The translations under genes and the position numbers were made by a program. Positions 1-64,000 of a stretch of DNA of 64,000 bases are shown here, one piece after another. The stretch's first letter is position 1, and the number at the start of each line of letters is the position of its first letter. The notes below the pieces were generated by a model. That model was not told where the DNA came from and did no database searches. It was given only the letters and a program-made list of their open reading frames with translations. The DNA is taken from the NCBI GenBank assembly GCA_930971385.1, contig CAKNGB010000002.1, forward strand, positions 1 to 64,000. Direction: 5' to 3'. The stretch comes from an uncultured Clostridia bacterium (GTDB taxonomy: Bacteria > Bacillota > Clostridia > Christensenellales > UBA1242).

Positions 1-266
1 AAAATTCCTTCCTAGTGGTTTTTATTTTGAGTGACCCCTTCGGGGTTCACTTCAATTTGCCTGTTTTTTTTGTTGTTGCAAATTATTTTTGTAAGAGGAT
101 GTTTTTGTCCTCTTTTTTATTGGCATAAGCATGGTATAAATAATTTGTGAGAATGGCAAAGTTGACTGTGCAAAATTTATGACGGGTAGAGGTTATAAGG
201 TTTAGTGTTAACTTTAAAATAAGTGTAAAGTTTTTGAATTTGATGTTGTTTAGTTTGTGCTGTGGG

Positions 267-407
267 GCGGGCGAAAGTCCATGCAGGGCATGGGCGCGCG
301 CAAGCGCGCTGTCTTTTTGCAGTTAGGGCAATGTTTTTTTGTTGAAAAAGTGCGTGATGTTAAGTTTTATTTGCTTTTTCACACTGCAAAAAGACACTTT
401 CGCCCGC
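267..407. ncRNA. Candidate structured RNA / palindromic element (four-way junction), orientation undetermined
   Basis: GCGGGCGAAAGT (267-278) pairs with ACTTTCGCCCGC (396-407); CCATGC-AGG-GCATGG hairpin (279-293); GCGCGC-GCAA-GCGCGC hairpin (294-309); GTCTTTTTGCAG (311-322) pairs with CTGCAAAAAGAC (384-395). Helices abut directly. GC-rich in an AT-rich intergenic region. Confidence 0.55.
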
Positions 408-487
408 GTTTAGCCGAAATTTTTTCAAAAAAATCTATCAATTTTCATTTTCATGGTGTATAATATGATAACTTACAAAGGAGAAAA

Positions 488-1024
488 ATGAAAGATATAA
501 ACGCGCTTGTCAGCAGGTTGCAGAAGGGCGAAACGGAAGCGTTTGATAAGATATATAAGTTGACGAACAAGTCAATTTATTTTGTCGCCTACTCAATTTT
601 GAAAAATAAGGAAGACAGCGAAGAAATCGTGCAAGAAGTTTACATAAAATTCTATAAAAATCTTCCTAAAATTGACACCTCGCGCAATGTTTATAATCTT
701 CTTTACACGATTGCCAAAAACTTATCACTCAACAAACTTAAAACAAACAAAAGGTCGGTCACACTGGAATTTGCCGAAAATGTGACGGAGGAGAAGAATG
801 AAACTTTCCACAAAGCATCTTATGACAACATTTTAAACCTTGCCTTATCCACGCTTAAGCAAAATGAATTTGAGGTTTTGTCGCTGTGTTTAATTGAAGG
901 GTATAAGCGAAAAGAGGTGGCAAAAATGTTGGATAAATCGGTGGCGACAGTCACATGGCAATATAACAACGCACTTAAAAAACTTAAATCTAAATTAGAA
1001 GGAGGGGGATATGAAAAAAATTGA
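488..1024 (+). CDS. RNA polymerase sigma factor, ECF/sigma-70 family
   Basis: 178 aa with sigma region 2 (FDKIYKLTNKSIYFVAYSILKNKEDSEEIVQEVYIKFYKNL) and region 4-like HTH (KRKEVAKMLDKSVATVTWQYNNALKKLK); RBS aaaggag. Confidence 0.85.
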   Translation: MKDINALVSRLQKGETEAFDKIYKLTNKSIYFVAYSILKNKEDSEEIVQEVYIKFYKNLPKIDTSRNVYNLLYTIAKNLSLNKLKTNKRSVTLEFAENVTEEKNETFHKASYDNILNLALSTLKQNEFEVLSLCLIEGYKRKEVAKMLDKSVATVTWQYNNALKKLKSKLEGGGYEKN

Positions 1025-2132
1025 GAAAGAACTCAAAAAAGAGATACGAGAGATAAATGTTGATGAAAGCATTTTAGACGACATCAAAAACACTTGCAAT
1101 ATGCCAAAACCGAAGAACAAAGCCTTTCGTTTATGCAAAATTCTTGTTCCCGCTTTAAGTGCAGTTGCAGTGGTTTTAACGCTTTGCTTAACACTGACAA
1201 ATCGCGACAATGTTTCGCTTAAAAGCTATCTTTTAATGGCGTTTGGTGGGGCAACGCTGGCGTCGGCTGAGATGTCAGGCGAACAGGAAAGCCCAGCCTT
1301 TGAGATTGTGCTTTCTGACGGCGAAAAGGTGGAAAGTGTTAAGTGCTTGAATGAAAGAGGTGCTGTTGTGCTTGCAGGGCAAAATATTGATGAAAACTTA
1401 GACGGCACCATCACAAATTTGGTGCTTGAAGCAAACGACATCAACTATTTAAACAACATCACAGTTGTTGGGTTTGACGGCAACATGGCGCTTCAAGAAA
1501 GAATTTCCACCACACTTCAACATATTGTTGACAGCAACGACATTGCTTGTGAATATAGCGTTCGTTTCAATGAAAACAAGGTGGATAACATCAACGCAAA
1601 CCACTATATCTTGGCAGAATACGCTCAAGAACGGAACGGTGGTGAAATAGCAGATTACATAGGCAAAAACATCGACGAGTTATTGCGACTGTTGTTTAAT
1701 TATGATGAAGAAGCACTCTCTCGAATTGAAGAGCATATTGAAAAATATATTGGATTTGTGGAAGAGCAAACAAGCACAATAACAAGCCTTTATAACGATA
1801 TTGCAGACGCAACAACAACTTTCTTAGGAAGAGTTGATGACCTTATTGACAGTTATAAACAGGGCAGTGACCTTGCCGAACTTCAATACGATGCGCTTGT
1901 GGAGCAACTGACCATTTTTGTTAACCAATTTTCCACATATTTTGGAGATATAAGCACTGGTCAAATGAACGAATATTTGCAACAAGATAAGATTGAAAAC
2001 TTCTATAACCATTTCCAAAGCGGTTATAACAACATTGTAAGTCAACTTGAAGAAGCGGAAAAATCTGTTCAAAACAAAATCGACATTTTTAAAGAAGATT
2101 TCAATGTGAACAATTTTGCCATGGTGGCATAG
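1011..2132 (+). CDS. Probable membrane-anchored anti-sigma-like protein
   Basis: Overlaps the sigma gene end; cytoplasmic N-terminus, one TM (ILVPALSAVAVVLTLCLTL), long helical extracellular part. Confidence 0.5.
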   Translation: MKKIEKELKKEIREINVDESILDDIKNTCNMPKPKNKAFRLCKILVPALSAVAVVLTLCLTLTNRDNVSLKSYLLMAFGGATLASAEMSGEQESPAFEIVLSDGEKVESVKCLNERGAVVLAGQNIDENLDGTITNLVLEANDINYLNNITVVGFDGNMALQERISTTLQHIVDSNDIACEYSVRFNENKVDNINANHYILAEYAQERNGGEIADYIGKNIDELLRLLFNYDEEALSRIEEHIEKYIGFVEEQTSTITSLYNDIADATTTFLGRVDDLIDSYKQGSDLAELQYDALVEQLTIFVNQFSTYFGDISTGQMNEYLQQDKIENFYNHFQSGYNNIVSQLEEAEKSVQNKIDIFKEDFNVNNFAMVA

Positions 2133-2174
2133 ATTTTTGTTGCGAACACTTGTGTTTTGTGGTATAATATTACT

Positions 2175-3050
2175 ATGGAAAGAAATGTTTATGATATTTT
2201 AATTCTTGGAGGTGGCGTTGCTGGAATAACCGCTAGCGTCTATGCCAAAAGGCGCAACAAAAAGGTGGCAATAATTGAAGAGATGCTTCTTGGCGGGCAA
2301 CTTGCTTCGATAAGTGAAATTGAAAATTTTCCGTCATATTCGCGCGTTTCTGGCTTTGAACTTATGGAAAATTTCCAAAAACAAGCAAAAAGTTTGAATA
2401 TAGAGGTTATCTCCGACACCATTAAAAAGGTTAATTTTGAAGGCGAAGTTAAATCTCTTCAAGGAAGTAAAGCGGAATATTTTGCAAAAAGTGTCATCAT
2501 CGCAACTGGGCTTAGTTATAAAAAACTTGGCAAGGGCGAGGAGGAATTTTTAGGTCGCGGAGTAAGTTTCTGTGCTGTTTGTGATGCAAATTTTTATAAA
2601 GGCAAAGAAGTTTGTGTGGCTTCAAAGGCAGGAAGCGGAGTGCATGGCGCGCTGATTTTGGCAGATGTTGCAAAGAAAGTTTATCTTCTTGACAGCGAAG
2701 ATTTAACTAAATATGCGTCTGTTTGCCCTAAGAAAAACATTGAAATCATCTCTTTTGCCGACATTCAAAAATTTGAAGGCAAAGATGTGCTGGAAAAGGT
2801 TATTTACAAAGAGGGTAAAAAGAAAAAAGCACTCGAAATTTCTGCTTGCTTTGTGGAACTTGGCAAAATGCCTAACACGAAGATGTTTGAAGGTGTTTTA
2901 GATTTGGATAAAAATGGCTATATTAAAACTAACGAGATTATGGAAACTTCAATTTCTAAGGTGTTTGCTTGTGGAGATATTCGCGCGGGAGTTTTAAAAC
3001 AACTTGTTTGTGCTTGCTCTGATGGTGCAATAGCTGGTCAATATGCTTAA
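2175..3050 (+). CDS. trxB: Thioredoxin reductase-like FAD/NAD(P)-binding oxidoreductase
   Basis: DILILGGGVAGITASVYAKRR FAD motif, CAVCDANFYKGKEVCV redox motif, ACGDIRAGVLKQLVCACSDGAIA C-terminus. Start reassigned from the ORF track to ATG 2175. Confidence 0.85.
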   Translation: MERNVYDILILGGGVAGITASVYAKRRNKKVAIIEEMLLGGQLASISEIENFPSYSRVSGFELMENFQKQAKSLNIEVISDTIKKVNFEGEVKSLQGSKAEYFAKSVIIATGLSYKKLGKGEEEFLGRGVSFCAVCDANFYKGKEVCVASKAGSGVHGALILADVAKKVYLLDSEDLTKYASVCPKKNIEIISFADIQKFEGKDVLEKVIYKEGKKKKALEISACFVELGKMPNTKMFEGVLDLDKNGYIKTNEIMETSISKVFACGDIRAGVLKQLVCACSDGAIAGQYA

Positions 3051-3140
3051 AAATTTTGAGATTTTTCTTTATTTTGTTTTGCAAAACCATAAAAATGTGC
3101 TATATTAAAAATGAATTTATCATTTTATAAAGGTGGTTTT

Positions 3141-3536
3141 GTGGAAGAAAAAATTAAAGAAAATCAAAAAATAGAAAATCAAAATTTAAAAAATGACGAA
3201 AAAAAAGATAAGGCAAGTTTAATTTTGTTTATCATTGGCGCGGTTTTGTTTGGAATAGCTTTGATTATGGTGATAATGTTTGGTGTTATGTCAATCTCAT
3301 TTTTTACTGCGACTGGTGAAGAACAACTTGGTGAGGCGTTGGGATATATCATCTATTTTGCTTATTTTGGTTTTCCTGCTTTGATAATTGGCTTAGTTTC
3401 TGTTATTTTGAACATCATTTCAGTTGCATTAAGCACAAGGCTTAGGGTGGTTAAAATCACTTTCATGATTTTTTCCATTCTTGTGGTTATTGCTGACATT
3501 TTACTTTACATTTTGCCTTCTGCAATTTCAGGTTAA
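3141..3536 (+). CDS. Small hypothetical membrane protein
   Basis: Several TM stretches; GTG start preceded by aaaggtgg. Confidence 0.5.
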   Translation: MEEKIKENQKIENQNLKNDEKKDKASLILFIIGAVLFGIALIMVIMFGVMSISFFTATGEEQLGEALGYIIYFAYFGFPALIIGLVSVILNIISVALSTRLRVVKITFMIFSILVVIADILLYILPSAISG

Positions 3537-3549
3537 GTTTAACACAAAA

Positions 3550-3584
3550 AGAATAGTGAAAAAAACACTATTCTTTTTCTTTGC
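3550..3584 (+). terminator. Rho-independent terminator
   Basis: AAGAATAGTG-AAAAAAA-CACTATTCTTTTT hairpin with T-run. Confidence 0.7.
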
Positions 3585-3692
3585 CGTTTTCCTGCTTTTT
3601 ATAGAACCATTTGAGGAAGGGAACAGTCCATCTTGGTGCTTTTATGCAAATGATTCTTATGTTGCTCTTTTTTTCTTTTTCCATATTAATTA

Positions 3693-4007
3693 TTATGAAA
3701 ACATCTTTTCTTTTGTCACATTTATTTCTTGCTTTTTGATAGATTCATGTGCAGATGTTATGATTGTGCCAATTTTATACACCACTTTATCAAAGCCTAA
3801 GTCCATTGCCTCGTGAAAAATTATGCCTGTTGTTTTTGGATTTATAAATATGCAGGAAGGGCATTCCTTCAAAACTTGAGTGCATCTATTTTCTGTGTAT
3901 TCCTTTTCTTTTGGCGTGTGGTCAATTCCAAGTGCAACATCATTAGAATATGACACAATGTAAAGTTTAAGTTTATTGAAATATTCTTCCTCTTTTAATT
4001 TATTCAT
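3693..4007 (-). CDS. Hypothetical protein
   Basis: ORF from ATG at 4007 with upstream aggagg; longer upstream ORF start rejected because it overlaps rpmB out of frame. Confidence 0.5.
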   Translation of the reverse strand: MNKLKEEEYFNKLKLYIVSYSNDVALGIDHTPKEKEYTENRCTQVLKECPSCIFINPKTTGIIFHEAMDLGFDKVVYKIGTIITSAHESIKKQEINVTKEKMFS

Positions 4008-4053
4008 ACATCCTCCTATAATAAAAAAACACTCCCATAAAGAAGTGCTTAAA

Positions 4054-4233
4054 TTAGCCATTATTATTTTTCTTGGCTGTTCTAATACATTTTGTGCAGG
4101 CTTTAACCTTTTTTCCATCAATAACAACATCCTGAAGATTGGCATTATATTTTCTAGGTGCTCTGTTATTTGCATGGCTGACAGTGTATCCGCTCATTTT
4201 GCCTTTTCCACAAACATCACAAACTCTGCTCAT
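4054..4233 (-). CDS. rpmB: 50S ribosomal protein L28
   Basis: Own translation of the minus strand (absent from the ORF track, 59 aa): MSRVCDVCGKGKMSGYTVSHANNRAPRKYNANLQDVVIDGKKVKACTKCIRTAKKNNNG. Divergent from yloU/fakA, a familiar Firmicutes arrangement. Confidence 0.93.
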   Translation of the reverse strand: MSRVCDVCGKGKMSGYTVSHANNRAPRKYNANLQDVVIDGKKVKACTKCIRTAKKNNNG

Positions 4234-4479
4234 AACTTTCTCCTTTTAGTAATTTTTTACATTCGATGTATATCATACCACAACTGAAAGAAAAAATCAA
4301 CTGTTTTTTCACAACTTATCATATATTTTATCTTTTTTAAATATTTTTAAATATATAATAGGGCGAAATTTCGGCTTATTTTTAAAAATTTTTCAATTTT
4401 TGCCTTAAAATGCTTGCTTAAAATTTCATATTGTTGTATTATTATAGTGCAATATACTTTAAGTGTTTTGGAGGAACTT

Positions 4480-4830
4480 TTGACAGTAGATACCAATAAT
4501 TACTATGGAAACATTTCGATAAGCGACGATGCCATTCGCACTGTCGCTGGTTTTGTTGCTATGGATTGTTATGGCGTTGTTGACTTGGTTTCCAAAAGCA
4601 TAAAGGATAGTGCACGCGAAATTTTTAAGAAAGAGTCCTACTCAAAAGGGGTCTCTGTTCATCATATTGACAACCGCATATTCATCGACATTTACTGTAT
4701 TTTAAAATACGGTGTTTCTATCTCTGCGGTTGCTGAGTCACTTAAAAAATCAGTAAAATACACAATCGAAAATTTCACAGGTATGATTGTTGACACTGTG
4801 AATGTTCATGTTGTGGGTGTTAGAGTTTAG
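4480..4830 (+). CDS. Asp23/Gls24 (YloU-like) family protein
   Basis: GNISISDDAIRTVAGFVAMDCYGVVDLVSK ... IDIYCILKYGVSISAVAESLKKSVKYTIENFTGMIVDTVNVHVVGVRV; TTG start with ggagg upstream. Confidence 0.85.
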   Translation: MTVDTNNYYGNISISDDAIRTVAGFVAMDCYGVVDLVSKSIKDSAREIFKKESYSKGVSVHHIDNRIFIDIYCILKYGVSISAVAESLKKSVKYTIENFTGMIVDTVNVHVVGVRV

Positions 4831-4842
4831 GAGTTTTTTACT

Positions 4843-6477
4843 ATGCAAAAATCGATTAATGGAGCGACTTTTCGCAAGATGGTGCTTGCGGGAGTCAGTC
4901 TTTTAGAACAAAATAAAGAATATATTGATTCACTTAACGTTTTCCCTGTTCCTGATGGCGACACTGGAACTAATATGTTTTTAACCATGAAAAGCGCTGT
5001 TAATGAAATTAACAAGTGCATGAACAGCGACCTTGCCTCACTTTCAGAAGCCTTCTCAAAAGGAGCGCTTCGTGGAGCAAGAGGAAACAGTGGTGTTATC
5101 ACTTCTCAAATTTTCAAAGGCTTTTGCTCTGTGACGGGTGGTTGCAAGGAAATTTCCACAAAAGATTTTGCCAAGGCTATGCAAGAGGGTGCAACAATCG
5201 CATATAAGGCTGTGACAAAGCCAAAAGAAGGCACAATTTTAACTGTCATTCGTGTTATGGCGGAAAATGCTGTTTCGCTTGCCAAAAAGCACGATGATTT
5301 TGAAGTTTTCCTCAAAAAAGTTATCGACACTGGTGAAGAAATCTTAAAACAGACGCCAGAAATGCTTCCAGTTTTGAAAAAAGCGGGCGTGGTGGACTCG
5401 GGTGGTCGCGGAATTTTGGTTATCTTCACAGGTTTTTATCGTTTCATTATGGGCGATGAGGATCTCGAGATTTCGTTTGAGGATGATAAACAACCACAAA
5501 CGCTTGACGATGTGATTGCAGACATCAACAATCTTGGCGACATTGAATTTGGCTATTGCACTGAGTATATGATTATCCATATGCATAAAAAGACGACCGA
5601 GGCAGACATCGACAAACTTCGCGAAAAACTTATGGAGATTGGCGACTCGGTTATCTGTATTGGCGATTTGTCGCTTGTTAAGGTTCATGTTCACACAAAC
5701 GAACCTAATAAGGCACTCCAATATGCGTTGGAACTTGGCGAACTATTTAACTTGAAAATTGAAAATATGCGCGAGCAAAACCGTGAACTTAAAAAGAAAG
5801 CGCAAGCAGTGGAAGAAAGTAAGGGAATGGGCATGATTGCGGTTGCTCCTGGCGATGGGCTTGCCACAATCTTTAAGGAACTAACGGTGGATGAAATCAT
5901 CGTTGGCGGTCAAACCATGAACCCTAGCGCTGAGGACATTGCAAACGCTGCTGATAAAGTGCCTGCAAGAACAGTTTTTGTTTTCCCTAATAATAAAAAC
6001 ATCGTTTTGGCAGCAGAACAGGCGAATGATGTGACTAATAAGAATTTGGTTATCATTCCAACTAAGAGCGTGCCAGAAGGAATTTCGGCTTCGATTGCGT
6101 TCAATCCTGAGGCTAGCGTGGAAGAGAACAAAACGGCTATGCTTGAAGCAATTAAGGCTGTTCGTTCTGGTCAAGTGACATATGCAGTGCGTGACACCCA
6201 TGTTGACGGTTTTGACCTTCAAAAAGGAGAAATAATTGGGCTTGACGATAAGGCAATTCTTGCAAAAGGAAATTTAGTTGGCGACACAACCGAAAGTTTA
6301 ATTGAAAAGATGTTTGACGACTCTGTTATGAACATCACTTTGTTCTATGGCGAGGATATTCGCGAGGATGAGGCGGTTAAACTTCAAGAAAAGTTGGCTG
6401 AAAAATATCCTGATTGTGAAGTGACAGTGGCAAACGGCGGTCAACCAGTTTACTATTACATTGTTTCCTTAGAATAA
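4843..6477 (+). CDS. fakA: DAK2-domain fatty acid kinase subunit-like protein (FakA/YloV)
   Basis: LNVFPVPDGDTGTNMFLTMKSA ... GARGNSGVITSQIFKGF; adjacent to yloU-like gene. Confidence 0.9.
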   Translation: MQKSINGATFRKMVLAGVSLLEQNKEYIDSLNVFPVPDGDTGTNMFLTMKSAVNEINKCMNSDLASLSEAFSKGALRGARGNSGVITSQIFKGFCSVTGGCKEISTKDFAKAMQEGATIAYKAVTKPKEGTILTVIRVMAENAVSLAKKHDDFEVFLKKVIDTGEEILKQTPEMLPVLKKAGVVDSGGRGILVIFTGFYRFIMGDEDLEISFEDDKQPQTLDDVIADINNLGDIEFGYCTEYMIIHMHKKTTEADIDKLREKLMEIGDSVICIGDLSLVKVHVHTNEPNKALQYALELGELFNLKIENMREQNRELKKKAQAVEESKGMGMIAVAPGDGLATIFKELTVDEIIVGGQTMNPSAEDIANAADKVPARTVFVFPNNKNIVLAAEQANDVTNKNLVIIPTKSVPEGISASIAFNPEASVEENKTAMLEAIKAVRSGQVTYAVRDTHVDGFDLQKGEIIGLDDKAILAKGNLVGDTTESLIEKMFDDSVMNITLFYGEDIREDEAVKLQEKLAEKYPDCEVTVANGGQPVYYYIVSLE

Positions 6478-6501
6478 TTATTAATTAAAGAAAATTTAAA
6501 A

Positions 6502-6537
6502 GAACATATTGAATTAAAGTCAATATGTTTTTTATTT
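6502..6537 (+). terminator. Rho-independent terminator
   Basis: ACATATTGA-N7-TCAATATGTTTTTT. Confidence 0.65.
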
Positions 6538-6625
6538 AAGTTAAATTTATTATTAAACAACATTTAAGTCAACTTTTAATATCTTCTTGCATATCTTTTT
6601 AATGAGACTTTAAGGAGGTTAAAAG

Positions 6626-7309
6626 ATGTCTTTTTATATCAATAACACGAATGGGAATAGACCCGGGCCCATCAGTGGAAATCCTACCAACGGCATCTGT
6701 GAAAAGATTTTAATTCAAACAAGAAAAATCTTTGATGCTTGTGTTTCCACCGCAACTGAAACGGGAATTGTGCTTCAAGCCACAAATTTTACTCCTGCAG
6801 ACCCAACACTTCCACTCACATATCTTTCCGCAGAAGTGACACCAAATGCCACAGCAACGGTCACCGACCTTGTTGTTGAAAGGCTGGATAATGCACCAAA
6901 CTACGCAAATGTGACGATGAACATAAGCGTTCCAATCACGATTACATACCGTGATGCAAATGGAGTTATTGGGACGGCAACTTCAACAATCACAATAAGC
7001 AAAGCGGTTGTTCTTTTTGTTCCTCAACCATCAGCAACACCAATCGACATCACTGCAAGCGTGCTGTTCTCCAGCCAAATTGGCACTTTCACTTCGCCAA
7101 ACATCTTCACAGTGACTGCGTGCATTCAAGTTATAATTCGAGTGTCTGCCATTGTTGATGTGCTTGTGCCTAGTTATGGCTACCCTTGCCTTCCACCTTG
7201 TCAACAAGCGTGTGGCGCTCAATGCCCAGGTATTCAAGATTTGCCGACCTATCCAACTGCGGCAGGACCTATTCCAACAAGAATCACACAATTAAATCAA
7301 ACCATTTAA
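6626..7309 (+). CDS. Hypothetical protein, coat/surface-like; Thr/Ala/Ile-rich with Cys-rich C-terminus
   Basis: 227 aa without signal peptide; ICEKILIQTRKIFDACVSTATETG N-terminus and YGYPCLPPCQQACGAQCPG C-terminus; good RBS (aaggagg). Confidence 0.6.
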   Translation: MSFYINNTNGNRPGPISGNPTNGICEKILIQTRKIFDACVSTATETGIVLQATNFTPADPTLPLTYLSAEVTPNATATVTDLVVERLDNAPNYANVTMNISVPITITYRDANGVIGTATSTITISKAVVLFVPQPSATPIDITASVLFSSQIGTFTSPNIFTVTACIQVIIRVSAIVDVLVPSYGYPCLPPCQQACGAQCPGIQDLPTYPTAAGPIPTRITQLNQTI

Positions 7310-7401
7310 TGATAGAAAAGAGTGTATCAAAATTTTTAAAGATATGCTCTTTTTTATTTATCTTTTTCCTCTTTTTGTGATATACTCTATTTGAGGTTTA
7401 T

Positions 7402-7926
7402 ATGAACATTTGGAAGGAAATTGATAAAAAAAGAATAACACCAAAAGATTTTATGGCTTGCATTGAAATTCAGCAGGGTGATAAAACCAAGTATGAACTC
7501 GACAAGGAAACAGGCCTGCTTAGAATGGACAGGGTGCTTTACACCAGCACAAACTATCCAATGAACTACGGCTTTATTCCCTTGACGCTCAGCGAGGACG
7601 GCGACCCACTCGATGTTTTTGTTTTGTGCAGTCAGCCACTTGCAAGGCTCTGCCTTGTTAGGTGTTATCCTATTGGCGTGGTGACGATGATTGACAGAAA
7701 GGAGCGTGATGAAAAAATTATCGCCATACCTTTCGACGATCCACAATATAACACCTATCATGACATAAGCGAACTTCCAAGGCATATCTTTGATGAACTT
7801 AAACATTTCCTTTCAGTTTATAAACAGTTGGAAAATAAAGAAGTTCATGTGGAGAGATTGGAAAACTTTGAAAGTGCGCAAAAAGTGATTGAAAAAAGTT
7901 TAAAGAATTTTGAAAAAACAATGTGA
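7402..7926 (+). CDS. ppa: Inorganic pyrophosphatase
   Basis: YPMNYGFIPLTLSEDGDPLDVFVL signature. Confidence 0.92.
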   Translation: MNIWKEIDKKRITPKDFMACIEIQQGDKTKYELDKETGLLRMDRVLYTSTNYPMNYGFIPLTLSEDGDPLDVFVLCSQPLARLCLVRCYPIGVVTMIDRKERDEKIIAIPFDDPQYNTYHDISELPRHIFDELKHFLSVYKQLENKEVHVERLENFESAQKVIEKSLKNFEKTM

Positions 7927-7983
7927 GTTTCCAAGCAAAACATGCAGTTTAATCGTCAAACTTTTTAAATTTTTGTTAAAGAA

Positions 7984-8012
7984 AAAAGAGGAGACTCCTC
8001 TTTTTTCTGCTT
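7984..8012. terminator. Bidirectional terminator between convergent genes
   Basis: AAAAAAGAGGAGACTCCTCTTTTTT. Confidence 0.7.
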
Positions 8013-8080
8013 TCTTTATATTCCATATTTTGTTTTTAAGTTTGCATACTACACAACATCTTGAGGTGGTATGCAATGCG

Positions 8081-9886
8081 TTACTCTAAATTTTCCGCAT
8101 AGAACATATTTTTGAATTTAACATTATTTTCAAAAAGTTCGTCAAAGGAACCAATATCTTCAATCTTTCCATTATCCAAGAAAAAGATTTTGTCAACATT
8201 TCTTATTGTTGAAAGGCGATGCGCCACAATGACGATTGTGCTTTGTCCTTTCAAATTGTCTATGGAATGTTTGATGTCCTCTTGCGCAAAATTGTCAAGC
8301 GAACTTGTGCTTTCGTCGAAGATGATTATCGGCGAATTTCTAAGAAGCGCTCTTGCGATTGCGAGGCGTTGTTTTTGACCACCTGAAAGTTTAATTCCGC
8401 TTTCGCCAACTTTGCTGTCGATGCCTTTTTTTAGTGAGGAAATGAAGTCTTTAAGTGATGCTTTTTCAATTGCGCTTTCAATTTCTTCGTCGGTTGCATC
8501 TTTCTTTGCAAGAAGTAAGTTTTCTTTAATGGTCATGTCGAAGATGTATGGAAATTGGTTGACAAGAGAAATGGAGTCTCTTAAAGTTTCTTTGTCAAGG
8601 TCGTTTATGTTTACGCCATCAATCAAAACTTCTCCGCCGTTCACTTCATACATTTTCGACATCAAATTCAAGATTGTCGATTTTCCAGAGCCAGATTTTC
8701 CCACAAATGCCACGGTGGTGTTAGGTTCAATTTTAAAGGAAAGATTGTCAAAAATTTTGTTTTCGTTTTCCACTTTACGCTTTTCATTTTTCTTCTTTTT
8801 CCAATCTTTTGGACTGAGATATTTTTCGTTGTCGATTTGTTCGTATTCGATATATGAATATTCCACATTTCTAAATTCGATTTTGCCTTTAACTTCATCT
8901 AAGTGCACATTGCCGAATTTTTCGCAAACATAGTCGGAACTGTTGAACAGTGCAAACATTCTGTCTGAACTAATTTTAACTTCCAAAAAGATATCCATAA
9001 TTCTTCCAATTGACCACACAAATGAGTATAGGCTATTATTATTTGAGTAGATTATCATAAATGAGGCGACGGTTAAGAGGGAAATATCAATCATGTAAAC
9101 GCCAAGAATTAAGATTAAAATTCCACAAATTTCAATTATCACATTTCTAAGAGAAAATAGGTTTGTATCTTTAATTTCAAAGTTATAGGTTGCTTTTTTG
9201 TAGTCAGCGTAGTATTCTTTGGAAATTTCACTTAATTTATCTTCTAAGCCAAGCGACTTAACATCTTTTTCGCTTCTCACAATTTCATTGGTTAGCGAAT
9301 ATATCTTATCACTTTTTCGGCGCATGATGAATTTGTTTTTTCGATTTCTCTTTCTTCTGAATGCTTCAATAATCATGGAAACTGCTATCACCAAAACAAC
9401 ACCAAGCCCAACAAAAATGTTGAGAGTGGAAATGTAAACAATCATAACAAGCGAGGTGATGATGTCGGTGATAATATCGACAAGGCCAGATAAGTTTAAA
9501 ACCACAGTTTCAGGGTCGTTAACAATTCTTCTAACAAATTCGCCAGACTCGTGATTTGCATAGGTGGCAGAATTAAGTTTGAATGCCTGTTTTGCTAAGT
9601 CCAAATTCAAATCTGCCATGATTTTGTTGGCGTATTTTTGATAGATAATGTGAGTTAAATACCAACTCAGCCTTTTCAAAATCACAATGCCTGCAATGAA
9701 AATCAGGGTGTAGATCGCCTCGCGATATAGTGAAAGAGTGATGTATTCAATTGCCCTAGCAAATAAAATTGTTTGCAAAATCGTGCAAGCGCCAGACACG
9801 AGATAAATAAGAATATACATCGATATTCCAAATTTATACTTTCCTAGATATAAAGAAAGCGATTTCTTTTCTTTCTTATTTTGCAT
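8081..9886 (-). CDS. ABC transporter, fused permease/ATPase (exporter type)
   Basis: N-terminal TM domain; Walker A VGKSGSGKST, signature LSGGQKQRLAIARAL, Walker B IIIFDEST. Confidence 0.9.
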   Translation of the reverse strand: MQNKKEKKSLSLYLGKYKFGISMYILIYLVSGACTILQTILFARAIEYITLSLYREAIYTLIFIAGIVILKRLSWYLTHIIYQKYANKIMADLNLDLAKQAFKLNSATYANHESGEFVRRIVNDPETVVLNLSGLVDIITDIITSLVMIVYISTLNIFVGLGVVLVIAVSMIIEAFRRKRNRKNKFIMRRKSDKIYSLTNEIVRSEKDVKSLGLEDKLSEISKEYYADYKKATYNFEIKDTNLFSLRNVIIEICGILILILGVYMIDISLLTVASFMIIYSNNNSLYSFVWSIGRIMDIFLEVKISSDRMFALFNSSDYVCEKFGNVHLDEVKGKIEFRNVEYSYIEYEQIDNEKYLSPKDWKKKKNEKRKVENENKIFDNLSFKIEPNTTVAFVGKSGSGKSTILNLMSKMYEVNGGEVLIDGVNINDLDKETLRDSISLVNQFPYIFDMTIKENLLLAKKDATDEEIESAIEKASLKDFISSLKKGIDSKVGESGIKLSGGQKQRLAIARALLRNSPIIIFDESTSSLDNFAQEDIKHSIDNLKGQSTIVIVAHRLSTIRNVDKIFFLDNGKIEDIGSFDELFENNVKFKNMFYAENLE

Positions 9887-9892
9887 AAAAAA

Positions 9893-9920
9893 CCTCCGTA
9901 ATTGTTTTTTTATACGAAGG
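9893..9920 (-). promoter_or_regulatory. Candidate RBS-sequestering hairpin in ABC exporter leader
   Basis: On the minus strand CCTTCG (9920-9915) is complementary, with one U-G, to CGGAGG (9898-9893), which contains the exporter Shine-Dalgarno. Confidence 0.4.
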
Positions 9921-9973
9921 ATTAAGTTTTGCCTTAGTTATTTAATTGTGTTAGACAAACTTCAACACAAATT

Positions 9974-10045
9974 TTATCTTATATACGCAAAAGAAAAACC
10001 ATTCGTATGATTTAAATTTGTTCTGTAAACTGTTTGATTAAGCAT
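9974..10045 (-). CDS. Putative 23-aa leader peptide upstream of ABC exporter
   Basis: Minus strand AAAAGGAGAACCAAAAAA-ATG ... TAA encodes MLNQTVYRTNLNHTNGFSFAYIR; own RBS, located between a plausible promoter (TTGACA near 10141, TATACT about 18 nt on) and the exporter. Confidence 0.45.
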   Translation of the reverse strand: MLNQTVYRTNLNHTNGFSFAYIR

Positions 10046-10309
10046 TTTTTTGGTTCTCCTTTTGTTAAATTTTTTTGTAGGTTGGAACAAAAACAACCTT
10101 TCGACTTTTTCAGTATATTATAATTCTATTTAGGTTGTCAATAGTTTTTTAAATTTTATTTTAAAATTATTATTTTTTTATGAAATAGGATAAACATTTT
10201 ATATTTTAACATTAGTTAAATATAAAACTAAAACTTCAACAAAAATTTGGTAATATTTTGCTTGCGACAAAAAAATCTAAAAAAATTTTAAAATTTTTGG
10301 CAATATTAG

Positions 10310-10338
10310 TTGACAATTTTACCAAACTTGCATATAAT
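10310..10338 (+). promoter_or_regulatory. Consensus SigA promoter of hrcA operon
   Basis: TTGACA (10310-10315) - 17 nt - TATAAT (10333-10338). Confidence 0.9.
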
Positions 10339-10342
10339 AGTG

Positions 10343-10369
10343 TTAGCACTAAAAAGTCGAGAGTGCTAG
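10343..10369 (+). promoter_or_regulatory. CIRCE element (HrcA operator)
   Basis: TTAGCACTA-N9-GAGTGCTAG, one mismatch per arm from TTAGCACTC-N9-GAGTGCTAA, directly upstream of hrcA. Confidence 0.92.
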
Positions 10370-10395
10370 CAACTAGATAAAATCTGGGAGTTTTT

Positions 10396-11376
10396 ATGGA
10401 ACTTTCTGAAAGAAAAATCAAGATTTTAAATATTGCTGTGGAGGAGTTTATCAAAGATTCCGCGCCAATCACAAGTGGTTCGGTTAAAGATAAAACGGCA
10501 CTGAATGTTTCCACTGCCACTTTAAGAAACGAACTTAATGCACTTGAGGCGATGGGGTTTTTGAAGCAACTTCACACTTCTGGCGGGCGTGTTCCAACAG
10601 CGCAAGGCTATCGCTTTTATGTGGAAAATCTTTTGAAAGATGTTAAAGCCACAAACAAGGAACTGGAAGAAATTAAAAGTGTGATTGAAAACAGAACTCA
10701 AAGTTTGTCGGAGATGATTGGAAAGATTGCAAAGCTAATTTCTAAGGCCACAAACTATCCAACTGTTGTTATGATGAATGGTATTGAAAATTTGGTGCTT
10801 TCTGAATTCAAAATCATTCCGCTTTTAGATGAAAAATGTATGGTTTTAATCGGCACAAACTATGGCTACATCTCAAACACGATGGACTTTTCTGCAACCA
10901 TGGAAAATTGTCAAGACGCGTCAAACTATCTCACCAAATATTTTAAGGGCGAAACAATGGGCTTTTTGCTTGCTAATATTGACGAATACATGAAAGGCAT
11001 GAGTGGCGAGATTGAGGCTTTTCAAGAAGTGGTCAACAACATCATCAAGGGCTTAACCAAAATGAATAGGCAAAAACTTTTGAATGCTGAGGGTGCTATG
11101 GACCTTGTGGAACGTGAGGAAGATTTCATTGAAACCAAAAAAATCATGAAACTACTTCGCGATGAAGATGAGCTTATTGAAGTTTTGGATAAGACTGACG
11201 ACAAGATTTCTGCCGATGTTGGAGAAAAAGGCGTTTCGGTTGTGAAAGCACCAATCTTGGTGGGAGGAAACAAACTTGCTTCGATTGGAGTTATTGGTCC
11301 GCAGAAAATGGATTATTCTGGAATTGCATCCGCTTTGAAAGTTGTTATTGATGAACTTAATAAGCGAAATGAATAA
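10396..11376 (+). CDS. hrcA: Heat-inducible transcription repressor HrcA
   Basis: MELSERKIKILNIAVEEFIKDSAPITSGSV ... STATLRNELNALEAMGFLKQLHTSGGRVPTAQGYRFYV. Confidence 0.95.
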   Translation: MELSERKIKILNIAVEEFIKDSAPITSGSVKDKTALNVSTATLRNELNALEAMGFLKQLHTSGGRVPTAQGYRFYVENLLKDVKATNKELEEIKSVIENRTQSLSEMIGKIAKLISKATNYPTVVMMNGIENLVLSEFKIIPLLDEKCMVLIGTNYGYISNTMDFSATMENCQDASNYLTKYFKGETMGFLLANIDEYMKGMSGEIEAFQEVVNNIIKGLTKMNRQKLLNAEGAMDLVEREEDFIETKKIMKLLRDEDELIEVLDKTDDKISADVGEKGVSVVKAPILVGGNKLASIGVIGPQKMDYSGIASALKVVIDELNKRNE

Positions 11377-11384
11377 GGAGGACA

Positions 11385-11969
11385 ATGTTGGAAAAGAAGA
11401 AAAAAGAAGAAAAAGTGCAAGAAGAAACAAGTTGCGAATGTGAAAACAAAGAACCTTGCAACTGCGACGAACACTGCGAATGTGAAAATTGTAACTGCGA
11501 GGAAAGTTATTGCGAAAAAGAGTGCAATTGTAAAGAAGACGAGGTTAAAGCACAGGAATACTTGCAACTTGCACAGCGAATTCAAGCAGAGTTTGAAAAC
11601 TATCGTAGGCGCATGGCGGACGAACTTGTGCTTAAAAAGCAAGAGGGAATTGTCAGTGTTATCAATGTGTTTTTGCCATGTCTTGACACCTTTAAAGAGG
11701 CAAAAAAAAGCATAACCGATGAAAAGGTTTTAGAGGGCGTGAACATGATTGAACAAAAAATCTACTCTGCTTTAGACACTTTGAAAGTGGAAAAAATTGA
11801 AACCATAGGGAAGAAATTTGACCCAAACTTGCATGATGTTATTGCAGTTATGCATGACGACAAACAAGACGAAGATATCATCTTGGACGAATACCAAGCA
11901 GGATATACGTATAACGGTAAAGTTATAAGATACTCAAAAGTTATTGTGAATAAAAGGGAGGTTAAATAA
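11385..11969 (+). CDS. grpE: Nucleotide exchange factor GrpE with Cys-rich N-terminal extension
   Basis: GrpE core ([13 protein letters not shown] ... [15 protein letters not shown] ... [17 protein letters not shown]); 11 Cys in residues 17-49. Confidence 0.93.
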
Positions 11970-11971
11970 TT

Positions 11972-13810
11972 ATGAGTAAAATTATCGGTATTGACTTAGG
12001 AACAACAAATTCTTGCGTTGCGGTTATGGAAGGCGGAAAACCAACCGTTATCCCAAACGCTGAGGGCGACAGAACAACACCATCTGTTGTTGCCTACACA
12101 AAGGACGGAGAAAGACTTGTTGGTAAGGTGGCAAAACGTCAAGCAATTGTTAACCACGAAAACACAGTTATCTCCATTAAAAGAGAGATGGGCACAAACT
12201 ATAAGGCAAAATTAAACGGAAAGGAATATTCTCCACAAGAGATTTCTGCCATGATTTTGTCGAAACTTAAACAGGATGCTGAAAGTTATTTAGGAGAAAA
12301 AGTGACACAAGCGGTTATCACAGTTCCTGCATACTTCAACGACAGCCAACGCCAAGCAACAAAGGATGCTGGCAGAATTGCAGGGCTTGATGTTTTAAGA
12401 ATTATCAACGAACCAACTGCCGCTGCACTTGCTTATGGCCTTGACAAAGGAGAAAACAAGAATCAAAAGATTTTGGTTTATGACCTTGGTGGCGGAACGT
12501 TCGATGTTTCCATTTTGGAAATTGGCGACAATGTGTTTGAAGTTTTATCCACAAACGGCAACACTCGTCTTGGTGGCGATGACTTTGATAACAGAATTAT
12601 TGATTTCTTAGTGGAAGAATTTAAATCTCAAAATGCTGGCATGGATTTATCGAAAGATAAACTTGCTCTTCAAAGATTGAAAGAAGCTGCAGAAAAAGCA
12701 AAAATTGACCTTTCTGCAACTCCAAAAACAACCATTTCTTTGCCATTTATTACAGCTGACGCAAATGGCCCTAAACACTTGGAAGTGGAACTTACAAGGG
12801 CTAAGTTTGATATGCTAACAGAGGACCTTGTTAAAGAAACCACAGACTGCGTGGAAAAAGCACTTAAAGACGCAAATCTCACAAAAGACCAAATCGACAA
12901 GGTTATCTTGGTTGGTGGTTCAACAAGAATTCCAGCTGTTCAAGATGCAGTTAAAAACTTCACTGGAAAAGAACCATACAAGGGCATTAACCCAGATGAA
13001 TGTGTGGCTATCGGTGCTGCCATTCAAGCGGGCGTGCTTGCTGGAGATGTGAAAGATGTTCTTCTTCTTGATGTCACACCACTTTCACTTGGCATTGAAA
13101 CCTTGGGCGGAGTGTTCACAAAACTTATTGAAAGAAACACCACAATCCCAACAAGAAAGAGCCAAATCTTCTCAACCGCTGTGGACAATCAACCAGGCGT
13201 TGACATCCATGTTCTTCAAGGCGAAAGAGAATTTGCAGCACAAAACAAAACTCTTGGAAGATTTCAATTAACCGACATTCCACCAGCACCAAGAGGCGTT
13301 CCACAAATTGAAGTGACATTCGATATTGATGCCAACGGAATTGTTAAAGTTTCGGCTAAGGACCTTGGAACAAACAAGGAACAAAACATCACAATCACTG
13401 CTTCCACAAACCTCAAAGAAGAGGATATTCAAAAGGCTATCAAAGAGGCTGAGGAACACGCTGAGGAAGACAGAAAACACAAGGAACTTGTGGAAACCAA
13501 GAACCAAGCCGACAACCTTGTTTACGGGCTTGAAAAACTCATTAAAGACAATGGCGACAAACTTAACGAAGAAGATAAAACAAAACTTCAAGAGGCAATC
13601 GACAAGGCTAAGAAAGAGTTTGAAAGCGAGGATATTGAGGTTGTTAAGAAAGCGATTGACGAACTCACAACTGCATCAAATGGCATAGTTTCAAAGATGT
13701 ATCAATCGGCAAATCCAAACGGCGCAACTGACGCTGGCAATGCTGGAAACGACACAAACAACAATAACAACAATAATAACGGCGAAGACCCAGTTGTTGA
13801 TGTTGACTAA
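11972..13810 (+). CDS. dnaK: Chaperone DnaK
   Basis: [19 protein letters not shown] ... full Hsp70; Asn-rich C-terminal tail. Confidence 0.98.
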
Positions 13811-13885
13811 TCAAAATGCTTTTCTAATTGCAATGTTTTTTGTTAAGAATTTAATATTTCAACAAACTTTCATTAAAGGAGCAAT

Positions 13886-14251
13886 ATGAACTCGGAAGAA
13901 TATTTAGGAAAAACTATTAAAGTGGTTATTGACAGGAAAATGGGTTCAAAACATCCAAAACACGGTTTTGTGTATCCAATTAATTATGGATATATTCCAA
14001 ACACAATTTCAGGTGATGGAGAGGAATTGGATGCGTATGTTCTTGGCGAGTTCACTCCACTTGAAAGTTTTACTGGAATTGTGAAAGCAATAATCCACAG
14101 AACAAATGACAACGACGATAAACTTGTTGTTATGCGTGAAGATAAAAACTACACTGATGAGCAAATTAAGGCTCTTACGGAATTTCAAGAACGATTTTTT
14201 AAAAGTGAAATTATAAGACAAAATTCTCATGGTTGTGAAAAAGTAAAATAA
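13886..14251 (+). CDS. Short inorganic pyrophosphatase-family protein
   Basis: HGFVYPINYGYIPNTISGDGEELDAYVLG resembles the PPase signature; 121 aa, shorter than the ppa at 7402. Confidence 0.75.
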   Translation: MNSEEYLGKTIKVVIDRKMGSKHPKHGFVYPINYGYIPNTISGDGEELDAYVLGEFTPLESFTGIVKAIIHRTNDNDDKLVVMREDKNYTDEQIKALTEFQERFFKSEIIRQNSHGCEKVK

Positions 14252-14275
14252 TTAAAACTAATGTGAGGAGTTTTT

Positions 14276-15304
14276 ATGAGTGGCAAAATTTTTGTGGAAG
14301 TTAAGAAGCAAACGGAACTTATGGGCGTTTGTTTAAGGCTTTCTGACTACAAAAATAGGTATCCATTTTTAGCTAAAGATTTAAAGAATTATCCTTATCT
14401 TGACGAGGTTAATGAATACTTCATAAAGTTTTCTTCTCATAAGGCAATTCAAACATTAAATGAAATTATTAAATTAGGCTTTTCCTATGATGCCCCTTAC
14501 GCAATTATTCTTTATGTGGATGATGATTGGAATTTTCACGGACAAAATTATTATCCTTTTGTTGACAGATTGAAAAAATCTCCATTAGTTTTAAAATTTA
14601 TGGAAGAATTAAAAGATTTTGTTAAAGAAACCAAGTTTGAGGAATTTTTTGCAAAGCATAAAAATTATTACGAAGAAGAAATCAAGAACTTTAATGAAAG
14701 TATGCCACTTGATGATATTCTTCCATATATGAGAAAATTTTTCCATAAAGATTTTGATGAAAACGAATTTCATGTGGTTTTGGCACTTCTTTCAACAGGT
14801 GGAGGGTATGGTCGCAATGATTTTACTTTAAAAAATTTTTATTGCGTAGAAAGCAAAAGGCAAAAAAATGGTGGTGAGGCAAACAAAAAGTGGGGAATTA
14901 ACACTGCTACAGGGCGTTCGCATTACTTACATGAATTTTGTCATCCCATTGTCAATCCTGAGTCTGATAAAAATTTAGATAAAGTTGAAAAGCCTGATAT
15001 GCCAAAAGAAGAATACGAAAGACTGTGTGCAAGTGCTTATCCAAGTTTTTATAGCATCGTGAATGAGTATATCATAAGAGGAATTCAACTTTGCTATATT
15101 CAAGATTGTAAAGAGGATGTTCAAGATTTTCTTGCATTAAACGAAAGACTTGGTTTTAATAAAAAAGTTTTAATGGACTTAGCAAAAAGATTAAACAAAT
15201 TTAAAAATTCAAACCTAAAGTTTGAAGATGAATATGTGGATATTGCAAACACGATTGCAAAATCTTATAATGAAATGAATAAAGGGAAAAATTATGGCGA
15301 ATAA
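14276..15304 (+). CDS. Conserved hypothetical protein with HExxH motif (putative zinc peptidase-like, DUF4932-type)
   Basis: [17 protein letters not shown] contains HExxH (HEFCH); family assignment from memory. Confidence 0.5.
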
Positions 15305-16427
15305 GGATTATTATCAAGTTTTAGGAGTGGATAAGAATGCGAGTGCGGATGAAATTAAGTCAGCATATCGTAGGCTCGCCAAAAAATATCACCCTGACCT
15401 TAATAAAGCCCCAGAAGCCGCTGAGAAGTTCAAGGAAATCAATGAGGCGTATGAAGTTTTAGGCGACGATAAAAAGCGCGCTAACTACGACCAATTTGGC
15501 TCTGCTGACGGACCACAATTCTCAAATGCTGGTGGCGGAGGTTTCTCTGATTTCTTCGGCGGTGGCTTTGGAGGCGGTTTCGGCGGAGGATTTTCCGATA
15601 TTTTCTCTGACATTTTTTCCGCTTTTGGAGGAGAAAGGCGTTCGCGCGTGTCGGAGAGAGGAGAGGATATTAATCTTGCTATGAAACTTAGTTTTGAAGA
15701 AGCCATATTTGGCGTGAATAAAACAATCACTGTTTCCAAAATTCAAACTTGTTCCGATTGCTCTGGAACAGGGGCAAAAAACGGAACAGCATTTTCCACT
15801 TGCCCTGATTGCCGAGGTGTTGGGCGTGTTAGAATTCAACAAAACACCATGTTCGGCACAACGATTAGGGAGGCAAATTGCCCTAAGTGCGGTGGAACTG
15901 GAAAGATTATTAAGGATAAATGTGCAACTTGTGGTGGCAAGGGATACAAGCGTGTGCAGAGTCAAATCACAGTTAAAATTCCAGCGGGTATTGACGACGG
16001 TCAAACTGTTCGTATGCGTGGCGAGGGTAATGCTCCACTTGGCAAAGGCATTAACGGCGATTTGAACATAAGAATCAGCGTTGCACCGCACAAACTGTTT
16101 AAGCGTGACGGCATGAACCTGTCTTATGACCTCTATGTGCCATTCACAACCCTTCTTCTTGGTGGAAAAGTGGATGTTGCTCTTCCAAAAGGCAAATTCG
16201 CGCTTGACATTAAGGAAAGAACGCCAAGTGGCACAATTATGCGCATCAAAGGAAAGGGTGTTAAGGCACTTAATAAGGAAAGTTACGGCGACCTTCTCAT
16301 CACACTGAAAAGCGAACCACCAAAATCGCTTACGGCGTCGCAGAAGGAAATGTTGCAAAAACTTTCCAACTCCTTTTCGGAAAGCGATTTTCCAAAATAC
16401 AAAGATTTCAAAAAGAGCAATTTATAA
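15294..16427 (+). CDS. dnaJ: Chaperone DnaJ
   Basis: J-domain with HPD, G/F region, four CxxCxGxG-type zinc motifs. Confidence 0.97.
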
Positions 16428-16446
16428 CGCTCTTTTTTCTTTTTTC
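16421..16446 (+). terminator. Probable terminator after dnaJ
   Basis: AAGAGC-N10-GCTCTTTTTT. Confidence 0.55.
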
Positions 16447-16503
16447 TTAAAAATTGCTTGAAAAAAAGATAATATTGTTGTAAAATAACATCGAGGAGAA
16501 AAT

Positions 16504-17208
16504 ATGAGAAGATTTTTTGGTGAAAAAAATGGCGATAAAATTGTGATTAAAGGGGATGAGTATAACCATTTGAAAAATGTTTTGCGTCTTAAAGTGGGCG
16601 CAGAGGTTTTGGTTAGCGTCAACACCCCTGTGGAATATGTTTGCGAAATTGTTTCGCTTGGCAAAAACGGCGCAACTTGCAAGATAAATGGCGAGCATGA
16701 ATGTGTGGGAAATCCGAATAAGGACATCACTCTTTTTCAGGCTATCACAAAAGGGCCAAAATTTGAGTTCATCGTGCAGAAAGCAACCGAAATTGGAATT
16801 ACAAGGGTTATTCCTTTTGTCAGCGACTTTGTGATTGCAAAAGTTAGCGAGCATAAAAAGGATAGGCTGGATGGCATCATTGAAAACGCTTGCAAGCAAT
16901 GCGAAAGAACAATTAAAACCATTGTGGAAGATGTGGAAACGGTTGACAGCATAATCGAAAAATTTAAGGACTACGACATTGTGCTTTTCGCCAATGAACG
17001 CACTGATGTTGGTAAGGAAATCACTAAACTTACGAAATACAAAAAGATTGGCATCATCGTTGGCTCTGAGGGCGGTTTTTCGCAGAGAGAAAAAGAGAGA
17101 TTTATTGATGCTGGCACAGTTTCCGTGTCACTTGGCAGAAGAATTTTGCGTTGCGAAACGGCATCTGTTGCCATGATGAGCATGGTGTCGATTATGAGTG
17201 GAAACTAA
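16504..17208 (+). CDS. rsmE: 16S rRNA (uracil1498-N3)-methyltransferase
   Basis: KATEIGITRVIPFVSDF ... IGIIVGSEGGFSQREKERF ... LGRRILRCETASVAMMSMV. Confidence 0.92.
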   Translation: MRRFFGEKNGDKIVIKGDEYNHLKNVLRLKVGAEVLVSVNTPVEYVCEIVSLGKNGATCKINGEHECVGNPNKDITLFQAITKGPKFEFIVQKATEIGITRVIPFVSDFVIAKVSEHKKDRLDGIIENACKQCERTIKTIVEDVETVDSIIEKFKDYDIVLFANERTDVGKEITKLTKYKKIGIIVGSEGGFSQREKERFIDAGTVSVSLGRRILRCETASVAMMSMVSIMSGN

Positions 17209-17209
17209 G

Positions 17210-18445
17210 ATGAAAATTGCGGTTATAACACTTGGTTGCAAAGTTAATAAATATGAGAGCGATGCTCTCATTTTTACTCTGCGTAATTCTGGCAACGAGG
17301 CGACGGATAAGTTGGAGTTTGCAGACGCTTACATAATCAACACCTGCGCTGTCACAAACGAGGCGGAAAAAAAGAGCAGACAGATGATTGAGCGTTGCAG
17401 AAAATTTAATAAAAATGCCAAAATTTTTGTGATTGGTTGTGCAAGTCAAAACAGACCCGCTCAGTTTCAAGATAAGGGCGTCACATATCTTCAAGGCGTG
17501 GCAAACAAAATGGAAATCTTAAACCACTTAAACGAAACTGGAAATGAACTTTATCCACTTCCAGAAAATTATGAAAACAATATGTTTTCTGCACAAACCT
17601 TGTCACGAGCGTTCATAAAGGTGCAAGACGGATGCAACAATTTTTGCACATATTGCATAATTCCATATCTTCGCGGAAGAAGCCGTTCAAGAGATATGCA
17701 AAGCGTGGTGGAGGAAGTGGGGAAACTTCCAAACAGCGTGAAAGAGGTTGTGCTTGTTGGCATTGATGTTTCAAGTTATGAGCAGAATGGCAAAAAGGCG
17801 CTTATAGACCTACTTGAAAAGTTAGATAAGTTTAATTTGCGTTTGAGGCTTTCTTCCATGGAAGATAATTTGGTGGATGAAGATTTTGTTTTACGCTTAA
17901 GCAAACTCAAAAACTTTTGCCCGCATTTTCATTTATCACTTCAAAGTGGAAGCGATGAAGTTTTGAAAAAGATGAACAGAAAATACACCACAGCGCAGTT
18001 TTTAAATTCCGTGAACCTAATTAGAAAATACTTTCCACTTGCTGGCATCACAACCGATGTTATTGTGGGCTTTCCAACTGAAACAGAGGAGAATTTTTTG
18101 GAAACGGTGGAGTTTGTGAAGAAAGTTGAGTTTTCCAATCTTCACATCTTCCCTTACTCTAAGCGTGACGGCACGGTGGCGTCGAAACTTTATAAGGACC
18201 TTCCAAAACAAGTTAAAATGGCAAGGTGGAAGAGGTTAGAAGAGGTGGCAGAAAAGTTGAAAGCCGATTTCATTCAAAAAAACACAACTTTTGAAGTTTT
18301 GATTGAGGAAGAAGAGGACGGCTATTTTGTTGGATACAGCAAAAACTACATAAGGTGCTATTTCAAAGGCAATCTCCGCGCTGGCGACATTGTGAAAGGA
18401 AAACTTAAACAACCATTTAAAAACGGCGCTTTGTGTGAAATTTAA
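17210..18445 (+). CDS. mtaB: tRNA t6A37 methylthiotransferase MtaB
   Basis: TLGCKVNKYESDA, radical SAM CxxxCxxC (CNNFCTYCIIP), TRAM-like C-terminus. Confidence 0.92.
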   Translation: MKIAVITLGCKVNKYESDALIFTLRNSGNEATDKLEFADAYIINTCAVTNEAEKKSRQMIERCRKFNKNAKIFVIGCASQNRPAQFQDKGVTYLQGVANKMEILNHLNETGNELYPLPENYENNMFSAQTLSRAFIKVQDGCNNFCTYCIIPYLRGRSRSRDMQSVVEEVGKLPNSVKEVVLVGIDVSSYEQNGKKALIDLLEKLDKFNLRLRLSSMEDNLVDEDFVLRLSKLKNFCPHFHLSLQSGSDEVLKKMNRKYTTAQFLNSVNLIRKYFPLAGITTDVIVGFPTETEENFLETVEFVKKVEFSNLHIFPYSKRDGTVASKLYKDLPKQVKMARWKRLEEVAEKLKADFIQKNTTFEVLIEEEEDGYFVGYSKNYIRCYFKGNLRAGDIVKGKLKQPFKNGALCEI

Positions 18446-18508
18446 GAAAAACACTTGACAAACGTGTTAAAAATGCTTATAATATCATAAGTATACTGAA
18501 AATGAAAG

Positions 18509-18703
18509 GTGGTGAGAAAGTTGACAACAGTCAAGGTTGGCGAGAACGAGTCTCTTGAAAGCGCGCTTAAAAGATTTAAAAGAAAATGCCAAAAAGACGG
18601 CATTATTGGCGATATAAGAAAGAAAGAAGCATATGAAAAGCCAAGCGTTAAAAGAAAGAAAAAAAGCGAAGCAGCAAGAAAGAGAGCAAGAAAAAGAGGA
18701 TAA
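18509..18703 (+). CDS. rpsU: 30S ribosomal protein S21
   Basis: [56 protein letters not shown]; true start may be TTG 18521. Confidence 0.93.
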
Positions 18704-18705
18704 AA

Positions 18706-18734
18706 AATCGGACAAACAAGTCCGATTTTTTTAA
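18706..18734 (+). terminator. Rho-independent terminator
   Basis: AAATCGGAC-AAACAA-GTCCGATTTTTTT. Confidence 0.8.
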
Positions 18735-18758
18735 TCAAATTTGATAAAACGCCTATCT

Positions 18759-19001
18759 TCACCGAAGAAACGACCTAACAAATTTTAGAACGAAAGACAC
18801 CAGTAGTTTTTCATCCCAAAATTTTTGAGAATCAATTTCCAAAAGCAAATTTGTGAAAATTAAATTTTGCTCAGGTGTTAAAGATTCTCGCAATTGTTTT
18901 GCAAGTTTGAAATCATTAAAAGACACTATCTTTTTTTCGGCTTCAAGCTCTTTTTTAAATTCGTTATAAATAACTTCTTCCATATCAACTCTAAATACCA
19001 T
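18759..19001 (-). CDS. Small hypothetical protein
   Basis: 80 aa ORF with upstream ggagag; divergent from an XRE regulator. Confidence 0.5.
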   Translation of the reverse strand: MVFRVDMEEVIYNEFKKELEAEKKIVSFNDFKLAKQLRESLTPEQNLIFTNLLLEIDSQKFWDEKLLVSFVLKFVRSFLR

Positions 19002-19164
19002 TTTTTCTCTCCTTTATATTTTGTATAGTAATATTATAAATAATAAATAATATAAAGTCAAGTAAAATAGAGTATATTTCAATCTAAATAGAATAATTTT
19101 AATTTTTTAATAAATTATAATAATTCTATGAAAATTGAGTAAAATTCAATAGAGGTTGAGATAT

Positions 19165-19476
19165 ATGGTAGACATAGTGAGAAAATTGGAAAATATAAGA
19201 GCAAATCGTGGTTTGTCAGTCTATAAAGTGACGCAACTTGCCGAAATTTCTCAACAAACATATTATTCTTGGATAAAAGACAATGTTATGCCGTCAATGA
19301 CTTCGCTTAAAAAGGTTTGCAATGTGTTGGGAGTGGAAATTACTGATATTTTGACAGATGATAGTGATAGTTTAGAATTTGAAACACTTAAATCAAAATG
19401 GAACATGATGACTCTTAGTCAAAAACAATCAATTATGTCGATTATTGACAATTATATAAATAATAATTTTAAATAA
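19165..19476 (+). CDS. XRE-family HTH transcriptional regulator
   Basis: KLENIRANRGLSVYKVTQLAEISQQTYYSWIKDNVMPSMTSLKKVCNVLGVEITDIL. Confidence 0.85.
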   Translation: MVDIVRKLENIRANRGLSVYKVTQLAEISQQTYYSWIKDNVMPSMTSLKKVCNVLGVEITDILTDDSDSLEFETLKSKWNMMTLSQKQSIMSIIDNYINNNFK

Positions 19477-19500
19477 AAATCCGACACTGCGGATTTTTTT
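19477..19500. terminator. Terminator between convergent genes
   Basis: AAATCCG-ACACTG-CGGATTTTTTT. Confidence 0.65.
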
Positions 19501-19945
19501 ATAGGTCCTCATATTTTGTTAGTTTAACTCCTGCCTCAGCGCATATTTGGCGAGAAAATTCGTCTGGATAGCCCTCTTTATAGATAACCTCTTTGATACC
19601 TGCATTGATTATCATTTTTGCACAAACAACGCAAGGTTGGTGGGTGCAATATAGAACACATCCATTCAAACTGACACCTTCTTTTGCTGCTTGAATTATG
19701 GCATTTTGTTCGGCATGGGCGGCGTAGCAAATTTCAGCATGAGTGCCAGACGGAATTTGCTTAACATTTCGCATACATTCTCCGCGCTCCACACAGGTTT
19801 TCACTCCTGCGGGCGCGCCATTATAACCAGTTGTCATGATGCGCTTATCTTTCACAATCACGGCGCCAACTTTTCGCCTTAAACAACTTGACCATGTGGC
19901 AATATGTTCGGTAAGTTCCATAAATCTCTTGTTCCACTTATCCAT
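19499..19945 (-). CDS. Deoxycytidylate (dCMP) deaminase family protein
   Basis: HAEICYAAHAEQNAI and CTHQPCVVCAKMIINAGI zinc motifs. Confidence 0.9.
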   Translation of the reverse strand: MDKWNKRFMELTEHIATWSSCLRRKVGAVIVKDKRIMTTGYNGAPAGVKTCVERGECMRNVKQIPSGTHAEICYAAHAEQNAIIQAAKEGVSLNGCVLYCTHQPCVVCAKMIINAGIKEVIYKEGYPDEFSRQICAEAGVKLTKYEDL

Positions 19946-20062
19946 TTTTTTCCTCCTAAACTAAGTATATTAACGAAGTATAAATCTTTTCACGAAATTT
20001 GTCAAATTTCTTTGACAAAAATGTGTGGTTATGGTAAGATTTTCTGGTTAAAAGGAGAAAGT

Positions 20063-20683
20063 ATGGATAAGATTTTGAAAGTTAAAGGTTTTGGCGAGGT
20101 GGCAGTGCGACCTGAAAAAATTTGTGTTTTTCTTACGCTAATTAGCACAAACAAGAATTTTAAAATAGCGCTAAGTGAAGTGGAGGTGCAAAAGCATTTG
20201 TTGTTTGAAAGTCTAATAAAAGCTGGGCTCAAGGAAGAAAGCGCCACTGTTTCGCATTACGATGTTAGGCAGGAATATGAATATCCACAAAATGTTAAAA
20301 GGTTTAAGGGGTATAGAGTTTCAGAAGGCGTGGAGGTTAAGTTTGATTTTAACACTCAAAAACTTAGCGACCTTATTGAGCAAATTTCTCTAAGGTTCAC
20401 TCCAAGCATAAGTGTCTATTTCACAGCGGATAGGGAAAACTATGAAGCCACTCTTCTTGAAAAGGCGGTTGGGGATGCTGAAAATAGGGCAAAAATTTTG
20501 GCAAAGGCAAGCAAAACAAAACTTAAAGGAATCAGACACATTTTCTATGGAGTAAACGACGAAGCCACAGTTTCTTATGAACAACCGGAAGGCGCACTTA
20601 TGAAAAGCGCATCGTTTAATGATGTGAGTGTGGACGACATCAAATTTTATGACACAGTTGTTGTTGAATGGGAAATTGAATAA
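20063..20683 (+). CDS. SIMPL (DUF541) domain protein
   Basis: VKGFGEVAVRPEKICVFLTLIS ... DAENRAKILAKASKTKLKGIRHIFYG; start moved to ATG 20063 with aaggag. Confidence 0.75.
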   Translation: MDKILKVKGFGEVAVRPEKICVFLTLISTNKNFKIALSEVEVQKHLLFESLIKAGLKEESATVSHYDVRQEYEYPQNVKRFKGYRVSEGVEVKFDFNTQKLSDLIEQISLRFTPSISVYFTADRENYEATLLEKAVGDAENRAKILAKASKTKLKGIRHIFYGVNDEATVSYEQPEGALMKSASFNDVSVDDIKFYDTVVVEWEIE

Positions 20684-20778
20684 TTTTTGTTGTTTTAAAT
20701 AAAAAATTTAATTTTTTTTCATATTTATTAGTTTTTTTTGCATAAAAATGATATTATATAGATAAGGAGGGCGGACTT

Positions 20779-21003
20779 ATGGCTAAATATGGAAAAGATT
20801 ATTTTGGCTGGAACAGAGTTCTCAGCATCATCTTGGCAATCATTCCTGTCACTGCTTTCATTTTGGGCTTTGTGACAAGAATTGCAGAAGGCAAGATTGT
20901 TGCAGCAATTGTGAGAATTATTCTTGGCTGGAATATCATTTAGCTTGTTGACCTTGTGCTTATGATTGTCAATGGTCAAATCTGGCGCTTGATTGATTGC
21001 TAA
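20779..21003 (+). pseudogene. Small membrane protein ORF interrupted by an in-frame TAG at codon 55
   Basis: MAKYGKDYFGWNRVLSIILAIIPVTAFILGFVTRIAEGKIVAAIVRIILGWNII-TAG-LVDLVLMIVNGQIWRLIDC-TAA; strong RBS (aaggagg); the sequence stays protein-like after TAG. Confidence 0.6.
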
Positions 21004-21009
21004 TTAATT

Positions 21010-21048
21010 TAAAAAAAGAAGTGTAATTTAATTTACACTTCTTTTTTC
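21010..21048 (+). terminator. Terminator
   Basis: AAAAAAGAAGTGTAAATTAAATTACACTTCTTTTTT-type inverted repeat. Confidence 0.7.
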
Positions 21049-21049
21049 A

Positions 21050-24000
21050 TTATTTTTTCTTCTTTTCAGAAGTTTTTGTTTCCTCGCTTGCGTCGTTTTT
21101 TTTCTTTTCCTTTTTCGCTTTGCTGAGTTGTTTTTGTTTTGCGTCATGTTCAAGGTATTTCTTTCTTTCAAGTGAAAGGAGATATTCAGGCGAGTTAACA
21201 TTTTCAAGTTGATGTTTCAAGATGTCAATCTTTTCGGTGATCACTGCGCGTTTTTGTGCGAAAAGTTTGAATTCTTTTTCTGTTGATTTGGAAACTTCTT
21301 TATTTTCCTCTTTTCTTAAAGCCACAACTTTTTCTTTATGCTCTTTCTCTAAGGAGGCGAGTTCGTTTTCAAATTTTTGGATGTTGTTTTCAAGTTCGCT
21401 TGCTTGTTTTGCTCTCTCATCCTCTGCTTCCTTGCGGATAGTGTCGTGATGGATGGAGCCTTTTCTGTCGTAAGTTTCTTGACGCTTAGTTTCAACTTTT
21501 TGAATTTTAATCTTTCTTGTGAAGTAGCCAACAACTGCAATCACAATGGCAAGGGCGGTGATGAGGGTGGAGATTAAGATAAGCCAAGTGAAATCGTCGT
21601 TATTTGTTGTTGTGTCGCCAGTGTCGTCTGATGTTGAATCGTCAGTTGTGCCGTCGCCTTCTTCGTCTGCTGGGGTTTCAGTTGCAAAAACATGGTCGGT
21701 GTTAACATCATATTCACTTCCTTCCATAAGTTCAACTGCCGAGTCATAGTCGCGGGAGGCGTTATCTTCGTCAGACGCAATTTCAGTGAAGTTGAAATCA
21801 TAAACAACCATTGTTCCTGTGGTGGAAGCGCTGTCGCTTACAAGTGCGATGTGCAAGGTTGAGGATGCGTCTTCAGTTGCATGGATGTGCATGGTGTATT
21901 CAGTGTATTCCTCATTTGAAACAAGCCCTGTCATATAGTCGAAACCAGAAAGCCCAACTGTTGCACCATAGGTATGTTCATCTGCTTTGAATTCGTTATT
22001 TTCGTCGGTGGAAACATAGTCGAAATTGGTTTTAAGTTTAAATGTTATTGTGTAGTAGTTTCCACTTGTTAAGTCGAAGGTGAACAAACTGTTAATTGTG
22101 TAGTTTGCATTTGGTGTTCTGTTGCTTAAAAGGAAAACATTTTGTTCTTCCTCTTCTTCGCTGAGTCTAAATTTGGTGTAGTCAGTTTCAAAGAAGGAGG
22201 AGTTCACAATTCCGCCAACACCATCTTCGCTGTAGCCTGTTGTTTCATAGGCACTTGACGAGAAATCTTTAAGATTGTTGGAAATGTTGTTGGTTGGAAG
22301 GTTCAAATAGTAGTCGGTCATGTCAACGCGATGTGTTAAGTTTGTTTCGGTTACATTGGAGTATTCATCTGTGTCGCTGGAAACAAGGCTGAAGTTGTCG
22401 AAGTATGCAAAACCAACTTGAGTGTCCTCATCGTTTCCAAATTCAATTTCGATGTAAACATTTTCAGCACCAGCAAAGGTTTCAAAATAGATTTCATATT
22501 CTTCCCAAACTGAGCTGGAAACATCTTTACCTTCAAACAATAAAACATCATCTTCGTTGTAAATTCTTACATTGAATTTTGCATATTGTGTTGGTTCAAT
22601 CGACATGGTTTTGAAATTGAAGGAAAGTTTGTAGAAGGAATTTGCCTCCATGGTGAAAGTGGAGGAGGTGAGTGTTTGTGCACTGGAATTATAGTTCGCA
22701 AGCATCAAGATGTTGTTGGAATATTCGCTTGAATTTGAAGAACTTAAAGGATTTGCAAAACTTGCCCAAAGATATGGATTTTCTTCGCCTTTTTCAAGAT
22801 TGTTTAAATATTCTTGCTTATAGAAATCGTATTCGCTTGCCTTTGTGTTGATAACTCCGCCAAAGTTTAAGCCACCATCGCTTTCGATTGTCCATCCAGA
22901 AGGAGCAAGTGGATAGGAGTTAGTTGTGTTTTCTGTTGAGTTGAAGTAGCCATTAGTGATTGTGGCAGAGGACTCAGTTTCATGAAGAGTCACTTGATTG
23001 TCGGCATTTGAGAACTCTTCATAAGTCACATTTTCCACTTTAATGTCGTCGAACACCACACAGCCAGTTGCGCTTTCGCTTTCAGAACCAAGGCCAAGAG
23101 CGATGTTGACATAGGAGTTGTAGAAGTCGGAGCCTTTAACATATATTTCCAATATGTTATAGTTGTTTTCAAAATTGTTTTCTGCATTTTCGGTTGCTGT
23201 TGCACTTCCGCTTGCAAGGGCATAGCCATAAGTTTCATTTTCGTCGCTTGAGGTCAAGTTGTTTTCTTCAATAACTCTGCTGTTTTCACGGATGTTTAAG
23301 TAAACATTGCCTTCGTCTAAGGAGGAAATTTTGTAGTAAACTGAAATCTTATAATAGCCATGCATCTTGATTTCAACATCTTTGGAAGTGGCTTCAACAT
23401 AGTCGTTATCAGCCCAAAGCACAAGTGCTTGATTGTTTTCTTTAATGGTCAGTTCGCCGTCATCATCTATTTTGGCGTCAACATGAAGGTTGGAGCCTGT
23501 GAAGTCGTGGCCAGTCACTCTTTCAAAGCCTTCATCGGAGTTGAGAGAGATGATTCTTGCATTGCCGTTTCCAGATTTCGTCCAGCCGTTGAGGGCGGTG
23601 ACATCAAGTGTGTTTTCAAAGTCGAAATTATTTTCGCTTGGCATTGTGATGGAATTATCTTCGTTGAAACTTATGAATTTCACAGCACTTTGAGATTCTT
23701 CATTTTGTGTGTAGAACATACTGTCTTTATAGTCAAGATAGGTGGAGAAGAAATGGTTTTCACTGTATTTTTGCACTTGAACATCGTCGAAGAACACAAC
23801 TCCAGTGCTGTCCATTCCATAGTGGTCGCCACCAAGCCAAAGTTCCAAGTTCACGGTTTGTTCGCTGTTTCCTGTTTCAATAAAGAAGAAGAATGTTGTC
23901 CAGTTTTTAGTTAAAACTTTTTCAAAGGAAAGGTCCATTTCTTCGCCGTCGTTATTCTTTAAACCTTTAACATAAATAGATGCAGTGCCGAATTGATTAA

Positions 24001-25075
24001 GGTCAGTGTATTCTTCAGTAAGGTTATACCACGCTTCGCCAGACCTTAGATAATAGCTTCCAGAAGAGCCTGATTCGCTTGGTCTATACTCGATGTTTGA
24101 GGTGAAGTAGTCTGAATTAGCGCTAAATGTGAAGCGAACTTGACTTGGCTCAGCATAGTAGGTGGTGCCGTTTTCAGCTCTAATTAAAATGTAGTCTTCA
24201 TACTCTTCATATTCGGTCACGGTTATATCTTCGCTTATTGTTTCACTGTCTTCAGTTTCAGGATTGGTGATAACGCTTAAACCTGATCTTAAAGTTAATG
24301 AGGTAATATTTTGAGTGCTAACATAAATTGGAGTGTTCACAGCATTGATTTCACGCATAAAACCAACATAATCGCCGTCGAAATAAAAAACATTTTCTGC
24401 TGTTACTTCGCTGTCGAAGTTGCCTTCGCGTGTAAGTTCCTTGTGAGCATAGCGTGTGCGACTGTTATAAGTCATTTGCAAATAGTCGCCAAAACTTGTG
24501 CTGTTGAAGTTTGCTCTTGTGATGGAAACATCGCTGGAAACATTTCCTCTTTGTGTGTAGGTCTCTTTTGTTTCATAGTTCGTGTCGCTTTTAACTGAAA
24601 CTTGGAATGTGTAGTAGGAATTTGCTTCCAAGGTAACAGAGTTCGATGCAAAACCTTCTCTTGTTGTTCTTGTGCTGACATTTGCAGTTTTAGAGTTGAT
24701 CATTAAAATTTGATTATCGCCAGTTTCTGAGTTAGGAAGGCTGGTGCCTGGGTTCACAGAAAGATAGAAAGAGTTTTTCTTATAGTTTTCAAACCTAGAA
24801 CCAACATTGATAATTCCAGCAGTTGAACTGTTGTCGTCAACCTGTTTCGACCAGCCCGATGGATTTGTGCTTATGGAAGTGATGTTACTACTATTAAAGT
24901 TGTTATTAGTTAAAGAAACAGGCTCCATATATTTATTATAATAATAGGTTGTTGAAGCCTCAGCCGAAGCAAGACTTTCAATGTAGGCACCTAAAACACC
25001 AGTGACAACAATAGGCATCAAAAGTGCCAAAACGATAAGACAAATTTTTGTGTTAAGTAATCTTAATTTTTTCAT
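21050..25075 (-). CDS. Giant surface protein: signal sequence, repeated jelly-roll/CBM-like modules, C-terminal TM, charged coiled-coil cytoplasmic tail
   Basis: 1341 aa; recurring motifs (ANSYYTFQVSVKSD, ANSFYKLSFNFKTMS, VVFFDDVQVQ/VVFDDIKVE/AYFDNFSLV), TM FTWLILISTLITALAIVIAVVGYF, Lys/Glu-rich tail. Confidence 0.75.
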   Translation of the reverse strand: MKKLRLLNTKICLIVLALLMPIVVTGVLGAYIESLASAEASTTYYYNKYMEPVSLTNNNFNSSNITSISTNPSGWSKQVDDNSSTAGIINVGSRFENYKKNSFYLSVNPGTSLPNSETGDNQILMINSKTANVSTRTTREGFASNSVTLEANSYYTFQVSVKSDTNYETKETYTQRGNVSSDVSITRANFNSTSFGDYLQMTYNSRTRYAHKELTREGNFDSEVTAENVFYFDGDYVGFMREINAVNTPIYVSTQNITSLTLRSGLSVITNPETEDSETISEDITVTEYEEYEDYILIRAENGTTYYAEPSQVRFTFSANSDYFTSNIEYRPSESGSSGSYYLRSGEAWYNLTEEYTDLNQFGTASIYVKGLKNNDGEEMDLSFEKVLTKNWTTFFFFIETGNSEQTVNLELWLGGDHYGMDSTGVVFFDDVQVQKYSENHFFSTYLDYKDSMFYTQNEESQSAVKFISFNEDNSITMPSENNFDFENTLDVTALNGWTKSGNGNARIISLNSDEGFERVTGHDFTGSNLHVDAKIDDDGELTIKENNQALVLWADNDYVEATSKDVEIKMHGYYKISVYYKISSLDEGNVYLNIRENSRVIEENNLTSSDENETYGYALASGSATATENAENNFENNYNILEIYVKGSDFYNSYVNIALGLGSESESATGCVVFDDIKVENVTYEEFSNADNQVTLHETESSATITNGYFNSTENTTNSYPLAPSGWTIESDGGLNFGGVINTKASEYDFYKQEYLNNLEKGEENPYLWASFANPLSSSNSSEYSNNILMLANYNSSAQTLTSSTFTMEANSFYKLSFNFKTMSIEPTQYAKFNVRIYNEDDVLLFEGKDVSSSVWEEYEIYFETFAGAENVYIEIEFGNDEDTQVGFAYFDNFSLVSSDTDEYSNVTETNLTHRVDMTDYYLNLPTNNISNNLKDFSSSAYETTGYSEDGVGGIVNSSFFETDYTKFRLSEEEEEQNVFLLSNRTPNANYTINSLFTFDLTSGNYYTITFKLKTNFDYVSTDENNEFKADEHTYGATVGLSGFDYMTGLVSNEEYTEYTMHIHATEDASSTLHIALVSDSASTTGTMVVYDFNFTEIASDEDNASRDYDSAVELMEGSEYDVNTDHVFATETPADEEGDGTTDDSTSDDTGDTTTNNDDFTWLILISTLITALAIVIAVVGYFTRKIKIQKVETKRQETYDRKGSIHHDTIRKEAEDERAKQASELENNIQKFENELASLEKEHKEKVVALRKEENKEVSKSTEKEFKLFAQKRAVITEKIDILKHQLENVNSPEYLLSLERKKYLEHDAKQKQLSKAKKEKKKNDASEETKTSEKKKK

Positions 25076-25167
25076 AAACCACCCGTAGTTAGAATTTAAC
25101 TATAACATTATAATACATATAAACAAAAAAATCAAATATTTTCTTAAAATTTATCAATAATATTACT

Positions 25168-25584
25168 ATGATGTCGAAAAATTTGGAAAAAAGAGAGCAA
25201 TTTTTAATGGCAAAAGAGGATAAATTGACGGGTAAAGAGCAATTTATTTTAATCTTGTGTGGCGTCATTATCGGCTTTATCAATGGCTTTTTCGGCGGTG
25301 GCGGAGGAATGATTTGCGTTCCTTTACTTGAAAATGTGCTTCATTTAAACAACAAATATTCTCATGCGACAGCAATCGCGGTTATTTTTCCAATTTCTTT
25401 CGTTAGCGCCATAATCTACATTTTTTCTGGCACATTGCAAACAATTCCTTTTGTGACAGTTGGCTCTGGCGTTGTGCTTGGCGGGATAATTGGCTCGTAT
25501 TTCCTTAAAATTCTTCCATCAAATGTCGTTCGCATAATCTTTGCCATCATCATGCTTTTAGGCGGAATTAGGCTTCTTTTTTAG
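25168..25584 (+). CDS. Half-size TSUP (TauE/SafE) family membrane protein
   Basis: GFINGFFGGGGGMICVPLL; 138 aa. Confidence 0.75.
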   Translation: MMSKNLEKREQFLMAKEDKLTGKEQFILILCGVIIGFINGFFGGGGGMICVPLLENVLHLNNKYSHATAIAVIFPISFVSAIIYIFSGTLQTIPFVTVGSGVVLGGIIGSYFLKILPSNVVRIIFAIIMLLGGIRLLF

Positions 25585-25592
25585 GAGGAAAA

Positions 25593-25991
25593 ATGATTTA
25601 TGTTATATATGTGCTTGTTGGCATAATTTCTGGCATATTTGGCGGACTTGGCATGGGAGGTGGAACTCTTTTAATTCCAATTCTCACAATTTTTCTAGGC
25701 TTTGACCAAAAGTTAAGCCAAGGCATCAATCTTTTAAGTTTTCTTGTTATGGCAATTTTTTCGCTTATCATTCACTACAAAAACGGCTACATCGCCACAA
25801 AGCACCTTTTTTGGATAATTATTCCAGCAGTGATTTCTTCCGTGCTTGGCGCTTTTGCCATGACACTTATTCCTTCCAAAATTTTAAAGATGATTTTTGG
25901 GGCGTTTCTTTGCGTGCTTGCGGTTATTGAATTTATCAAGGTGTTTAAGAAGGATAAAAGCAAGAAGAATGAGAAAATCGCCAAAAAATAG
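25593..25991 (+). CDS. Half-size TSUP (TauE/SafE) family membrane protein
   Basis: GIISGIFGGLGMGGGTLLIPIL; 132 aa; own RBS (aggagg). Confidence 0.75.
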   Translation: MIYVIYVLVGIISGIFGGLGMGGGTLLIPILTIFLGFDQKLSQGINLLSFLVMAIFSLIIHYKNGYIATKHLFWIIIPAVISSVLGAFAMTLIPSKILKMIFGAFLCVLAVIEFIKVFKKDKSKKNEKIAKK

Positions 25992-26049
25992 TTTACAAAA
26001 TTTGTTTTTTATGCTATATTTATCATAAGTTTTTGCATAGGAGGCAGAT

Positions 26050-26220
26050 ATGGTTGATAAACAAAAGTGTATTGGATGCGGAACTTGCGTGGCTATTTGC
26101 CCAGTTGGCGCAATTTCTTTCGACACCGACGGCAAAGCACAAATTGACAAGGCTAAGTGTATTCATTGCGGGGCTTGCCAATCAAGTTGTCCAGTAAGTG
26201 CCATCGATTTAAACAAGTAA
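26050..26220 (+). CDS. 2[4Fe-4S] ferredoxin
   Basis: Own translation (56 aa, not in ORF track): MVDKQKCIGCGTCVAICPVGAISFDTDGKAQIDKAKCIHCGACQSSCPVSAIDLNK. Confidence 0.92.
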   Translation: MVDKQKCIGCGTCVAICPVGAISFDTDGKAQIDKAKCIHCGACQSSCPVSAIDLNK

Positions 26221-26234
26221 TCACGAGGAGATTT

Positions 26235-27716
26235 ATGGAAAATATAGCATTCATTCAACTAACTGAAAGAAAAATTGAACTTAAAATCATTCAAACAAGG
26301 GCGGGACGCTATCGCATTTTAGAGGAAGTTATCAATCAATACGATTTGACGGACGACTTAACTAAGGAATGTTTGTTTACGCCAAAATCAAGACAGGATA
26401 TTTTGAAAATATTGAATATTTATAGATATACCATTGAAACATATAATGTCAGCAAAATGGTGGCATTTGCTTCAAACATCATTGTGAAGGCAAGGAACTA
26501 TCGCGGACTTTTGGATGAAATTTACACGCACACTGGCATGAATTTCATTTTAACCAATGATGAAGAAGAAGTTAAAGATGTCTATCAAGCACTCATTTCA
26601 AAAATCGATGTTTCAAAGGGTGCGGGTGTTTATATTGCTGGCTATCGCACTTATGTTTTCAAGTTCAACAGGCGCAGTGTTAACGATTTTTGTGTTGTGC
26701 CATATGGATATATAAACTTAACAGAAAACTTCTCTTCAAAAGCGGAAAGGATTTCTGCCGTTAAAAAGGAACTTAGAGATTGCCAGATTATCAAAACTTT
26801 CGACGAGGAAATTTTGGTTGGTGCTGGCGTGCCATATATTGACATTTCTCGCGTTGCCAAGAAACTTCAAAGAAACGCAGTGGAAATCGACAATAACTAT
26901 GAACTAAATAAAGATAGTTTTGAAAAAGTTGTTGCTTTTGTTAAAGACCTTGATGTTGAAAAAATCAAAAAAATTAAAGGGCTAAGTTTTGAAGGAAGCG
27001 ACAGTTTGCAAGGAGGGCTGGCAATCATCGAGGCTATGTTCGACCTATTTAAAAACGACTATATTGTTGTGACCGATGCCAATAAAATGGAAGGAAAGAT
27101 TATTGAAAACCTTGTTGGCGCACCAGTGGAGAGATATTCCGACCTTCTTTTAAACAGTTTAGACAGTTATTATGAATTTAAAAAAGAAGGCTTGTCGATT
27201 AACGCTAATGTCTATAACATGGCAATTCTTCTTTTCAAGCAACTTAAAGTTGTTCACAAACTTTCAAGAGTTTATGCAAAACCTCTTAAAATCGCCTCAT
27301 ATATGTTCGACAGCGGTAAATTTATTGACTTTAAAAACTATGAAAAACATGGTTTTTATGCCATTTTAAATTCCAACATCGTGGGTGCGTCGCAAAAGGA
27401 TATTTTGATTGCAAGTTTTGCTTGTTCCTGCCAAAACATAGACAACTTTAATTTGCAAGAAATCTTAAAATTCAAGGATGTTTTAAACGACGAAGATGTC
27501 GATGCTATAAGGAAATTAGGCATTTTGGTTAAACTTGCAGTCACTTTAAATGCCTCTCGCAAAAATGTTATCTCCGACATTATTTGCGACATCTTAGGCG
27601 ACTCTATCATCATGAAAACGGTGGTTAAAAGTGACCCTTCTTTCGAGATTATGCAAAGCATGAAATTGCAAGATGATTTTAAGAAAATTTTTAAGAAAAG
27701 TTTGCAAATTATTTAA
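26235..27716 (+). CDS. Ppx/GppA-type phosphatase-like protein
   Basis: MENIAFIQLTERKIELKIIQTRAGRYRILEE ... KMVAFASNIIVKARNYRGLLDEIYTHTGMNFILTNDEEEVKDVYQAL. Confidence 0.65.
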   Translation: MENIAFIQLTERKIELKIIQTRAGRYRILEEVINQYDLTDDLTKECLFTPKSRQDILKILNIYRYTIETYNVSKMVAFASNIIVKARNYRGLLDEIYTHTGMNFILTNDEEEVKDVYQALISKIDVSKGAGVYIAGYRTYVFKFNRRSVNDFCVVPYGYINLTENFSSKAERISAVKKELRDCQIIKTFDEEILVGAGVPYIDISRVAKKLQRNAVEIDNNYELNKDSFEKVVAFVKDLDVEKIKKIKGLSFEGSDSLQGGLAIIEAMFDLFKNDYIVVTDANKMEGKIIENLVGAPVERYSDLLLNSLDSYYEFKKEGLSINANVYNMAILLFKQLKVVHKLSRVYAKPLKIASYMFDSGKFIDFKNYEKHGFYAILNSNIVGASQKDILIASFACSCQNIDNFNLQEILKFKDVLNDEDVDAIRKLGILVKLAVTLNASRKNVISDIICDILGDSIIMKTVVKSDPSFEIMQSMKLQDDFKKIFKKSLQII

Positions 27717-27808
27717 CTTATAAATATCATAAAATTAAACATAATAAATAGTATTAACAATTTGTTGATTTTTGATGTAAATAATAGAAAAACTTTTTAG
27801 GGAATTGT

Positions 27809-28951
27809 ATGGAGAAGAAGGGCGGAGTTTGGAGAATTTTACTTATCATTGGCATAGTAATAGTTGCAGTGTTACTATGCTATTTTTCCGTTGTACTTTA
27901 CTTTTACTGCACAAAAACAAATGATATTTCCTCTAAACTTTCGCTTTTCAACCTCTTTTCCGACGAGCAAGTGGGCGAAATGTATCAAGATGTTTCGTAT
28001 GAAATTAAAAATGGCGAGGATGACACATATTACGGTGTTAATGTGAACGAAAATGGCTACCTTTTAACTGTTGCGCATAATGTGGATGAAAACGAGGAAT
28101 TTCTTGCATTCAGCAAAAATGGCACAGTGTTCAACGGCGAACTTGTGTTTTGCGATGATAACTATAACCTTGCAGTTATAAAACTTTATGATTTGCAAGA
28201 CAGCGAAAAAGTGCTCAGTTTGCCATATGTGAGACTGAGCGGAGTTTCTTTCTTTAATTCTTCATATATCTCAATTGGCAAAACCAGTGATGAAGAAATT
28301 TCCACTGCAACAAATGTTGACTACACCTATCAAGCAATAAGTTTAACCACTCAGCACGACGGCATTGATGTTGTTGACAGCATCTACACAAACGCCATTA
28401 TGTTTGAAAGCGAAAATGATTCTTACGGACTTTTTGATAAGCGAGGAAATTTAGTTGGGCTCACTTATGCCTATGCCGACACCTCAGAAGGAAGGGAATA
28501 TTTTGCAATTCCTGTTGATTTATTTGACAACACATTAAATAAAATTATATCATTAAATGGAGAAAGGCTTCAAAACGCACTTGTCAACAGTTTGCACGGC
28601 TATGATATGTTTGAATTTGAACAATATCTTTCCTATCCAATATCCGAGAGTTCTGGCGTTGACCAAATTTTCTTTGATGGCGCTTGGCAGATTGTGGATG
28701 AAAATGTGCATTCCTATTATGCTTCTGGCTTAGACGGCTTCTATCTCACAGAAAATTTAACATATAACGAAACTGTGATTCCAAAAGGCTCAATGATTCA
28801 AAGTGTGACTTACAACAATTTTTCCTATCAAATCACTGTAAGGCTTGATTTAGTTGATTTGTTGTATCAAGCAAACACTTGCGAAACTTTAACAATAACC
28901 TACACTAATATGCAAACAGGAGAGCAGACAGAGACACAAATTTTAGTTTAA
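27809..28951 (+). CDS. Membrane-anchored trypsin/HtrA-like protein, active site partly degenerate
   Basis: GVNVNENGYLLTVAHNV ... DDNYNLAVIKLYD ... NDSYGLFDKRGNLVGLTYAY resemble the His, Asp and Ser segments of HtrA-type proteases. Confidence 0.55.
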   Translation: MEKKGGVWRILLIIGIVIVAVLLCYFSVVLYFYCTKTNDISSKLSLFNLFSDEQVGEMYQDVSYEIKNGEDDTYYGVNVNENGYLLTVAHNVDENEEFLAFSKNGTVFNGELVFCDDNYNLAVIKLYDLQDSEKVLSLPYVRLSGVSFFNSSYISIGKTSDEEISTATNVDYTYQAISLTTQHDGIDVVDSIYTNAIMFESENDSYGLFDKRGNLVGLTYAYADTSEGREYFAIPVDLFDNTLNKIISLNGERLQNALVNSLHGYDMFEFEQYLSYPISESSGVDQIFFDGAWQIVDENVHSYYASGLDGFYLTENLTYNETVIPKGSMIQSVTYNNFSYQITVRLDLVDLLYQANTCETLTITYTNMQTGEQTETQILV

Positions 28952-28962
28952 AAGAGGTGTGT

Positions 28963-29964
28963 ATGAGAAAATATAAATACGCCATTGAAATGGGTGGAGG
29001 CTTCACCAACATATATGTGAAAGGGCAAGGTTTGGCACTTAAAGAGCCAACGCTTGTTGCTGCTGAGCCAACAGAAGAAGGGTATAAGGTGATTGCACTT
29101 GGTTTGGATGCCAAACGCTTGGTTGGCAAAACCAAGGAAAACATTGAAATTTTCACACCTTGTGTTTATGGCGAACACAGCAATTATGAATATAGCGTGG
29201 TGCTTTTAAAACATCTTCTTTCAAAAGTTGGATTTAAACCAAATGAAGATAATGTGCTTTTCTTAACACCTTGCGGAATCACTGCACATGAAAAGGATAA
29301 CATTTTAAGAGTGTGCGAGTCTGTTAACATGGGCTATGTCGATTTAATTCCAGCGGTTATCTGCTCCTGTGTGGGCGAGGGAAGAAAGATTGACGGTTCA
29401 AATGTTCACATGGTTGTTAACATCGGCGGAACTTACACCGACATCGCCGTTATAAATATGTCTAACATCATGAAAGGAGCAACTCTCTCAATAGGCGGAA
29501 AATCTATCGACGCTTCCATTGTAAATTATCTTGCATATAAAGACGAACTCGTGATTGGACTTTCAACTGCGGAAATCCTTAAAAATGATGTGGGAAGTTT
29601 GTATGAAAACGACACTCTTAACATGGAAGTGACAGGTGTTGACCTTAAAACGAAATCGCCAAAAACAGTGGTTATAAGTTCCTATGACCTATTGAACGCC
29701 ATCGAGCCATTTTTTGCGGAAATTGTTAGAGCCATCGACACCACAATCAACACTTTGCCACCAGAGGTTGTGACTGACATCATAAACAATAAGATTTTGG
29801 TGTGCGGAGGCGTGGCAAAACTTCAAGGCTTGGAGCATTTCTTTAAAAAACATCTTAAATATCCAGTGCAAATTTCCGAGGACACTGACTATATCACAAG
29901 TTTGGGCGCGGGAAAACTCCTTTCCGACCAACCACTTCTTGAAAGCGTGTTAAAAAGATTGTAA
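28963..29964 (+). CDS. Actin/MreB-like (Hsp70/actin ATPase fold) protein
   Basis: YAIEMGGGFTNIYVKG, HMVVNIGGTYTDIAVI, ATLSIGGKSIDASIVNYL, ILVCGGVAKLQGLEHFF. Confidence 0.65.
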   Translation: MRKYKYAIEMGGGFTNIYVKGQGLALKEPTLVAAEPTEEGYKVIALGLDAKRLVGKTKENIEIFTPCVYGEHSNYEYSVVLLKHLLSKVGFKPNEDNVLFLTPCGITAHEKDNILRVCESVNMGYVDLIPAVICSCVGEGRKIDGSNVHMVVNIGGTYTDIAVINMSNIMKGATLSIGGKSIDASIVNYLAYKDELVIGLSTAEILKNDVGSLYENDTLNMEVTGVDLKTKSPKTVVISSYDLLNAIEPFFAEIVRAIDTTINTLPPEVVTDIINNKILVCGGVAKLQGLEHFFKKHLKYPVQISEDTDYITSLGAGKLLSDQPLLESVLKRL

Positions 29965-30065
29965 TTCATAATTTTAACAAATACTTATCAAAATCTTTAA
30001 AAATAAGCATGATTTCGACATTAAAATTTCAATTTTTCTTTGAAAATAGAATTTCAAATCGAGTG

Positions 30066-30124
30066 TGATAAAACAAAAAATCCACTAAATTTGCGGTTGA
30101 AATTGCTAAATTAGTGGATTTTAT
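30066..30124. terminator. Bidirectional terminator
   Basis: AAAATCCACTAAATTT ... AAATTAGTGGATTTTATTTT. Confidence 0.65.
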
Positions 30125-30131
30125 TTTAATA

Positions 30132-30470
30132 TTATTCTTTAATTTTATCTTCAAGTTTTTCTTCCTTTTCCTCTTGCTTACTTGCGGAAATAAGTTTTGT
30201 TTGGCAATCAAGCAAAGCGTTTTGTATAGAATTAGCAGTGCGTAGAAACATATCAACATTTGTTTTTACAAGAGGGAAATTTATATCTCCTGTTTTATTG
30301 CCAGCATCTTGAAGTGAAGAAAGAATTGGAAAATTTTCTCCAACTTTACCCTTTATGTTTTTGTGTGTTTGCGTTTTAAGTTCGTTAGCAATTGCATTCG
30401 CAACGTCTAAAATTTTTAATGCTTCATTAAGATCATTTAATGCACCCTTTCTTTTTTCTTCAACAGTCAT
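30132..30470 (-). CDS. Hypothetical protein
   Basis: 112 aa helical ORF with RBS (aaggagagc). Confidence 0.5.
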   Translation of the reverse strand: MTVEEKRKGALNDLNEALKILDVANAIANELKTQTHKNIKGKVGENFPILSSLQDAGNKTGDINFPLVKTNVDMFLRTANSIQNALLDCQTKLISASKQEEKEEKLEDKIKE

Positions 30471-30603
30471 ATTTGCTCTCCTTATGCTAACATTTTACCA
30501 CAACCTATTTATGTTGTCAATAGGTAATTTTTTGCTTGTGTTTAATTTTACTTTGTGCTTTAATCGTTTGCAAAAATTTTAGGCGGTGTGATAAAATGAA
30601 ATC

Positions 30604-32745
30604 ATGGAAAAATTTGACATCAATTCTCTTAACGACGAACAGAAGAAAGCCCTCTATGAAACCGAGGGTGTTGTGCTTGTGACGGCGGGCGCTGGAAGTG
30701 GAAAAACGCGCCTTTTAACTCACAGAATTTGTCATTTAATTTTGGATAAACACATTTCTCCATACAACATTCTTGCCATAACTTTCACAAATAAGGCGAC
30801 AAACGAAATGAGAGAGCGGGTTCTAGCTATGTGCGATTGCAACATTTGGATTTCCACTTTCCACTCGATGTGCGTGCGAATTTTAAGGCAAGAAATTGAA
30901 GTTTTGGGAGATTACACAAGAAATTTCACAATAATCAGTGAAACCGACCGCGATAAAATTTTAAAAGAGATAATAAAAACGCTAAATCTCGACGAGGAAG
31001 ATTTGGAAAAGGTGGAAATGCACCTTGACAACATCAAAAACAAAGGGCAGGATATAGAGGAATATTTTAACTATTTGATGCAGTTTGGCAACAAAAACAA
31101 TTTGAAGAATTATTATCAAGCGGTTTGTTTATATGAAGAAAGGCTGAGAAAGAGCAATAGCCTTGATTTTGACGATTTGCTTAATATTACGCTTCAAATT
31201 TTCAATAACTATCCAGAGATTTTGAATAAATATGCTGAAAGGTTTAGGTATATTTTGGTGGACGAGTTTCAAGATACCAATCTTGTGCAGTATAAGCTTA
31301 TTAAACTTCTCTCTTCCGTTTGGGGAAATCTTTTTGTTGTTGGCGATGAGGACCAGTGCATCTATTCTTGGCGAGGAGCAAACTACAGAAATATTTTAAA
31401 TTTGAAAGAAGATTTTAAAGATGTTAAAGTTTTTAAATTGGAAAGAAATTATCGTTCCAGCAAAAACATCTTGGATATTGCCAATAATGTGATTTCCAAT
31501 AACAGTGAAAGGCTAGAGAAAAATCTTTGGACAGATAAAGACGAGGGGCTTCCACCAGTTATTTACACTGCATATGACGAGCGAGATGAAGCACAATTTG
31601 TGGCTCGAGAAATTTTGAACTTGGTGGATGAGGGCTATTCGTTCAGCGATTTTGCCATTTTGATGAGAATAAATGCACTTTCTCGTTCGGTGGAAGAGGG
31701 ATTATTAAATTATAATATTCCATACAGGCTTTATGGCGGGCAGAAATTCTTTGAGAGAAGCGAAGTGAAAATTCTTCTTGCATATATCTCTATTTTTGTC
31801 AATCCGAAAGACGAGATTTCTCTTCTTAAAGTTATCAACTTTCCAAAGCGAGGCATCGGCGATGTGGCAATTTTGAACTTAAAAAAAGAGGCGGGAGAGA
31901 ATGACTTACTTTCCTATCTAACCAGCGAAAAGTTTCAGTTTAGTAAGTATTACAGTAAACTTAAAGCATTTGTGGAAGGATATAAGAGTTTATTACATGA
32001 TATGCCAGCGCTAAGCTTAGAAAAATTCGCGCAAAAGGTGTTGGAAGTTTTTGGAATTATCTCTGCCTATCAAGGAAAGGATGAAGACAGTGTTAACAGG
32101 CTTTCCAATATCGACAGTTTTCTTGCTTCCGTTAAAGAATTTGAAGAGCAAAATGAGGACCCAACTTTCATCGACTATCTTGCAAGCGTTATGCTTCGTT
32201 CTGACCAAGACGACATCGAAAACGGCGGAACGGTGAGTTTGGCGACCATCCATGCCGTGAAAGGTTTGGAATTTAAAGTGGTGTTTGTGATAGGCTTGGA
32301 AGAGGGAATTTTTCCGCTAACTCGAGCCAACAACAGCAAAAGCGAGTTGGAAGAGGAAAGAAGGCTTTTGTATGTGGCAATAACGCGAGCGGAGGAAAAA
32401 ATCTATTTAACGCACGCAAATAGGCGATATATGTATGGCAAAACGAATAATGAGGTGGAAAGCCGTTTCCTAAAAGAACTTCACATTGTGGAAAAAGCGG
32501 ATAAAACAAAAGTAAAGGTGCCTAAGCGAAAAGATGACTTTTTTCTTCCAGAAAAAGAGGAAGAAGCCTTTGTTAGTGGTCTGAAAGTGGGCGACAAAGT
32601 TGAGCACACAAGGTTTGGCGTGGGCAAAATTAAAGCAATATCTGGTGACGGACTTGTTGGTAGAATAGATTTTGAAGATTTTGGCGAAAAAGAACTTATG
32701 TTAAACATCGCCACACTTAAAAAATTGGAGGAGAAAGATGAATAA
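30604..32745 (+). CDS. pcrA: UvrD/PcrA-type DNA helicase
   Basis: VTAGAGSGKTRLLTHRI, VDEFQDTN, VGDEDQCIYSWRGA, GLEEGIFPL, LLYVAITRAEEKIYL. Confidence 0.93.
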   Translation: MEKFDINSLNDEQKKALYETEGVVLVTAGAGSGKTRLLTHRICHLILDKHISPYNILAITFTNKATNEMRERVLAMCDCNIWISTFHSMCVRILRQEIEVLGDYTRNFTIISETDRDKILKEIIKTLNLDEEDLEKVEMHLDNIKNKGQDIEEYFNYLMQFGNKNNLKNYYQAVCLYEERLRKSNSLDFDDLLNITLQIFNNYPEILNKYAERFRYILVDEFQDTNLVQYKLIKLLSSVWGNLFVVGDEDQCIYSWRGANYRNILNLKEDFKDVKVFKLERNYRSSKNILDIANNVISNNSERLEKNLWTDKDEGLPPVIYTAYDERDEAQFVAREILNLVDEGYSFSDFAILMRINALSRSVEEGLLNYNIPYRLYGGQKFFERSEVKILLAYISIFVNPKDEISLLKVINFPKRGIGDVAILNLKKEAGENDLLSYLTSEKFQFSKYYSKLKAFVEGYKSLLHDMPALSLEKFAQKVLEVFGIISAYQGKDEDSVNRLSNIDSFLASVKEFEEQNEDPTFIDYLASVMLRSDQDDIENGGTVSLATIHAVKGLEFKVVFVIGLEEGIFPLTRANNSKSELEEERRLLYVAITRAEEKIYLTHANRRYMYGKTNNEVESRFLKELHIVEKADKTKVKVPKRKDDFFLPEKEEEAFVSGLKVGDKVEHTRFGVGKIKAISGDGLVGRIDFEDFGEKELMLNIATLKKLEEKDE

Positions 32746-34699
32746 ACTTGAAAGAATGAAATTTCTTGTTCAAGAGGTTAATAAGCATAATTATAACTAC
32801 TATGTTTTAGATAATCCTACCATTTCGGATAAGGAATATGACGCGCTTTACTATGAACTTGTTGACCTTGAAAAAGAACTTGGAATAATTTTACCAAACT
32901 CTCCAACTCAGCGTGTGGGAGGCGAGGTTTTAGATAAATTTCAGAAAAAAAGACATGAAATTCGCCTATATTCGCTTAACAAAGTGAGAAGTTTTGAAGA
33001 TTTGGGCGACTTTATGGCGGAAATGGCAAAATACGAGAAAAATCCAACTTTTAGTTTGGAATATAAGTTCGACGGGCTTACTGTTGTTGTGGAGTATGAA
33101 AACGGCGTGTTTAAGTCGGCAACAACAAGGGGTAATGGAGAAATTGGCGAGGATGTGACAGAGCAGGCAAAGACCATTAAAAGCATTCCTCTTGCCATTC
33201 CATTCAAAGGTCGTTTGATTGTTCAAGGCGAAGGCATGATGACGATGAAAGCCTTTAAAAAATATAACAAAACCGCCGAAATTCCGCTTAAAAATCCACG
33301 AAATGGCGTGGCTGGTGCGATAAGAAATTTAGACCCAAAGGAAACTGCAAGAAGGAGTTTGGATTATTTTTGCTATGCGGTTTTGCTTGCAGAGGGAAAA
33401 AGTTTTAAAACGCAAAAAGAAATGCATGAGTTTATTGAAGAGCAGGGCTTTTTGACGGGCGGATATTTTAAGATAATTTCCACTTTAAAAGAGGCAGAAA
33501 AATATATTGAAGAGGTGGATGAGGTCAAAAATTCGCTGGATGTGATGATTGACGGAATGGTTTTAAAACTAAACGAGGTTGCACCGCGTGAAGAAATCGG
33601 CTTTACCAACAAATTTCCAAAGTGGGCAAGGGCGTTTAAGTTTGAGGCTATGGAAACCTCCACCATTTTAAAGGATGTGGTTTGGCAGGTTGGACGCACT
33701 GGCAAAGTTTCGCCAATCGCCATTTTAGAGCCCGTGGAACTTGCAGGAGCAACAATTTCGCGCGCCACATTAAACAATATGGACGACATCAAAAAGAAAG
33801 GCGTTTTAAAAAATTCAAGAATTTTCATAAGGCGTTCTAATGAGGTTATTCCAGAGGTTTTGGGTTTGGCAGAAAAATTAGAAAATTCCACTGAGATTGA
33901 AGAGCCATCATATTGCCCATGCTGTGAAAGTAAGTTGGTGAAAAAAGGTCCGCTTCTTTATTGTTTAAATCGCGACGGATGCGAGGAGCAGATAATCAGC
34001 AGGCTCACTCACTTTGTTTCGAGAGAGGCTTTCAACATTGAAGGGCTTTCTGAAAAAACACTTTTAGCGTTATATCACAAGGTTGGTGTTTGCGAGTTTT
34101 CTGATTTATATAACCTAACTGCTGACGATTTAAGAAAACTTGACAACTTTAAAGACAAAAAAACAAACAACATAATTAATTCGATTAATCGCAGTAAGGA
34201 AGTGGAATTATATAGATTTTTGTTTGCGCTTGGCATAAACGAAGTGGGAATTAAAACAGCAAAAGATTTGGCCAAGAAATTTAAAAAATTAAATGCTATT
34301 ATGAAAGCGTCGAAAGAGGAACTTCAAGAAGTTGACGATGTTGGCGAAGTTATTGCAGATAACATTGTGGAATATTTTAAAGACGAGGAAAATGTCAAGG
34401 AAATTGAACGACTGTTTAATAACGGCGTTTCCATTTTAGAGGTGCAAGAAAATGAAAATTCACTTTTTAAAAACATGACCTTTGTTTTAACTGGAACACT
34501 TGAAAATTACACGAGAAGTGAGATGAGTGCAATCATTGAAAAACATGGCGGAAATGTTTCTTCATCGGTTTCCAAAAACACCACCTATGTGCTTGCAGGA
34601 AGCGAGGCAGGCAGTAAACTTGACAAAGCCAAAAGTTTGGGCGTTAAAATAATTTCTGAAAATGATATTCTTGAAATGTTGAAAAATGCCGAAAATTGA
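32738..34699 (+). CDS. ligA: NAD-dependent DNA ligase
   Basis: SLEYKFDGLTVVVEYENG active site region, OB fold, Zn finger CPCC...C...C, BRCT domain. Confidence 0.97.
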   Translation: MNKLERMKFLVQEVNKHNYNYYVLDNPTISDKEYDALYYELVDLEKELGIILPNSPTQRVGGEVLDKFQKKRHEIRLYSLNKVRSFEDLGDFMAEMAKYEKNPTFSLEYKFDGLTVVVEYENGVFKSATTRGNGEIGEDVTEQAKTIKSIPLAIPFKGRLIVQGEGMMTMKAFKKYNKTAEIPLKNPRNGVAGAIRNLDPKETARRSLDYFCYAVLLAEGKSFKTQKEMHEFIEEQGFLTGGYFKIISTLKEAEKYIEEVDEVKNSLDVMIDGMVLKLNEVAPREEIGFTNKFPKWARAFKFEAMETSTILKDVVWQVGRTGKVSPIAILEPVELAGATISRATLNNMDDIKKKGVLKNSRIFIRRSNEVIPEVLGLAEKLENSTEIEEPSYCPCCESKLVKKGPLLYCLNRDGCEEQIISRLTHFVSREAFNIEGLSEKTLLALYHKVGVCEFSDLYNLTADDLRKLDNFKDKKTNNIINSINRSKEVELYRFLFALGINEVGIKTAKDLAKKFKKLNAIMKASKEELQEVDDVGEVIADNIVEYFKDEENVKEIERLFNNGVSILEVQENENSLFKNMTFVLTGTLENYTRSEMSAIIEKHGGNVSSSVSKNTTYVLAGSEAGSKLDKAKSLGVKIISENDILEMLKNAEN

Positions 34700-34818
34700 T
34701 GAAATTTTTGTGATTTTTTGCTTTAAAATGTGATTTTTTACAATTTATTCGTTTAGAAACAAAATTTCCTTGCTTGAATTTGTTTATTTATGATATAATT
34801 TGCAAAAGAGGGAAGAGT

Positions 34819-35184
34819 ATGAAATTTATGGATTACATCTATAAAGCGCTTGGTTTTGAAACTGAAGATGTTAAGTTGGTTAAGAAAAAACCAGCCAAGA
34901 AAAACGCAACCTATAACTTGAAAGTCAGCGAAAAACTTCCTGACGAAATCGACGGCATCAAAGTTTTCTATCCTGAAAGTTTGGCGGACTGCAAAGAGAA
35001 AGCGGAGTATCTGAAAAAAGAAACGCCATTCATTTTAGATTTCAGAAAATGTTCGGCTTTTGAGAAAAATAAAATTTTAGATTACTTCGACGGCGTGATT
35101 GATATGCTTGGTGCAAAAGAGGAAGAGATTGAAAAAAATATGTATATCTTCCTGCCTAAAAATTTTGAGATTGAAATTGATTAG
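34819..35184 (+). CDS. sepF: SepF-like cell division protein
   Basis: C-terminal domain ETPFILDFRKCSAFEKNKILDYFDGVIDMLGAKEEEIEKNMYIFLPKNFEI. Confidence 0.75.
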   Translation: MKFMDYIYKALGFETEDVKLVKKKPAKKNATYNLKVSEKLPDEIDGIKVFYPESLADCKEKAEYLKKETPFILDFRKCSAFEKNKILDYFDGVIDMLGAKEEEIEKNMYIFLPKNFEIEID

Positions 35185-35191
35185 AGGGTTT

Positions 35192-35857
35192 ATGAGTAAG
35201 AGTTTAAGAAACAAAATTATCGTGCTTGTGGTGCTTTCGGTGGCAATTCTGGCACTTGACCTTATAACTAAATATGTGATATGTGGAATGTTTGCTGAAA
35301 ATGAAGGGATAACCGCCATTCCATATCTTTTTAACATCATTGTGGTGCACAATGAAGGTGCGGCGTGGGGAATTTTATCTGGCAACCAAATTGGGCTTAT
35401 TATTTTAAGTGTCTTATTGTTCGCTTTTCTTATTTGGTATTTTGTGAAAGAGAAGAAAAAACGTTGGCTTCTTGTTGTTAGCATGGCGTTCATCTATGGT
35501 GGTTGCATTGGAAATTTATTCGACCGAATTGTGTTTGGATATGTTCGCGATTTCATTCAATTTGCTTTCTGGCAAAGTTTTCCAATATTCAATTTTGCGG
35601 ATGTGTTTTTAACTGTTGGCGTCATTCTTTTTGCTATTTACCTTATCATTTTCTTGGTTAAAAAAGAAAAGAGTGAGGACGCTGAAGTTGTCAGTGCTGG
35701 CACTGGCGAAGTGACCATCGAAAAATATGAAGATGAGGAAAAATCACAAAAAAATGGTGAAAAAACAGATAAAAACGCTGAAAAAAGTGAAAATTTTGAT
35801 AATTTAGACGATAAAAATGAATTTAAAGAAAATAAAAACAAAAGTAAAAAAGAATAA
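35192..35857 (+). CDS. lspA: Signal peptidase II (lipoprotein) with charged C-terminal extension
   Basis: VVHNEGAAWGIL, GNLFDRIVFGYVRDFIQF, FNFADVFLTVGV. Confidence 0.92.
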   Translation: MSKSLRNKIIVLVVLSVAILALDLITKYVICGMFAENEGITAIPYLFNIIVVHNEGAAWGILSGNQIGLIILSVLLFAFLIWYFVKEKKKRWLLVVSMAFIYGGCIGNLFDRIVFGYVRDFIQFAFWQSFPIFNFADVFLTVGVILFAIYLIIFLVKKEKSEDAEVVSAGTGEVTIEKYEDEEKSQKNGEKTDKNAEKSENFDNLDDKNEFKENKNKSKKE

Positions 35858-35862
35858 AATTT

Positions 35863-36774
35863 ATGGAAAAAGTGGAAATTTTTAACGTGGAAAAGGAAGA
35901 TGTGGGGAAACGACTCGATGTGTTTTTACAAGAGAAATTTCCCTCTTTTTCTCGTTCTTATTTTAAAAATTTGATTGATAGTGGCGACGTTTTAGTTGAT
36001 GAGAAAGATGTTAAAAGTGGCGAAAAATTGAAAATGGGAAAAAGCGTTAAAGTGCGCTTTAAAGAGCCAGAAAAAATTTCCACTGAGGCAGAGGATGTGG
36101 ACTTTGAAATCGTCTATGAAGATGACGACATTGTGGTTATCAATAAACCGCAGGGGCTTGTGGTGCATCCATGTTCGTCAACAAGACATGGCACGCTTGT
36201 GAATGGACTTCTATATCGCGTTAAAAATTTAAGTGGCATAAATGGCAAACTTAGGCCAGGCATTGTGCATAGGCTGGACAAGGAAACAAGCGGACTTCTT
36301 GTGGTTGCTAAAAATGATAAAACACACATTTCGCTTGCTGAGCAAATTAAAAACAAAACTTGCAAAAGAAACTATCTTGCCATTTTGGAAGGAAATTTAA
36401 AGGACGACGAAGGCGAAATTGAAACCAAGATTGGCAGAGATAAGAAAGACAGAAAAAAGATGGCGGTGATTGAAAACGGCAGAGTTGCCATAACCAATTA
36501 TAAGGTTTTGGAGAGGTTCAAAAACGCCTGCCTTGTGGAATTTTCTTTAAAAACAGGAAGGACGCATCAAATTAGAGTTCATGCAAAGTTTTTAAACCAT
36601 CCAATCATTGGCGACAAAGTGTATGGAAAGGAAGTTAAATGCTTAAATGGGCAACTTCTTCATGCTTACAAACTAACATTTATGCATCCATCCACACATA
36701 AAGAGGTTTCGTTCGAGGTCAAACCGCCAAAATATTTTGAAGAATATCTCGAAAAACTTAGGAGGGAGAGATGA
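35863..36774 (+). CDS. rluD: RluD-type 23S rRNA pseudouridine synthase
   Basis: S4 domain, GIVHRLDKETSGLLVVAK, LKTGRTHQIRVHAKFLNHPIIGDKVYG. Confidence 0.93.
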   Translation: MEKVEIFNVEKEDVGKRLDVFLQEKFPSFSRSYFKNLIDSGDVLVDEKDVKSGEKLKMGKSVKVRFKEPEKISTEAEDVDFEIVYEDDDIVVINKPQGLVVHPCSSTRHGTLVNGLLYRVKNLSGINGKLRPGIVHRLDKETSGLLVVAKNDKTHISLAEQIKNKTCKRNYLAILEGNLKDDEGEIETKIGRDKKDRKKMAVIENGRVAITNYKVLERFKNACLVEFSLKTGRTHQIRVHAKFLNHPIIGDKVYGKEVKCLNGQLLHAYKLTFMHPSTHKEVSFEVKPPKYFEEYLEKLRRER

Positions 36775-37310
36775 TATATTTCGTTAGGCACGGCAAAACA
36801 GACTATAACGAAAAAAATCTCTTATCTGGTGGAGATTTAGATATACCAATAAACGAAGAAGGCAAAAAGCAAGCGAAAATAACGGCAAAACTTCTTAAAA
36901 ATGTGAAATTTGATGTGATTTTTTGCTCGCCACTTATTCGTGCAAAAGAAACTTGCGAAGAGATTTTGAAGTTTCATAAAAATGTGCAAGTTTATTTTGA
37001 TGAAAGGATTGTGGAACTTAAACTTGGCAAATTAAATGGTGAGTTTGCGCAAGGTTATGACGAGTTGCTTTGGAAAATTGACGAAAAGCCAAAAATGAAA
37101 GTGAAAGAAACATTAAGTGAATTTTATGATAGATGTGCAAGTTTTTTAAATGAAGTTCGCGAAAAATATAGAGATAAAAATGTTTTAGTGGTTGCTCACA
37201 ATGGCGTTGGTGCGATGTTTAAGTGGTATTTTTATGGCGAGCCGAAAGACAAAGATTTAACAAACTACTTTTCATATAACTGCGAAATTGTGAAATTTAA
37301 GTTTAATTGA
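36771..37310 (+). CDS. Histidine phosphatase family protein
   Basis: IYFVRHGKTDYN RHG motif. Confidence 0.88.
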   Translation: MIYFVRHGKTDYNEKNLLSGGDLDIPINEEGKKQAKITAKLLKNVKFDVIFCSPLIRAKETCEEILKFHKNVQVYFDERIVELKLGKLNGEFAQGYDELLWKIDEKPKMKVKETLSEFYDRCASFLNEVREKYRDKNVLVVAHNGVGAMFKWYFYGEPKDKDLTNYFSYNCEIVKFKFN

Positions 37311-37406
37311 GTGGCTTTTTTTAACAATTTGAAGCGCTAAAAAGTATGAAATTAGCCTATTTATAGGAAAATATTGCAAAATTTTGCTAAAAGTTTTTAA
37401 AAACTG

Positions 37407-37435
37407 TTGACAAAATGCTTTTTTCATGCTAAAAT
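37407..37435 (+). promoter_or_regulatory. Promoter of rplU operon
   Basis: TTGACA-N17-TAAAAT. Confidence 0.8.
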
Positions 37436-37439
37436 AAGG

Positions 37440-37520
37440 ACATATCCGCATATATCGGGTTTTGGAAGATTGCCTTAGGCAACACCTATGATAATAGCGA
37501 GTTTGGTTAGAGGAGGTATT
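37440..37520 (+). promoter_or_regulatory. Candidate ribosomal protein L21 leader RNA
   Basis: Approx. 80-nt untranslated region between the promoter and rplU with a short hairpin (GCCTTAGGC); L21 leaders occur in Firmicutes, but no covariance check was possible. Confidence 0.4.
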
Positions 37521-37524
37521 TAAG

Positions 37525-37833
37525 ATGTTTGCTATCATTGAAACAGGTGGAAAGCAATATAACGTGACAGAAGGCGACATCATCAAAGTGGAAAAACTTT
37601 CAAACGCTGTTGGCGACAAAGTTAAGTTTGAAGTTCTTTTAGTTTCTGATGGTAAGAAGTTAGTTGCTGGAACACCAACCGTTAAAGGTGCAGAAGTGAC
37701 AGCCGAAGTTCTTTCTCATGGCAAAGGCGACAAAATTGTTGTTTTCAAGTATAAGCCAAAGAAAAACGAAAGAAAGAAGCAAGGTCACAGACAACCTTGG
37801 ACAGAAATTAAGATTGAATCCATAAAGATGTAA
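37525..37833 (+). CDS. rplU: 50S ribosomal protein L21
   Basis: [25 protein letters not shown]. Confidence 0.97.
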
Positions 37834-37834
37834 G

Positions 37835-38158
37835 ATGACAAAGATTTTAATTTTCAAAAACAAAAATTTCATCACAGGGTTCGAAATTTCTGGTCATTCG
37901 GGTTATCAGGATGAAGGGAGCGACATTGTGTGCAGTGCAATTTCCACGGCAAGCCAAATGGCAGTTGTTGGAATTAACGAGGTTTTAAAACTTGGTGCAT
38001 TCGTGGAAATAACAGAAGGATATTTAAAGTTAAAATTAAAAAATTATCAAAACGAAAGCGCGCAAACAGTTTTAAAAAGTATGCAATTAACCCTTCAAGA
38101 AATCGCCAAAAACTACAAAAACTATGTTAAAATGGAGGTCAAAAAAGATGTTTATTAA
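37835..38158 (+). CDS. prp: Ribosomal-processing cysteine protease Prp
   Basis: [30 protein letters not shown] (catalytic His/Cys) between L21 and L27. Confidence 0.93.
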
Positions 38159-38417
38159 TATTCAACTTTTTGCTCATAAAAAAGGTGGCGGTAGCACTAA
38201 AAACGGCAGAGATTCACAGTCAAAGCGTCTTGGTGTAAAGGCTTATGCTGGTCAACAAGTGACCGCTGGCTCAATTATCGTTCGTCAACGTGGCACTGCA
38301 ATTTATCCAGGTGCTAATGTTGGAATTGGTAAGGACTACACACTTTTTGCTCTCAAAAACGGCAAGGTCGTTTTTGGAACATCTAACGGCAAAAAAATCG
38401 TTTCAGTTGAAAATTAA
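38148..38417 (+). CDS. rpmA: 50S ribosomal protein L27 with N-terminal Prp-cleavable extension
   Basis: [36 protein letters not shown]. Confidence 0.96.
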
Positions 38418-38420
38418 TTA

Positions 38421-38445
38421 AAGGGCGTCATGCCCTTTTTTTGTA
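38421..38445 (+). terminator. Terminator after rpmA
   Basis: AAAGGGC-GTCAT-GCCCTTTTTTT. Confidence 0.8.
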
Positions 38446-38532
38446 TTTGAATTGAAAAATTTGTCGAAAAAACAATAAAGCAAACAAATTAAATAACTTT
38501 CAGCCAAATTTAGAAAAGAACAAGAGGAAAAA

Positions 38533-39360
38533 ATGAAATACAAAGTCACATCTAACAGCATTGAGATTGAAGGAAAGGATGATTTTGTTGCAAAAGACAT
38601 CTTGGAGTGCGGTCAGATTTTCGCTTTCATTAAAACCAGCACTTCCTATGTGGTGTTTTCGCGAGATTATAAAGCGGAAATTGTGGAAAACAAAAACGGC
38701 TACAAAATTCTCACAGACAATCCAACCTATTTTGAAAACTTTTTCGATTTAAAAACCGATTATGGAAAAATTAAAAAGATTTTAAGCGGTTATGAAATTC
38801 TGAAAAAGCCTATCGAATTTGGTAAGGGTATAAGAATTTTGAAGCAAGACTTGTTTGAAACACTTATAAGTTTCATAATATCGGCGAACAACAACATAAA
38901 AAGAATTCAACTCATTTTGTTTAGATTGCGTGAAAAACTTGGCGAGAAAAAAGATGGATATTTTGCTTTTCCAACCCAGCAAAAGTTGCTTGAAGTGGAT
39001 GAAAACTTCTTTAAGGAAATTGGAGCAGGGTATCGGGCAAGTTATCTTTACAAAGTTTTGAGGCAGGTCGACGAAAACACGCTGGAAGAGTGGCGAAGTT
39101 TGCCAACACAAACGCTTAGAAACAAACTTATTGCGCTTTCTGGCGTTGGTCCAAAAGTTGCGGATTGTGTGCTTCTTTTCGGCTATGGCAAACAAGATGT
39201 TTTTCCAGTTGACACTTGGATTGAGAAGATGTATTGTAAGTTTTATAAACCTCTTTCCAACCGCGAGAAGATAAGAGAAAATTTGCTCTCTGAGTTTAAA
39301 AATCTATCTGGCTACGCACAACAATATTTGTTCTTTTCCATGCGCGAAGGTGAAAACTAG
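38533..39360 (+). CDS. 8-oxoguanine DNA glycosylase / AlkA-like HhH-GPD protein
   Basis: LFETLISFIISANNNIKRIQLI ... LSGVGPKVADCVLLFGYGKQDVFPVDTWIEKM. Confidence 0.9.
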   Translation: MKYKVTSNSIEIEGKDDFVAKDILECGQIFAFIKTSTSYVVFSRDYKAEIVENKNGYKILTDNPTYFENFFDLKTDYGKIKKILSGYEILKKPIEFGKGIRILKQDLFETLISFIISANNNIKRIQLILFRLREKLGEKKDGYFAFPTQQKLLEVDENFFKEIGAGYRASYLYKVLRQVDENTLEEWRSLPTQTLRNKLIALSGVGPKVADCVLLFGYGKQDVFPVDTWIEKMYCKFYKPLSNREKIRENLLSEFKNLSGYAQQYLFFSMREGEN

Positions 39361-39436
39361 AATTTAGTTTTACTTTCAAAATATAATTAGAAAAACTACA
39401 TTTAATTTTCGTGAATTAATAAAGGGGGATATTATT

Positions 39437-40681
39437 ATGAAACGAGAAAGAATTTTAAAAGCGTTAGCAGTGCTTGGCTTAGGGGCGACGCTTACTCTTT
39501 CTGCAAGTGCTTTTGTGGGGTGTGATAACAGCAAAACTCAAGGGGGGATTGTTGATCCTCCAATCATTGTCGTTGACCCACCAGAACCAGACAAACCAAT
39601 TATCGAGCCTGACGAACCAATCACAGAACCAGATGACCCTGTTGATGAAAAACCAGTTGATGAGCCCGATGATCCTGTTATTGACGAACCAGACGAGCCT
39701 GTGATTGATGTGCCTGACGATCCAGTGATAGAAGACCCAGATCAGCCAGATAATCCTCCAGAGGAAGAAGAGAAATTGACCGAGGCGGAACTTGAAGAAA
39801 ACGAAAATCGAATTTATAAATATGTGGCGAAAGCCGACAATTCTGGCTGGGAGTTAGACAGCCGAGGAAATCCTGTTGAAGTGTTTAATAAGGAAGGCGT
39901 GCGTGAAACGGTTAACGATTATTTATATTCAGGTTATGCTGGCACAAATATAACACCTTTTTCAGCCAAAATTGGTGATTTAGATAATGAAGAACAAATT
40001 TTCACTAATTATGATGAAAGAAACGAAAAATATCAAATAGGTTATTTGGGTGATTTAAAATATGCCGATAACCATGGAAACGCTAAGCGATTTAATGTGC
40101 TTGATATTTCAGTAGATTTATCAAATTATGAAACACTTGATGAACTAACCGATTATTTGTCAACATATAAACCAGGGAATATAGACATAGCAGCTTCATA
40201 CTCATATTCTTACTCCAATTTAGATAGAGAATATCGTTCAAACAGAACTTTAAGCGAAGTCCTTAAAGAAAAATTGTTTGGCGATTATAGCGATGATGAA
40301 ATCATTTTTGAAATGTATGCTGAGCCATATAATGGTGGAGTTGGGCATGATTTTGGAAACTTTATGGTTGTACCAGCAAGTTGTATTATCCGTGAAGGTG
40401 ATAAATTAAGTCTAGTTATAGGTTCTGCTAACTCATCAATGTTTTATGATGGTTGGGAAGATAATTTATTGGAAAGTGAAGTTGTGGGAAAAGATTGTAT
40501 AAATGCAGATGGTGATAGAGTTTGCACTATAGGTTTATATGAGCCACAAGAGATTTTAACAATCGACGATAATTTCTACGATGCAAAGGATGAAATTGAA
40601 ATTGTTTTATCAGCAGGTATCTCAAATTCACGAAGTAATTTAAAAAATATATACACAGAAAATAAAGAAAGAACTTTATAA
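39437..40681 (+). CDS. Secreted lipoprotein, D/P/E-rich repeat linker (paralogue 1)
   Basis: Signal LTLSASAFVGC lipobox; repeated DEPDDPVID units; C-terminal domain shared with the next gene. Confidence 0.7.
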   Translation: MKRERILKALAVLGLGATLTLSASAFVGCDNSKTQGGIVDPPIIVVDPPEPDKPIIEPDEPITEPDDPVDEKPVDEPDDPVIDEPDEPVIDVPDDPVIEDPDQPDNPPEEEEKLTEAELEENENRIYKYVAKADNSGWELDSRGNPVEVFNKEGVRETVNDYLYSGYAGTNITPFSAKIGDLDNEEQIFTNYDERNEKYQIGYLGDLKYADNHGNAKRFNVLDISVDLSNYETLDELTDYLSTYKPGNIDIAASYSYSYSNLDREYRSNRTLSEVLKEKLFGDYSDDEIIFEMYAEPYNGGVGHDFGNFMVVPASCIIREGDKLSLVIGSANSSMFYDGWEDNLLESEVVGKDCINADGDRVCTIGLYEPQEILTIDDNFYDAKDEIEIVLSAGISNSRSNLKNIYTENKERTL

Positions 40682-40689
40682 AATTAAAT

Positions 40690-40722
40690 CTTATGAATAG
40701 CGTATTAAATTACGCTATTTTT
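40690..40722 (+). terminator. Terminator
   Basis: ATAGCGTA-TTAAA-TTACGCTATTTTTT. Confidence 0.75.
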
Positions 40723-40790
40723 TATTAAAAGCCCTTGTTTTTTCTATAAATATGTGATATAATTTTCACACTAAAAGGAAGTATATTAAT

Positions 40791-42014
40791 ATGAAAGACC
40801 AAAAATTATTGAAAACACTAATAGTGATTGGCTTGGCGACAACGCTTGCTTTTTCTGCAAGTGCTTTTGTGGGGTGTGATAACAGCAAAACTCAAGGGGG
40901 GATTGTTGATCCTCCAATCATTGTCGTTGACCCACCAGAACCAGACAAACCAATTATCGAGCCTGACGAACCAATCATAGAACCAGACGACCCTGTTGAT
41001 GAGCCCGATGATCCTGTTATTGACGAACCAGACGAGCCTGTGATTGAAGAGCCTGACGATCCAGTGATAGAAGACCCAGATCAGCCAGATAATCCTCCAG
41101 AGGAAGAAGAGAAATTGACCGAGGCGGAACTTGAAGAAAACGAAAATCGAATTTATAAATATGTGGCGAAAGCCGACAATTCTGGCTGGGAGTTAGACAG
41201 CCGAGGAAATCCTGTTGAAGTGTTTAATAAGGAAGGTGTGCGTGCCGCGTTCAATGAGTATATGAACACAGATTTTGAAAACACCAACCAAACTCCATTA
41301 GAGGGTAGAACGGGAAAATTAGAAAATTTGGAACAAATTTTTACTAATTATGAAGAAAATGAAAAATATCAAATGGGTTATCTTGGTGATTATAAAACGC
41401 CAGATAATTATGGAAACACTAAAGCATTTGTAGTTCTAGAAATGCCTATTGATTTAGACGACTGCAATAATTCTATTGAAGAATTAACTGAAAAATTATC
41501 TGAAACCAAACCAAGAGAAATTTCAACTGCAATGACATACTCATATTCTTACTCCAATTTAGATAGAGAATATCGTTCAAACAGAACTCTAAGTGAAGCG
41601 CTTAAAGACAAATTATTTGGAGATTATAGCGACGATGAAATCATTTTTGAAATGTATGCTGAAGTATTTGATGGTGGAATAGGGCATGATTTTGGCAATT
41701 TCATGTCTGTGCCAATGGCTTGCATTACTCTTGAAAATGATAGTTTAACTTTGCGAACTGCCTCAATTTCATCATCAATGTTTTATGATGGTTGGGAAGA
41801 AAATTTATTAGAAAGTGAAGTTGTTGGCACTGATTGTATTAATGCAGATGGCGAACGTGTTTGTGTTCTTAATTATGGTGATCCGAAATCAATTTTAACA
41901 ATCGACGATAACTTTTATGATGCAGATGACGAAATTGTTTTATCAGCAAATATCTCAAATTCACGAAGTAATTTAAAAAATATATACACTGGAAATAAAG
42001 AAAGGGCTTTATAA
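40791..42014 (+). CDS. Secreted lipoprotein, D/P/E-rich repeat linker (paralogue 2)
   Basis: Near-identical 5' half to 39437..40681, diverged C-terminal domain. Confidence 0.7.
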   Translation: MKDQKLLKTLIVIGLATTLAFSASAFVGCDNSKTQGGIVDPPIIVVDPPEPDKPIIEPDEPIIEPDDPVDEPDDPVIDEPDEPVIEEPDDPVIEDPDQPDNPPEEEEKLTEAELEENENRIYKYVAKADNSGWELDSRGNPVEVFNKEGVRAAFNEYMNTDFENTNQTPLEGRTGKLENLEQIFTNYEENEKYQMGYLGDYKTPDNYGNTKAFVVLEMPIDLDDCNNSIEELTEKLSETKPREISTAMTYSYSYSNLDREYRSNRTLSEALKDKLFGDYSDDEIIFEMYAEVFDGGIGHDFGNFMSVPMACITLENDSLTLRTASISSSMFYDGWEENLLESEVVGTDCINADGERVCVLNYGDPKSILTIDDNFYDADDEIVLSANISNSRSNLKNIYTGNKERAL

Positions 42015-42021
42015 AATTTAA

Positions 42022-42050
42022 AAACAAGGAGATTTCCTTGTTTTTTTATT
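42022..42050 (+). terminator. Terminator
   Basis: AAACAAGGAGATTTCCTTGTTTTTTT. Confidence 0.65.
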
Positions 42051-42073
42051 TTAATTCATGGTATAATAAATAT

Positions 42074-44185
42074 ATGAAAAAGAAAAGTTTTAGGATTTTA
42101 TCAATTTTTCTTTGTTTAACCATGTTTTTCCTTGCAGGTTGCACGGGAGGCTTGGGTTTTGACGGTGGCGATGGAGATTACGCCAGCGGATTTCAACCAA
42201 GGCAGGTGGACGGCGTAAAGGCAATGATGAAGCCAGCAGACTATTCCATTGCTGAGGCTGTTGGAGAAAACTCAGAATATTTTTATAACCTTTTTGCTGG
42301 AAATGCGACAACATTTTTGTTTAATTCATATTACGATTTAATGGAAACATATGTCGGAACAAACCCTGACGGAGAGGCTACTCAAGAACAAATATTTAAT
42401 AACACAAATTTGTTATCAAATAATATTCAAGTAGATGGCAGTGTTGTGGAGGATGCAAATAAGCAGTATTACTACTATGACTCCATTCGTTATTCCATTC
42501 AAAGCATAACCATAAATCAAGATGAAAATGGCGAGCCAACAAGCGCCGAGGTGGTTTTAAATTTAGATAATGGATGGAATTTTTCCATTCAAAATTTTGA
42601 ACAATTTATTATTTCAGCAATAGGTAATAGATCAATTAATTCCGATTTATATTCTATTTCAATAAATACAAATACTATAACAATAAATTTTACAGAAACT
42701 TATTTTGCTATTTATAACGATGTAATGGAAGCCTTTGGAACGCCTGGACAATATGATAGTTTCTATTATGGCAACCTTATTATGAAAGACGAAACATTGC
42801 CAAACTATTTCGACTCGGCATATTATCAACAAAATGTGGCGGAAAGTGCTGTGACGGCAGTTAACGCTTATCAAGAGGTTTTGGAGTATGCCACATATTT
42901 GTTTGTGCTTGGGTATGATTATGAAAATGCAGACGGTTCGGTAAACGCAGACGGCGCACCTTTCTTTGATTTTCAAATTACATACGAAACGCAAAGCGTA
43001 AACATTAACGGCGTTGATATGACAGTAAGCGTTCCACAAATCACAGTTGGTGGCTGGGGAAGTGGCTACATTTCCATTACTGAGGCGCTTGCAAGAGCAA
43101 AAAGGATGTATGAGCAGTTTGGAACATACATTGGTTTGACAACCGACGAGGAAACTGGGAACTTGGCACAAATTAAAAGATTTATTCTAGACTATTTTAT
43201 CGGTGCAAGTCAAAATGCCGATGGAACTTACAATTCCACTTCCATTATGACAGTGACAACTCGTCAGCAACTTTCCGAGGGTGGTGCATATAATGAGCTG
43301 AGCAGGGTTAATTACACTTTAGACAGAGAGTATGAAACAGTGGTGGAAAACATCTTAAATTATGCGTGCGACCAAGTTAGAATTGGTAATGCTGAGGACG
43401 GTTCGGCAGTGCAAATCGACACCGCTTATCCAATTTCGCAGATAGTGGACTTTGAGGGAGATTATTTTGCTGCAAGTTTCACAGACGAAAATGGTGAATC
43501 AGACGATTCAGACCCACTCAGACACATTGCTGAAGCGGAATATCAAAACCTTTCCTTTACAATTTTGGATGAGGATGTCGGTGCAAACTTTTCTGAATTG
43601 GTTTTGATTTTTCAATACTACGACACTGGAACCACCGATAGAGATTTGGAGTATTTAGACGAATTAACAATCAATGTTGGGTTTAATTACTATGATTCTT
43701 CAAGTGGCGTGCTTTATGATGTTGGCTCAATAAGAAAGACAATTAAAAATCAAATTGCGATGTCCGACACTGATTACAGCGCTGGCGTTGACCCAGACGA
43801 AAATTGGGCTATCTTCACAGTTAGTGATGCGATTGCGGAAAGCGATAAGGTGAAAAAAGTGGAGCCGTTTGAAATGAAAATGAAATTTGATAATAACATC
43901 GACGGCGGAGTTTTAAACGCCACCGAAAAGGGTGAAGAAATTGACGGCTCTGGCTATGCTAAGGCGATAACAATCACAGGCTCGTCAAAGGCGAGAGAAT
44001 ATTATCAAATGAATGATTCTTCAACTTATGGAAGATATGCCACATTCAATCCTGATATGTTCTACGGCAAAACGGACTATATTGAAGTTTATTTTGATGT
44101 GGAAAAAGAGGAAGGAAGAGAAAATGTTAACTACAACTTTAAAGTTGGGTTGTTCGGTCTTTTCTCAGATGAATATATGAATTAA
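42074..44185 (+). CDS. Large lipoprotein, unknown function
   Basis: MKKKSFRILSIFLCLTMFFLAGCTGG lipobox; 704 aa. Confidence 0.7.
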   Translation: MKKKSFRILSIFLCLTMFFLAGCTGGLGFDGGDGDYASGFQPRQVDGVKAMMKPADYSIAEAVGENSEYFYNLFAGNATTFLFNSYYDLMETYVGTNPDGEATQEQIFNNTNLLSNNIQVDGSVVEDANKQYYYYDSIRYSIQSITINQDENGEPTSAEVVLNLDNGWNFSIQNFEQFIISAIGNRSINSDLYSISINTNTITINFTETYFAIYNDVMEAFGTPGQYDSFYYGNLIMKDETLPNYFDSAYYQQNVAESAVTAVNAYQEVLEYATYLFVLGYDYENADGSVNADGAPFFDFQITYETQSVNINGVDMTVSVPQITVGGWGSGYISITEALARAKRMYEQFGTYIGLTTDEETGNLAQIKRFILDYFIGASQNADGTYNSTSIMTVTTRQQLSEGGAYNELSRVNYTLDREYETVVENILNYACDQVRIGNAEDGSAVQIDTAYPISQIVDFEGDYFAASFTDENGESDDSDPLRHIAEAEYQNLSFTILDEDVGANFSELVLIFQYYDTGTTDRDLEYLDELTINVGFNYYDSSSGVLYDVGSIRKTIKNQIAMSDTDYSAGVDPDENWAIFTVSDAIAESDKVKKVEPFEMKMKFDNNIDGGVLNATEKGEEIDGSGYAKAITITGSSKAREYYQMNDSSTYGRYATFNPDMFYGKTDYIEVYFDVEKEEGRENVNYNFKVGLFGLFSDEYMN

Positions 44186-44216
44186 AAAAGGTTTGTAGCT
44201 TTTAAAACTTAAATAA

Positions 44217-44251
44217 AAAGATAGTGGAAACAATTTTAACCACTATTTTTT
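44217..44251 (+). terminator. Terminator
   Basis: AGATAGTGG-N12-CCACTATTTTTTAT. Confidence 0.65.
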
Positions 44252-44475
44252 ATATTGGCTTGAAAATAAATCAACTATTTTTTTAAAATTTCTAATTTAT
44301 CATAAAATTTATAGTTTTTTCATGAAAAATGCTTATTTTTGGACTTATTTTTGAATTGATGTGTGATTTTTGATATTAAAATTAGCAAAAACATTTATTT
44401 CGCATTTTTTTAATGTTTTGATATTTAAGCAACCTTTTTTGTTTTTACTTTTATTTTAAGATATTATAAATATTG

Positions 44476-44504
44476 TTGACAGAAAATTTGTTTTGCGTTA
44501 TAAT
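44476..44504 (+). promoter_or_regulatory. Consensus promoter of sufC, predicted leaderless
   Basis: TTGACA-N17-TATAAT followed after 6 nt by ATG 44511. Confidence 0.8.
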
Positions 44505-44510
44505 CTTCAT

Positions 44511-45221
44511 ATGTTAAGAATTGAAAATTTAAGTTATAATATCGCGGATGAGAACAGCGAAAAAGAAATATTGAATAATGTCACATTTAAGTTCGACAAA
44601 AACAAAATCTATGTGATAACTGGACCAAACGGAAGTGGCAAATCTACCCTTGTGAAAAACATCATGGGTATTCTTTCGCCCACTGGTGGCAAGATTTTTT
44701 TAGATGAAGAGGATATAACCAATTTGCCTATTAATGAGCGCGCTAATCGTGGAATTGCCTATGCTTTTCAAACGCCTGTCACATTTAAAGGACTTAAAGT
44801 GAAAGAACTTCTCGACATCGCTTCAGGCAAGACGAACGACTTTAACACGCTTTGCGACTATCTATCTAAAGTTGGGCTTTGTGCAAAAGATTATATTAAT
44901 CGTCCACTTGACGATAAACTTTCTGGCGGAGAATTGAAGCGTATTGAACTTGCACTTGTGCTTGCTCGCAAAGCAAAAATCAATATTTTTGACGAACCAG
45001 AGGCGGGAATCGACCTTTGGAGTTTCGACAATTTAACCAAAATATTCAAAAGTTTGAAAAGCACAAATATCATTGTCAGCCACCAAACAAAAATTTTGGA
45101 AATTGCCGACTGTGTTCTGCTTTTAAAAGGTGGGCAAATTCAAAAAGTCGGAAAATATGAGGAAATTAAACCTTATATTCAATCTTCCACTTGCGGAAAA
45201 CTGAGAGGTCAAGATGAATAA
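44511..45221 (+). CDS. sufC: Fe-S assembly ATPase SufC
   Basis: ITGPNGSGKSTLVKNIMGI, DDKLSGGELKRIELA, INIFDEPEAGIDLW; start reassigned to ATG 44511. Confidence 0.9.
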   Translation: MLRIENLSYNIADENSEKEILNNVTFKFDKNKIYVITGPNGSGKSTLVKNIMGILSPTGGKIFLDEEDITNLPINERANRGIAYAFQTPVTFKGLKVKELLDIASGKTNDFNTLCDYLSKVGLCAKDYINRPLDDKLSGGELKRIELALVLARKAKINIFDEPEAGIDLWSFDNLTKIFKSLKSTNIIVSHQTKILEIADCVLLLKGGQIQKVGKYEEIKPYIQSSTCGKLRGQDE

Positions 45222-46134
45222 GATTGATAAATCGCTTTTGGAGCAAGTTTCTGACCTTCACAAAATTTCGCTTGGTGCGTTCAATATCAGAAAAAACGGC
45301 GAGGTTTTAGACAGAAAAAGCACAAAAGAAATTGAAATTGTTAAAAAGAAAGACAAAAGCGGAATTGACATTTTCATTAAAAAGGATGTGAAAAATAAGG
45401 CTGTTCACATTCCAGTTATCATCACTGTTGGTGGGCTCAACGACCTTGTTTATAACGATTTCTATGTCGGCGAAAACGCTGATGTGACGATTGTTGCAGG
45501 GTGCGGAATTCATAACGACACAAACGAAACCAGCACGCATAACGGCATCCACTCTTTCCACCTTGCCAAAAATTCAAGGGTTAGATACATCGAAAGGCAT
45601 ATTGGAGAAGGCAAGGGCGAGGGCGGAAAAATTTTAAATCCTATCACAAAAATATATCAAAAAGAAAATTCATATATGAAAATTGAAACTTTGCAACTTG
45701 GTGGAGTGACTTCGTCTGTTAGAAAAACTTTTGCAAGTTTAGGCGATGGTGCTGTGCTAAACATTCAAGAAAACATTTTGACCGAGTTCGACCAAACCGC
45801 AAAAACACTTTTTAAGGTGCATTTAAAAGGCAAAAATTCAAGAGTGGAAGTGGTTTCGCACAGTGTGGCGAAGAATAATTCCTATCAAGTATTTAAGTCG
45901 GATGTTATTGGCGAAAACGAGTGTTTTGGTCATGTTGAATGTGACGGAATTTTGCTTGATAACGCTCGCATTGTTTCCACACCTATGATTGATGCAAAAG
46001 ACAGCAATTCTTCTCTTGTTCATGAGGCGGCTATTGGCAAAATTGCTGGCGACGAACTTATCAAACTTATGACACTTGGGCTTTCACAAGAAGAAGCAGA
46101 GAAACTTATCATCAAAGGCTTCCTTATGGGTTAA
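45214..46134 (+). CDS. sufB: SufB/SufD family Fe-S scaffold protein
   Basis: SufBD core (SVRKTFASLGDGAVLNIQENILTEFDQTAKTLFKVHLKGKNSRVEVVSHSVAKNNSYQVFKSDVIGENECFGHVECDGILLDNARIVSTPMIDAKDSNSSLVHEAAIGKIAGDELIKLMTLGLSQEEAEKLIIKGFL). Confidence 0.88.
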   Translation: MNKIDKSLLEQVSDLHKISLGAFNIRKNGEVLDRKSTKEIEIVKKKDKSGIDIFIKKDVKNKAVHIPVIITVGGLNDLVYNDFYVGENADVTIVAGCGIHNDTNETSTHNGIHSFHLAKNSRVRYIERHIGEGKGEGGKILNPITKIYQKENSYMKIETLQLGGVTSSVRKTFASLGDGAVLNIQENILTEFDQTAKTLFKVHLKGKNSRVEVVSHSVAKNNSYQVFKSDVIGENECFGHVECDGILLDNARIVSTPMIDAKDSNSSLVHEAAIGKIAGDELIKLMTLGLSQEEAEKLIIKGFLMG

Positions 46135-46320
46135 TTTGATAAATGGTATTTTGCAGTAAAATAATTTTAATTAAATATTTCTAAAAATATATCAAAAAAT
46201 CAAGAAAATGATATGTTTTTTTAAATTTTTTATGAAAAAAAGCGAATTTTTTGATATTTTTATTAATTTTCTTTATTTTTAAGTTCAAATTTATGTTAAA
46301 ATGTTTAAGTCGAGGAATAT

Positions 46321-46731
46321 ATGGCAAGTAAAAATAAAATTAGAAATAAAGTTGAAAATCAAGTGGAAAAACAAAAAAGGAAACATCCAGTTGCTTTTCT
46401 TCTTGTTGTTTTGTTTTTAGTTATCGGCGCGCTGGTTGGCTATTTTGGCGTGCAAGCATTAACTAAGAACGATAAATTTGAACTTATCGGCGAAAGCACA
46501 ATAACACTAAATCTTGGCGAAACTTATGAGGATGAAGGTGCAGTTGCCATTTCTTTTAATCGCGATATTTCCGATAAAATTGTCACGGAAACTAATCTTC
46601 CAGAAACTATGACGGCGGGAAGATATTACATAAGATACACTGTTGATGATTTGAGGTTCAATGGCGTTGTTCGCTATCGCACAATAATAATTTTGGATGA
46701 AGTTGGAGGCAGTGATGGCGAAGAAATCTAG
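46321..46731 (+). CDS. Membrane-anchored Ig-like (DUF5011-type) protein
   Basis: TM then GESTITLNLGETYEDEGAVAISFNRDISDKIV. Confidence 0.6.
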   Translation: MASKNKIRNKVENQVEKQKRKHPVAFLLVVLFLVIGALVGYFGVQALTKNDKFELIGESTITLNLGETYEDEGAVAISFNRDISDKIVTETNLPETMTAGRYYIRYTVDDLRFNGVVRYRTIIILDEVGGSDGEEI

Positions 46732-47818
46732 TTCAACAACCGTCAAAGTTGTGACGACAATTTTGTGCATACTTTTTCTTGCGCTTGGGCTTTTGGCGGG
46801 CGCAGGAGTTTATCTTTACACTAATCAATTTGAATCTGACACATTCGTGAGTGGCGAAATTGAATTTCACTTTTTGGAACTTGGAAATAAGTATACTGGC
46901 GACTGCATTTATGTTAGGTGCGGTGACGTTGACATTTTGATTGATGCTGGCTCGCGTAAAAACAGTGCTCCAACAATCACAAGTTATATCGACCAATACG
47001 TTGATGATAACACTTTGGAATATGTGATTGTCACGCACGCTCACCAAGACCATATTGCTGCTTTTTGCGACACTGCAAACACACAAGGAATTTTCTCATA
47101 CTATAATGTGGAAACTATTATCGACTTCCCTCGCACTGAATCTACTTCTGAAATTTATAGTGAATATGTTGAATTGAGAGATAAAGAAATTGCAGAAGGT
47201 GCAACACACTACACCGCTCTTCAATGCTATAATGAAGAGGACGGCGCAAAACGCGTTTATCAAATTTCTGAAAATGTGGAAATGGAAATTTTGTATAACT
47301 ATTATTACGAAAATGATGCGTCAACCGAAAATGATTATTCAGTTTGCGTGATGTTTAATCAGGGCGACAATCACTACCTCTTCACTGGCGACTTAGAGGA
47401 AGGAGGTGAAGAGCGTTTGGTTGATTACTATAATGAAATTGGCGACCCTCTTCCACACTGCATTTTGTATAAGGCAGGTCACCACGGTTCTTACACATCT
47501 TCATCAAGTTACCTTATGGACACAATAACACCTGAATATGTTGTTGTTTGTTGTTGTGCTGGAACTGATGAATATGGCGCTTCAGAGGAAAATAAAATGC
47601 CTGCTCAAGAGTTTGTCAATAATGTTGCAAAGTGGACGGATAAAATTTATGTGACCACGCTTTGTGTTGATTACAGTGCAGGAGTTTATCAGTCTATGAA
47701 TGGTAATGTTGTTTTCAAAGTGGAAAATGGCGAGCCGAAAGTGGAATGTTCCAATAATAACACCATTTTGAAAGACACCGATTGGTTTAAAGCAAACAGA
47801 ACTTGGCCGTCGACTTAA
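46715..47818 (+). CDS. Membrane-anchored metallo-beta-lactamase-fold hydrolase (ComEC C-terminal-like)
   Basis: VTHAHQDHIAAF, LFTGDLEEGGEERL, KAGHHGSYTSSS. Confidence 0.82.
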   Translation: MAKKSSSTTVKVVTTILCILFLALGLLAGAGVYLYTNQFESDTFVSGEIEFHFLELGNKYTGDCIYVRCGDVDILIDAGSRKNSAPTITSYIDQYVDDNTLEYVIVTHAHQDHIAAFCDTANTQGIFSYYNVETIIDFPRTESTSEIYSEYVELRDKEIAEGATHYTALQCYNEEDGAKRVYQISENVEMEILYNYYYENDASTENDYSVCVMFNQGDNHYLFTGDLEEGGEERLVDYYNEIGDPLPHCILYKAGHHGSYTSSSSYLMDTITPEYVVVCCCAGTDEYGASEENKMPAQEFVNNVAKWTDKIYVTTLCVDYSAGVYQSMNGNVVFKVENGEPKVECSNNNTILKDTDWFKANRTWPST

Positions 47819-47911
47819 AATTCGAGTTGAAACAAAAATGTTTAAAAAATATACCAAATTTTGATAAAAAAATGGAAAAAAGTTGAATTTTTACTAAATA
47901 AAGGAGAAATT

Positions 47912-48895
47912 ATGCCAAAAAATTATGATGAAAGCGTTTTTGAAATTTCAAAAGATGAACAAGATTATGTAAAAAGAGCCATTAAACTTTTTGAAGAAAA
48001 AGAAAATAGTTTTGAAACGAGATATAGGTCTTGGGATAGTTGCCATAACTTTTTTAACGAGTTATATAAGAAAAACCATGGCAAAAAATTTGAAGAATTA
48101 AGTGATGTGGAAAAAGAACTTGCATTATTAAATCTTTCCTACTATCTTGCAAGTTGGGGGATGTATCGTGGAAGCTCTTTCACTCTTCAATTTGATAATT
48201 CAATTTTTAAGGATGTTATTTCAACAGTTTTAAAGGATGACTTTAAAATTCTTTGGAATTTAAATTTGGAAACTATTAAAGAGTTTTATAATGAAACTGA
48301 TGACAACAAAAATGATGTTTTGATGCGCTTAATACAGGTTGGAAACGAACTTAACGAGATCTTGAAACCATATAGACAACACTATAGCACAAAATCTGAT
48401 GTTAGGGTTAAGCAAACCAACGAAGAAAAAGAAGTAAGTCAAACTCTTATCACAAAAATCTTGCTTGGCACAATTTGCTGTTGCCCTGCCTATGACCAGT
48501 TTTATTATTCTGCAGTTGACAGTGCTTTTAATAACTTTTTTAATTGCTATAAAGTTAAAAACCTATTAAAAAGAATTGTTAAAAATGAGGAATTTTTTAA
48601 AGAACTTAATGCCGATAAAAAATATCCACTTATGAAACAAATTGATATGGCGTATTTCACAATCGGTCTTGAAAAAGATTTCTATGAGAATTATTATAAG
48701 AAATACATAGTAAACAACATTGTGCCAAGGGATGAAAATAAACAACTTAGAAAATATCTAAATCAATTTTATTACAAATATGATGAAAAAAGCCCATGCG
48801 AACTTCATGTTGCTTTCACTCATGACGAGGCAAATAAGGCAAAAGCGGAAAGATATATAAAACAACATTTTGTTGAAAAAGAAAGAGAAAAATAA
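47912..48895 (+). CDS. Hypothetical protein
   Basis: 327 aa ORF with RBS (aaaggag). Confidence 0.6.
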   Translation: MPKNYDESVFEISKDEQDYVKRAIKLFEEKENSFETRYRSWDSCHNFFNELYKKNHGKKFEELSDVEKELALLNLSYYLASWGMYRGSSFTLQFDNSIFKDVISTVLKDDFKILWNLNLETIKEFYNETDDNKNDVLMRLIQVGNELNEILKPYRQHYSTKSDVRVKQTNEEKEVSQTLITKILLGTICCCPAYDQFYYSAVDSAFNNFFNCYKVKNLLKRIVKNEEFFKELNADKKYPLMKQIDMAYFTIGLEKDFYENYYKKYIVNNIVPRDENKQLRKYLNQFYYKYDEKSPCELHVAFTHDEANKAKAERYIKQHFVEKEREK

Positions 48896-48924
48896 AAATT
48901 GCAAATCTTTTGCAATTTTTTTGC
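48893..48924 (+). terminator. Terminator
   Basis: AAAAATTGCAAATCTTTTGCAATTTTTTT. Confidence 0.7.
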
Positions 48925-48968
48925 GGTCCGCCCGACAGGGTCGAACCTCGGTTCGATTGCTTCCACAT
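48922..48968 (-). pseudogene. tRNA 3'-end-like remnant
   Basis: Minus strand ..CGAGGTTCGACCCTGTCGGGCGGACCGC resembles a T-arm/acceptor 3' half; no intact cloverleaf seen. Confidence 0.3.
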
Positions 48969-49062
48969 GAATAAGGAGTTTTAAAATTAAACACAAAAAG
49001 TTGCGACGGCGTCACAAGCAGCGCTTTATTTCAACTTTTGCTTATTATCAAAAATCTTACCA

Positions 49063-49183
49063 CAAAGTTGCGACAAAATCGCCAACGAAGTGCGATTTTC
49101 GATTGGTCGCATAAAAGAAAAAACAAGCGAAAAGCGATACTTTTCAAACTTGTTTGAAAATGAGCAAAAGCGCAGTTTTTTCT
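49063..49183 (-). repeat. tRNA-3'-associated structured repeat, copy A
   Basis: Minus strand AAGAAAAAACTGCGCTTTTGCTCATTTTCAAACAAGTTTGAAAA...GCTTGTTTTTTCTTTTATGCGACCAATCGAAAATCGCACTTCGTTGGCGATTTTGTCGCAACTT; matches copy B at 52315. Confidence 0.8.
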
Positions 49184-49185
49184 TA

Positions 49186-49259
49186 TGGCAGGGGTGGAAG
49201 GAATCGAACCCTCCTCTGGAGTTTTGGAGACTCTCATTCTACCGATGAACTACACCCCT
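49186..49259 (-). tRNA. tRNA-Trp (CCA anticodon), CCA tail encoded
   Basis: AGGGGTGTAGTTCATCGGTAGAATGAGAGTCTCCAAAACTCCAGAGGAGGGTTCGATTCCTTCCACCCCTGCCA. Confidence 0.92.
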
Positions 49260-49465
49260 AAAAAAATGAAATCTATTGTATTTTACTATTTTTTTCCTCT
49301 TTTGTCAATCTTTTACACCATATTTTTCATTTTAATTAAAATTTTCTTGTTTTTCATTTATTTTTTGTTGGTGATTGAATGTATAAGATAAAGAAATTAT
49401 GTTTCCGCAAATTTAGTTGACAATTTTATGTTAAAAGTTTAAAATCTAATCTTAGAGGTGAATTC

Positions 49466-50083
49466 ATGCAACAAATTGTTAGTAGTCTTTATGAAAGCAA
49501 CACTTTTATTTTAGAAAAAAACAATGAAATCCTCATTATTGATGCGGGTGCAACTGCGGATGAAGTTAAGAAATATGTGGGAGATAAAAAGGTTGTTGGC
49601 GTTTTATTGACGCACGGACACTTTGACCACGCATATTATGTTTCTGACTATATCAAAGAATTCAAAACAAAGGCGTATGCAAGCGAGTTTGCTAAGGAAT
49701 ATCTTTCCGAACACAAAAAGAATTATTCAAACGATGCTGGTTTAAATATGGACTTAAAAGACTTTAAAGATTTTGTTTTTTTAAAGGGTTCGGGAGAAAT
49801 TCAAATAGGAGATTTTATAGTGGAATATGGGCAACTTGGCGGACACAGTAAAAGTGATATGTTCTTTAAAATTGACAACTTTCTTTTCGTTGGCGATGTG
49901 ATTATCGGGCGTGGAATTGGAAGGGTTGACCTCTATGGCGGAAGCAAAGCCGAAATGCTGAAAAGTTTAAAAATTCTGGCAAACGCTCAATATGAAACCA
50001 TGTGTTGCGGTCACGGCGAAAATCGCACAAAAGGGGCGCAAGATAAGGTTATTTCCACTTACATTAAATTTTTAAGTAGATAG
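49466..50083 (+). CDS. MBL-fold metallohydrolase (glyoxalase II-like)
   Basis: LLTHGHFDHAYYV, GGHSKSDMFF, FVGDVII, CCGHGENRTK. Confidence 0.88.
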   Translation: MQQIVSSLYESNTFILEKNNEILIIDAGATADEVKKYVGDKKVVGVLLTHGHFDHAYYVSDYIKEFKTKAYASEFAKEYLSEHKKNYSNDAGLNMDLKDFKDFVFLKGSGEIQIGDFIVEYGQLGGHSKSDMFFKIDNFLFVGDVIIGRGIGRVDLYGGSKAEMLKSLKILANAQYETMCCGHGENRTKGAQDKVISTYIKFLSR

Positions 50084-50143
50084 ATTTTAAAAAAATAAGT
50101 AAATTTGTTTGTAAAAAAGTGTGATTTTATTTATAATATAAAC

Positions 50144-50422
50144 ATGAAAAAATTACTAATGATTATTTTATCATTTGTTTTTCTTGGCGGAGCGGTGACA
50201 GGCTCTGCCCTTCTTCTTTCTGGCTGTAATTACGAGCAATCAGAAAATTCGCAAGGAGATATTTTAGACGATAATCAAAATAACGATGAAGAAGATAGTT
50301 CAAACGGCGATAATGAGGATAATCCTGAAAATAATGGCGATTCTGAAGCCCAATCAACTTCTCATAATTTTTCTGTTATTGCACAGTTGGTATGCAATAA
50401 AACTTTCAAAATGCTAACATAA
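50144..50422 (+). CDS. Short lipoprotein: signal peptide plus acidic linker only, possibly truncated
   Basis: MKKLLMIILSFVFLGGAVTGSALLLSGC nearly identical to the start of the 54060 protein. Confidence 0.55.
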   Translation: MKKLLMIILSFVFLGGAVTGSALLLSGCNYEQSENSQGDILDDNQNNDEEDSSNGDNEDNPENNGDSEAQSTSHNFSVIAQLVCNKTFKMLT

Positions 50423-50480
50423 AATCTATAATTTGACAATTTAAATTATATATGTTATAATTAAACATATGGAGGTAGAT

Positions 50481-50906
50481 ATGAATACTTTGGCAGATTT
50501 TTTGTATAGAAATTATGATAAAATTAAGTATAAAAGAATAGTTTTAACGAATGAAGTTGCCATTGCGTTTAATAATCTAGCAGAGAGTCAAAAATATGGT
50601 ATTGATAAAAAATTGGTTGTTGGCACACAACTTGGCACAAATAATGAAACGCGAACGGTGATCAGAAAATATTATCTTCCAATGGTAACGCAAGACGGAA
50701 AACTCAATAACAATTTTCATGACTATGTGGAAATTACGCACAATCAACTTGGTTTTGAAAAACGCGAAATTGAGGTGTCGTCGTTCAAAATATTCGGTTT
50801 GGAATATCCAGTTAAGGAGCAAGGCGTTTCAAAAGGAAATGCTAACGATGAAATTATTATTGATTTAGATATGATAAAAGAAAATCAAATTGTAAGAGAA
50901 AGATAA
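50481..50906 (+). CDS. Hypothetical protein
   Basis: ORF from ATG 50481 with GGAGGT RBS; consensus TTGACA/TATAAT promoter just upstream. Confidence 0.55.
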   Translation: MNTLADFLYRNYDKIKYKRIVLTNEVAIAFNNLAESQKYGIDKKLVVGTQLGTNNETRTVIRKYYLPMVTQDGKLNNNFHDYVEITHNQLGFEKREIEVSSFKIFGLEYPVKEQGVSKGNANDEIIIDLDMIKENQIVRER

Positions 50907-50933
50907 AAGTAGCTTTTTTTAATCAAAAATTTA

Positions 50934-51989
50934 TTATTCATTTTTGCCATAAATTTTTTTCAAAGTTTCTCTTAAATCATCACGCCATGAAAGGTAGTCG
51001 TGACCTCCAGAATAGGTGTGAAAAGATATTTTTTTATACTTAACTTTTTTCTTTAAATTTGAAATTGGCTTTTGCATAGTTTCATTTGGTTCACAGTTGC
51101 CATGTGAAATTATGATGTTTCCGTAAAGTGGTAAAGTTATGTATTGTTGAAAATTTCTTCCATAGTTTTCTTTTTCGTCAAGATAAAGGCTAGGCGACTG
51201 GCAGATTAGATATTTAAAAGGATTTTTAGAAAAGCAGGCAACATTCAGTCCGCAAAGTGCACCATATGAATTTCCCAAAAATATCATATCGTTTATATTA
51301 TATTCCTCTTTAAGTTTGTTTGAAAGAGTGTTCACAATGAATTCTGCAAAATACATATTGTAGGGCAATTCTTTGGTTCGGTCTTTTTGTAAAATTCCAA
51401 CCACAATCATATCAAGTTTTAATTCGTGCTGAATTAGGTCATCTAGGCGAAGAAATCTCATCCACAAAAAACCATCCGTGGCAATTAAACAATCATATTT
51501 CTTGTTTGGGTCGAAGTTTTTTGGCAGGGCAACAAAATATTCATAATATTTCCTTTTGTCTGCCTTAATTTTTTTTCTTATAAAGAACATTCTTGTGCGC
51601 GACATTTTTTTGAAAGGAAAAAGGTAGGAGGTTATAAGTTGAAACTTACCGCTTTTAAATTTCAAATTGTTTCGGCAAAATTTATCGTGGGTGGCGTGTT
51701 CATAAAAACTTTCGTCGTCGTCACAGTCAATTGAAAGATAGTATCCAATATTTTTTGTGTTGGGTAATAGATATCTTAAATAAAAAAATTTATCATCAAT
51801 AAGTTGAAAATCTGCTCCGTCGTTTCCGCTGGACTCTATCAATTTGATTTTTTTGCAAATGTTAGGATAAAAATGCTCCACAGTTAAAAAATGGTGATTA
51901 TTTTCCACAACAACGGAACCATTTTTTTTGAGATATTCCTCTATCTCATCCTTGTTTAGTCCTTTTAAAGTTTCAAACACGCTTTTCAT
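50934..51989 (-). CDS. Putative esterase, alpha/beta-hydrolase (enterochelin-esterase-like)
   Basis: FLGNSYGALCGL nucleophile elbow, C-terminal TYSGGHDYLSWRDDL; start reassigned to ATG 51989. Confidence 0.75.
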   Translation of the reverse strand: MKSVFETLKGLNKDEIEEYLKKNGSVVVENNHHFLTVEHFYPNICKKIKLIESSGNDGADFQLIDDKFFYLRYLLPNTKNIGYYLSIDCDDDESFYEHATHDKFCRNNLKFKSGKFQLITSYLFPFKKMSRTRMFFIRKKIKADKRKYYEYFVALPKNFDPNKKYDCLIATDGFLWMRFLRLDDLIQHELKLDMIVVGILQKDRTKELPYNMYFAEFIVNTLSNKLKEEYNINDMIFLGNSYGALCGLNVACFSKNPFKYLICQSPSLYLDEKENYGRNFQQYITLPLYGNIIISHGNCEPNETMQKPISNLKKKVKYKKISFHTYSGGHDYLSWRDDLRETLKKIYGKNE

Positions 51990-52238
51990 AGAATGATTAT
52001 AGCACAAAAAGAAGTAAAATCAAAGAAATTTTAAATAATTTTTAATATTTTACAATAAATTTTATCAACTTCTAATTATTTTTGCGAATTTGCGAAAAAT
52101 AATTGACTTTTAACTTCTAGACTGTTATAATATTCTTGCAATTTTGTTGAATGCTTAAGAAATTATAAGAAACAATAGTTGATAGTTATGGCTTTATAAT
52201 TTAACAAAACACGCAACAAAAGTCGTCATTTGGTTTGT

Positions 52239-52314
52239 GCTGATGTGGCTCAGTCGGTAGAGCGTCGCCTTGGTAAGGCGGAGGTCACGGGTCCGATTCC
52301 CGTCATCAGCTCCA
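52239..52314 (+). tRNA. tRNA-Thr (GGT anticodon), CCA tail encoded
   Basis: GCTGATGTGGCTCAGTCGGTAGAGCGTCGCCTTGGTAAGGCGGAGGTCACGGGTCCGATTCCCGTCATCAGCTCCA. Confidence 0.95.
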
Positions 52315-52436
52315 AAGAAAAAACTGCGCTTATTATTCATTTTGAAAACAAGTTTCAAAATTTCATTTGATGCTTGTTTTTTCTTTTATGCGACCAAACG
52401 AAAATCGCACTTTGTTGGCGATTTTGTCGCAACTTA
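52315..52436 (+). repeat. tRNA-3'-associated structured repeat, copy B
   Basis: AAGAAAAAACTGCGCTTATTATTCATTTTGAAAACAAGTTTCAAAATT...GCTTGTTTTTTCTTTTATGCGACCAAACGAAAATCGCACTTTGTTGGCGATTTTGTCGCAACTT; opposite strand to copy A. Confidence 0.8.
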
Positions 52437-52459
52437 CTATTGAAGAATGTCTTTGTGCT

Positions 52460-52548
52460 GAAACTGCGCTTTTGCTCATTTTCAAAACAAGTTTGAAAAA
52501 CTTTTCGCTTGTTTTTTCTCTTTAGCGACCAAACGCAACTCGCATAAC
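52460..52548 (+). repeat. tRNA-3'-associated repeat, copy C (partial)
   Basis: GAAACTGCGCTTTTGCTCATTTTCAAAACAAGTTTGAAAAACTTTTCGCTTGTTTTTTCTCTTTAGCGACCAAACGCAACTCGC. Confidence 0.75.
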
Positions 52549-52587
52549 AAAAAGGCTTTCGAAAATGCATTTGCATTTTTGGAAAGA

Positions 52588-52683
52588 GGAGAAAACGATT
52601 GAACGGTAAAACTTTTGTGTTGCAAAAGTTGAAGTGGAAAGAAGTTTTCGACGCAGTTGCAAGTTTAATTCCTGTCATCTCCA
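52588..52683 (+). pseudogene. tRNA-like sequence, degenerate
   Basis: GGAGAAA...CATCTCC acceptor ends (5/7 pairs), CGGTA D-loop-like, CTTTT-GTGTTGC-AAAAG anticodon-arm-like, GTTTAATTCCTGTC T-arm-like. Confidence 0.35.
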
Positions 52684-52747
52684 AACTTAAAAAATCGCTA
52701 CATTTTGGTTCACAAACTATAAGGCGGGATATTCTCATGAGCAGATT

Positions 52748-52936
52748 TTGAATTTATTTGGGAATTGTGAGGATGTTGAAACAATTGTGATGTTTTATGA
52801 TGACTGGCAAAGATATATGGGTTCTGGTGTTCAGTTCAATAAAAAAATTGCCGTGCACACAATTAATGATTTATATACCGCACGCGAACTTGTTAAAAAT
52901 GGGGTGTTTTATATCTACACTGATGTTATCATGTAG
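52748..52936 (+). pseudogene. Probable gene fragment of unknown function
   Basis: Reading frame stays coherent upstream of the first ATG (..IATFWFTNYKAGYSHEQILNLFGNCEDVETIVMFYDD..) with no clear start or RBS; directly after a tRNA-like remnant. Confidence 0.35.
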
Positions 52937-53013
52937 CGATTTTTGCGATAAGAATTTACTTTAAGGATAAAGAAAAGGTTTTAAAGTCTTTTTCTGTTTT
53001 CATATATTAGTTT

Positions 53014-53157
53014 ATGGACAAAACGAAGCAAAAATCTTATGGCGAGGAGTATCGACCAGTGCGGAGAGGTTATAGAATAAAACTGAAAATTGTTTTGCCG
53101 ATTTTCTTTGCGATTGTGGCTTTAATTATAACTCTCTCTAACTTGTTTTTGAGATGA
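53014..53157 (+). CDS. Small single-TM protein translationally coupled to M50 protease
   Basis: Own translation (47 aa): MDKTKQKSYGEEYRPVRRGYRIKLKIVLPIFFAIVALIITLSNLFLR; stop overlaps next start (ATGA). Confidence 0.6.
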   Translation: MDKTKQKSYGEEYRPVRRGYRIKLKIVLPIFFAIVALIITLSNLFLR

Positions 53158-53996
53158 AAAAGTGCACAGTTAATCCTTGTTTTTTCATAATTTTGATTTG
53201 GCTTTTGTTTTGTTCTGGCTTTATGGTGGCGCTGTCCTATTTTTTGGTTATCTTTTTGCATGAACTTGGGCATTATTTTGTTGCCAAAAGGTTGGGATAC
53301 AAATTGTCGAGATTTTCGCTTTCTCCGTATGGCGTCAGTTTGTCTTACTACGGCGAAACCTTGGAAGAGAAAGATGAGGTCAACATCGCGCTGGCTGGAC
53401 CTTTTGTGAATTTTCTTTCCGCTTTTCTTGTTATGGCTGTTTGGTGGCTTTTTCCAAGTTTCTACTCCATATCCAAAGAGTTTACTCTTGTTAGTTTTGT
53501 TATTGCACTTTTCAATCTTCTGCCTGCTTATCCGTTAGATGGCGGTCGAGTGTTTGTGGCTTGTTGTGGCAGGTTTATGGATAGGAAAAAGGCGATTAAA
53601 ATCACTATGATTTTGAATGTTGTTTTAAGCGTGTTTTTCTTTTTGATGTTCATTGTGTTTTGTTTCATCAATTTTAATCCAACCTATCTTCTTTTTGGAG
53701 TTTTTTTAGTTATGGGGCTTTTAGATTTGAAATTTTTAAGTAAGTTTGAAAAACTGAATGTTTTTAACAAGAATTTTAAAAACTTTTCTAAACCTAGATT
53801 TTTGGTGATAACAGAGGAGGCAACTTTAAAGGAGATTTTAAAGAAAGTTGAGCCAAACAAAACCACAATTTTTGTTTTCATGAAACAAAATGGTAAAAGC
53901 GTGTTAATTTCAGATAAACAGATTTTAAATTTGGCGCTTAATTCTGATATCAATTTAAAAATAGGCGATTTTATATCAAAAAAAGGAAAAAAGTAA
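53154..53996 (+). CDS. M50 intramembrane metalloprotease, SpoIVFB-like
   Basis: FLHELGHYFVAKRLG and NLLPAYPLDGGRV motifs; C-terminal CBS-like region. Confidence 0.85.
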   Translation: MKKCTVNPCFFIILIWLLFCSGFMVALSYFLVIFLHELGHYFVAKRLGYKLSRFSLSPYGVSLSYYGETLEEKDEVNIALAGPFVNFLSAFLVMAVWWLFPSFYSISKEFTLVSFVIALFNLLPAYPLDGGRVFVACCGRFMDRKKAIKITMILNVVLSVFFFLMFIVFCFINFNPTYLLFGVFLVMGLLDLKFLSKFEKLNVFNKNFKNFSKPRFLVITEEATLKEILKKVEPNKTTIFVFMKQNGKSVLISDKQILNLALNSDINLKIGDFISKKGKK

Positions 53997-54059
53997 GAGA
54001 TTTTAAAAATTAGCTTAAAATTATTTGTAAAAACCAATTATTTTATTTATAATATAAAT

Positions 54060-57026
54060 ATGAAAAGGTTGTTTTTGTTAATTTTATCCTTTATGTTTTT
54101 AGGCGGAGCGGTGACAGGTTCAGCACTTCTCCTTTCTGGCTGTGACAGTGCACAAACTGAAACAAATGGGGGGGGGAATTCGCAAGATGAGAATTTAAAT
54201 GAAAATCAAAACGGAGAAACTTCTGAAAAAGATGATGAAAACAACGAAAATGTGCAAGCATATACAAATTCTATAAGAGTTGTCTATGAAGAATATGTTG
54301 GATATGCTAGTTATGAGTGTTCGATTATGTTTGCTTGTGATAACGGCTCAAGTATGCAAATATTAAATGTTGGCGATTATTATGTTTTTGAAAATGTTGG
54401 AACATATCCACAAATTTCTTTAGGTCCTTGGGGCGGTGGTTCAACTGGATATATATTTACATCATATGTTAATGGTGAACTTTGGGGAAATGCATATTTC
54501 CAAGGTACCACTCCTGGCATCATGGATTTACCTCTTGAAGAAGATTCAGGTGAAACATTGATTTTGCTTACTGTTTCGCAAGCAATCACAGTAAGTTATC
54601 ATGCCAATGGTGGTTCAGGTTCAATGGACACAGAGCATTTACCATATGGCACAACATACGAAATTAAAGATTGTGAGTTTACAAATAGTTATGGTGATTT
54701 TTTGGGCTGGGCGACTACTTCCACTGGAGGTGTACGTTATCAACCAGGCACCAGAATAAATTTAAGTAGTGATTTATCGTTGTATGCAGTTTGGGATGTG
54801 ACCACATACACCAATTATTATTACTATCGAACGACAAGTGGCACAACGACATCTACGACTCAGACGCACACAGGTACTTTCACAACTTTAACTGCTTCAA
54901 ACATCAGTAATGAATACACCTCAAATGGCTGGCGCATAAGTATGTGGGGAACAAGTTCTTCAACAACAACTCAAGGGTATAGTGCTGGAGAAACAGTCAC
55001 AACTGCCTCGGGTGATAATCTATATGCTGTTTCAAATCGAACTGTAAGTATAACCTATAACACAGGTGGAGGTTCCTCTGTTTCCTCAACAACAGGTATT
55101 CAATGGTGGAATCAATACGGAAATAGATGCACTAATCCAACTTTAACAATCTCATCAACAAGACCAACGCGGTCGGGGTATACCTTTCTTGGCTGGACAG
55201 AGACCCCAAATGGTAGTAGTGTTCAATATGATTCAGGTTGGTCATATACATTTTCTAGAGCATACAACCAAACTGCAAGCGTGACTTTGTATGCTGTTTG
55301 GGAGAAATCGACATATGATGCAACTTTAAATGTTAAATTTGTTCGCAATTATGGGACGTATAATGTTTCACTTAGCGTGAGTGGCACTGGACTTACAACA
55401 AGAAGTATCAGCGAGGGTGGCACAGCCACATTTACATATGAGACAGATGGCTCTGCTTCGTCAATCACTGTAACAGTTCGTGAAACTTCTCCATCTCCAA
55501 ATTACTTCTATGTTGGCACATCAACAACCCCAACAAGTTTAACTTCATATTCTTTCACATGGGATAGAAATTCTGATAAAACAGTGAATATATACACAGA
55601 ACAGCGTTATACTATAACATATGACGGAAATGGATCGACTTCTGGTTCAACTTCACCCACATATTATAGATATAACTCTTGGCCGACAATCGCATCTAAT
55701 GGTTTTAGTCGAACGGGGTATACATTTGCGGGTTGGTCAACAAGTTCAAGTGGAGGTGTTGATTATCGCCCGGGAAACTCTTACACGAAAAATGATTATC
55801 CAACCTTGTATGCTGTTTGGAATAGGATTTCTTACACCATAACATATAATGGTAATGGTCACACGGGTGGAAGCATGAATCCAACAACAAAATATTATGG
55901 TGATACTGTGACGCTGAGTGCAAATGCTTTCACAAGAACTGGATATCATTTCACTGGCTGGGCAACAAGTCCAACTGGTCCATTTGCTTATGGCGACCAA
56001 GCCTCTTATTCATCAAATTCCAGCGTGACCTTGTATGCTGTTTGGGCGGTTAACACATATTACGTTTCTTTCCAACCAAACGGAGCGAGCGGAAGTGCCT
56101 ACACGCAAACTTTCACTTGGGGTGTTTCCACCACGCTTACTGCAAATAGATTTACAAGAAGTGGATATAACTTCTTGGGTTGGAGTGTTGGTTCAGCCTC
56201 GGCAGGTGTTAGTTATGGCGATATGGCGACGGTTTCCAACTTAACCTCTTCAAATGGCGGAACGGTGTATTTCTATGCACAATGGGAGGCAAAAGTTCAA
56301 GCGAAATATGACAGCGTGGGTGGATATTGGTATGTCGAAAATGGCAAAATTCCACAAACTAAAGTGACGGACACAACAATCATCAACGCACTTAACAGCA
56401 CTTCCACAACAGGTGCATCTTATAACATTGCTGGACAAATTTTACAATCGCGAGTATATAGTGGCACGGAGTATTGCCAATGGAATGGAAATTGGTATGA
56501 AGTTGAGCCGATTAAATGGCGTTTGACTTCTGATCCAAATCAAGCGGTTGGCTACACCTCCACAAGTCCAATCAATGCCGTTTTAGCGGAGATTGTGTAT
56601 GTTGACCAATATTCTTCCATTGAATTAAACGCTGGTGCTGGGTATTCGTCTGAAGCGGTCACTGAATTTTTGAGCAATGGAATTTCAACTCAGTATTTAG
56701 ACGGCACATACGCATATACCGTGGAAAACTTTGGTGATGGCACAACTTTCATAACCACAACAACCACAACTGCACAAGTTTTGGTGGCAAGCGAAAGTGA
56801 GATTAAAGCGGTTGCAGGCACAACAGCTATTGAGTTTTCTGATCTTGCAAACGATATTATGCAATATTATAGTGGAGTGAATGTTTACTTCACACGAGAT
56901 TTAGGTTCTAACTATAACAACATCGTTTGCTTTAATGGAGCAGGCAAAGAAACACAACGCTTTGCAACGGAATATCGCGGAGTGCAATTTACTCTTCGTT
57001 TTACTGAATATGTTTGTGTGGCATAA
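54060..57026 (+). CDS. Lipoprotein with multiple InlB B-repeat (Listeria-Bacteroides) modules and a C-terminal DUF6273-like domain
   Basis: Repeated ITYxGNGxxxGS..Y..G...LxAxxFTRTGYxFxGWxTSxxG.....Y......LYAVW. Confidence 0.8.
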   Translation: MKRLFLLILSFMFLGGAVTGSALLLSGCDSAQTETNGGGNSQDENLNENQNGETSEKDDENNENVQAYTNSIRVVYEEYVGYASYECSIMFACDNGSSMQILNVGDYYVFENVGTYPQISLGPWGGGSTGYIFTSYVNGELWGNAYFQGTTPGIMDLPLEEDSGETLILLTVSQAITVSYHANGGSGSMDTEHLPYGTTYEIKDCEFTNSYGDFLGWATTSTGGVRYQPGTRINLSSDLSLYAVWDVTTYTNYYYYRTTSGTTTSTTQTHTGTFTTLTASNISNEYTSNGWRISMWGTSSSTTTQGYSAGETVTTASGDNLYAVSNRTVSITYNTGGGSSVSSTTGIQWWNQYGNRCTNPTLTISSTRPTRSGYTFLGWTETPNGSSVQYDSGWSYTFSRAYNQTASVTLYAVWEKSTYDATLNVKFVRNYGTYNVSLSVSGTGLTTRSISEGGTATFTYETDGSASSITVTVRETSPSPNYFYVGTSTTPTSLTSYSFTWDRNSDKTVNIYTEQRYTITYDGNGSTSGSTSPTYYRYNSWPTIASNGFSRTGYTFAGWSTSSSGGVDYRPGNSYTKNDYPTLYAVWNRISYTITYNGNGHTGGSMNPTTKYYGDTVTLSANAFTRTGYHFTGWATSPTGPFAYGDQASYSSNSSVTLYAVWAVNTYYVSFQPNGASGSAYTQTFTWGVSTTLTANRFTRSGYNFLGWSVGSASAGVSYGDMATVSNLTSSNGGTVYFYAQWEAKVQAKYDSVGGYWYVENGKIPQTKVTDTTIINALNSTSTTGASYNIAGQILQSRVYSGTEYCQWNGNWYEVEPIKWRLTSDPNQAVGYTSTSPINAVLAEIVYVDQYSSIELNAGAGYSSEAVTEFLSNGISTQYLDGTYAYTVENFGDGTTFITTTTTTAQVLVASESEIKAVAGTTAIEFSDLANDIMQYYSGVNVYFTRDLGSNYNNIVCFNGAGKETQRFATEYRGVQFTLRFTEYVCVA
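54168..54176 (+). repeat. Poly-G tract (G9) in the coding start of a surface lipoprotein
   Basis: AAAT-GGGGGGGGG-AATTC, codons N-G-G-G-N. Confidence 0.9.
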
Positions 57027-57063
57027 AAGTTTAAAATAGATTTATTTTTAAAATGACAAAATA

Positions 57064-57098
57064 AAAAACTTTATCGAAACCGATAAAGTTTTTTTTGA
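57064..57098. terminator. Bidirectional terminator
   Basis: AAAACTTTATCG-AAAC-CGATAAAGTTTTTTTT. Confidence 0.8.
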
Positions 57099-57120
57099 TT
57101 AAACAGGTTTTAACTATAAG

Positions 57121-57861
57121 TTATGCTCTTTGAAGATTTAAAAGCACGACATCGTCGGTGTTTGTGACTGTGTTCCAAAAAGATCTAAATCCAACAATCG
57201 CGCCAGTTGTGAATAAGTCGGCATTTGCTGTGTTTTCAATGGTTGCATCGTTAACAATGAAGGAATAGGTAAGTGTTTCGCTCTCGTATGAAACCACGAA
57301 ACTAACATCTAAAATTCCGTCCTCGTCTTGAACCAAAGTGTTTGATGCAATTATGTTGTTATAGTCTTGTTCGCTCCAGAAAATTCCTCCAAGCTCAGCA
57401 ACTTTGTATCCCTCGGCAGTTTTTGCAACTCCAAGTCTAATTTCGTAGGTGTGGTTATAAGTTGTTGTTTCTTCCGTTGTGTTAGCGCTGTTGAAGGAAA
57501 GAACGAAAGCGGTAAAATCTCCTTCATCAATGTTTTTTAAGTCTAAGTCGAAAGAAAAGGTTGTTTGTGTGCCATCCCAATCTAAATTTTTATCTTCTTC
57601 ATTGAAGTAAGTTGAACCAGACTCTCTGTATTCTCCACTTCCTTCGCAAGTTTCTCCTTCTGTGTTTCTTATAAGTATAACTCCGCCGTCTACACGCTCT
57701 TCAATGTTAGCATTTCCTTGGTAATCGTTTTGGAAGGCTGAATAATCGTAATTTGTTGCGTTCGTTCCACAGCAAGCCGAAAGAAGAATTGCTGAAATAA
57801 CTAAGAAAACGCTTGCCATAATTCCGACTAAGACCTTCTTCAAAGTTCTTGAATTAGTCAT
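57121..57861 (-). CDS. Lipoprotein, unknown function
   Basis: VFLVISAILLSACCGTN signal/lipobox. Confidence 0.65.
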   Translation of the reverse strand: MTNSRTLKKVLVGIMASVFLVISAILLSACCGTNATNYDYSAFQNDYQGNANIEERVDGGVILIRNTEGETCEGSGEYRESGSTYFNEEDKNLDWDGTQTTFSFDLDLKNIDEGDFTAFVLSFNSANTTEETTTYNHTYEIRLGVAKTAEGYKVAELGGIFWSEQDYNNIIASNTLVQDEDGILDVSFVVSYESETLTYSFIVNDATIENTANADLFTTGAIVGFRSFWNTVTNTDDVVLLNLQRA

Positions 57862-58146
57862 TTTTACCTCCTTTTAATTCAAGCGACAAACAAATTTTGT
57901 TTGACTACGCTTAGACTAACATTTTTTATTCAATAAGTCAAATAAATATCACAAAAATATTTTTTTATTTATAAATAAAATATTTGCTATTTTTTTCCTT
58001 CTGGTTTATAATATATTTGATAAGTTTCTTTTAATTTCTGTTTTTGCTTGAAAATAAAAATTTCTAAAAATTTAGTATGAATATTTTAACATTTATTAGA
58101 AATTTTATCTTGTGTTTTTGTATATATTATATGGAAAGGAGGGCGC

Positions 58147-59115
58147 ATGAACATTATTGAAGTTGACAACTTAACAAAAGACTATGGGCATGGCAGAGGT
58201 GTGTTCGATGTGTCGTTTAATGTTAAGGAAGGCGAAGTTTTTGGCTTTTTAGGTCCTAACGGCGCTGGAAAATCAACAACAATCAGGCATATCATGGGTT
58301 TTTCGCGTCCTCAAAAGGGTGAAACGCGCGTGTTTGGCATGGAGTCGTTTCATAACTACTATAAAATCTTGGCAAATGTTGGCTATCTTCCTGGCGAAAT
58401 CGCACTTCCAGAGGGGCTTACTGGCTGGGAATTTATTGATATGATGAGAAAACTTAGAAAGAGCGAAAACAAGGAAAGGTTAGACTATCTTCTCGACAAA
58501 TTTAAGTTAGATCCCTCCATGGAAACAAAAAGGATGAGTTTGGGCGATAAACGTAAACTTGCCATTATCACTGCTTTTATGGATGACCCTGAAGTTTTGG
58601 TTTTGGATGAGCCGACAAGCGGACTTGACCCAGTTATGCAACAAGTTTTCATTGATTTCATAAAGGAAGAGAAGAAAAAAGGCAAGACCATTCTCCTTTC
58701 CTCTCACATTTTTAACGAAGTCGAAGCAACTTGCGACAGAATTGCCATTATTAAAGACGGGCGCATTGTTTCGGAATTTGAAACAAGTTTTATTAAGCAT
58801 AACGAAAATAAGGAATATGTTTTAGAATTCGACACTTTAAAAGATTTGCAAGATTTTGTTAAACTTTTCCCTAAAGGTCACACTGTTAAAGGCGTGGTTA
58901 AAAAAATGGGTGTGATGAAGGTGGACGAGAAAAATCTCACTGCCAACATCGTTTTCCGCGATGAAAGCGTCAATAAGTTTTTGGATTTAATCACAAAGTG
59001 CAAGGTTAAGTCGTTTAAAGAAATAAAGTTCACTTTGGAAGACTATTTCATGCAGTTCTATAAGGAAGATAAAGATTTTGGAGGTGCAATGCAATGGAAG
59101 AAAAAGAAGAAGTAA
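58147..59115 (+). CDS. ABC transporter ATP-binding protein
   Basis: FLGPNGAGKSTTIRHIMGF, MSLGDKRKLAIITAF, VLVLDEPTSGLDP. Confidence 0.92.
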   Translation: MNIIEVDNLTKDYGHGRGVFDVSFNVKEGEVFGFLGPNGAGKSTTIRHIMGFSRPQKGETRVFGMESFHNYYKILANVGYLPGEIALPEGLTGWEFIDMMRKLRKSENKERLDYLLDKFKLDPSMETKRMSLGDKRKLAIITAFMDDPEVLVLDEPTSGLDPVMQQVFIDFIKEEKKKGKTILLSSHIFNEVEATCDRIAIIKDGRIVSEFETSFIKHNENKEYVLEFDTLKDLQDFVKLFPKGHTVKGVVKKMGVMKVDEKNLTANIVFRDESVNKFLDLITKCKVKSFKEIKFTLEDYFMQFYKEDKDFGGAMQWKKKKK

Positions 59116-60011
59116 TCAAAGTGGAAGACCTCACAAAAGACTATGGAAACGGGCACGGAATTTTTGATATTACCTTTTCAGTGAAAAAACATGAAACCTT
59201 TGGCTTTGTGGGAACAAATGGAAGCGGAAAAACAACAACCATTCGTCACATTATGGGTTTCATTAAAGCACAAAAAGGAAATGTTCAAGTGCTTGGCATG
59301 GATGCGTGGAAGGACTCTTGCGAGATAAAAAAATATGTTTCCTACATTCCTGGCGAAATTGCCTTTCCAGACCTTTACACTGGCACAGCCTTCTTGAAAG
59401 CACAGGCGGAACTATTGAAACTTAAAGACTGGACTTATGCCAACACACTTATCGAAAGGTTGCAACTTGACCCGTCGGCAAACCTTAAACGCATGAGTAA
59501 AGGTATGAAGCAAAAAACGGCGATTGTGGCGGCACTTATGGCGGATAAGGACATTCTTATCATGGATGAGCCAACAACTGGGCTTGACCCACTTATGCGT
59601 GAAACCTTTTTGGAACTTGTTAAGGAAGAAAAGCAAAAAGGTAAAACAATTTTGATGTCCAGCCAGATGTTTGACGAACTTGAAGCAACTTGCGACCGTG
59701 TGGCACTTATCTTTGACGGAAGAATTATTGATATTGCCGACATCAACGCACTTAAAAATTCTCATGTTAAAGCGTATAAGGTGGAATTTAAGAATAAGGA
59801 AGACTATCAAAACTTCAAAAGAACGAAATATAAAATTATTCGTGACCAAGAAAAATACTTTCAGGTGACTGTGCAGATTGAAGATAAAGATATTAATAAA
59901 CTTTTTAAGAGTTTGACTAAATATGATGTGAAATTTATTGCAGAAGTCAAATTTAATTTGGAAAAACACTTTAAGGATGTTTTGGCAAAAAAAGGAGGAG
60001 AAAATGTTTAG
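59094..60011 (+). CDS. ABC transporter ATP-binding protein (tandem paralogue)
   Basis: FVGTNGSGKTTTIRHIMGF, MSKGMKQKTAIVAALM, ILIMDEPTTGLDP. Confidence 0.92.
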   Translation: MEEKEEVIKVEDLTKDYGNGHGIFDITFSVKKHETFGFVGTNGSGKTTTIRHIMGFIKAQKGNVQVLGMDAWKDSCEIKKYVSYIPGEIAFPDLYTGTAFLKAQAELLKLKDWTYANTLIERLQLDPSANLKRMSKGMKQKTAIVAALMADKDILIMDEPTTGLDPLMRETFLELVKEEKQKGKTILMSSQMFDELEATCDRVALIFDGRIIDIADINALKNSHVKAYKVEFKNKEDYQNFKRTKYKIIRDQEKYFQVTVQIEDKDINKLFKSLTKYDVKFIAEVKFNLEKHFKDVLAKKGGENV

Positions 60012-61725
60012 TGGAGCGCTTTTTAAACAATCCATGAAAGCAAATTGGGTTAAGTGGACGTGTGTGACAGTTGCCACTTGTGCCATGCTTGCCATTGTTA
60101 TTATTGTGCTTGGAAGTTTGGCAATTAACGATATTCGCGATTCGCTTAAATCTGTTTTTCAGGATGCGGAAATGCAATCGGTTGTGCAAGAAAACGCGAT
60201 TGACGGCTACACACTTAGCGATCAGACTTTAGAGTTTGAAAACACAATTCAAACAAATCAGTATCTGACACAAGATATGGCTGATGTAATAAATTCTGTT
60301 TTTTGGGCAAACGCCGTTTCTGGCTATGACACAGCAATAGACGAATTAGAAGCGGACGGCACACTTGCAACAGAGGAAGAAAAGGAGGCGGTAAGAGCGG
60401 AACTTACACCATCACTTGCTGAAACATTTGGTGGTTTTCTTCCAATGCTTGGAATGGAGATGTCAGACGATCAATTATTATCTTTTGCAGATTGCTTTTT
60501 AAGAGCGTATGATGCAGATGGCAGGCAGGTTAATGACCCTAGCGATGAAAATTTCGTTGACGGCATTAAGAGAATTTTTGAAAGCACCTATCTAAATTTC
60601 TTATATGATACCGCATATCAAACTGAATATGATGCAATCTATCAAGAAGAAATGGCAAAAGAGGATGCAATTGAAAGTGAGGTAATCGAAATTGCAGAGG
60701 CTTCCGCTTTAGTTCAAGCACAAGGTGCTCGCGATATTGCTGAAAAATCAATTGAAACTTACAAAAACCCAGAAATCACTTTGCCTGAGGATTTGTCAAT
60801 TTTGGCAAATGAGATTATCAATGATTATTTATATGACCAAGTTTACACCGAGTCTGTTAATGGCGGAATGAGCGACACAGACGCAAGGACCACCGCTACC
60901 GCTGTTAAGGTTATGTCTAACACTGCAATCAGCACTTATGAATTTTACTTAAATGAAGAGGATCTTCCTCTTGAAGAGGGGCAGACTCAAGAGGAATATG
61001 CGAAAGAACAGGCAACCAGAAGCATTACCGACCAAATTCCAGAAGATGTGGCATCGGCGCTTGAAGAACTTGGAAACATGGATATTTATGGATTAATTAT
61101 AGGTTCAATTTTCTATCAAATAGCAGGTCTACTTCTTCCAATGGTATATGTTATCATGGTGGCAAACGGACTTCTTGCAGGGCAAGTGGACAGCGGTTCA
61201 ATGGCGTATGTTCTTTCCACACCAATCAAAAGAAGAACGGTGACGGTCACTCAAATGGCATATCTTATGATTTCCCTTTTCTGTATGTTTGCACTTGTCA
61301 CGGTGACAAGCGTCATTTCCATTTGGATTGTGGGTGGCGATGCGTTTGCTATTAATTTCGCAGAAATCTTGCTTTTAAACCTTGGCGCATTCTTAACTAT
61401 GTTTGCTTTCTCTGGTTTCTGCTTTATGTGCTCGGCACTCTTCAACAGAACCAAACATTCGCTCTCGATTGGAGGTGGAATTTCCATATTCATGCTTGTT
61501 TGCACAATTTTGGGTCTATTTGGTTCCAGCGTTGTGCCAGCAGCAATGAGAATTGATGCTATGAATGTGTTTAACTATGTTTCCATAATTACGCTTTTCG
61601 ACACGGTTTCCATTCTTAACGGCGGAATAGACTTTTTGTGGAAATTCGCTATTCTTGCAGGCATTGGAATTATCACATTCATAATTGGTGTGTTCAGATT
61701 TGACAAGAAAGATTTACCACTATAA
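60004..61725 (+). CDS. ABC-2 type transporter permease
   Basis: N-terminal TM, large extracellular loop, about 5 C-terminal TMs; LLAGQVDSGSMAYVLSTPIKRRTVTVTQMAY. Confidence 0.82.
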   Translation: MFSGALFKQSMKANWVKWTCVTVATCAMLAIVIIVLGSLAINDIRDSLKSVFQDAEMQSVVQENAIDGYTLSDQTLEFENTIQTNQYLTQDMADVINSVFWANAVSGYDTAIDELEADGTLATEEEKEAVRAELTPSLAETFGGFLPMLGMEMSDDQLLSFADCFLRAYDADGRQVNDPSDENFVDGIKRIFESTYLNFLYDTAYQTEYDAIYQEEMAKEDAIESEVIEIAEASALVQAQGARDIAEKSIETYKNPEITLPEDLSILANEIINDYLYDQVYTESVNGGMSDTDARTTATAVKVMSNTAISTYEFYLNEEDLPLEEGQTQEEYAKEQATRSITDQIPEDVASALEELGNMDIYGLIIGSIFYQIAGLLLPMVYVIMVANGLLAGQVDSGSMAYVLSTPIKRRTVTVTQMAYLMISLFCMFALVTVTSVISIWIVGGDAFAINFAEILLLNLGAFLTMFAFSGFCFMCSALFNRTKHSLSIGGGISIFMLVCTILGLFGSSVVPAAMRIDAMNVFNYVSIITLFDTVSILNGGIDFLWKFAILAGIGIITFIIGVFRFDKKDLPL

Positions 61726-61798
61726 AGTTTAAAATTAAGTGCAAAAATAAAAGAACATATTGACAATTTCAATATGCTCTTTTTTTATAAGCAAAATC

Positions 61799-62242
61799 TT
61801 AGTCAAGATATGGCAAAAGGCGGTCGATGTTTTCGCGTTCAAAGTTATAGAGTTTATCAATGATTTCGTCAAGTTCTTTGCTTACGCCTTTGTGGTCGTG
61901 CTTATCTTTAAGGCAGGTTATGATGCCCATAAATGTGCCAATAAGCATAAGTTCGGCAATCTTTCGGTTGGAATTGTCGGTTATGGTGGACATATTCACG
62001 CTTGCCCACAACTTTGCCTTTTCAATCCAGTTGTTATCTTTAAGATTTTCAATTTTTTCCGCTTTGGCAAAAACTTCGCATTCTTTGGCAAGGCAAGAGT
62101 ATTCATCTTGCTGTTTTGATAGTTCGCTGACAAAGGCGTCATCCTCAACTTTTGGAATTATATCTTCAATCGACTGAACCGCTGTTCGAATATTTTGATA
62201 GATAGCGTTTAAATATTTTGTGATTAATTCTTTTTCGTCCAT
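61799..62242 (-). CDS. Hypothetical helical protein
   Basis: 147 aa ORF with RBS (aaaggag). Confidence 0.5.
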   Translation of the reverse strand: MDEKELITKYLNAIYQNIRTAVQSIEDIIPKVEDDAFVSELSKQQDEYSCLAKECEVFAKAEKIENLKDNNWIEKAKLWASVNMSTITDNSNRKIAELMLIGTFMGIITCLKDKHDHKGVSKELDEIIDKLYNFERENIDRLLPYLD

Positions 62243-62332
62243 AATTTCTCCTTTCCCTTATTGTTGCCAAAATTCGACATATTATGCAAAAATATTGTGC
62301 ATACAAAGAAAATTTTTTCAAACACTAAGAGC

Positions 62333-63715
62333 ATGAAAACTTCTATGAAAATTATGCTTATTGTGAATATCCTTTTGCTTATCGCCAACATCTTTTTGAT
62401 TAGGTATCTAATCGAGGCTATTGTGCCAACTGGCGAGGGGTTCTCTTTCAATTTCTCTGCACTTACTTGGGTGGCACTTGTGGCATTTGTGCTTTTTCTT
62501 ATCTCATCCGTTGTGCTTTACATCATGATTTTAAGGCGACTTAGTTTATCTAACCTCATCTTCTTTTCCATTCTTCCTTTGGCGCTTGTTTATGGTGTTT
62601 CGGTTTCGTATCTTGCGCAAGTTAACAACTTAACTGATGTGACATCAGAGTCGATTAAGGCAACTTTAAATTTAAACAGTTCGCCAAACATCAACATTCT
62701 TTGGATAATTCTTTCCACCATCCTTTTCCTTTTAGGCGTGTTCACACTTCTTCTTATCGCTTGCAGGCCTTTAAAAAATGTGGAAAAAATAACACAAAAT
62801 CTCGGCGACGGCAGGTCGAAAATCGATGATTTCAAGGTGGGCGGAAGTAAGCAGTTTCAAGAGATTGAACATTCGCTGAATAAGATAAACTATATCTATA
62901 AAGAAAATGAAAATAAAATCAAAGTGGCGTCACTTAAAGATATTTCCAAGGAAATGCAGAAATTTTTGGGTAAAAATGCCATAACGGAGTTGGAACTTGG
63001 GCGAAATGTTCAGAAGGAGGCCACAACTTTGTTTTGCGATTTGAAAGCGTCGAAAACTTTAAGTTTAGAGCAAAATTTTAACTATATCAACTCATTTTTG
63101 AAAATTGTTGCACCACTCGTTAAACGCTATGACGGCATTGTGGACAAATTTCTAGGCGACGGACTTCTTGCAATATTTTCAAAAACGCAAAATGCCATAG
63201 AGTGCGCGCACGCCATTGTGAAAGCGATAAATAATCGAAATAAAATTCAAAAAACAAACATCTCAGTTGGCGTTTCAATCGACTTTGGAAGTTTAACTTT
63301 TTCGCTTATGGAAGAGGACGGAAAGAAATATCCAACCATAACTTCCGATGTTTTAACGCTTGCCTCGAAAATGGAAGAGATAAACGAGTATATCGGTTCA
63401 AAAGTGTTGATTTCAAAAAAGGCGCTTTCAAGTTTGCCTCAAAATTTCTCTTTCAATTTTCGCTACACAGGCACGCTTAATCATGAAAAAACTCAAATTC
63501 CACTTTACGAAAGTTTGGAATACTATCCAAAGCGTAGGCGTGACAAACTCATAAAGATGAAAAATATTTTTGAAAATGGCGTTAGGTTCTATAACGAACG
63601 CAAGTTTGAGGAGGCAAAAAATTCTTTTGAAGAGGTTTTGCAGGAAGTTGCAGACGATAAGCCGTCCTATGTTTATTTCAACAAAGCAAGCGAAAAACTT
63701 CAAGAGGCTGTTTGA
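62333..63715 (+). CDS. Membrane class III nucleotidyl cyclase (adenylate/guanylate cyclase domain)
   Basis: EATTLFCDLKASKTLS (first metal Asp), YDGIVDKFLGDGLLAIFSKTQNAIECAHAIVKAI (second metal Asp region). Confidence 0.75.
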   Translation: MKTSMKIMLIVNILLLIANIFLIRYLIEAIVPTGEGFSFNFSALTWVALVAFVLFLISSVVLYIMILRRLSLSNLIFFSILPLALVYGVSVSYLAQVNNLTDVTSESIKATLNLNSSPNINILWIILSTILFLLGVFTLLLIACRPLKNVEKITQNLGDGRSKIDDFKVGGSKQFQEIEHSLNKINYIYKENENKIKVASLKDISKEMQKFLGKNAITELELGRNVQKEATTLFCDLKASKTLSLEQNFNYINSFLKIVAPLVKRYDGIVDKFLGDGLLAIFSKTQNAIECAHAIVKAINNRNKIQKTNISVGVSIDFGSLTFSLMEEDGKKYPTITSDVLTLASKMEEINEYIGSKVLISKKALSSLPQNFSFNFRYTGTLNHEKTQIPLYESLEYYPKRRRDKLIKMKNIFENGVRFYNERKFEEAKNSFEEVLQEVADDKPSYVYFNKASEKLQEAV

Positions 63716-63839
63716 GTAAAAGAGAGAAAAATTACTCTTTATTAATAAAATTTGCAGTTTTTTCCTAAAAAATAGGTTTTTAAGAAAAATTGAAAAAAGT
63801 GGGGTTGACATTTCACCAGTTATATTGTAAGATATTTGC

Positions 63840-64000
63840 ATGGACAATAAATTAGTTGAAAGAGTCAATCTCATAGATAAAAAAATTTTAGCGGTGTGCG
63901 CCAATAGATTTTTTGTAAGCATGACTAATCAAACCTTAGATTATATTGACAATGTTTATAATTTTTTGGTTCATTATTGCAAGTATGACACCACATCAGA
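63840..64000 (+). CDS. Unknown protein, truncated by window end
   Basis: ATG 63840 directly downstream of TTGACA-N17-TAAGAT; MDNKLVERVNLIDKKILAVCANRFFVSMTNQTLDYIDNVYNFLVHYCKYDTTS.. Confidence 0.5.
   Translation, partial: MDNKLVERVNLIDKKILAVCANRFFVSMTNQTLDYIDNVYNFLVHYCKYDTTS

Follow-up and report, generated by a model that had tools for sequence, protein, structure and literature searches.

Near the start of the window, by which we mean the whole 64,000-nucleotide stretch of DNA that was analysed from an uncultured Clostridia bacterium, lies a perfect four-way junction (4WJ) that probably belongs, as a single copy, to a class of small, non-autonomous DNA elements defined by their shape and not by their sequence. 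In these elements an outer stem, P1, closes three abutting hairpins whose A+T content rises from the first to the last, an arrangement predicted to form a 4WJ when one strand folds. The stems are kept by paired changes and the P4 loop is replaced; elements are found inverted in place, and they are absent from syntenic sites of related genomes.

The junction in the window

The window copy is built of a P1 of 12 bp, two abutting hairpins and a P4 of 12-13 bp (Table 1). The helices P1, P2, P3 (with its GCAA loop) and P4 that had been proposed in a sequence-only reading of this DNA are all present, and P4, taken there as 311-322/384-395, lengthens to 13 bp as 311-323/383-395. The inner stem that was also proposed (340-350/374-383) exists in the window copy and is missing from the folds of the other family copies, which makes it copy-specific. 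RNAfold gives -77.7 kcal/mol for positions 250-420, against -52.3 +/- 3.6 for shuffled sequences (z = -7.0). A generic scanner that takes no account of sequence and seeks three abutting hairpins closed by one stem picks up the element at once, and scanners of this type found no 4WJ in 264 kb, nor in about 1.39 Mb, of Markov-simulated sequence. A search of Rfam with the window and 12 further loci found no known family at any element.

Table 1. Parts of the four-way junction element and its neighbouring gene in the window
Feature	Positions	Strand	Basis
Whole 4WJ element, copy of the R1 family	267..407	+	helices, RNAfold, covariance-model match
P1 5' arm GCGGGCGAAAGT; purine-rich, GAAAG beside the junction	267..278	+	
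P2 hairpin CCATGC-AGG-GCATGG	279..293	+	paired in all 22 copies
P3 hairpin GCGCGC-GCAA-GCGCGC	294..309	+	two pairs with compensatory changes
T310, single nucleotide between P3 and P4	310	+	
P4 5' arm GTCTTTTTGCAGT	311..323	+	
P4 loop, variable; often unrelated between orthologous copies	324..382	+	orthologue comparison, folds
P4 3' arm ACTGCAAAAAGAC	383..395	+	
P1 3' arm ACTTTCGCCCGC	396..407	+	
ECF-type sigma factor gene; neighbour outside the element, context only	488..1024	+	label in the sequence-only reading and look of the sequence

The R1 family

A DNA search of the genome from which the window comes (G000, 1.05 Mb) found element sequence in at least nine places, and a covariance model of the family (R1), on whose genome searches the genome-wide counts rest, recognises 11 copies there; the multiple genomic copies expected of a mobile element are thus found. 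Among 111 congeners the model finds copies in one only, the sister species G086, which again has 11. G086 is apparently GenBank CALVWC01 (isolate BRZ_NS__bin95 of an "uncultured Clostridia bacterium"), to judge by identical positions and model scores. One member of each set of 11 is divergent (L044/L060). All 11 copies of the two genomes occupy orthologous places, and therefore no recent jump has been caught within this pair. The stems of orthologous copies are nearly unchanged and their P4 loops are often unrelated to each other (e.g. L036/L053, L038/L058 and L042/L055).

In the alignment of the 22 copies, which was fitted to the R1 model and so leans towards structure, 98.0% of stem cells are paired, both sides have changed in 15 of the 34 pairs, and double-change cells number 62, as compared with 13.2 +/- 2.8 after shuffling and no more than 13 with the partner shifted along. 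A MAFFT alignment of nine sequences gives the same picture (12 double-change cells versus 3.7). In several copies P3 carries a GNRA loop.

BLASTn over the congeners and the order returned the copies of the window's own genome only, together with two matches of 21-36 nt in other families that look like chance, and the returns for DNA queries L048 and L049 were mostly A/T-rich and chance-like. Weak model matches in two genomes of other families (L109 and L110) fold differently and were rejected as members.

A wider class in the genus

The weak R1 matches in congeners are perfect 4WJs with other helix sequences. In 1.02 Mb from 48 congeners, part of it picked near earlier matches, the scanner found 18 four-way junctions, one three-way and no five-way junctions, as compared with none, three and none, respectively, in two simulations totalling 2.04 Mb. 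Forty stretches chosen without prior matches held five 4WJs, in four genomes, versus one three-way junction. The distribution is patchy, with many copies in the genomes of some species and none found in others: G084 has eight 4WJ elements in 100 kb, most species have none in 20 kb, and none was seen in 341 kb sampled from other families of the order.

The elements are intergenic and measure about 80-150 bp, with a P1 mostly of 10-15 bp whose 5' arm is G+C-rich and then reads GAAAG. When they are oriented by the A+T content of the first versus the last hairpin, a procedure from which the P1 arm was left out, A+T rises through P2, P3 and P4 (0.36, 0.57 and 0.81), the middle hairpin being intermediate, and the P1 5' arm proves purine-rich in 28 of 31 elements outside R1, with GAA or AAAG in 19 of them and the complement in none. 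The gradient and the purine-rich arm with its motif thus give the class both a polarity and a common P1 motif.

Some individual cases deserve to be recorded. One 4WJ element of congener G028 (L207:17511-17600) sits within an open frame of 1403 residues. Two near-identical elements of G084 (L179:7679-7766 and L180:8611-8707) have an outer stem that seems to run past P1 (GGCTGTGGCTTTAGC / GCTAAAGCTCACAGCC), hinting at longer units. In CACXDI01 (Ruminococcus sp. RUG11149), where the search bait was the P2 motif and not the four-way form, a 78-bp 4WJ repeat with other arms is present in several copies (L061, L065, L066, L075, L076, L081 and L084), mostly near contig ends and mostly directly after TTGAC-like and TATAAT promoter-like sequence.

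Absence from syntenic sites and inversion in place

Comparison of congeners shows that the elements can be absent from, or reversed within, otherwise conserved surroundings. Genomes G074 and G082 have an element 3' of rplS, and G071, G020 and G092 keep the flanks without it. The copy in G074 is 86% like that in G082 only when one of them is reversed, with both flanks aligning forward; at a second locus of the same two genomes the element is 82% alike in reverse between forward-aligning flanks, and it is again absent from G071, G020 and G092. Inversion in place is therefore seen at both of the loci that could be compared. Several changes in P1 between G074 and G082 are paired and match between the arms. 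Likewise, the genes on either side of one R1 copy in the window's genome (L036) are adjacent in about ten congeners, with a spacer of 34-142 nt and no 4WJ; the spacer in G074 is longer and unrelated. Such empty sites may be losses instead of ancestral states, and the insertion point at them cannot be fixed, as the A/T-rich flanks align poorly. A conserved function 3' of rplS was considered and set aside, since the subtypes present there in our genome and in G074/G082 are unrelated and no element stands at any of 28 further rplS loci examined. We also note an insertion of roughly 154 bp adjoining a family copy (L037:1796-1949) that the sister lacks; the 3' half of this insertion folds into a 4WJ that is looser and rich in A/T, and has partial copies elsewhere.

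Inversion and arm-matching P1 changes are known behaviours of stem-loop DNA, and small inversions at such DNA are reported from plastid genomes (PMC12928735 and PMC6824564). The elements might thus be products of mutation, with template switching both making and repairing nested palindromes, so that paired changes arise without selection. We consider this highly unlikely, because it leaves unexplained why the hairpins should number three and not two or four, why the elements share a polarity and a P1 motif, and how copies of one family came to be dispersed.

Gene context

The window element lies 80 nt upstream of the ECF sigma gene, as would suit the leader that had been suggested for the ECF operon, or an attenuator. 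Such a role is now scarcely credible: the element at the sister's ECF gene is reversed in orientation and of a different subtype, and the ten remaining copies in the window's genome adjoin unrelated genes, in both orientations. The sister's element lies directly after rpsI. In our genome rpsI is at the end of another contig (C7), which stops 52 bp past the gene, and this contig and the window contig probably join here. Positions 1-266 of the window, to the left of the element, have no match in the element loci of the sister. The arrangement suggests that our genome has an additional repeat separating rpsI from the element. Another hairpin repeat, CTTGCATAnTACACAA..TTGTGGTGGTATGCAAG, is also dispersed; 464 kb contain about ten copies of it, and it occurs near several of the four-way elements (window 8011-8076; L021, L025, L026, L030, L031 and L032).

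Across the class, elements show no orientation bias with respect to neighbouring genes. By longest-ORF gene calls, which are uncurated, they are enriched directly after stop codons, with 14 of 35 no more than 12 nt away from one where 5.4 would be expected, and divergent gene pairs flank only 2 of 35. Both counts would suit an element acting at transcript 3' ends in the manner of REP/BIME hairpins: placed just behind stop codons, its fold would, as RNA, end transcription or protect mRNA against 3' exonucleases, and would work from either strand as the complement folds too. On the plus strand of the window copy, P3 together with the TGTCTTTTT behind it has a terminator-like score. Nevertheless, the flank table shows no consistent T-tract beyond P1 on either side, ordinary terminator-like hairpins already stand beside several copies, and presence is patchy, most congeners having no element at the same genes. 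As the whole explanation of the elements we therefore think this role unlikely; they possibly also act on transcript 3' ends in addition to being DNA elements.

Pairing as DNA or as RNA

The covariation is strong, and compensatory base-pair changes, which alone do not tell RNA from DNA, are what had been asked of a new noncoding RNA; the GNRA loops of P3 in several copies would also suit a structured RNA under compensatory evolution. The remainder of the evidence speaks against it. Wobble pairs make up 29 of 1997 pairs (1.5%) in the elements, a figure biased by the scanner's penalty on wobbles, versus 83 of 1154 (7.2%) in 54 tRNAs; among 747 stem cells of the model alignment, where no such penalty applies, six G.U pairs are about equal to four A.C mismatches. 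Neighbouring genes run in both orientations, elements are inverted in place, no Rfam family matches, and promoter-like matches near the window copy are weak only. We regard a noncoding RNA as improbable. The scarcity of wobbles, the lack of orientation bias and the inversions together favour pairing as DNA, although the same scarcity and lack of bias would be expected if RNA were made from either of the strands, and pairing at the DNA level is not proven.

Comparison with known elements

Of the three possibilities that had been raised from the sequence, a miniature palindromic mobile element fits best with the multiple copies, the covariation, the presence and absence at syntenic sites and the inversion in place. 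The target duplications that were to accompany it are not seen: direct repeats of at least 4 bp flank four elements, as compared with 2.4 in shuffles. Neither the model matches nor the matches to the P1 core in 464 kb included an autonomous copy carrying a coding insert. A transposase survey directed at the Y1 type found PF01797 in 13 of 112 congeners, with no more than partial matches in our genome and its sister and none in the element-rich G084; mobilisation by an IS200/IS605 (Y1) system was rejected, the presence of Y1 being uncorrelated with that of the elements.

Bacterial MITEs are short, non-autonomous, intergenic and bounded by terminal inverted repeats, which the P1 arms (12 bp in the window copy) resemble; the elements described here differ in lacking a target duplication, in that no parent transposon was found and in conserving shape instead of sequence. 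The attC sites of integrons, which are recognised as a folded single strand, likewise combine variable sequence with conserved architecture. An attC site, however, is one imperfect hairpin with extrahelical bases that adjoins cassette genes, whereas, compared by architecture alone, our elements have three hairpins within a closing stem.

REP, BIME and REPIN palindromes, mobilised by RAYT tyrosine transposases, are similarly short, intergenic, palindromic, dispersed, species-specific and patchy (PMC3733652). REPs are palindromes of 20-40 bp, most of them tagged with GTAG or CGTC, whereas the elements here have three hairpins closed by a fourth stem and helix sequences that differ between elements; no such tag was seen by eye in their flank table. 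The double-hairpin elements of organelles (Paquin et al. 2000, as cited in PMC5910586) and the LIMP palindromic repeats (PMC4524435) are also compact hairpin-only DNA for which there is evidence that it moves or rearranges and which is suspected of forming cruciforms, but they are described as two hairpins or one long palindrome and not as a closed 4WJ with conserved polarity. A search of the open-access literature brought up no bacterial repeat with four such arms, although this does not prove that none has been described.

A possible mechanism and its implications

For a class of DNA elements defined by structure, a course of events can be envisaged in which a single strand, on the lagging strand or in an extruded cruciform, would fold in the cell, the P1 arms pairing as DNA. 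Recombination or template switching at the stem might then flip the element and correct its arms, and its non-autonomous spread might be the work of a putative enzyme reading the folded junction together with P1. The location near stop codons could represent a target preference, or could be tolerated or selected since the fold would block 3' exonucleases in either orientation. We put forward more tentatively the possibility that these elements constitute a class of mobile or invertible bacterial DNA not described before, whose identity is the 4WJ shape and whose sequence turns over freely; in that case, retention of the shape, of the arm order and of the GAAAG at the junction would imply that some enzyme recognises an immobile fold resembling a Holliday junction.

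Elements that are alike in shape only escape sequence-based repeat finders. If an enzyme does read a folded 4WJ in order to move or flip DNA, this would represent a new mode of recognition and would provide a natural reagent for junction-specific recombination, and the formation of cruciforms in living bacteria would become testable through the comparison of genomes.
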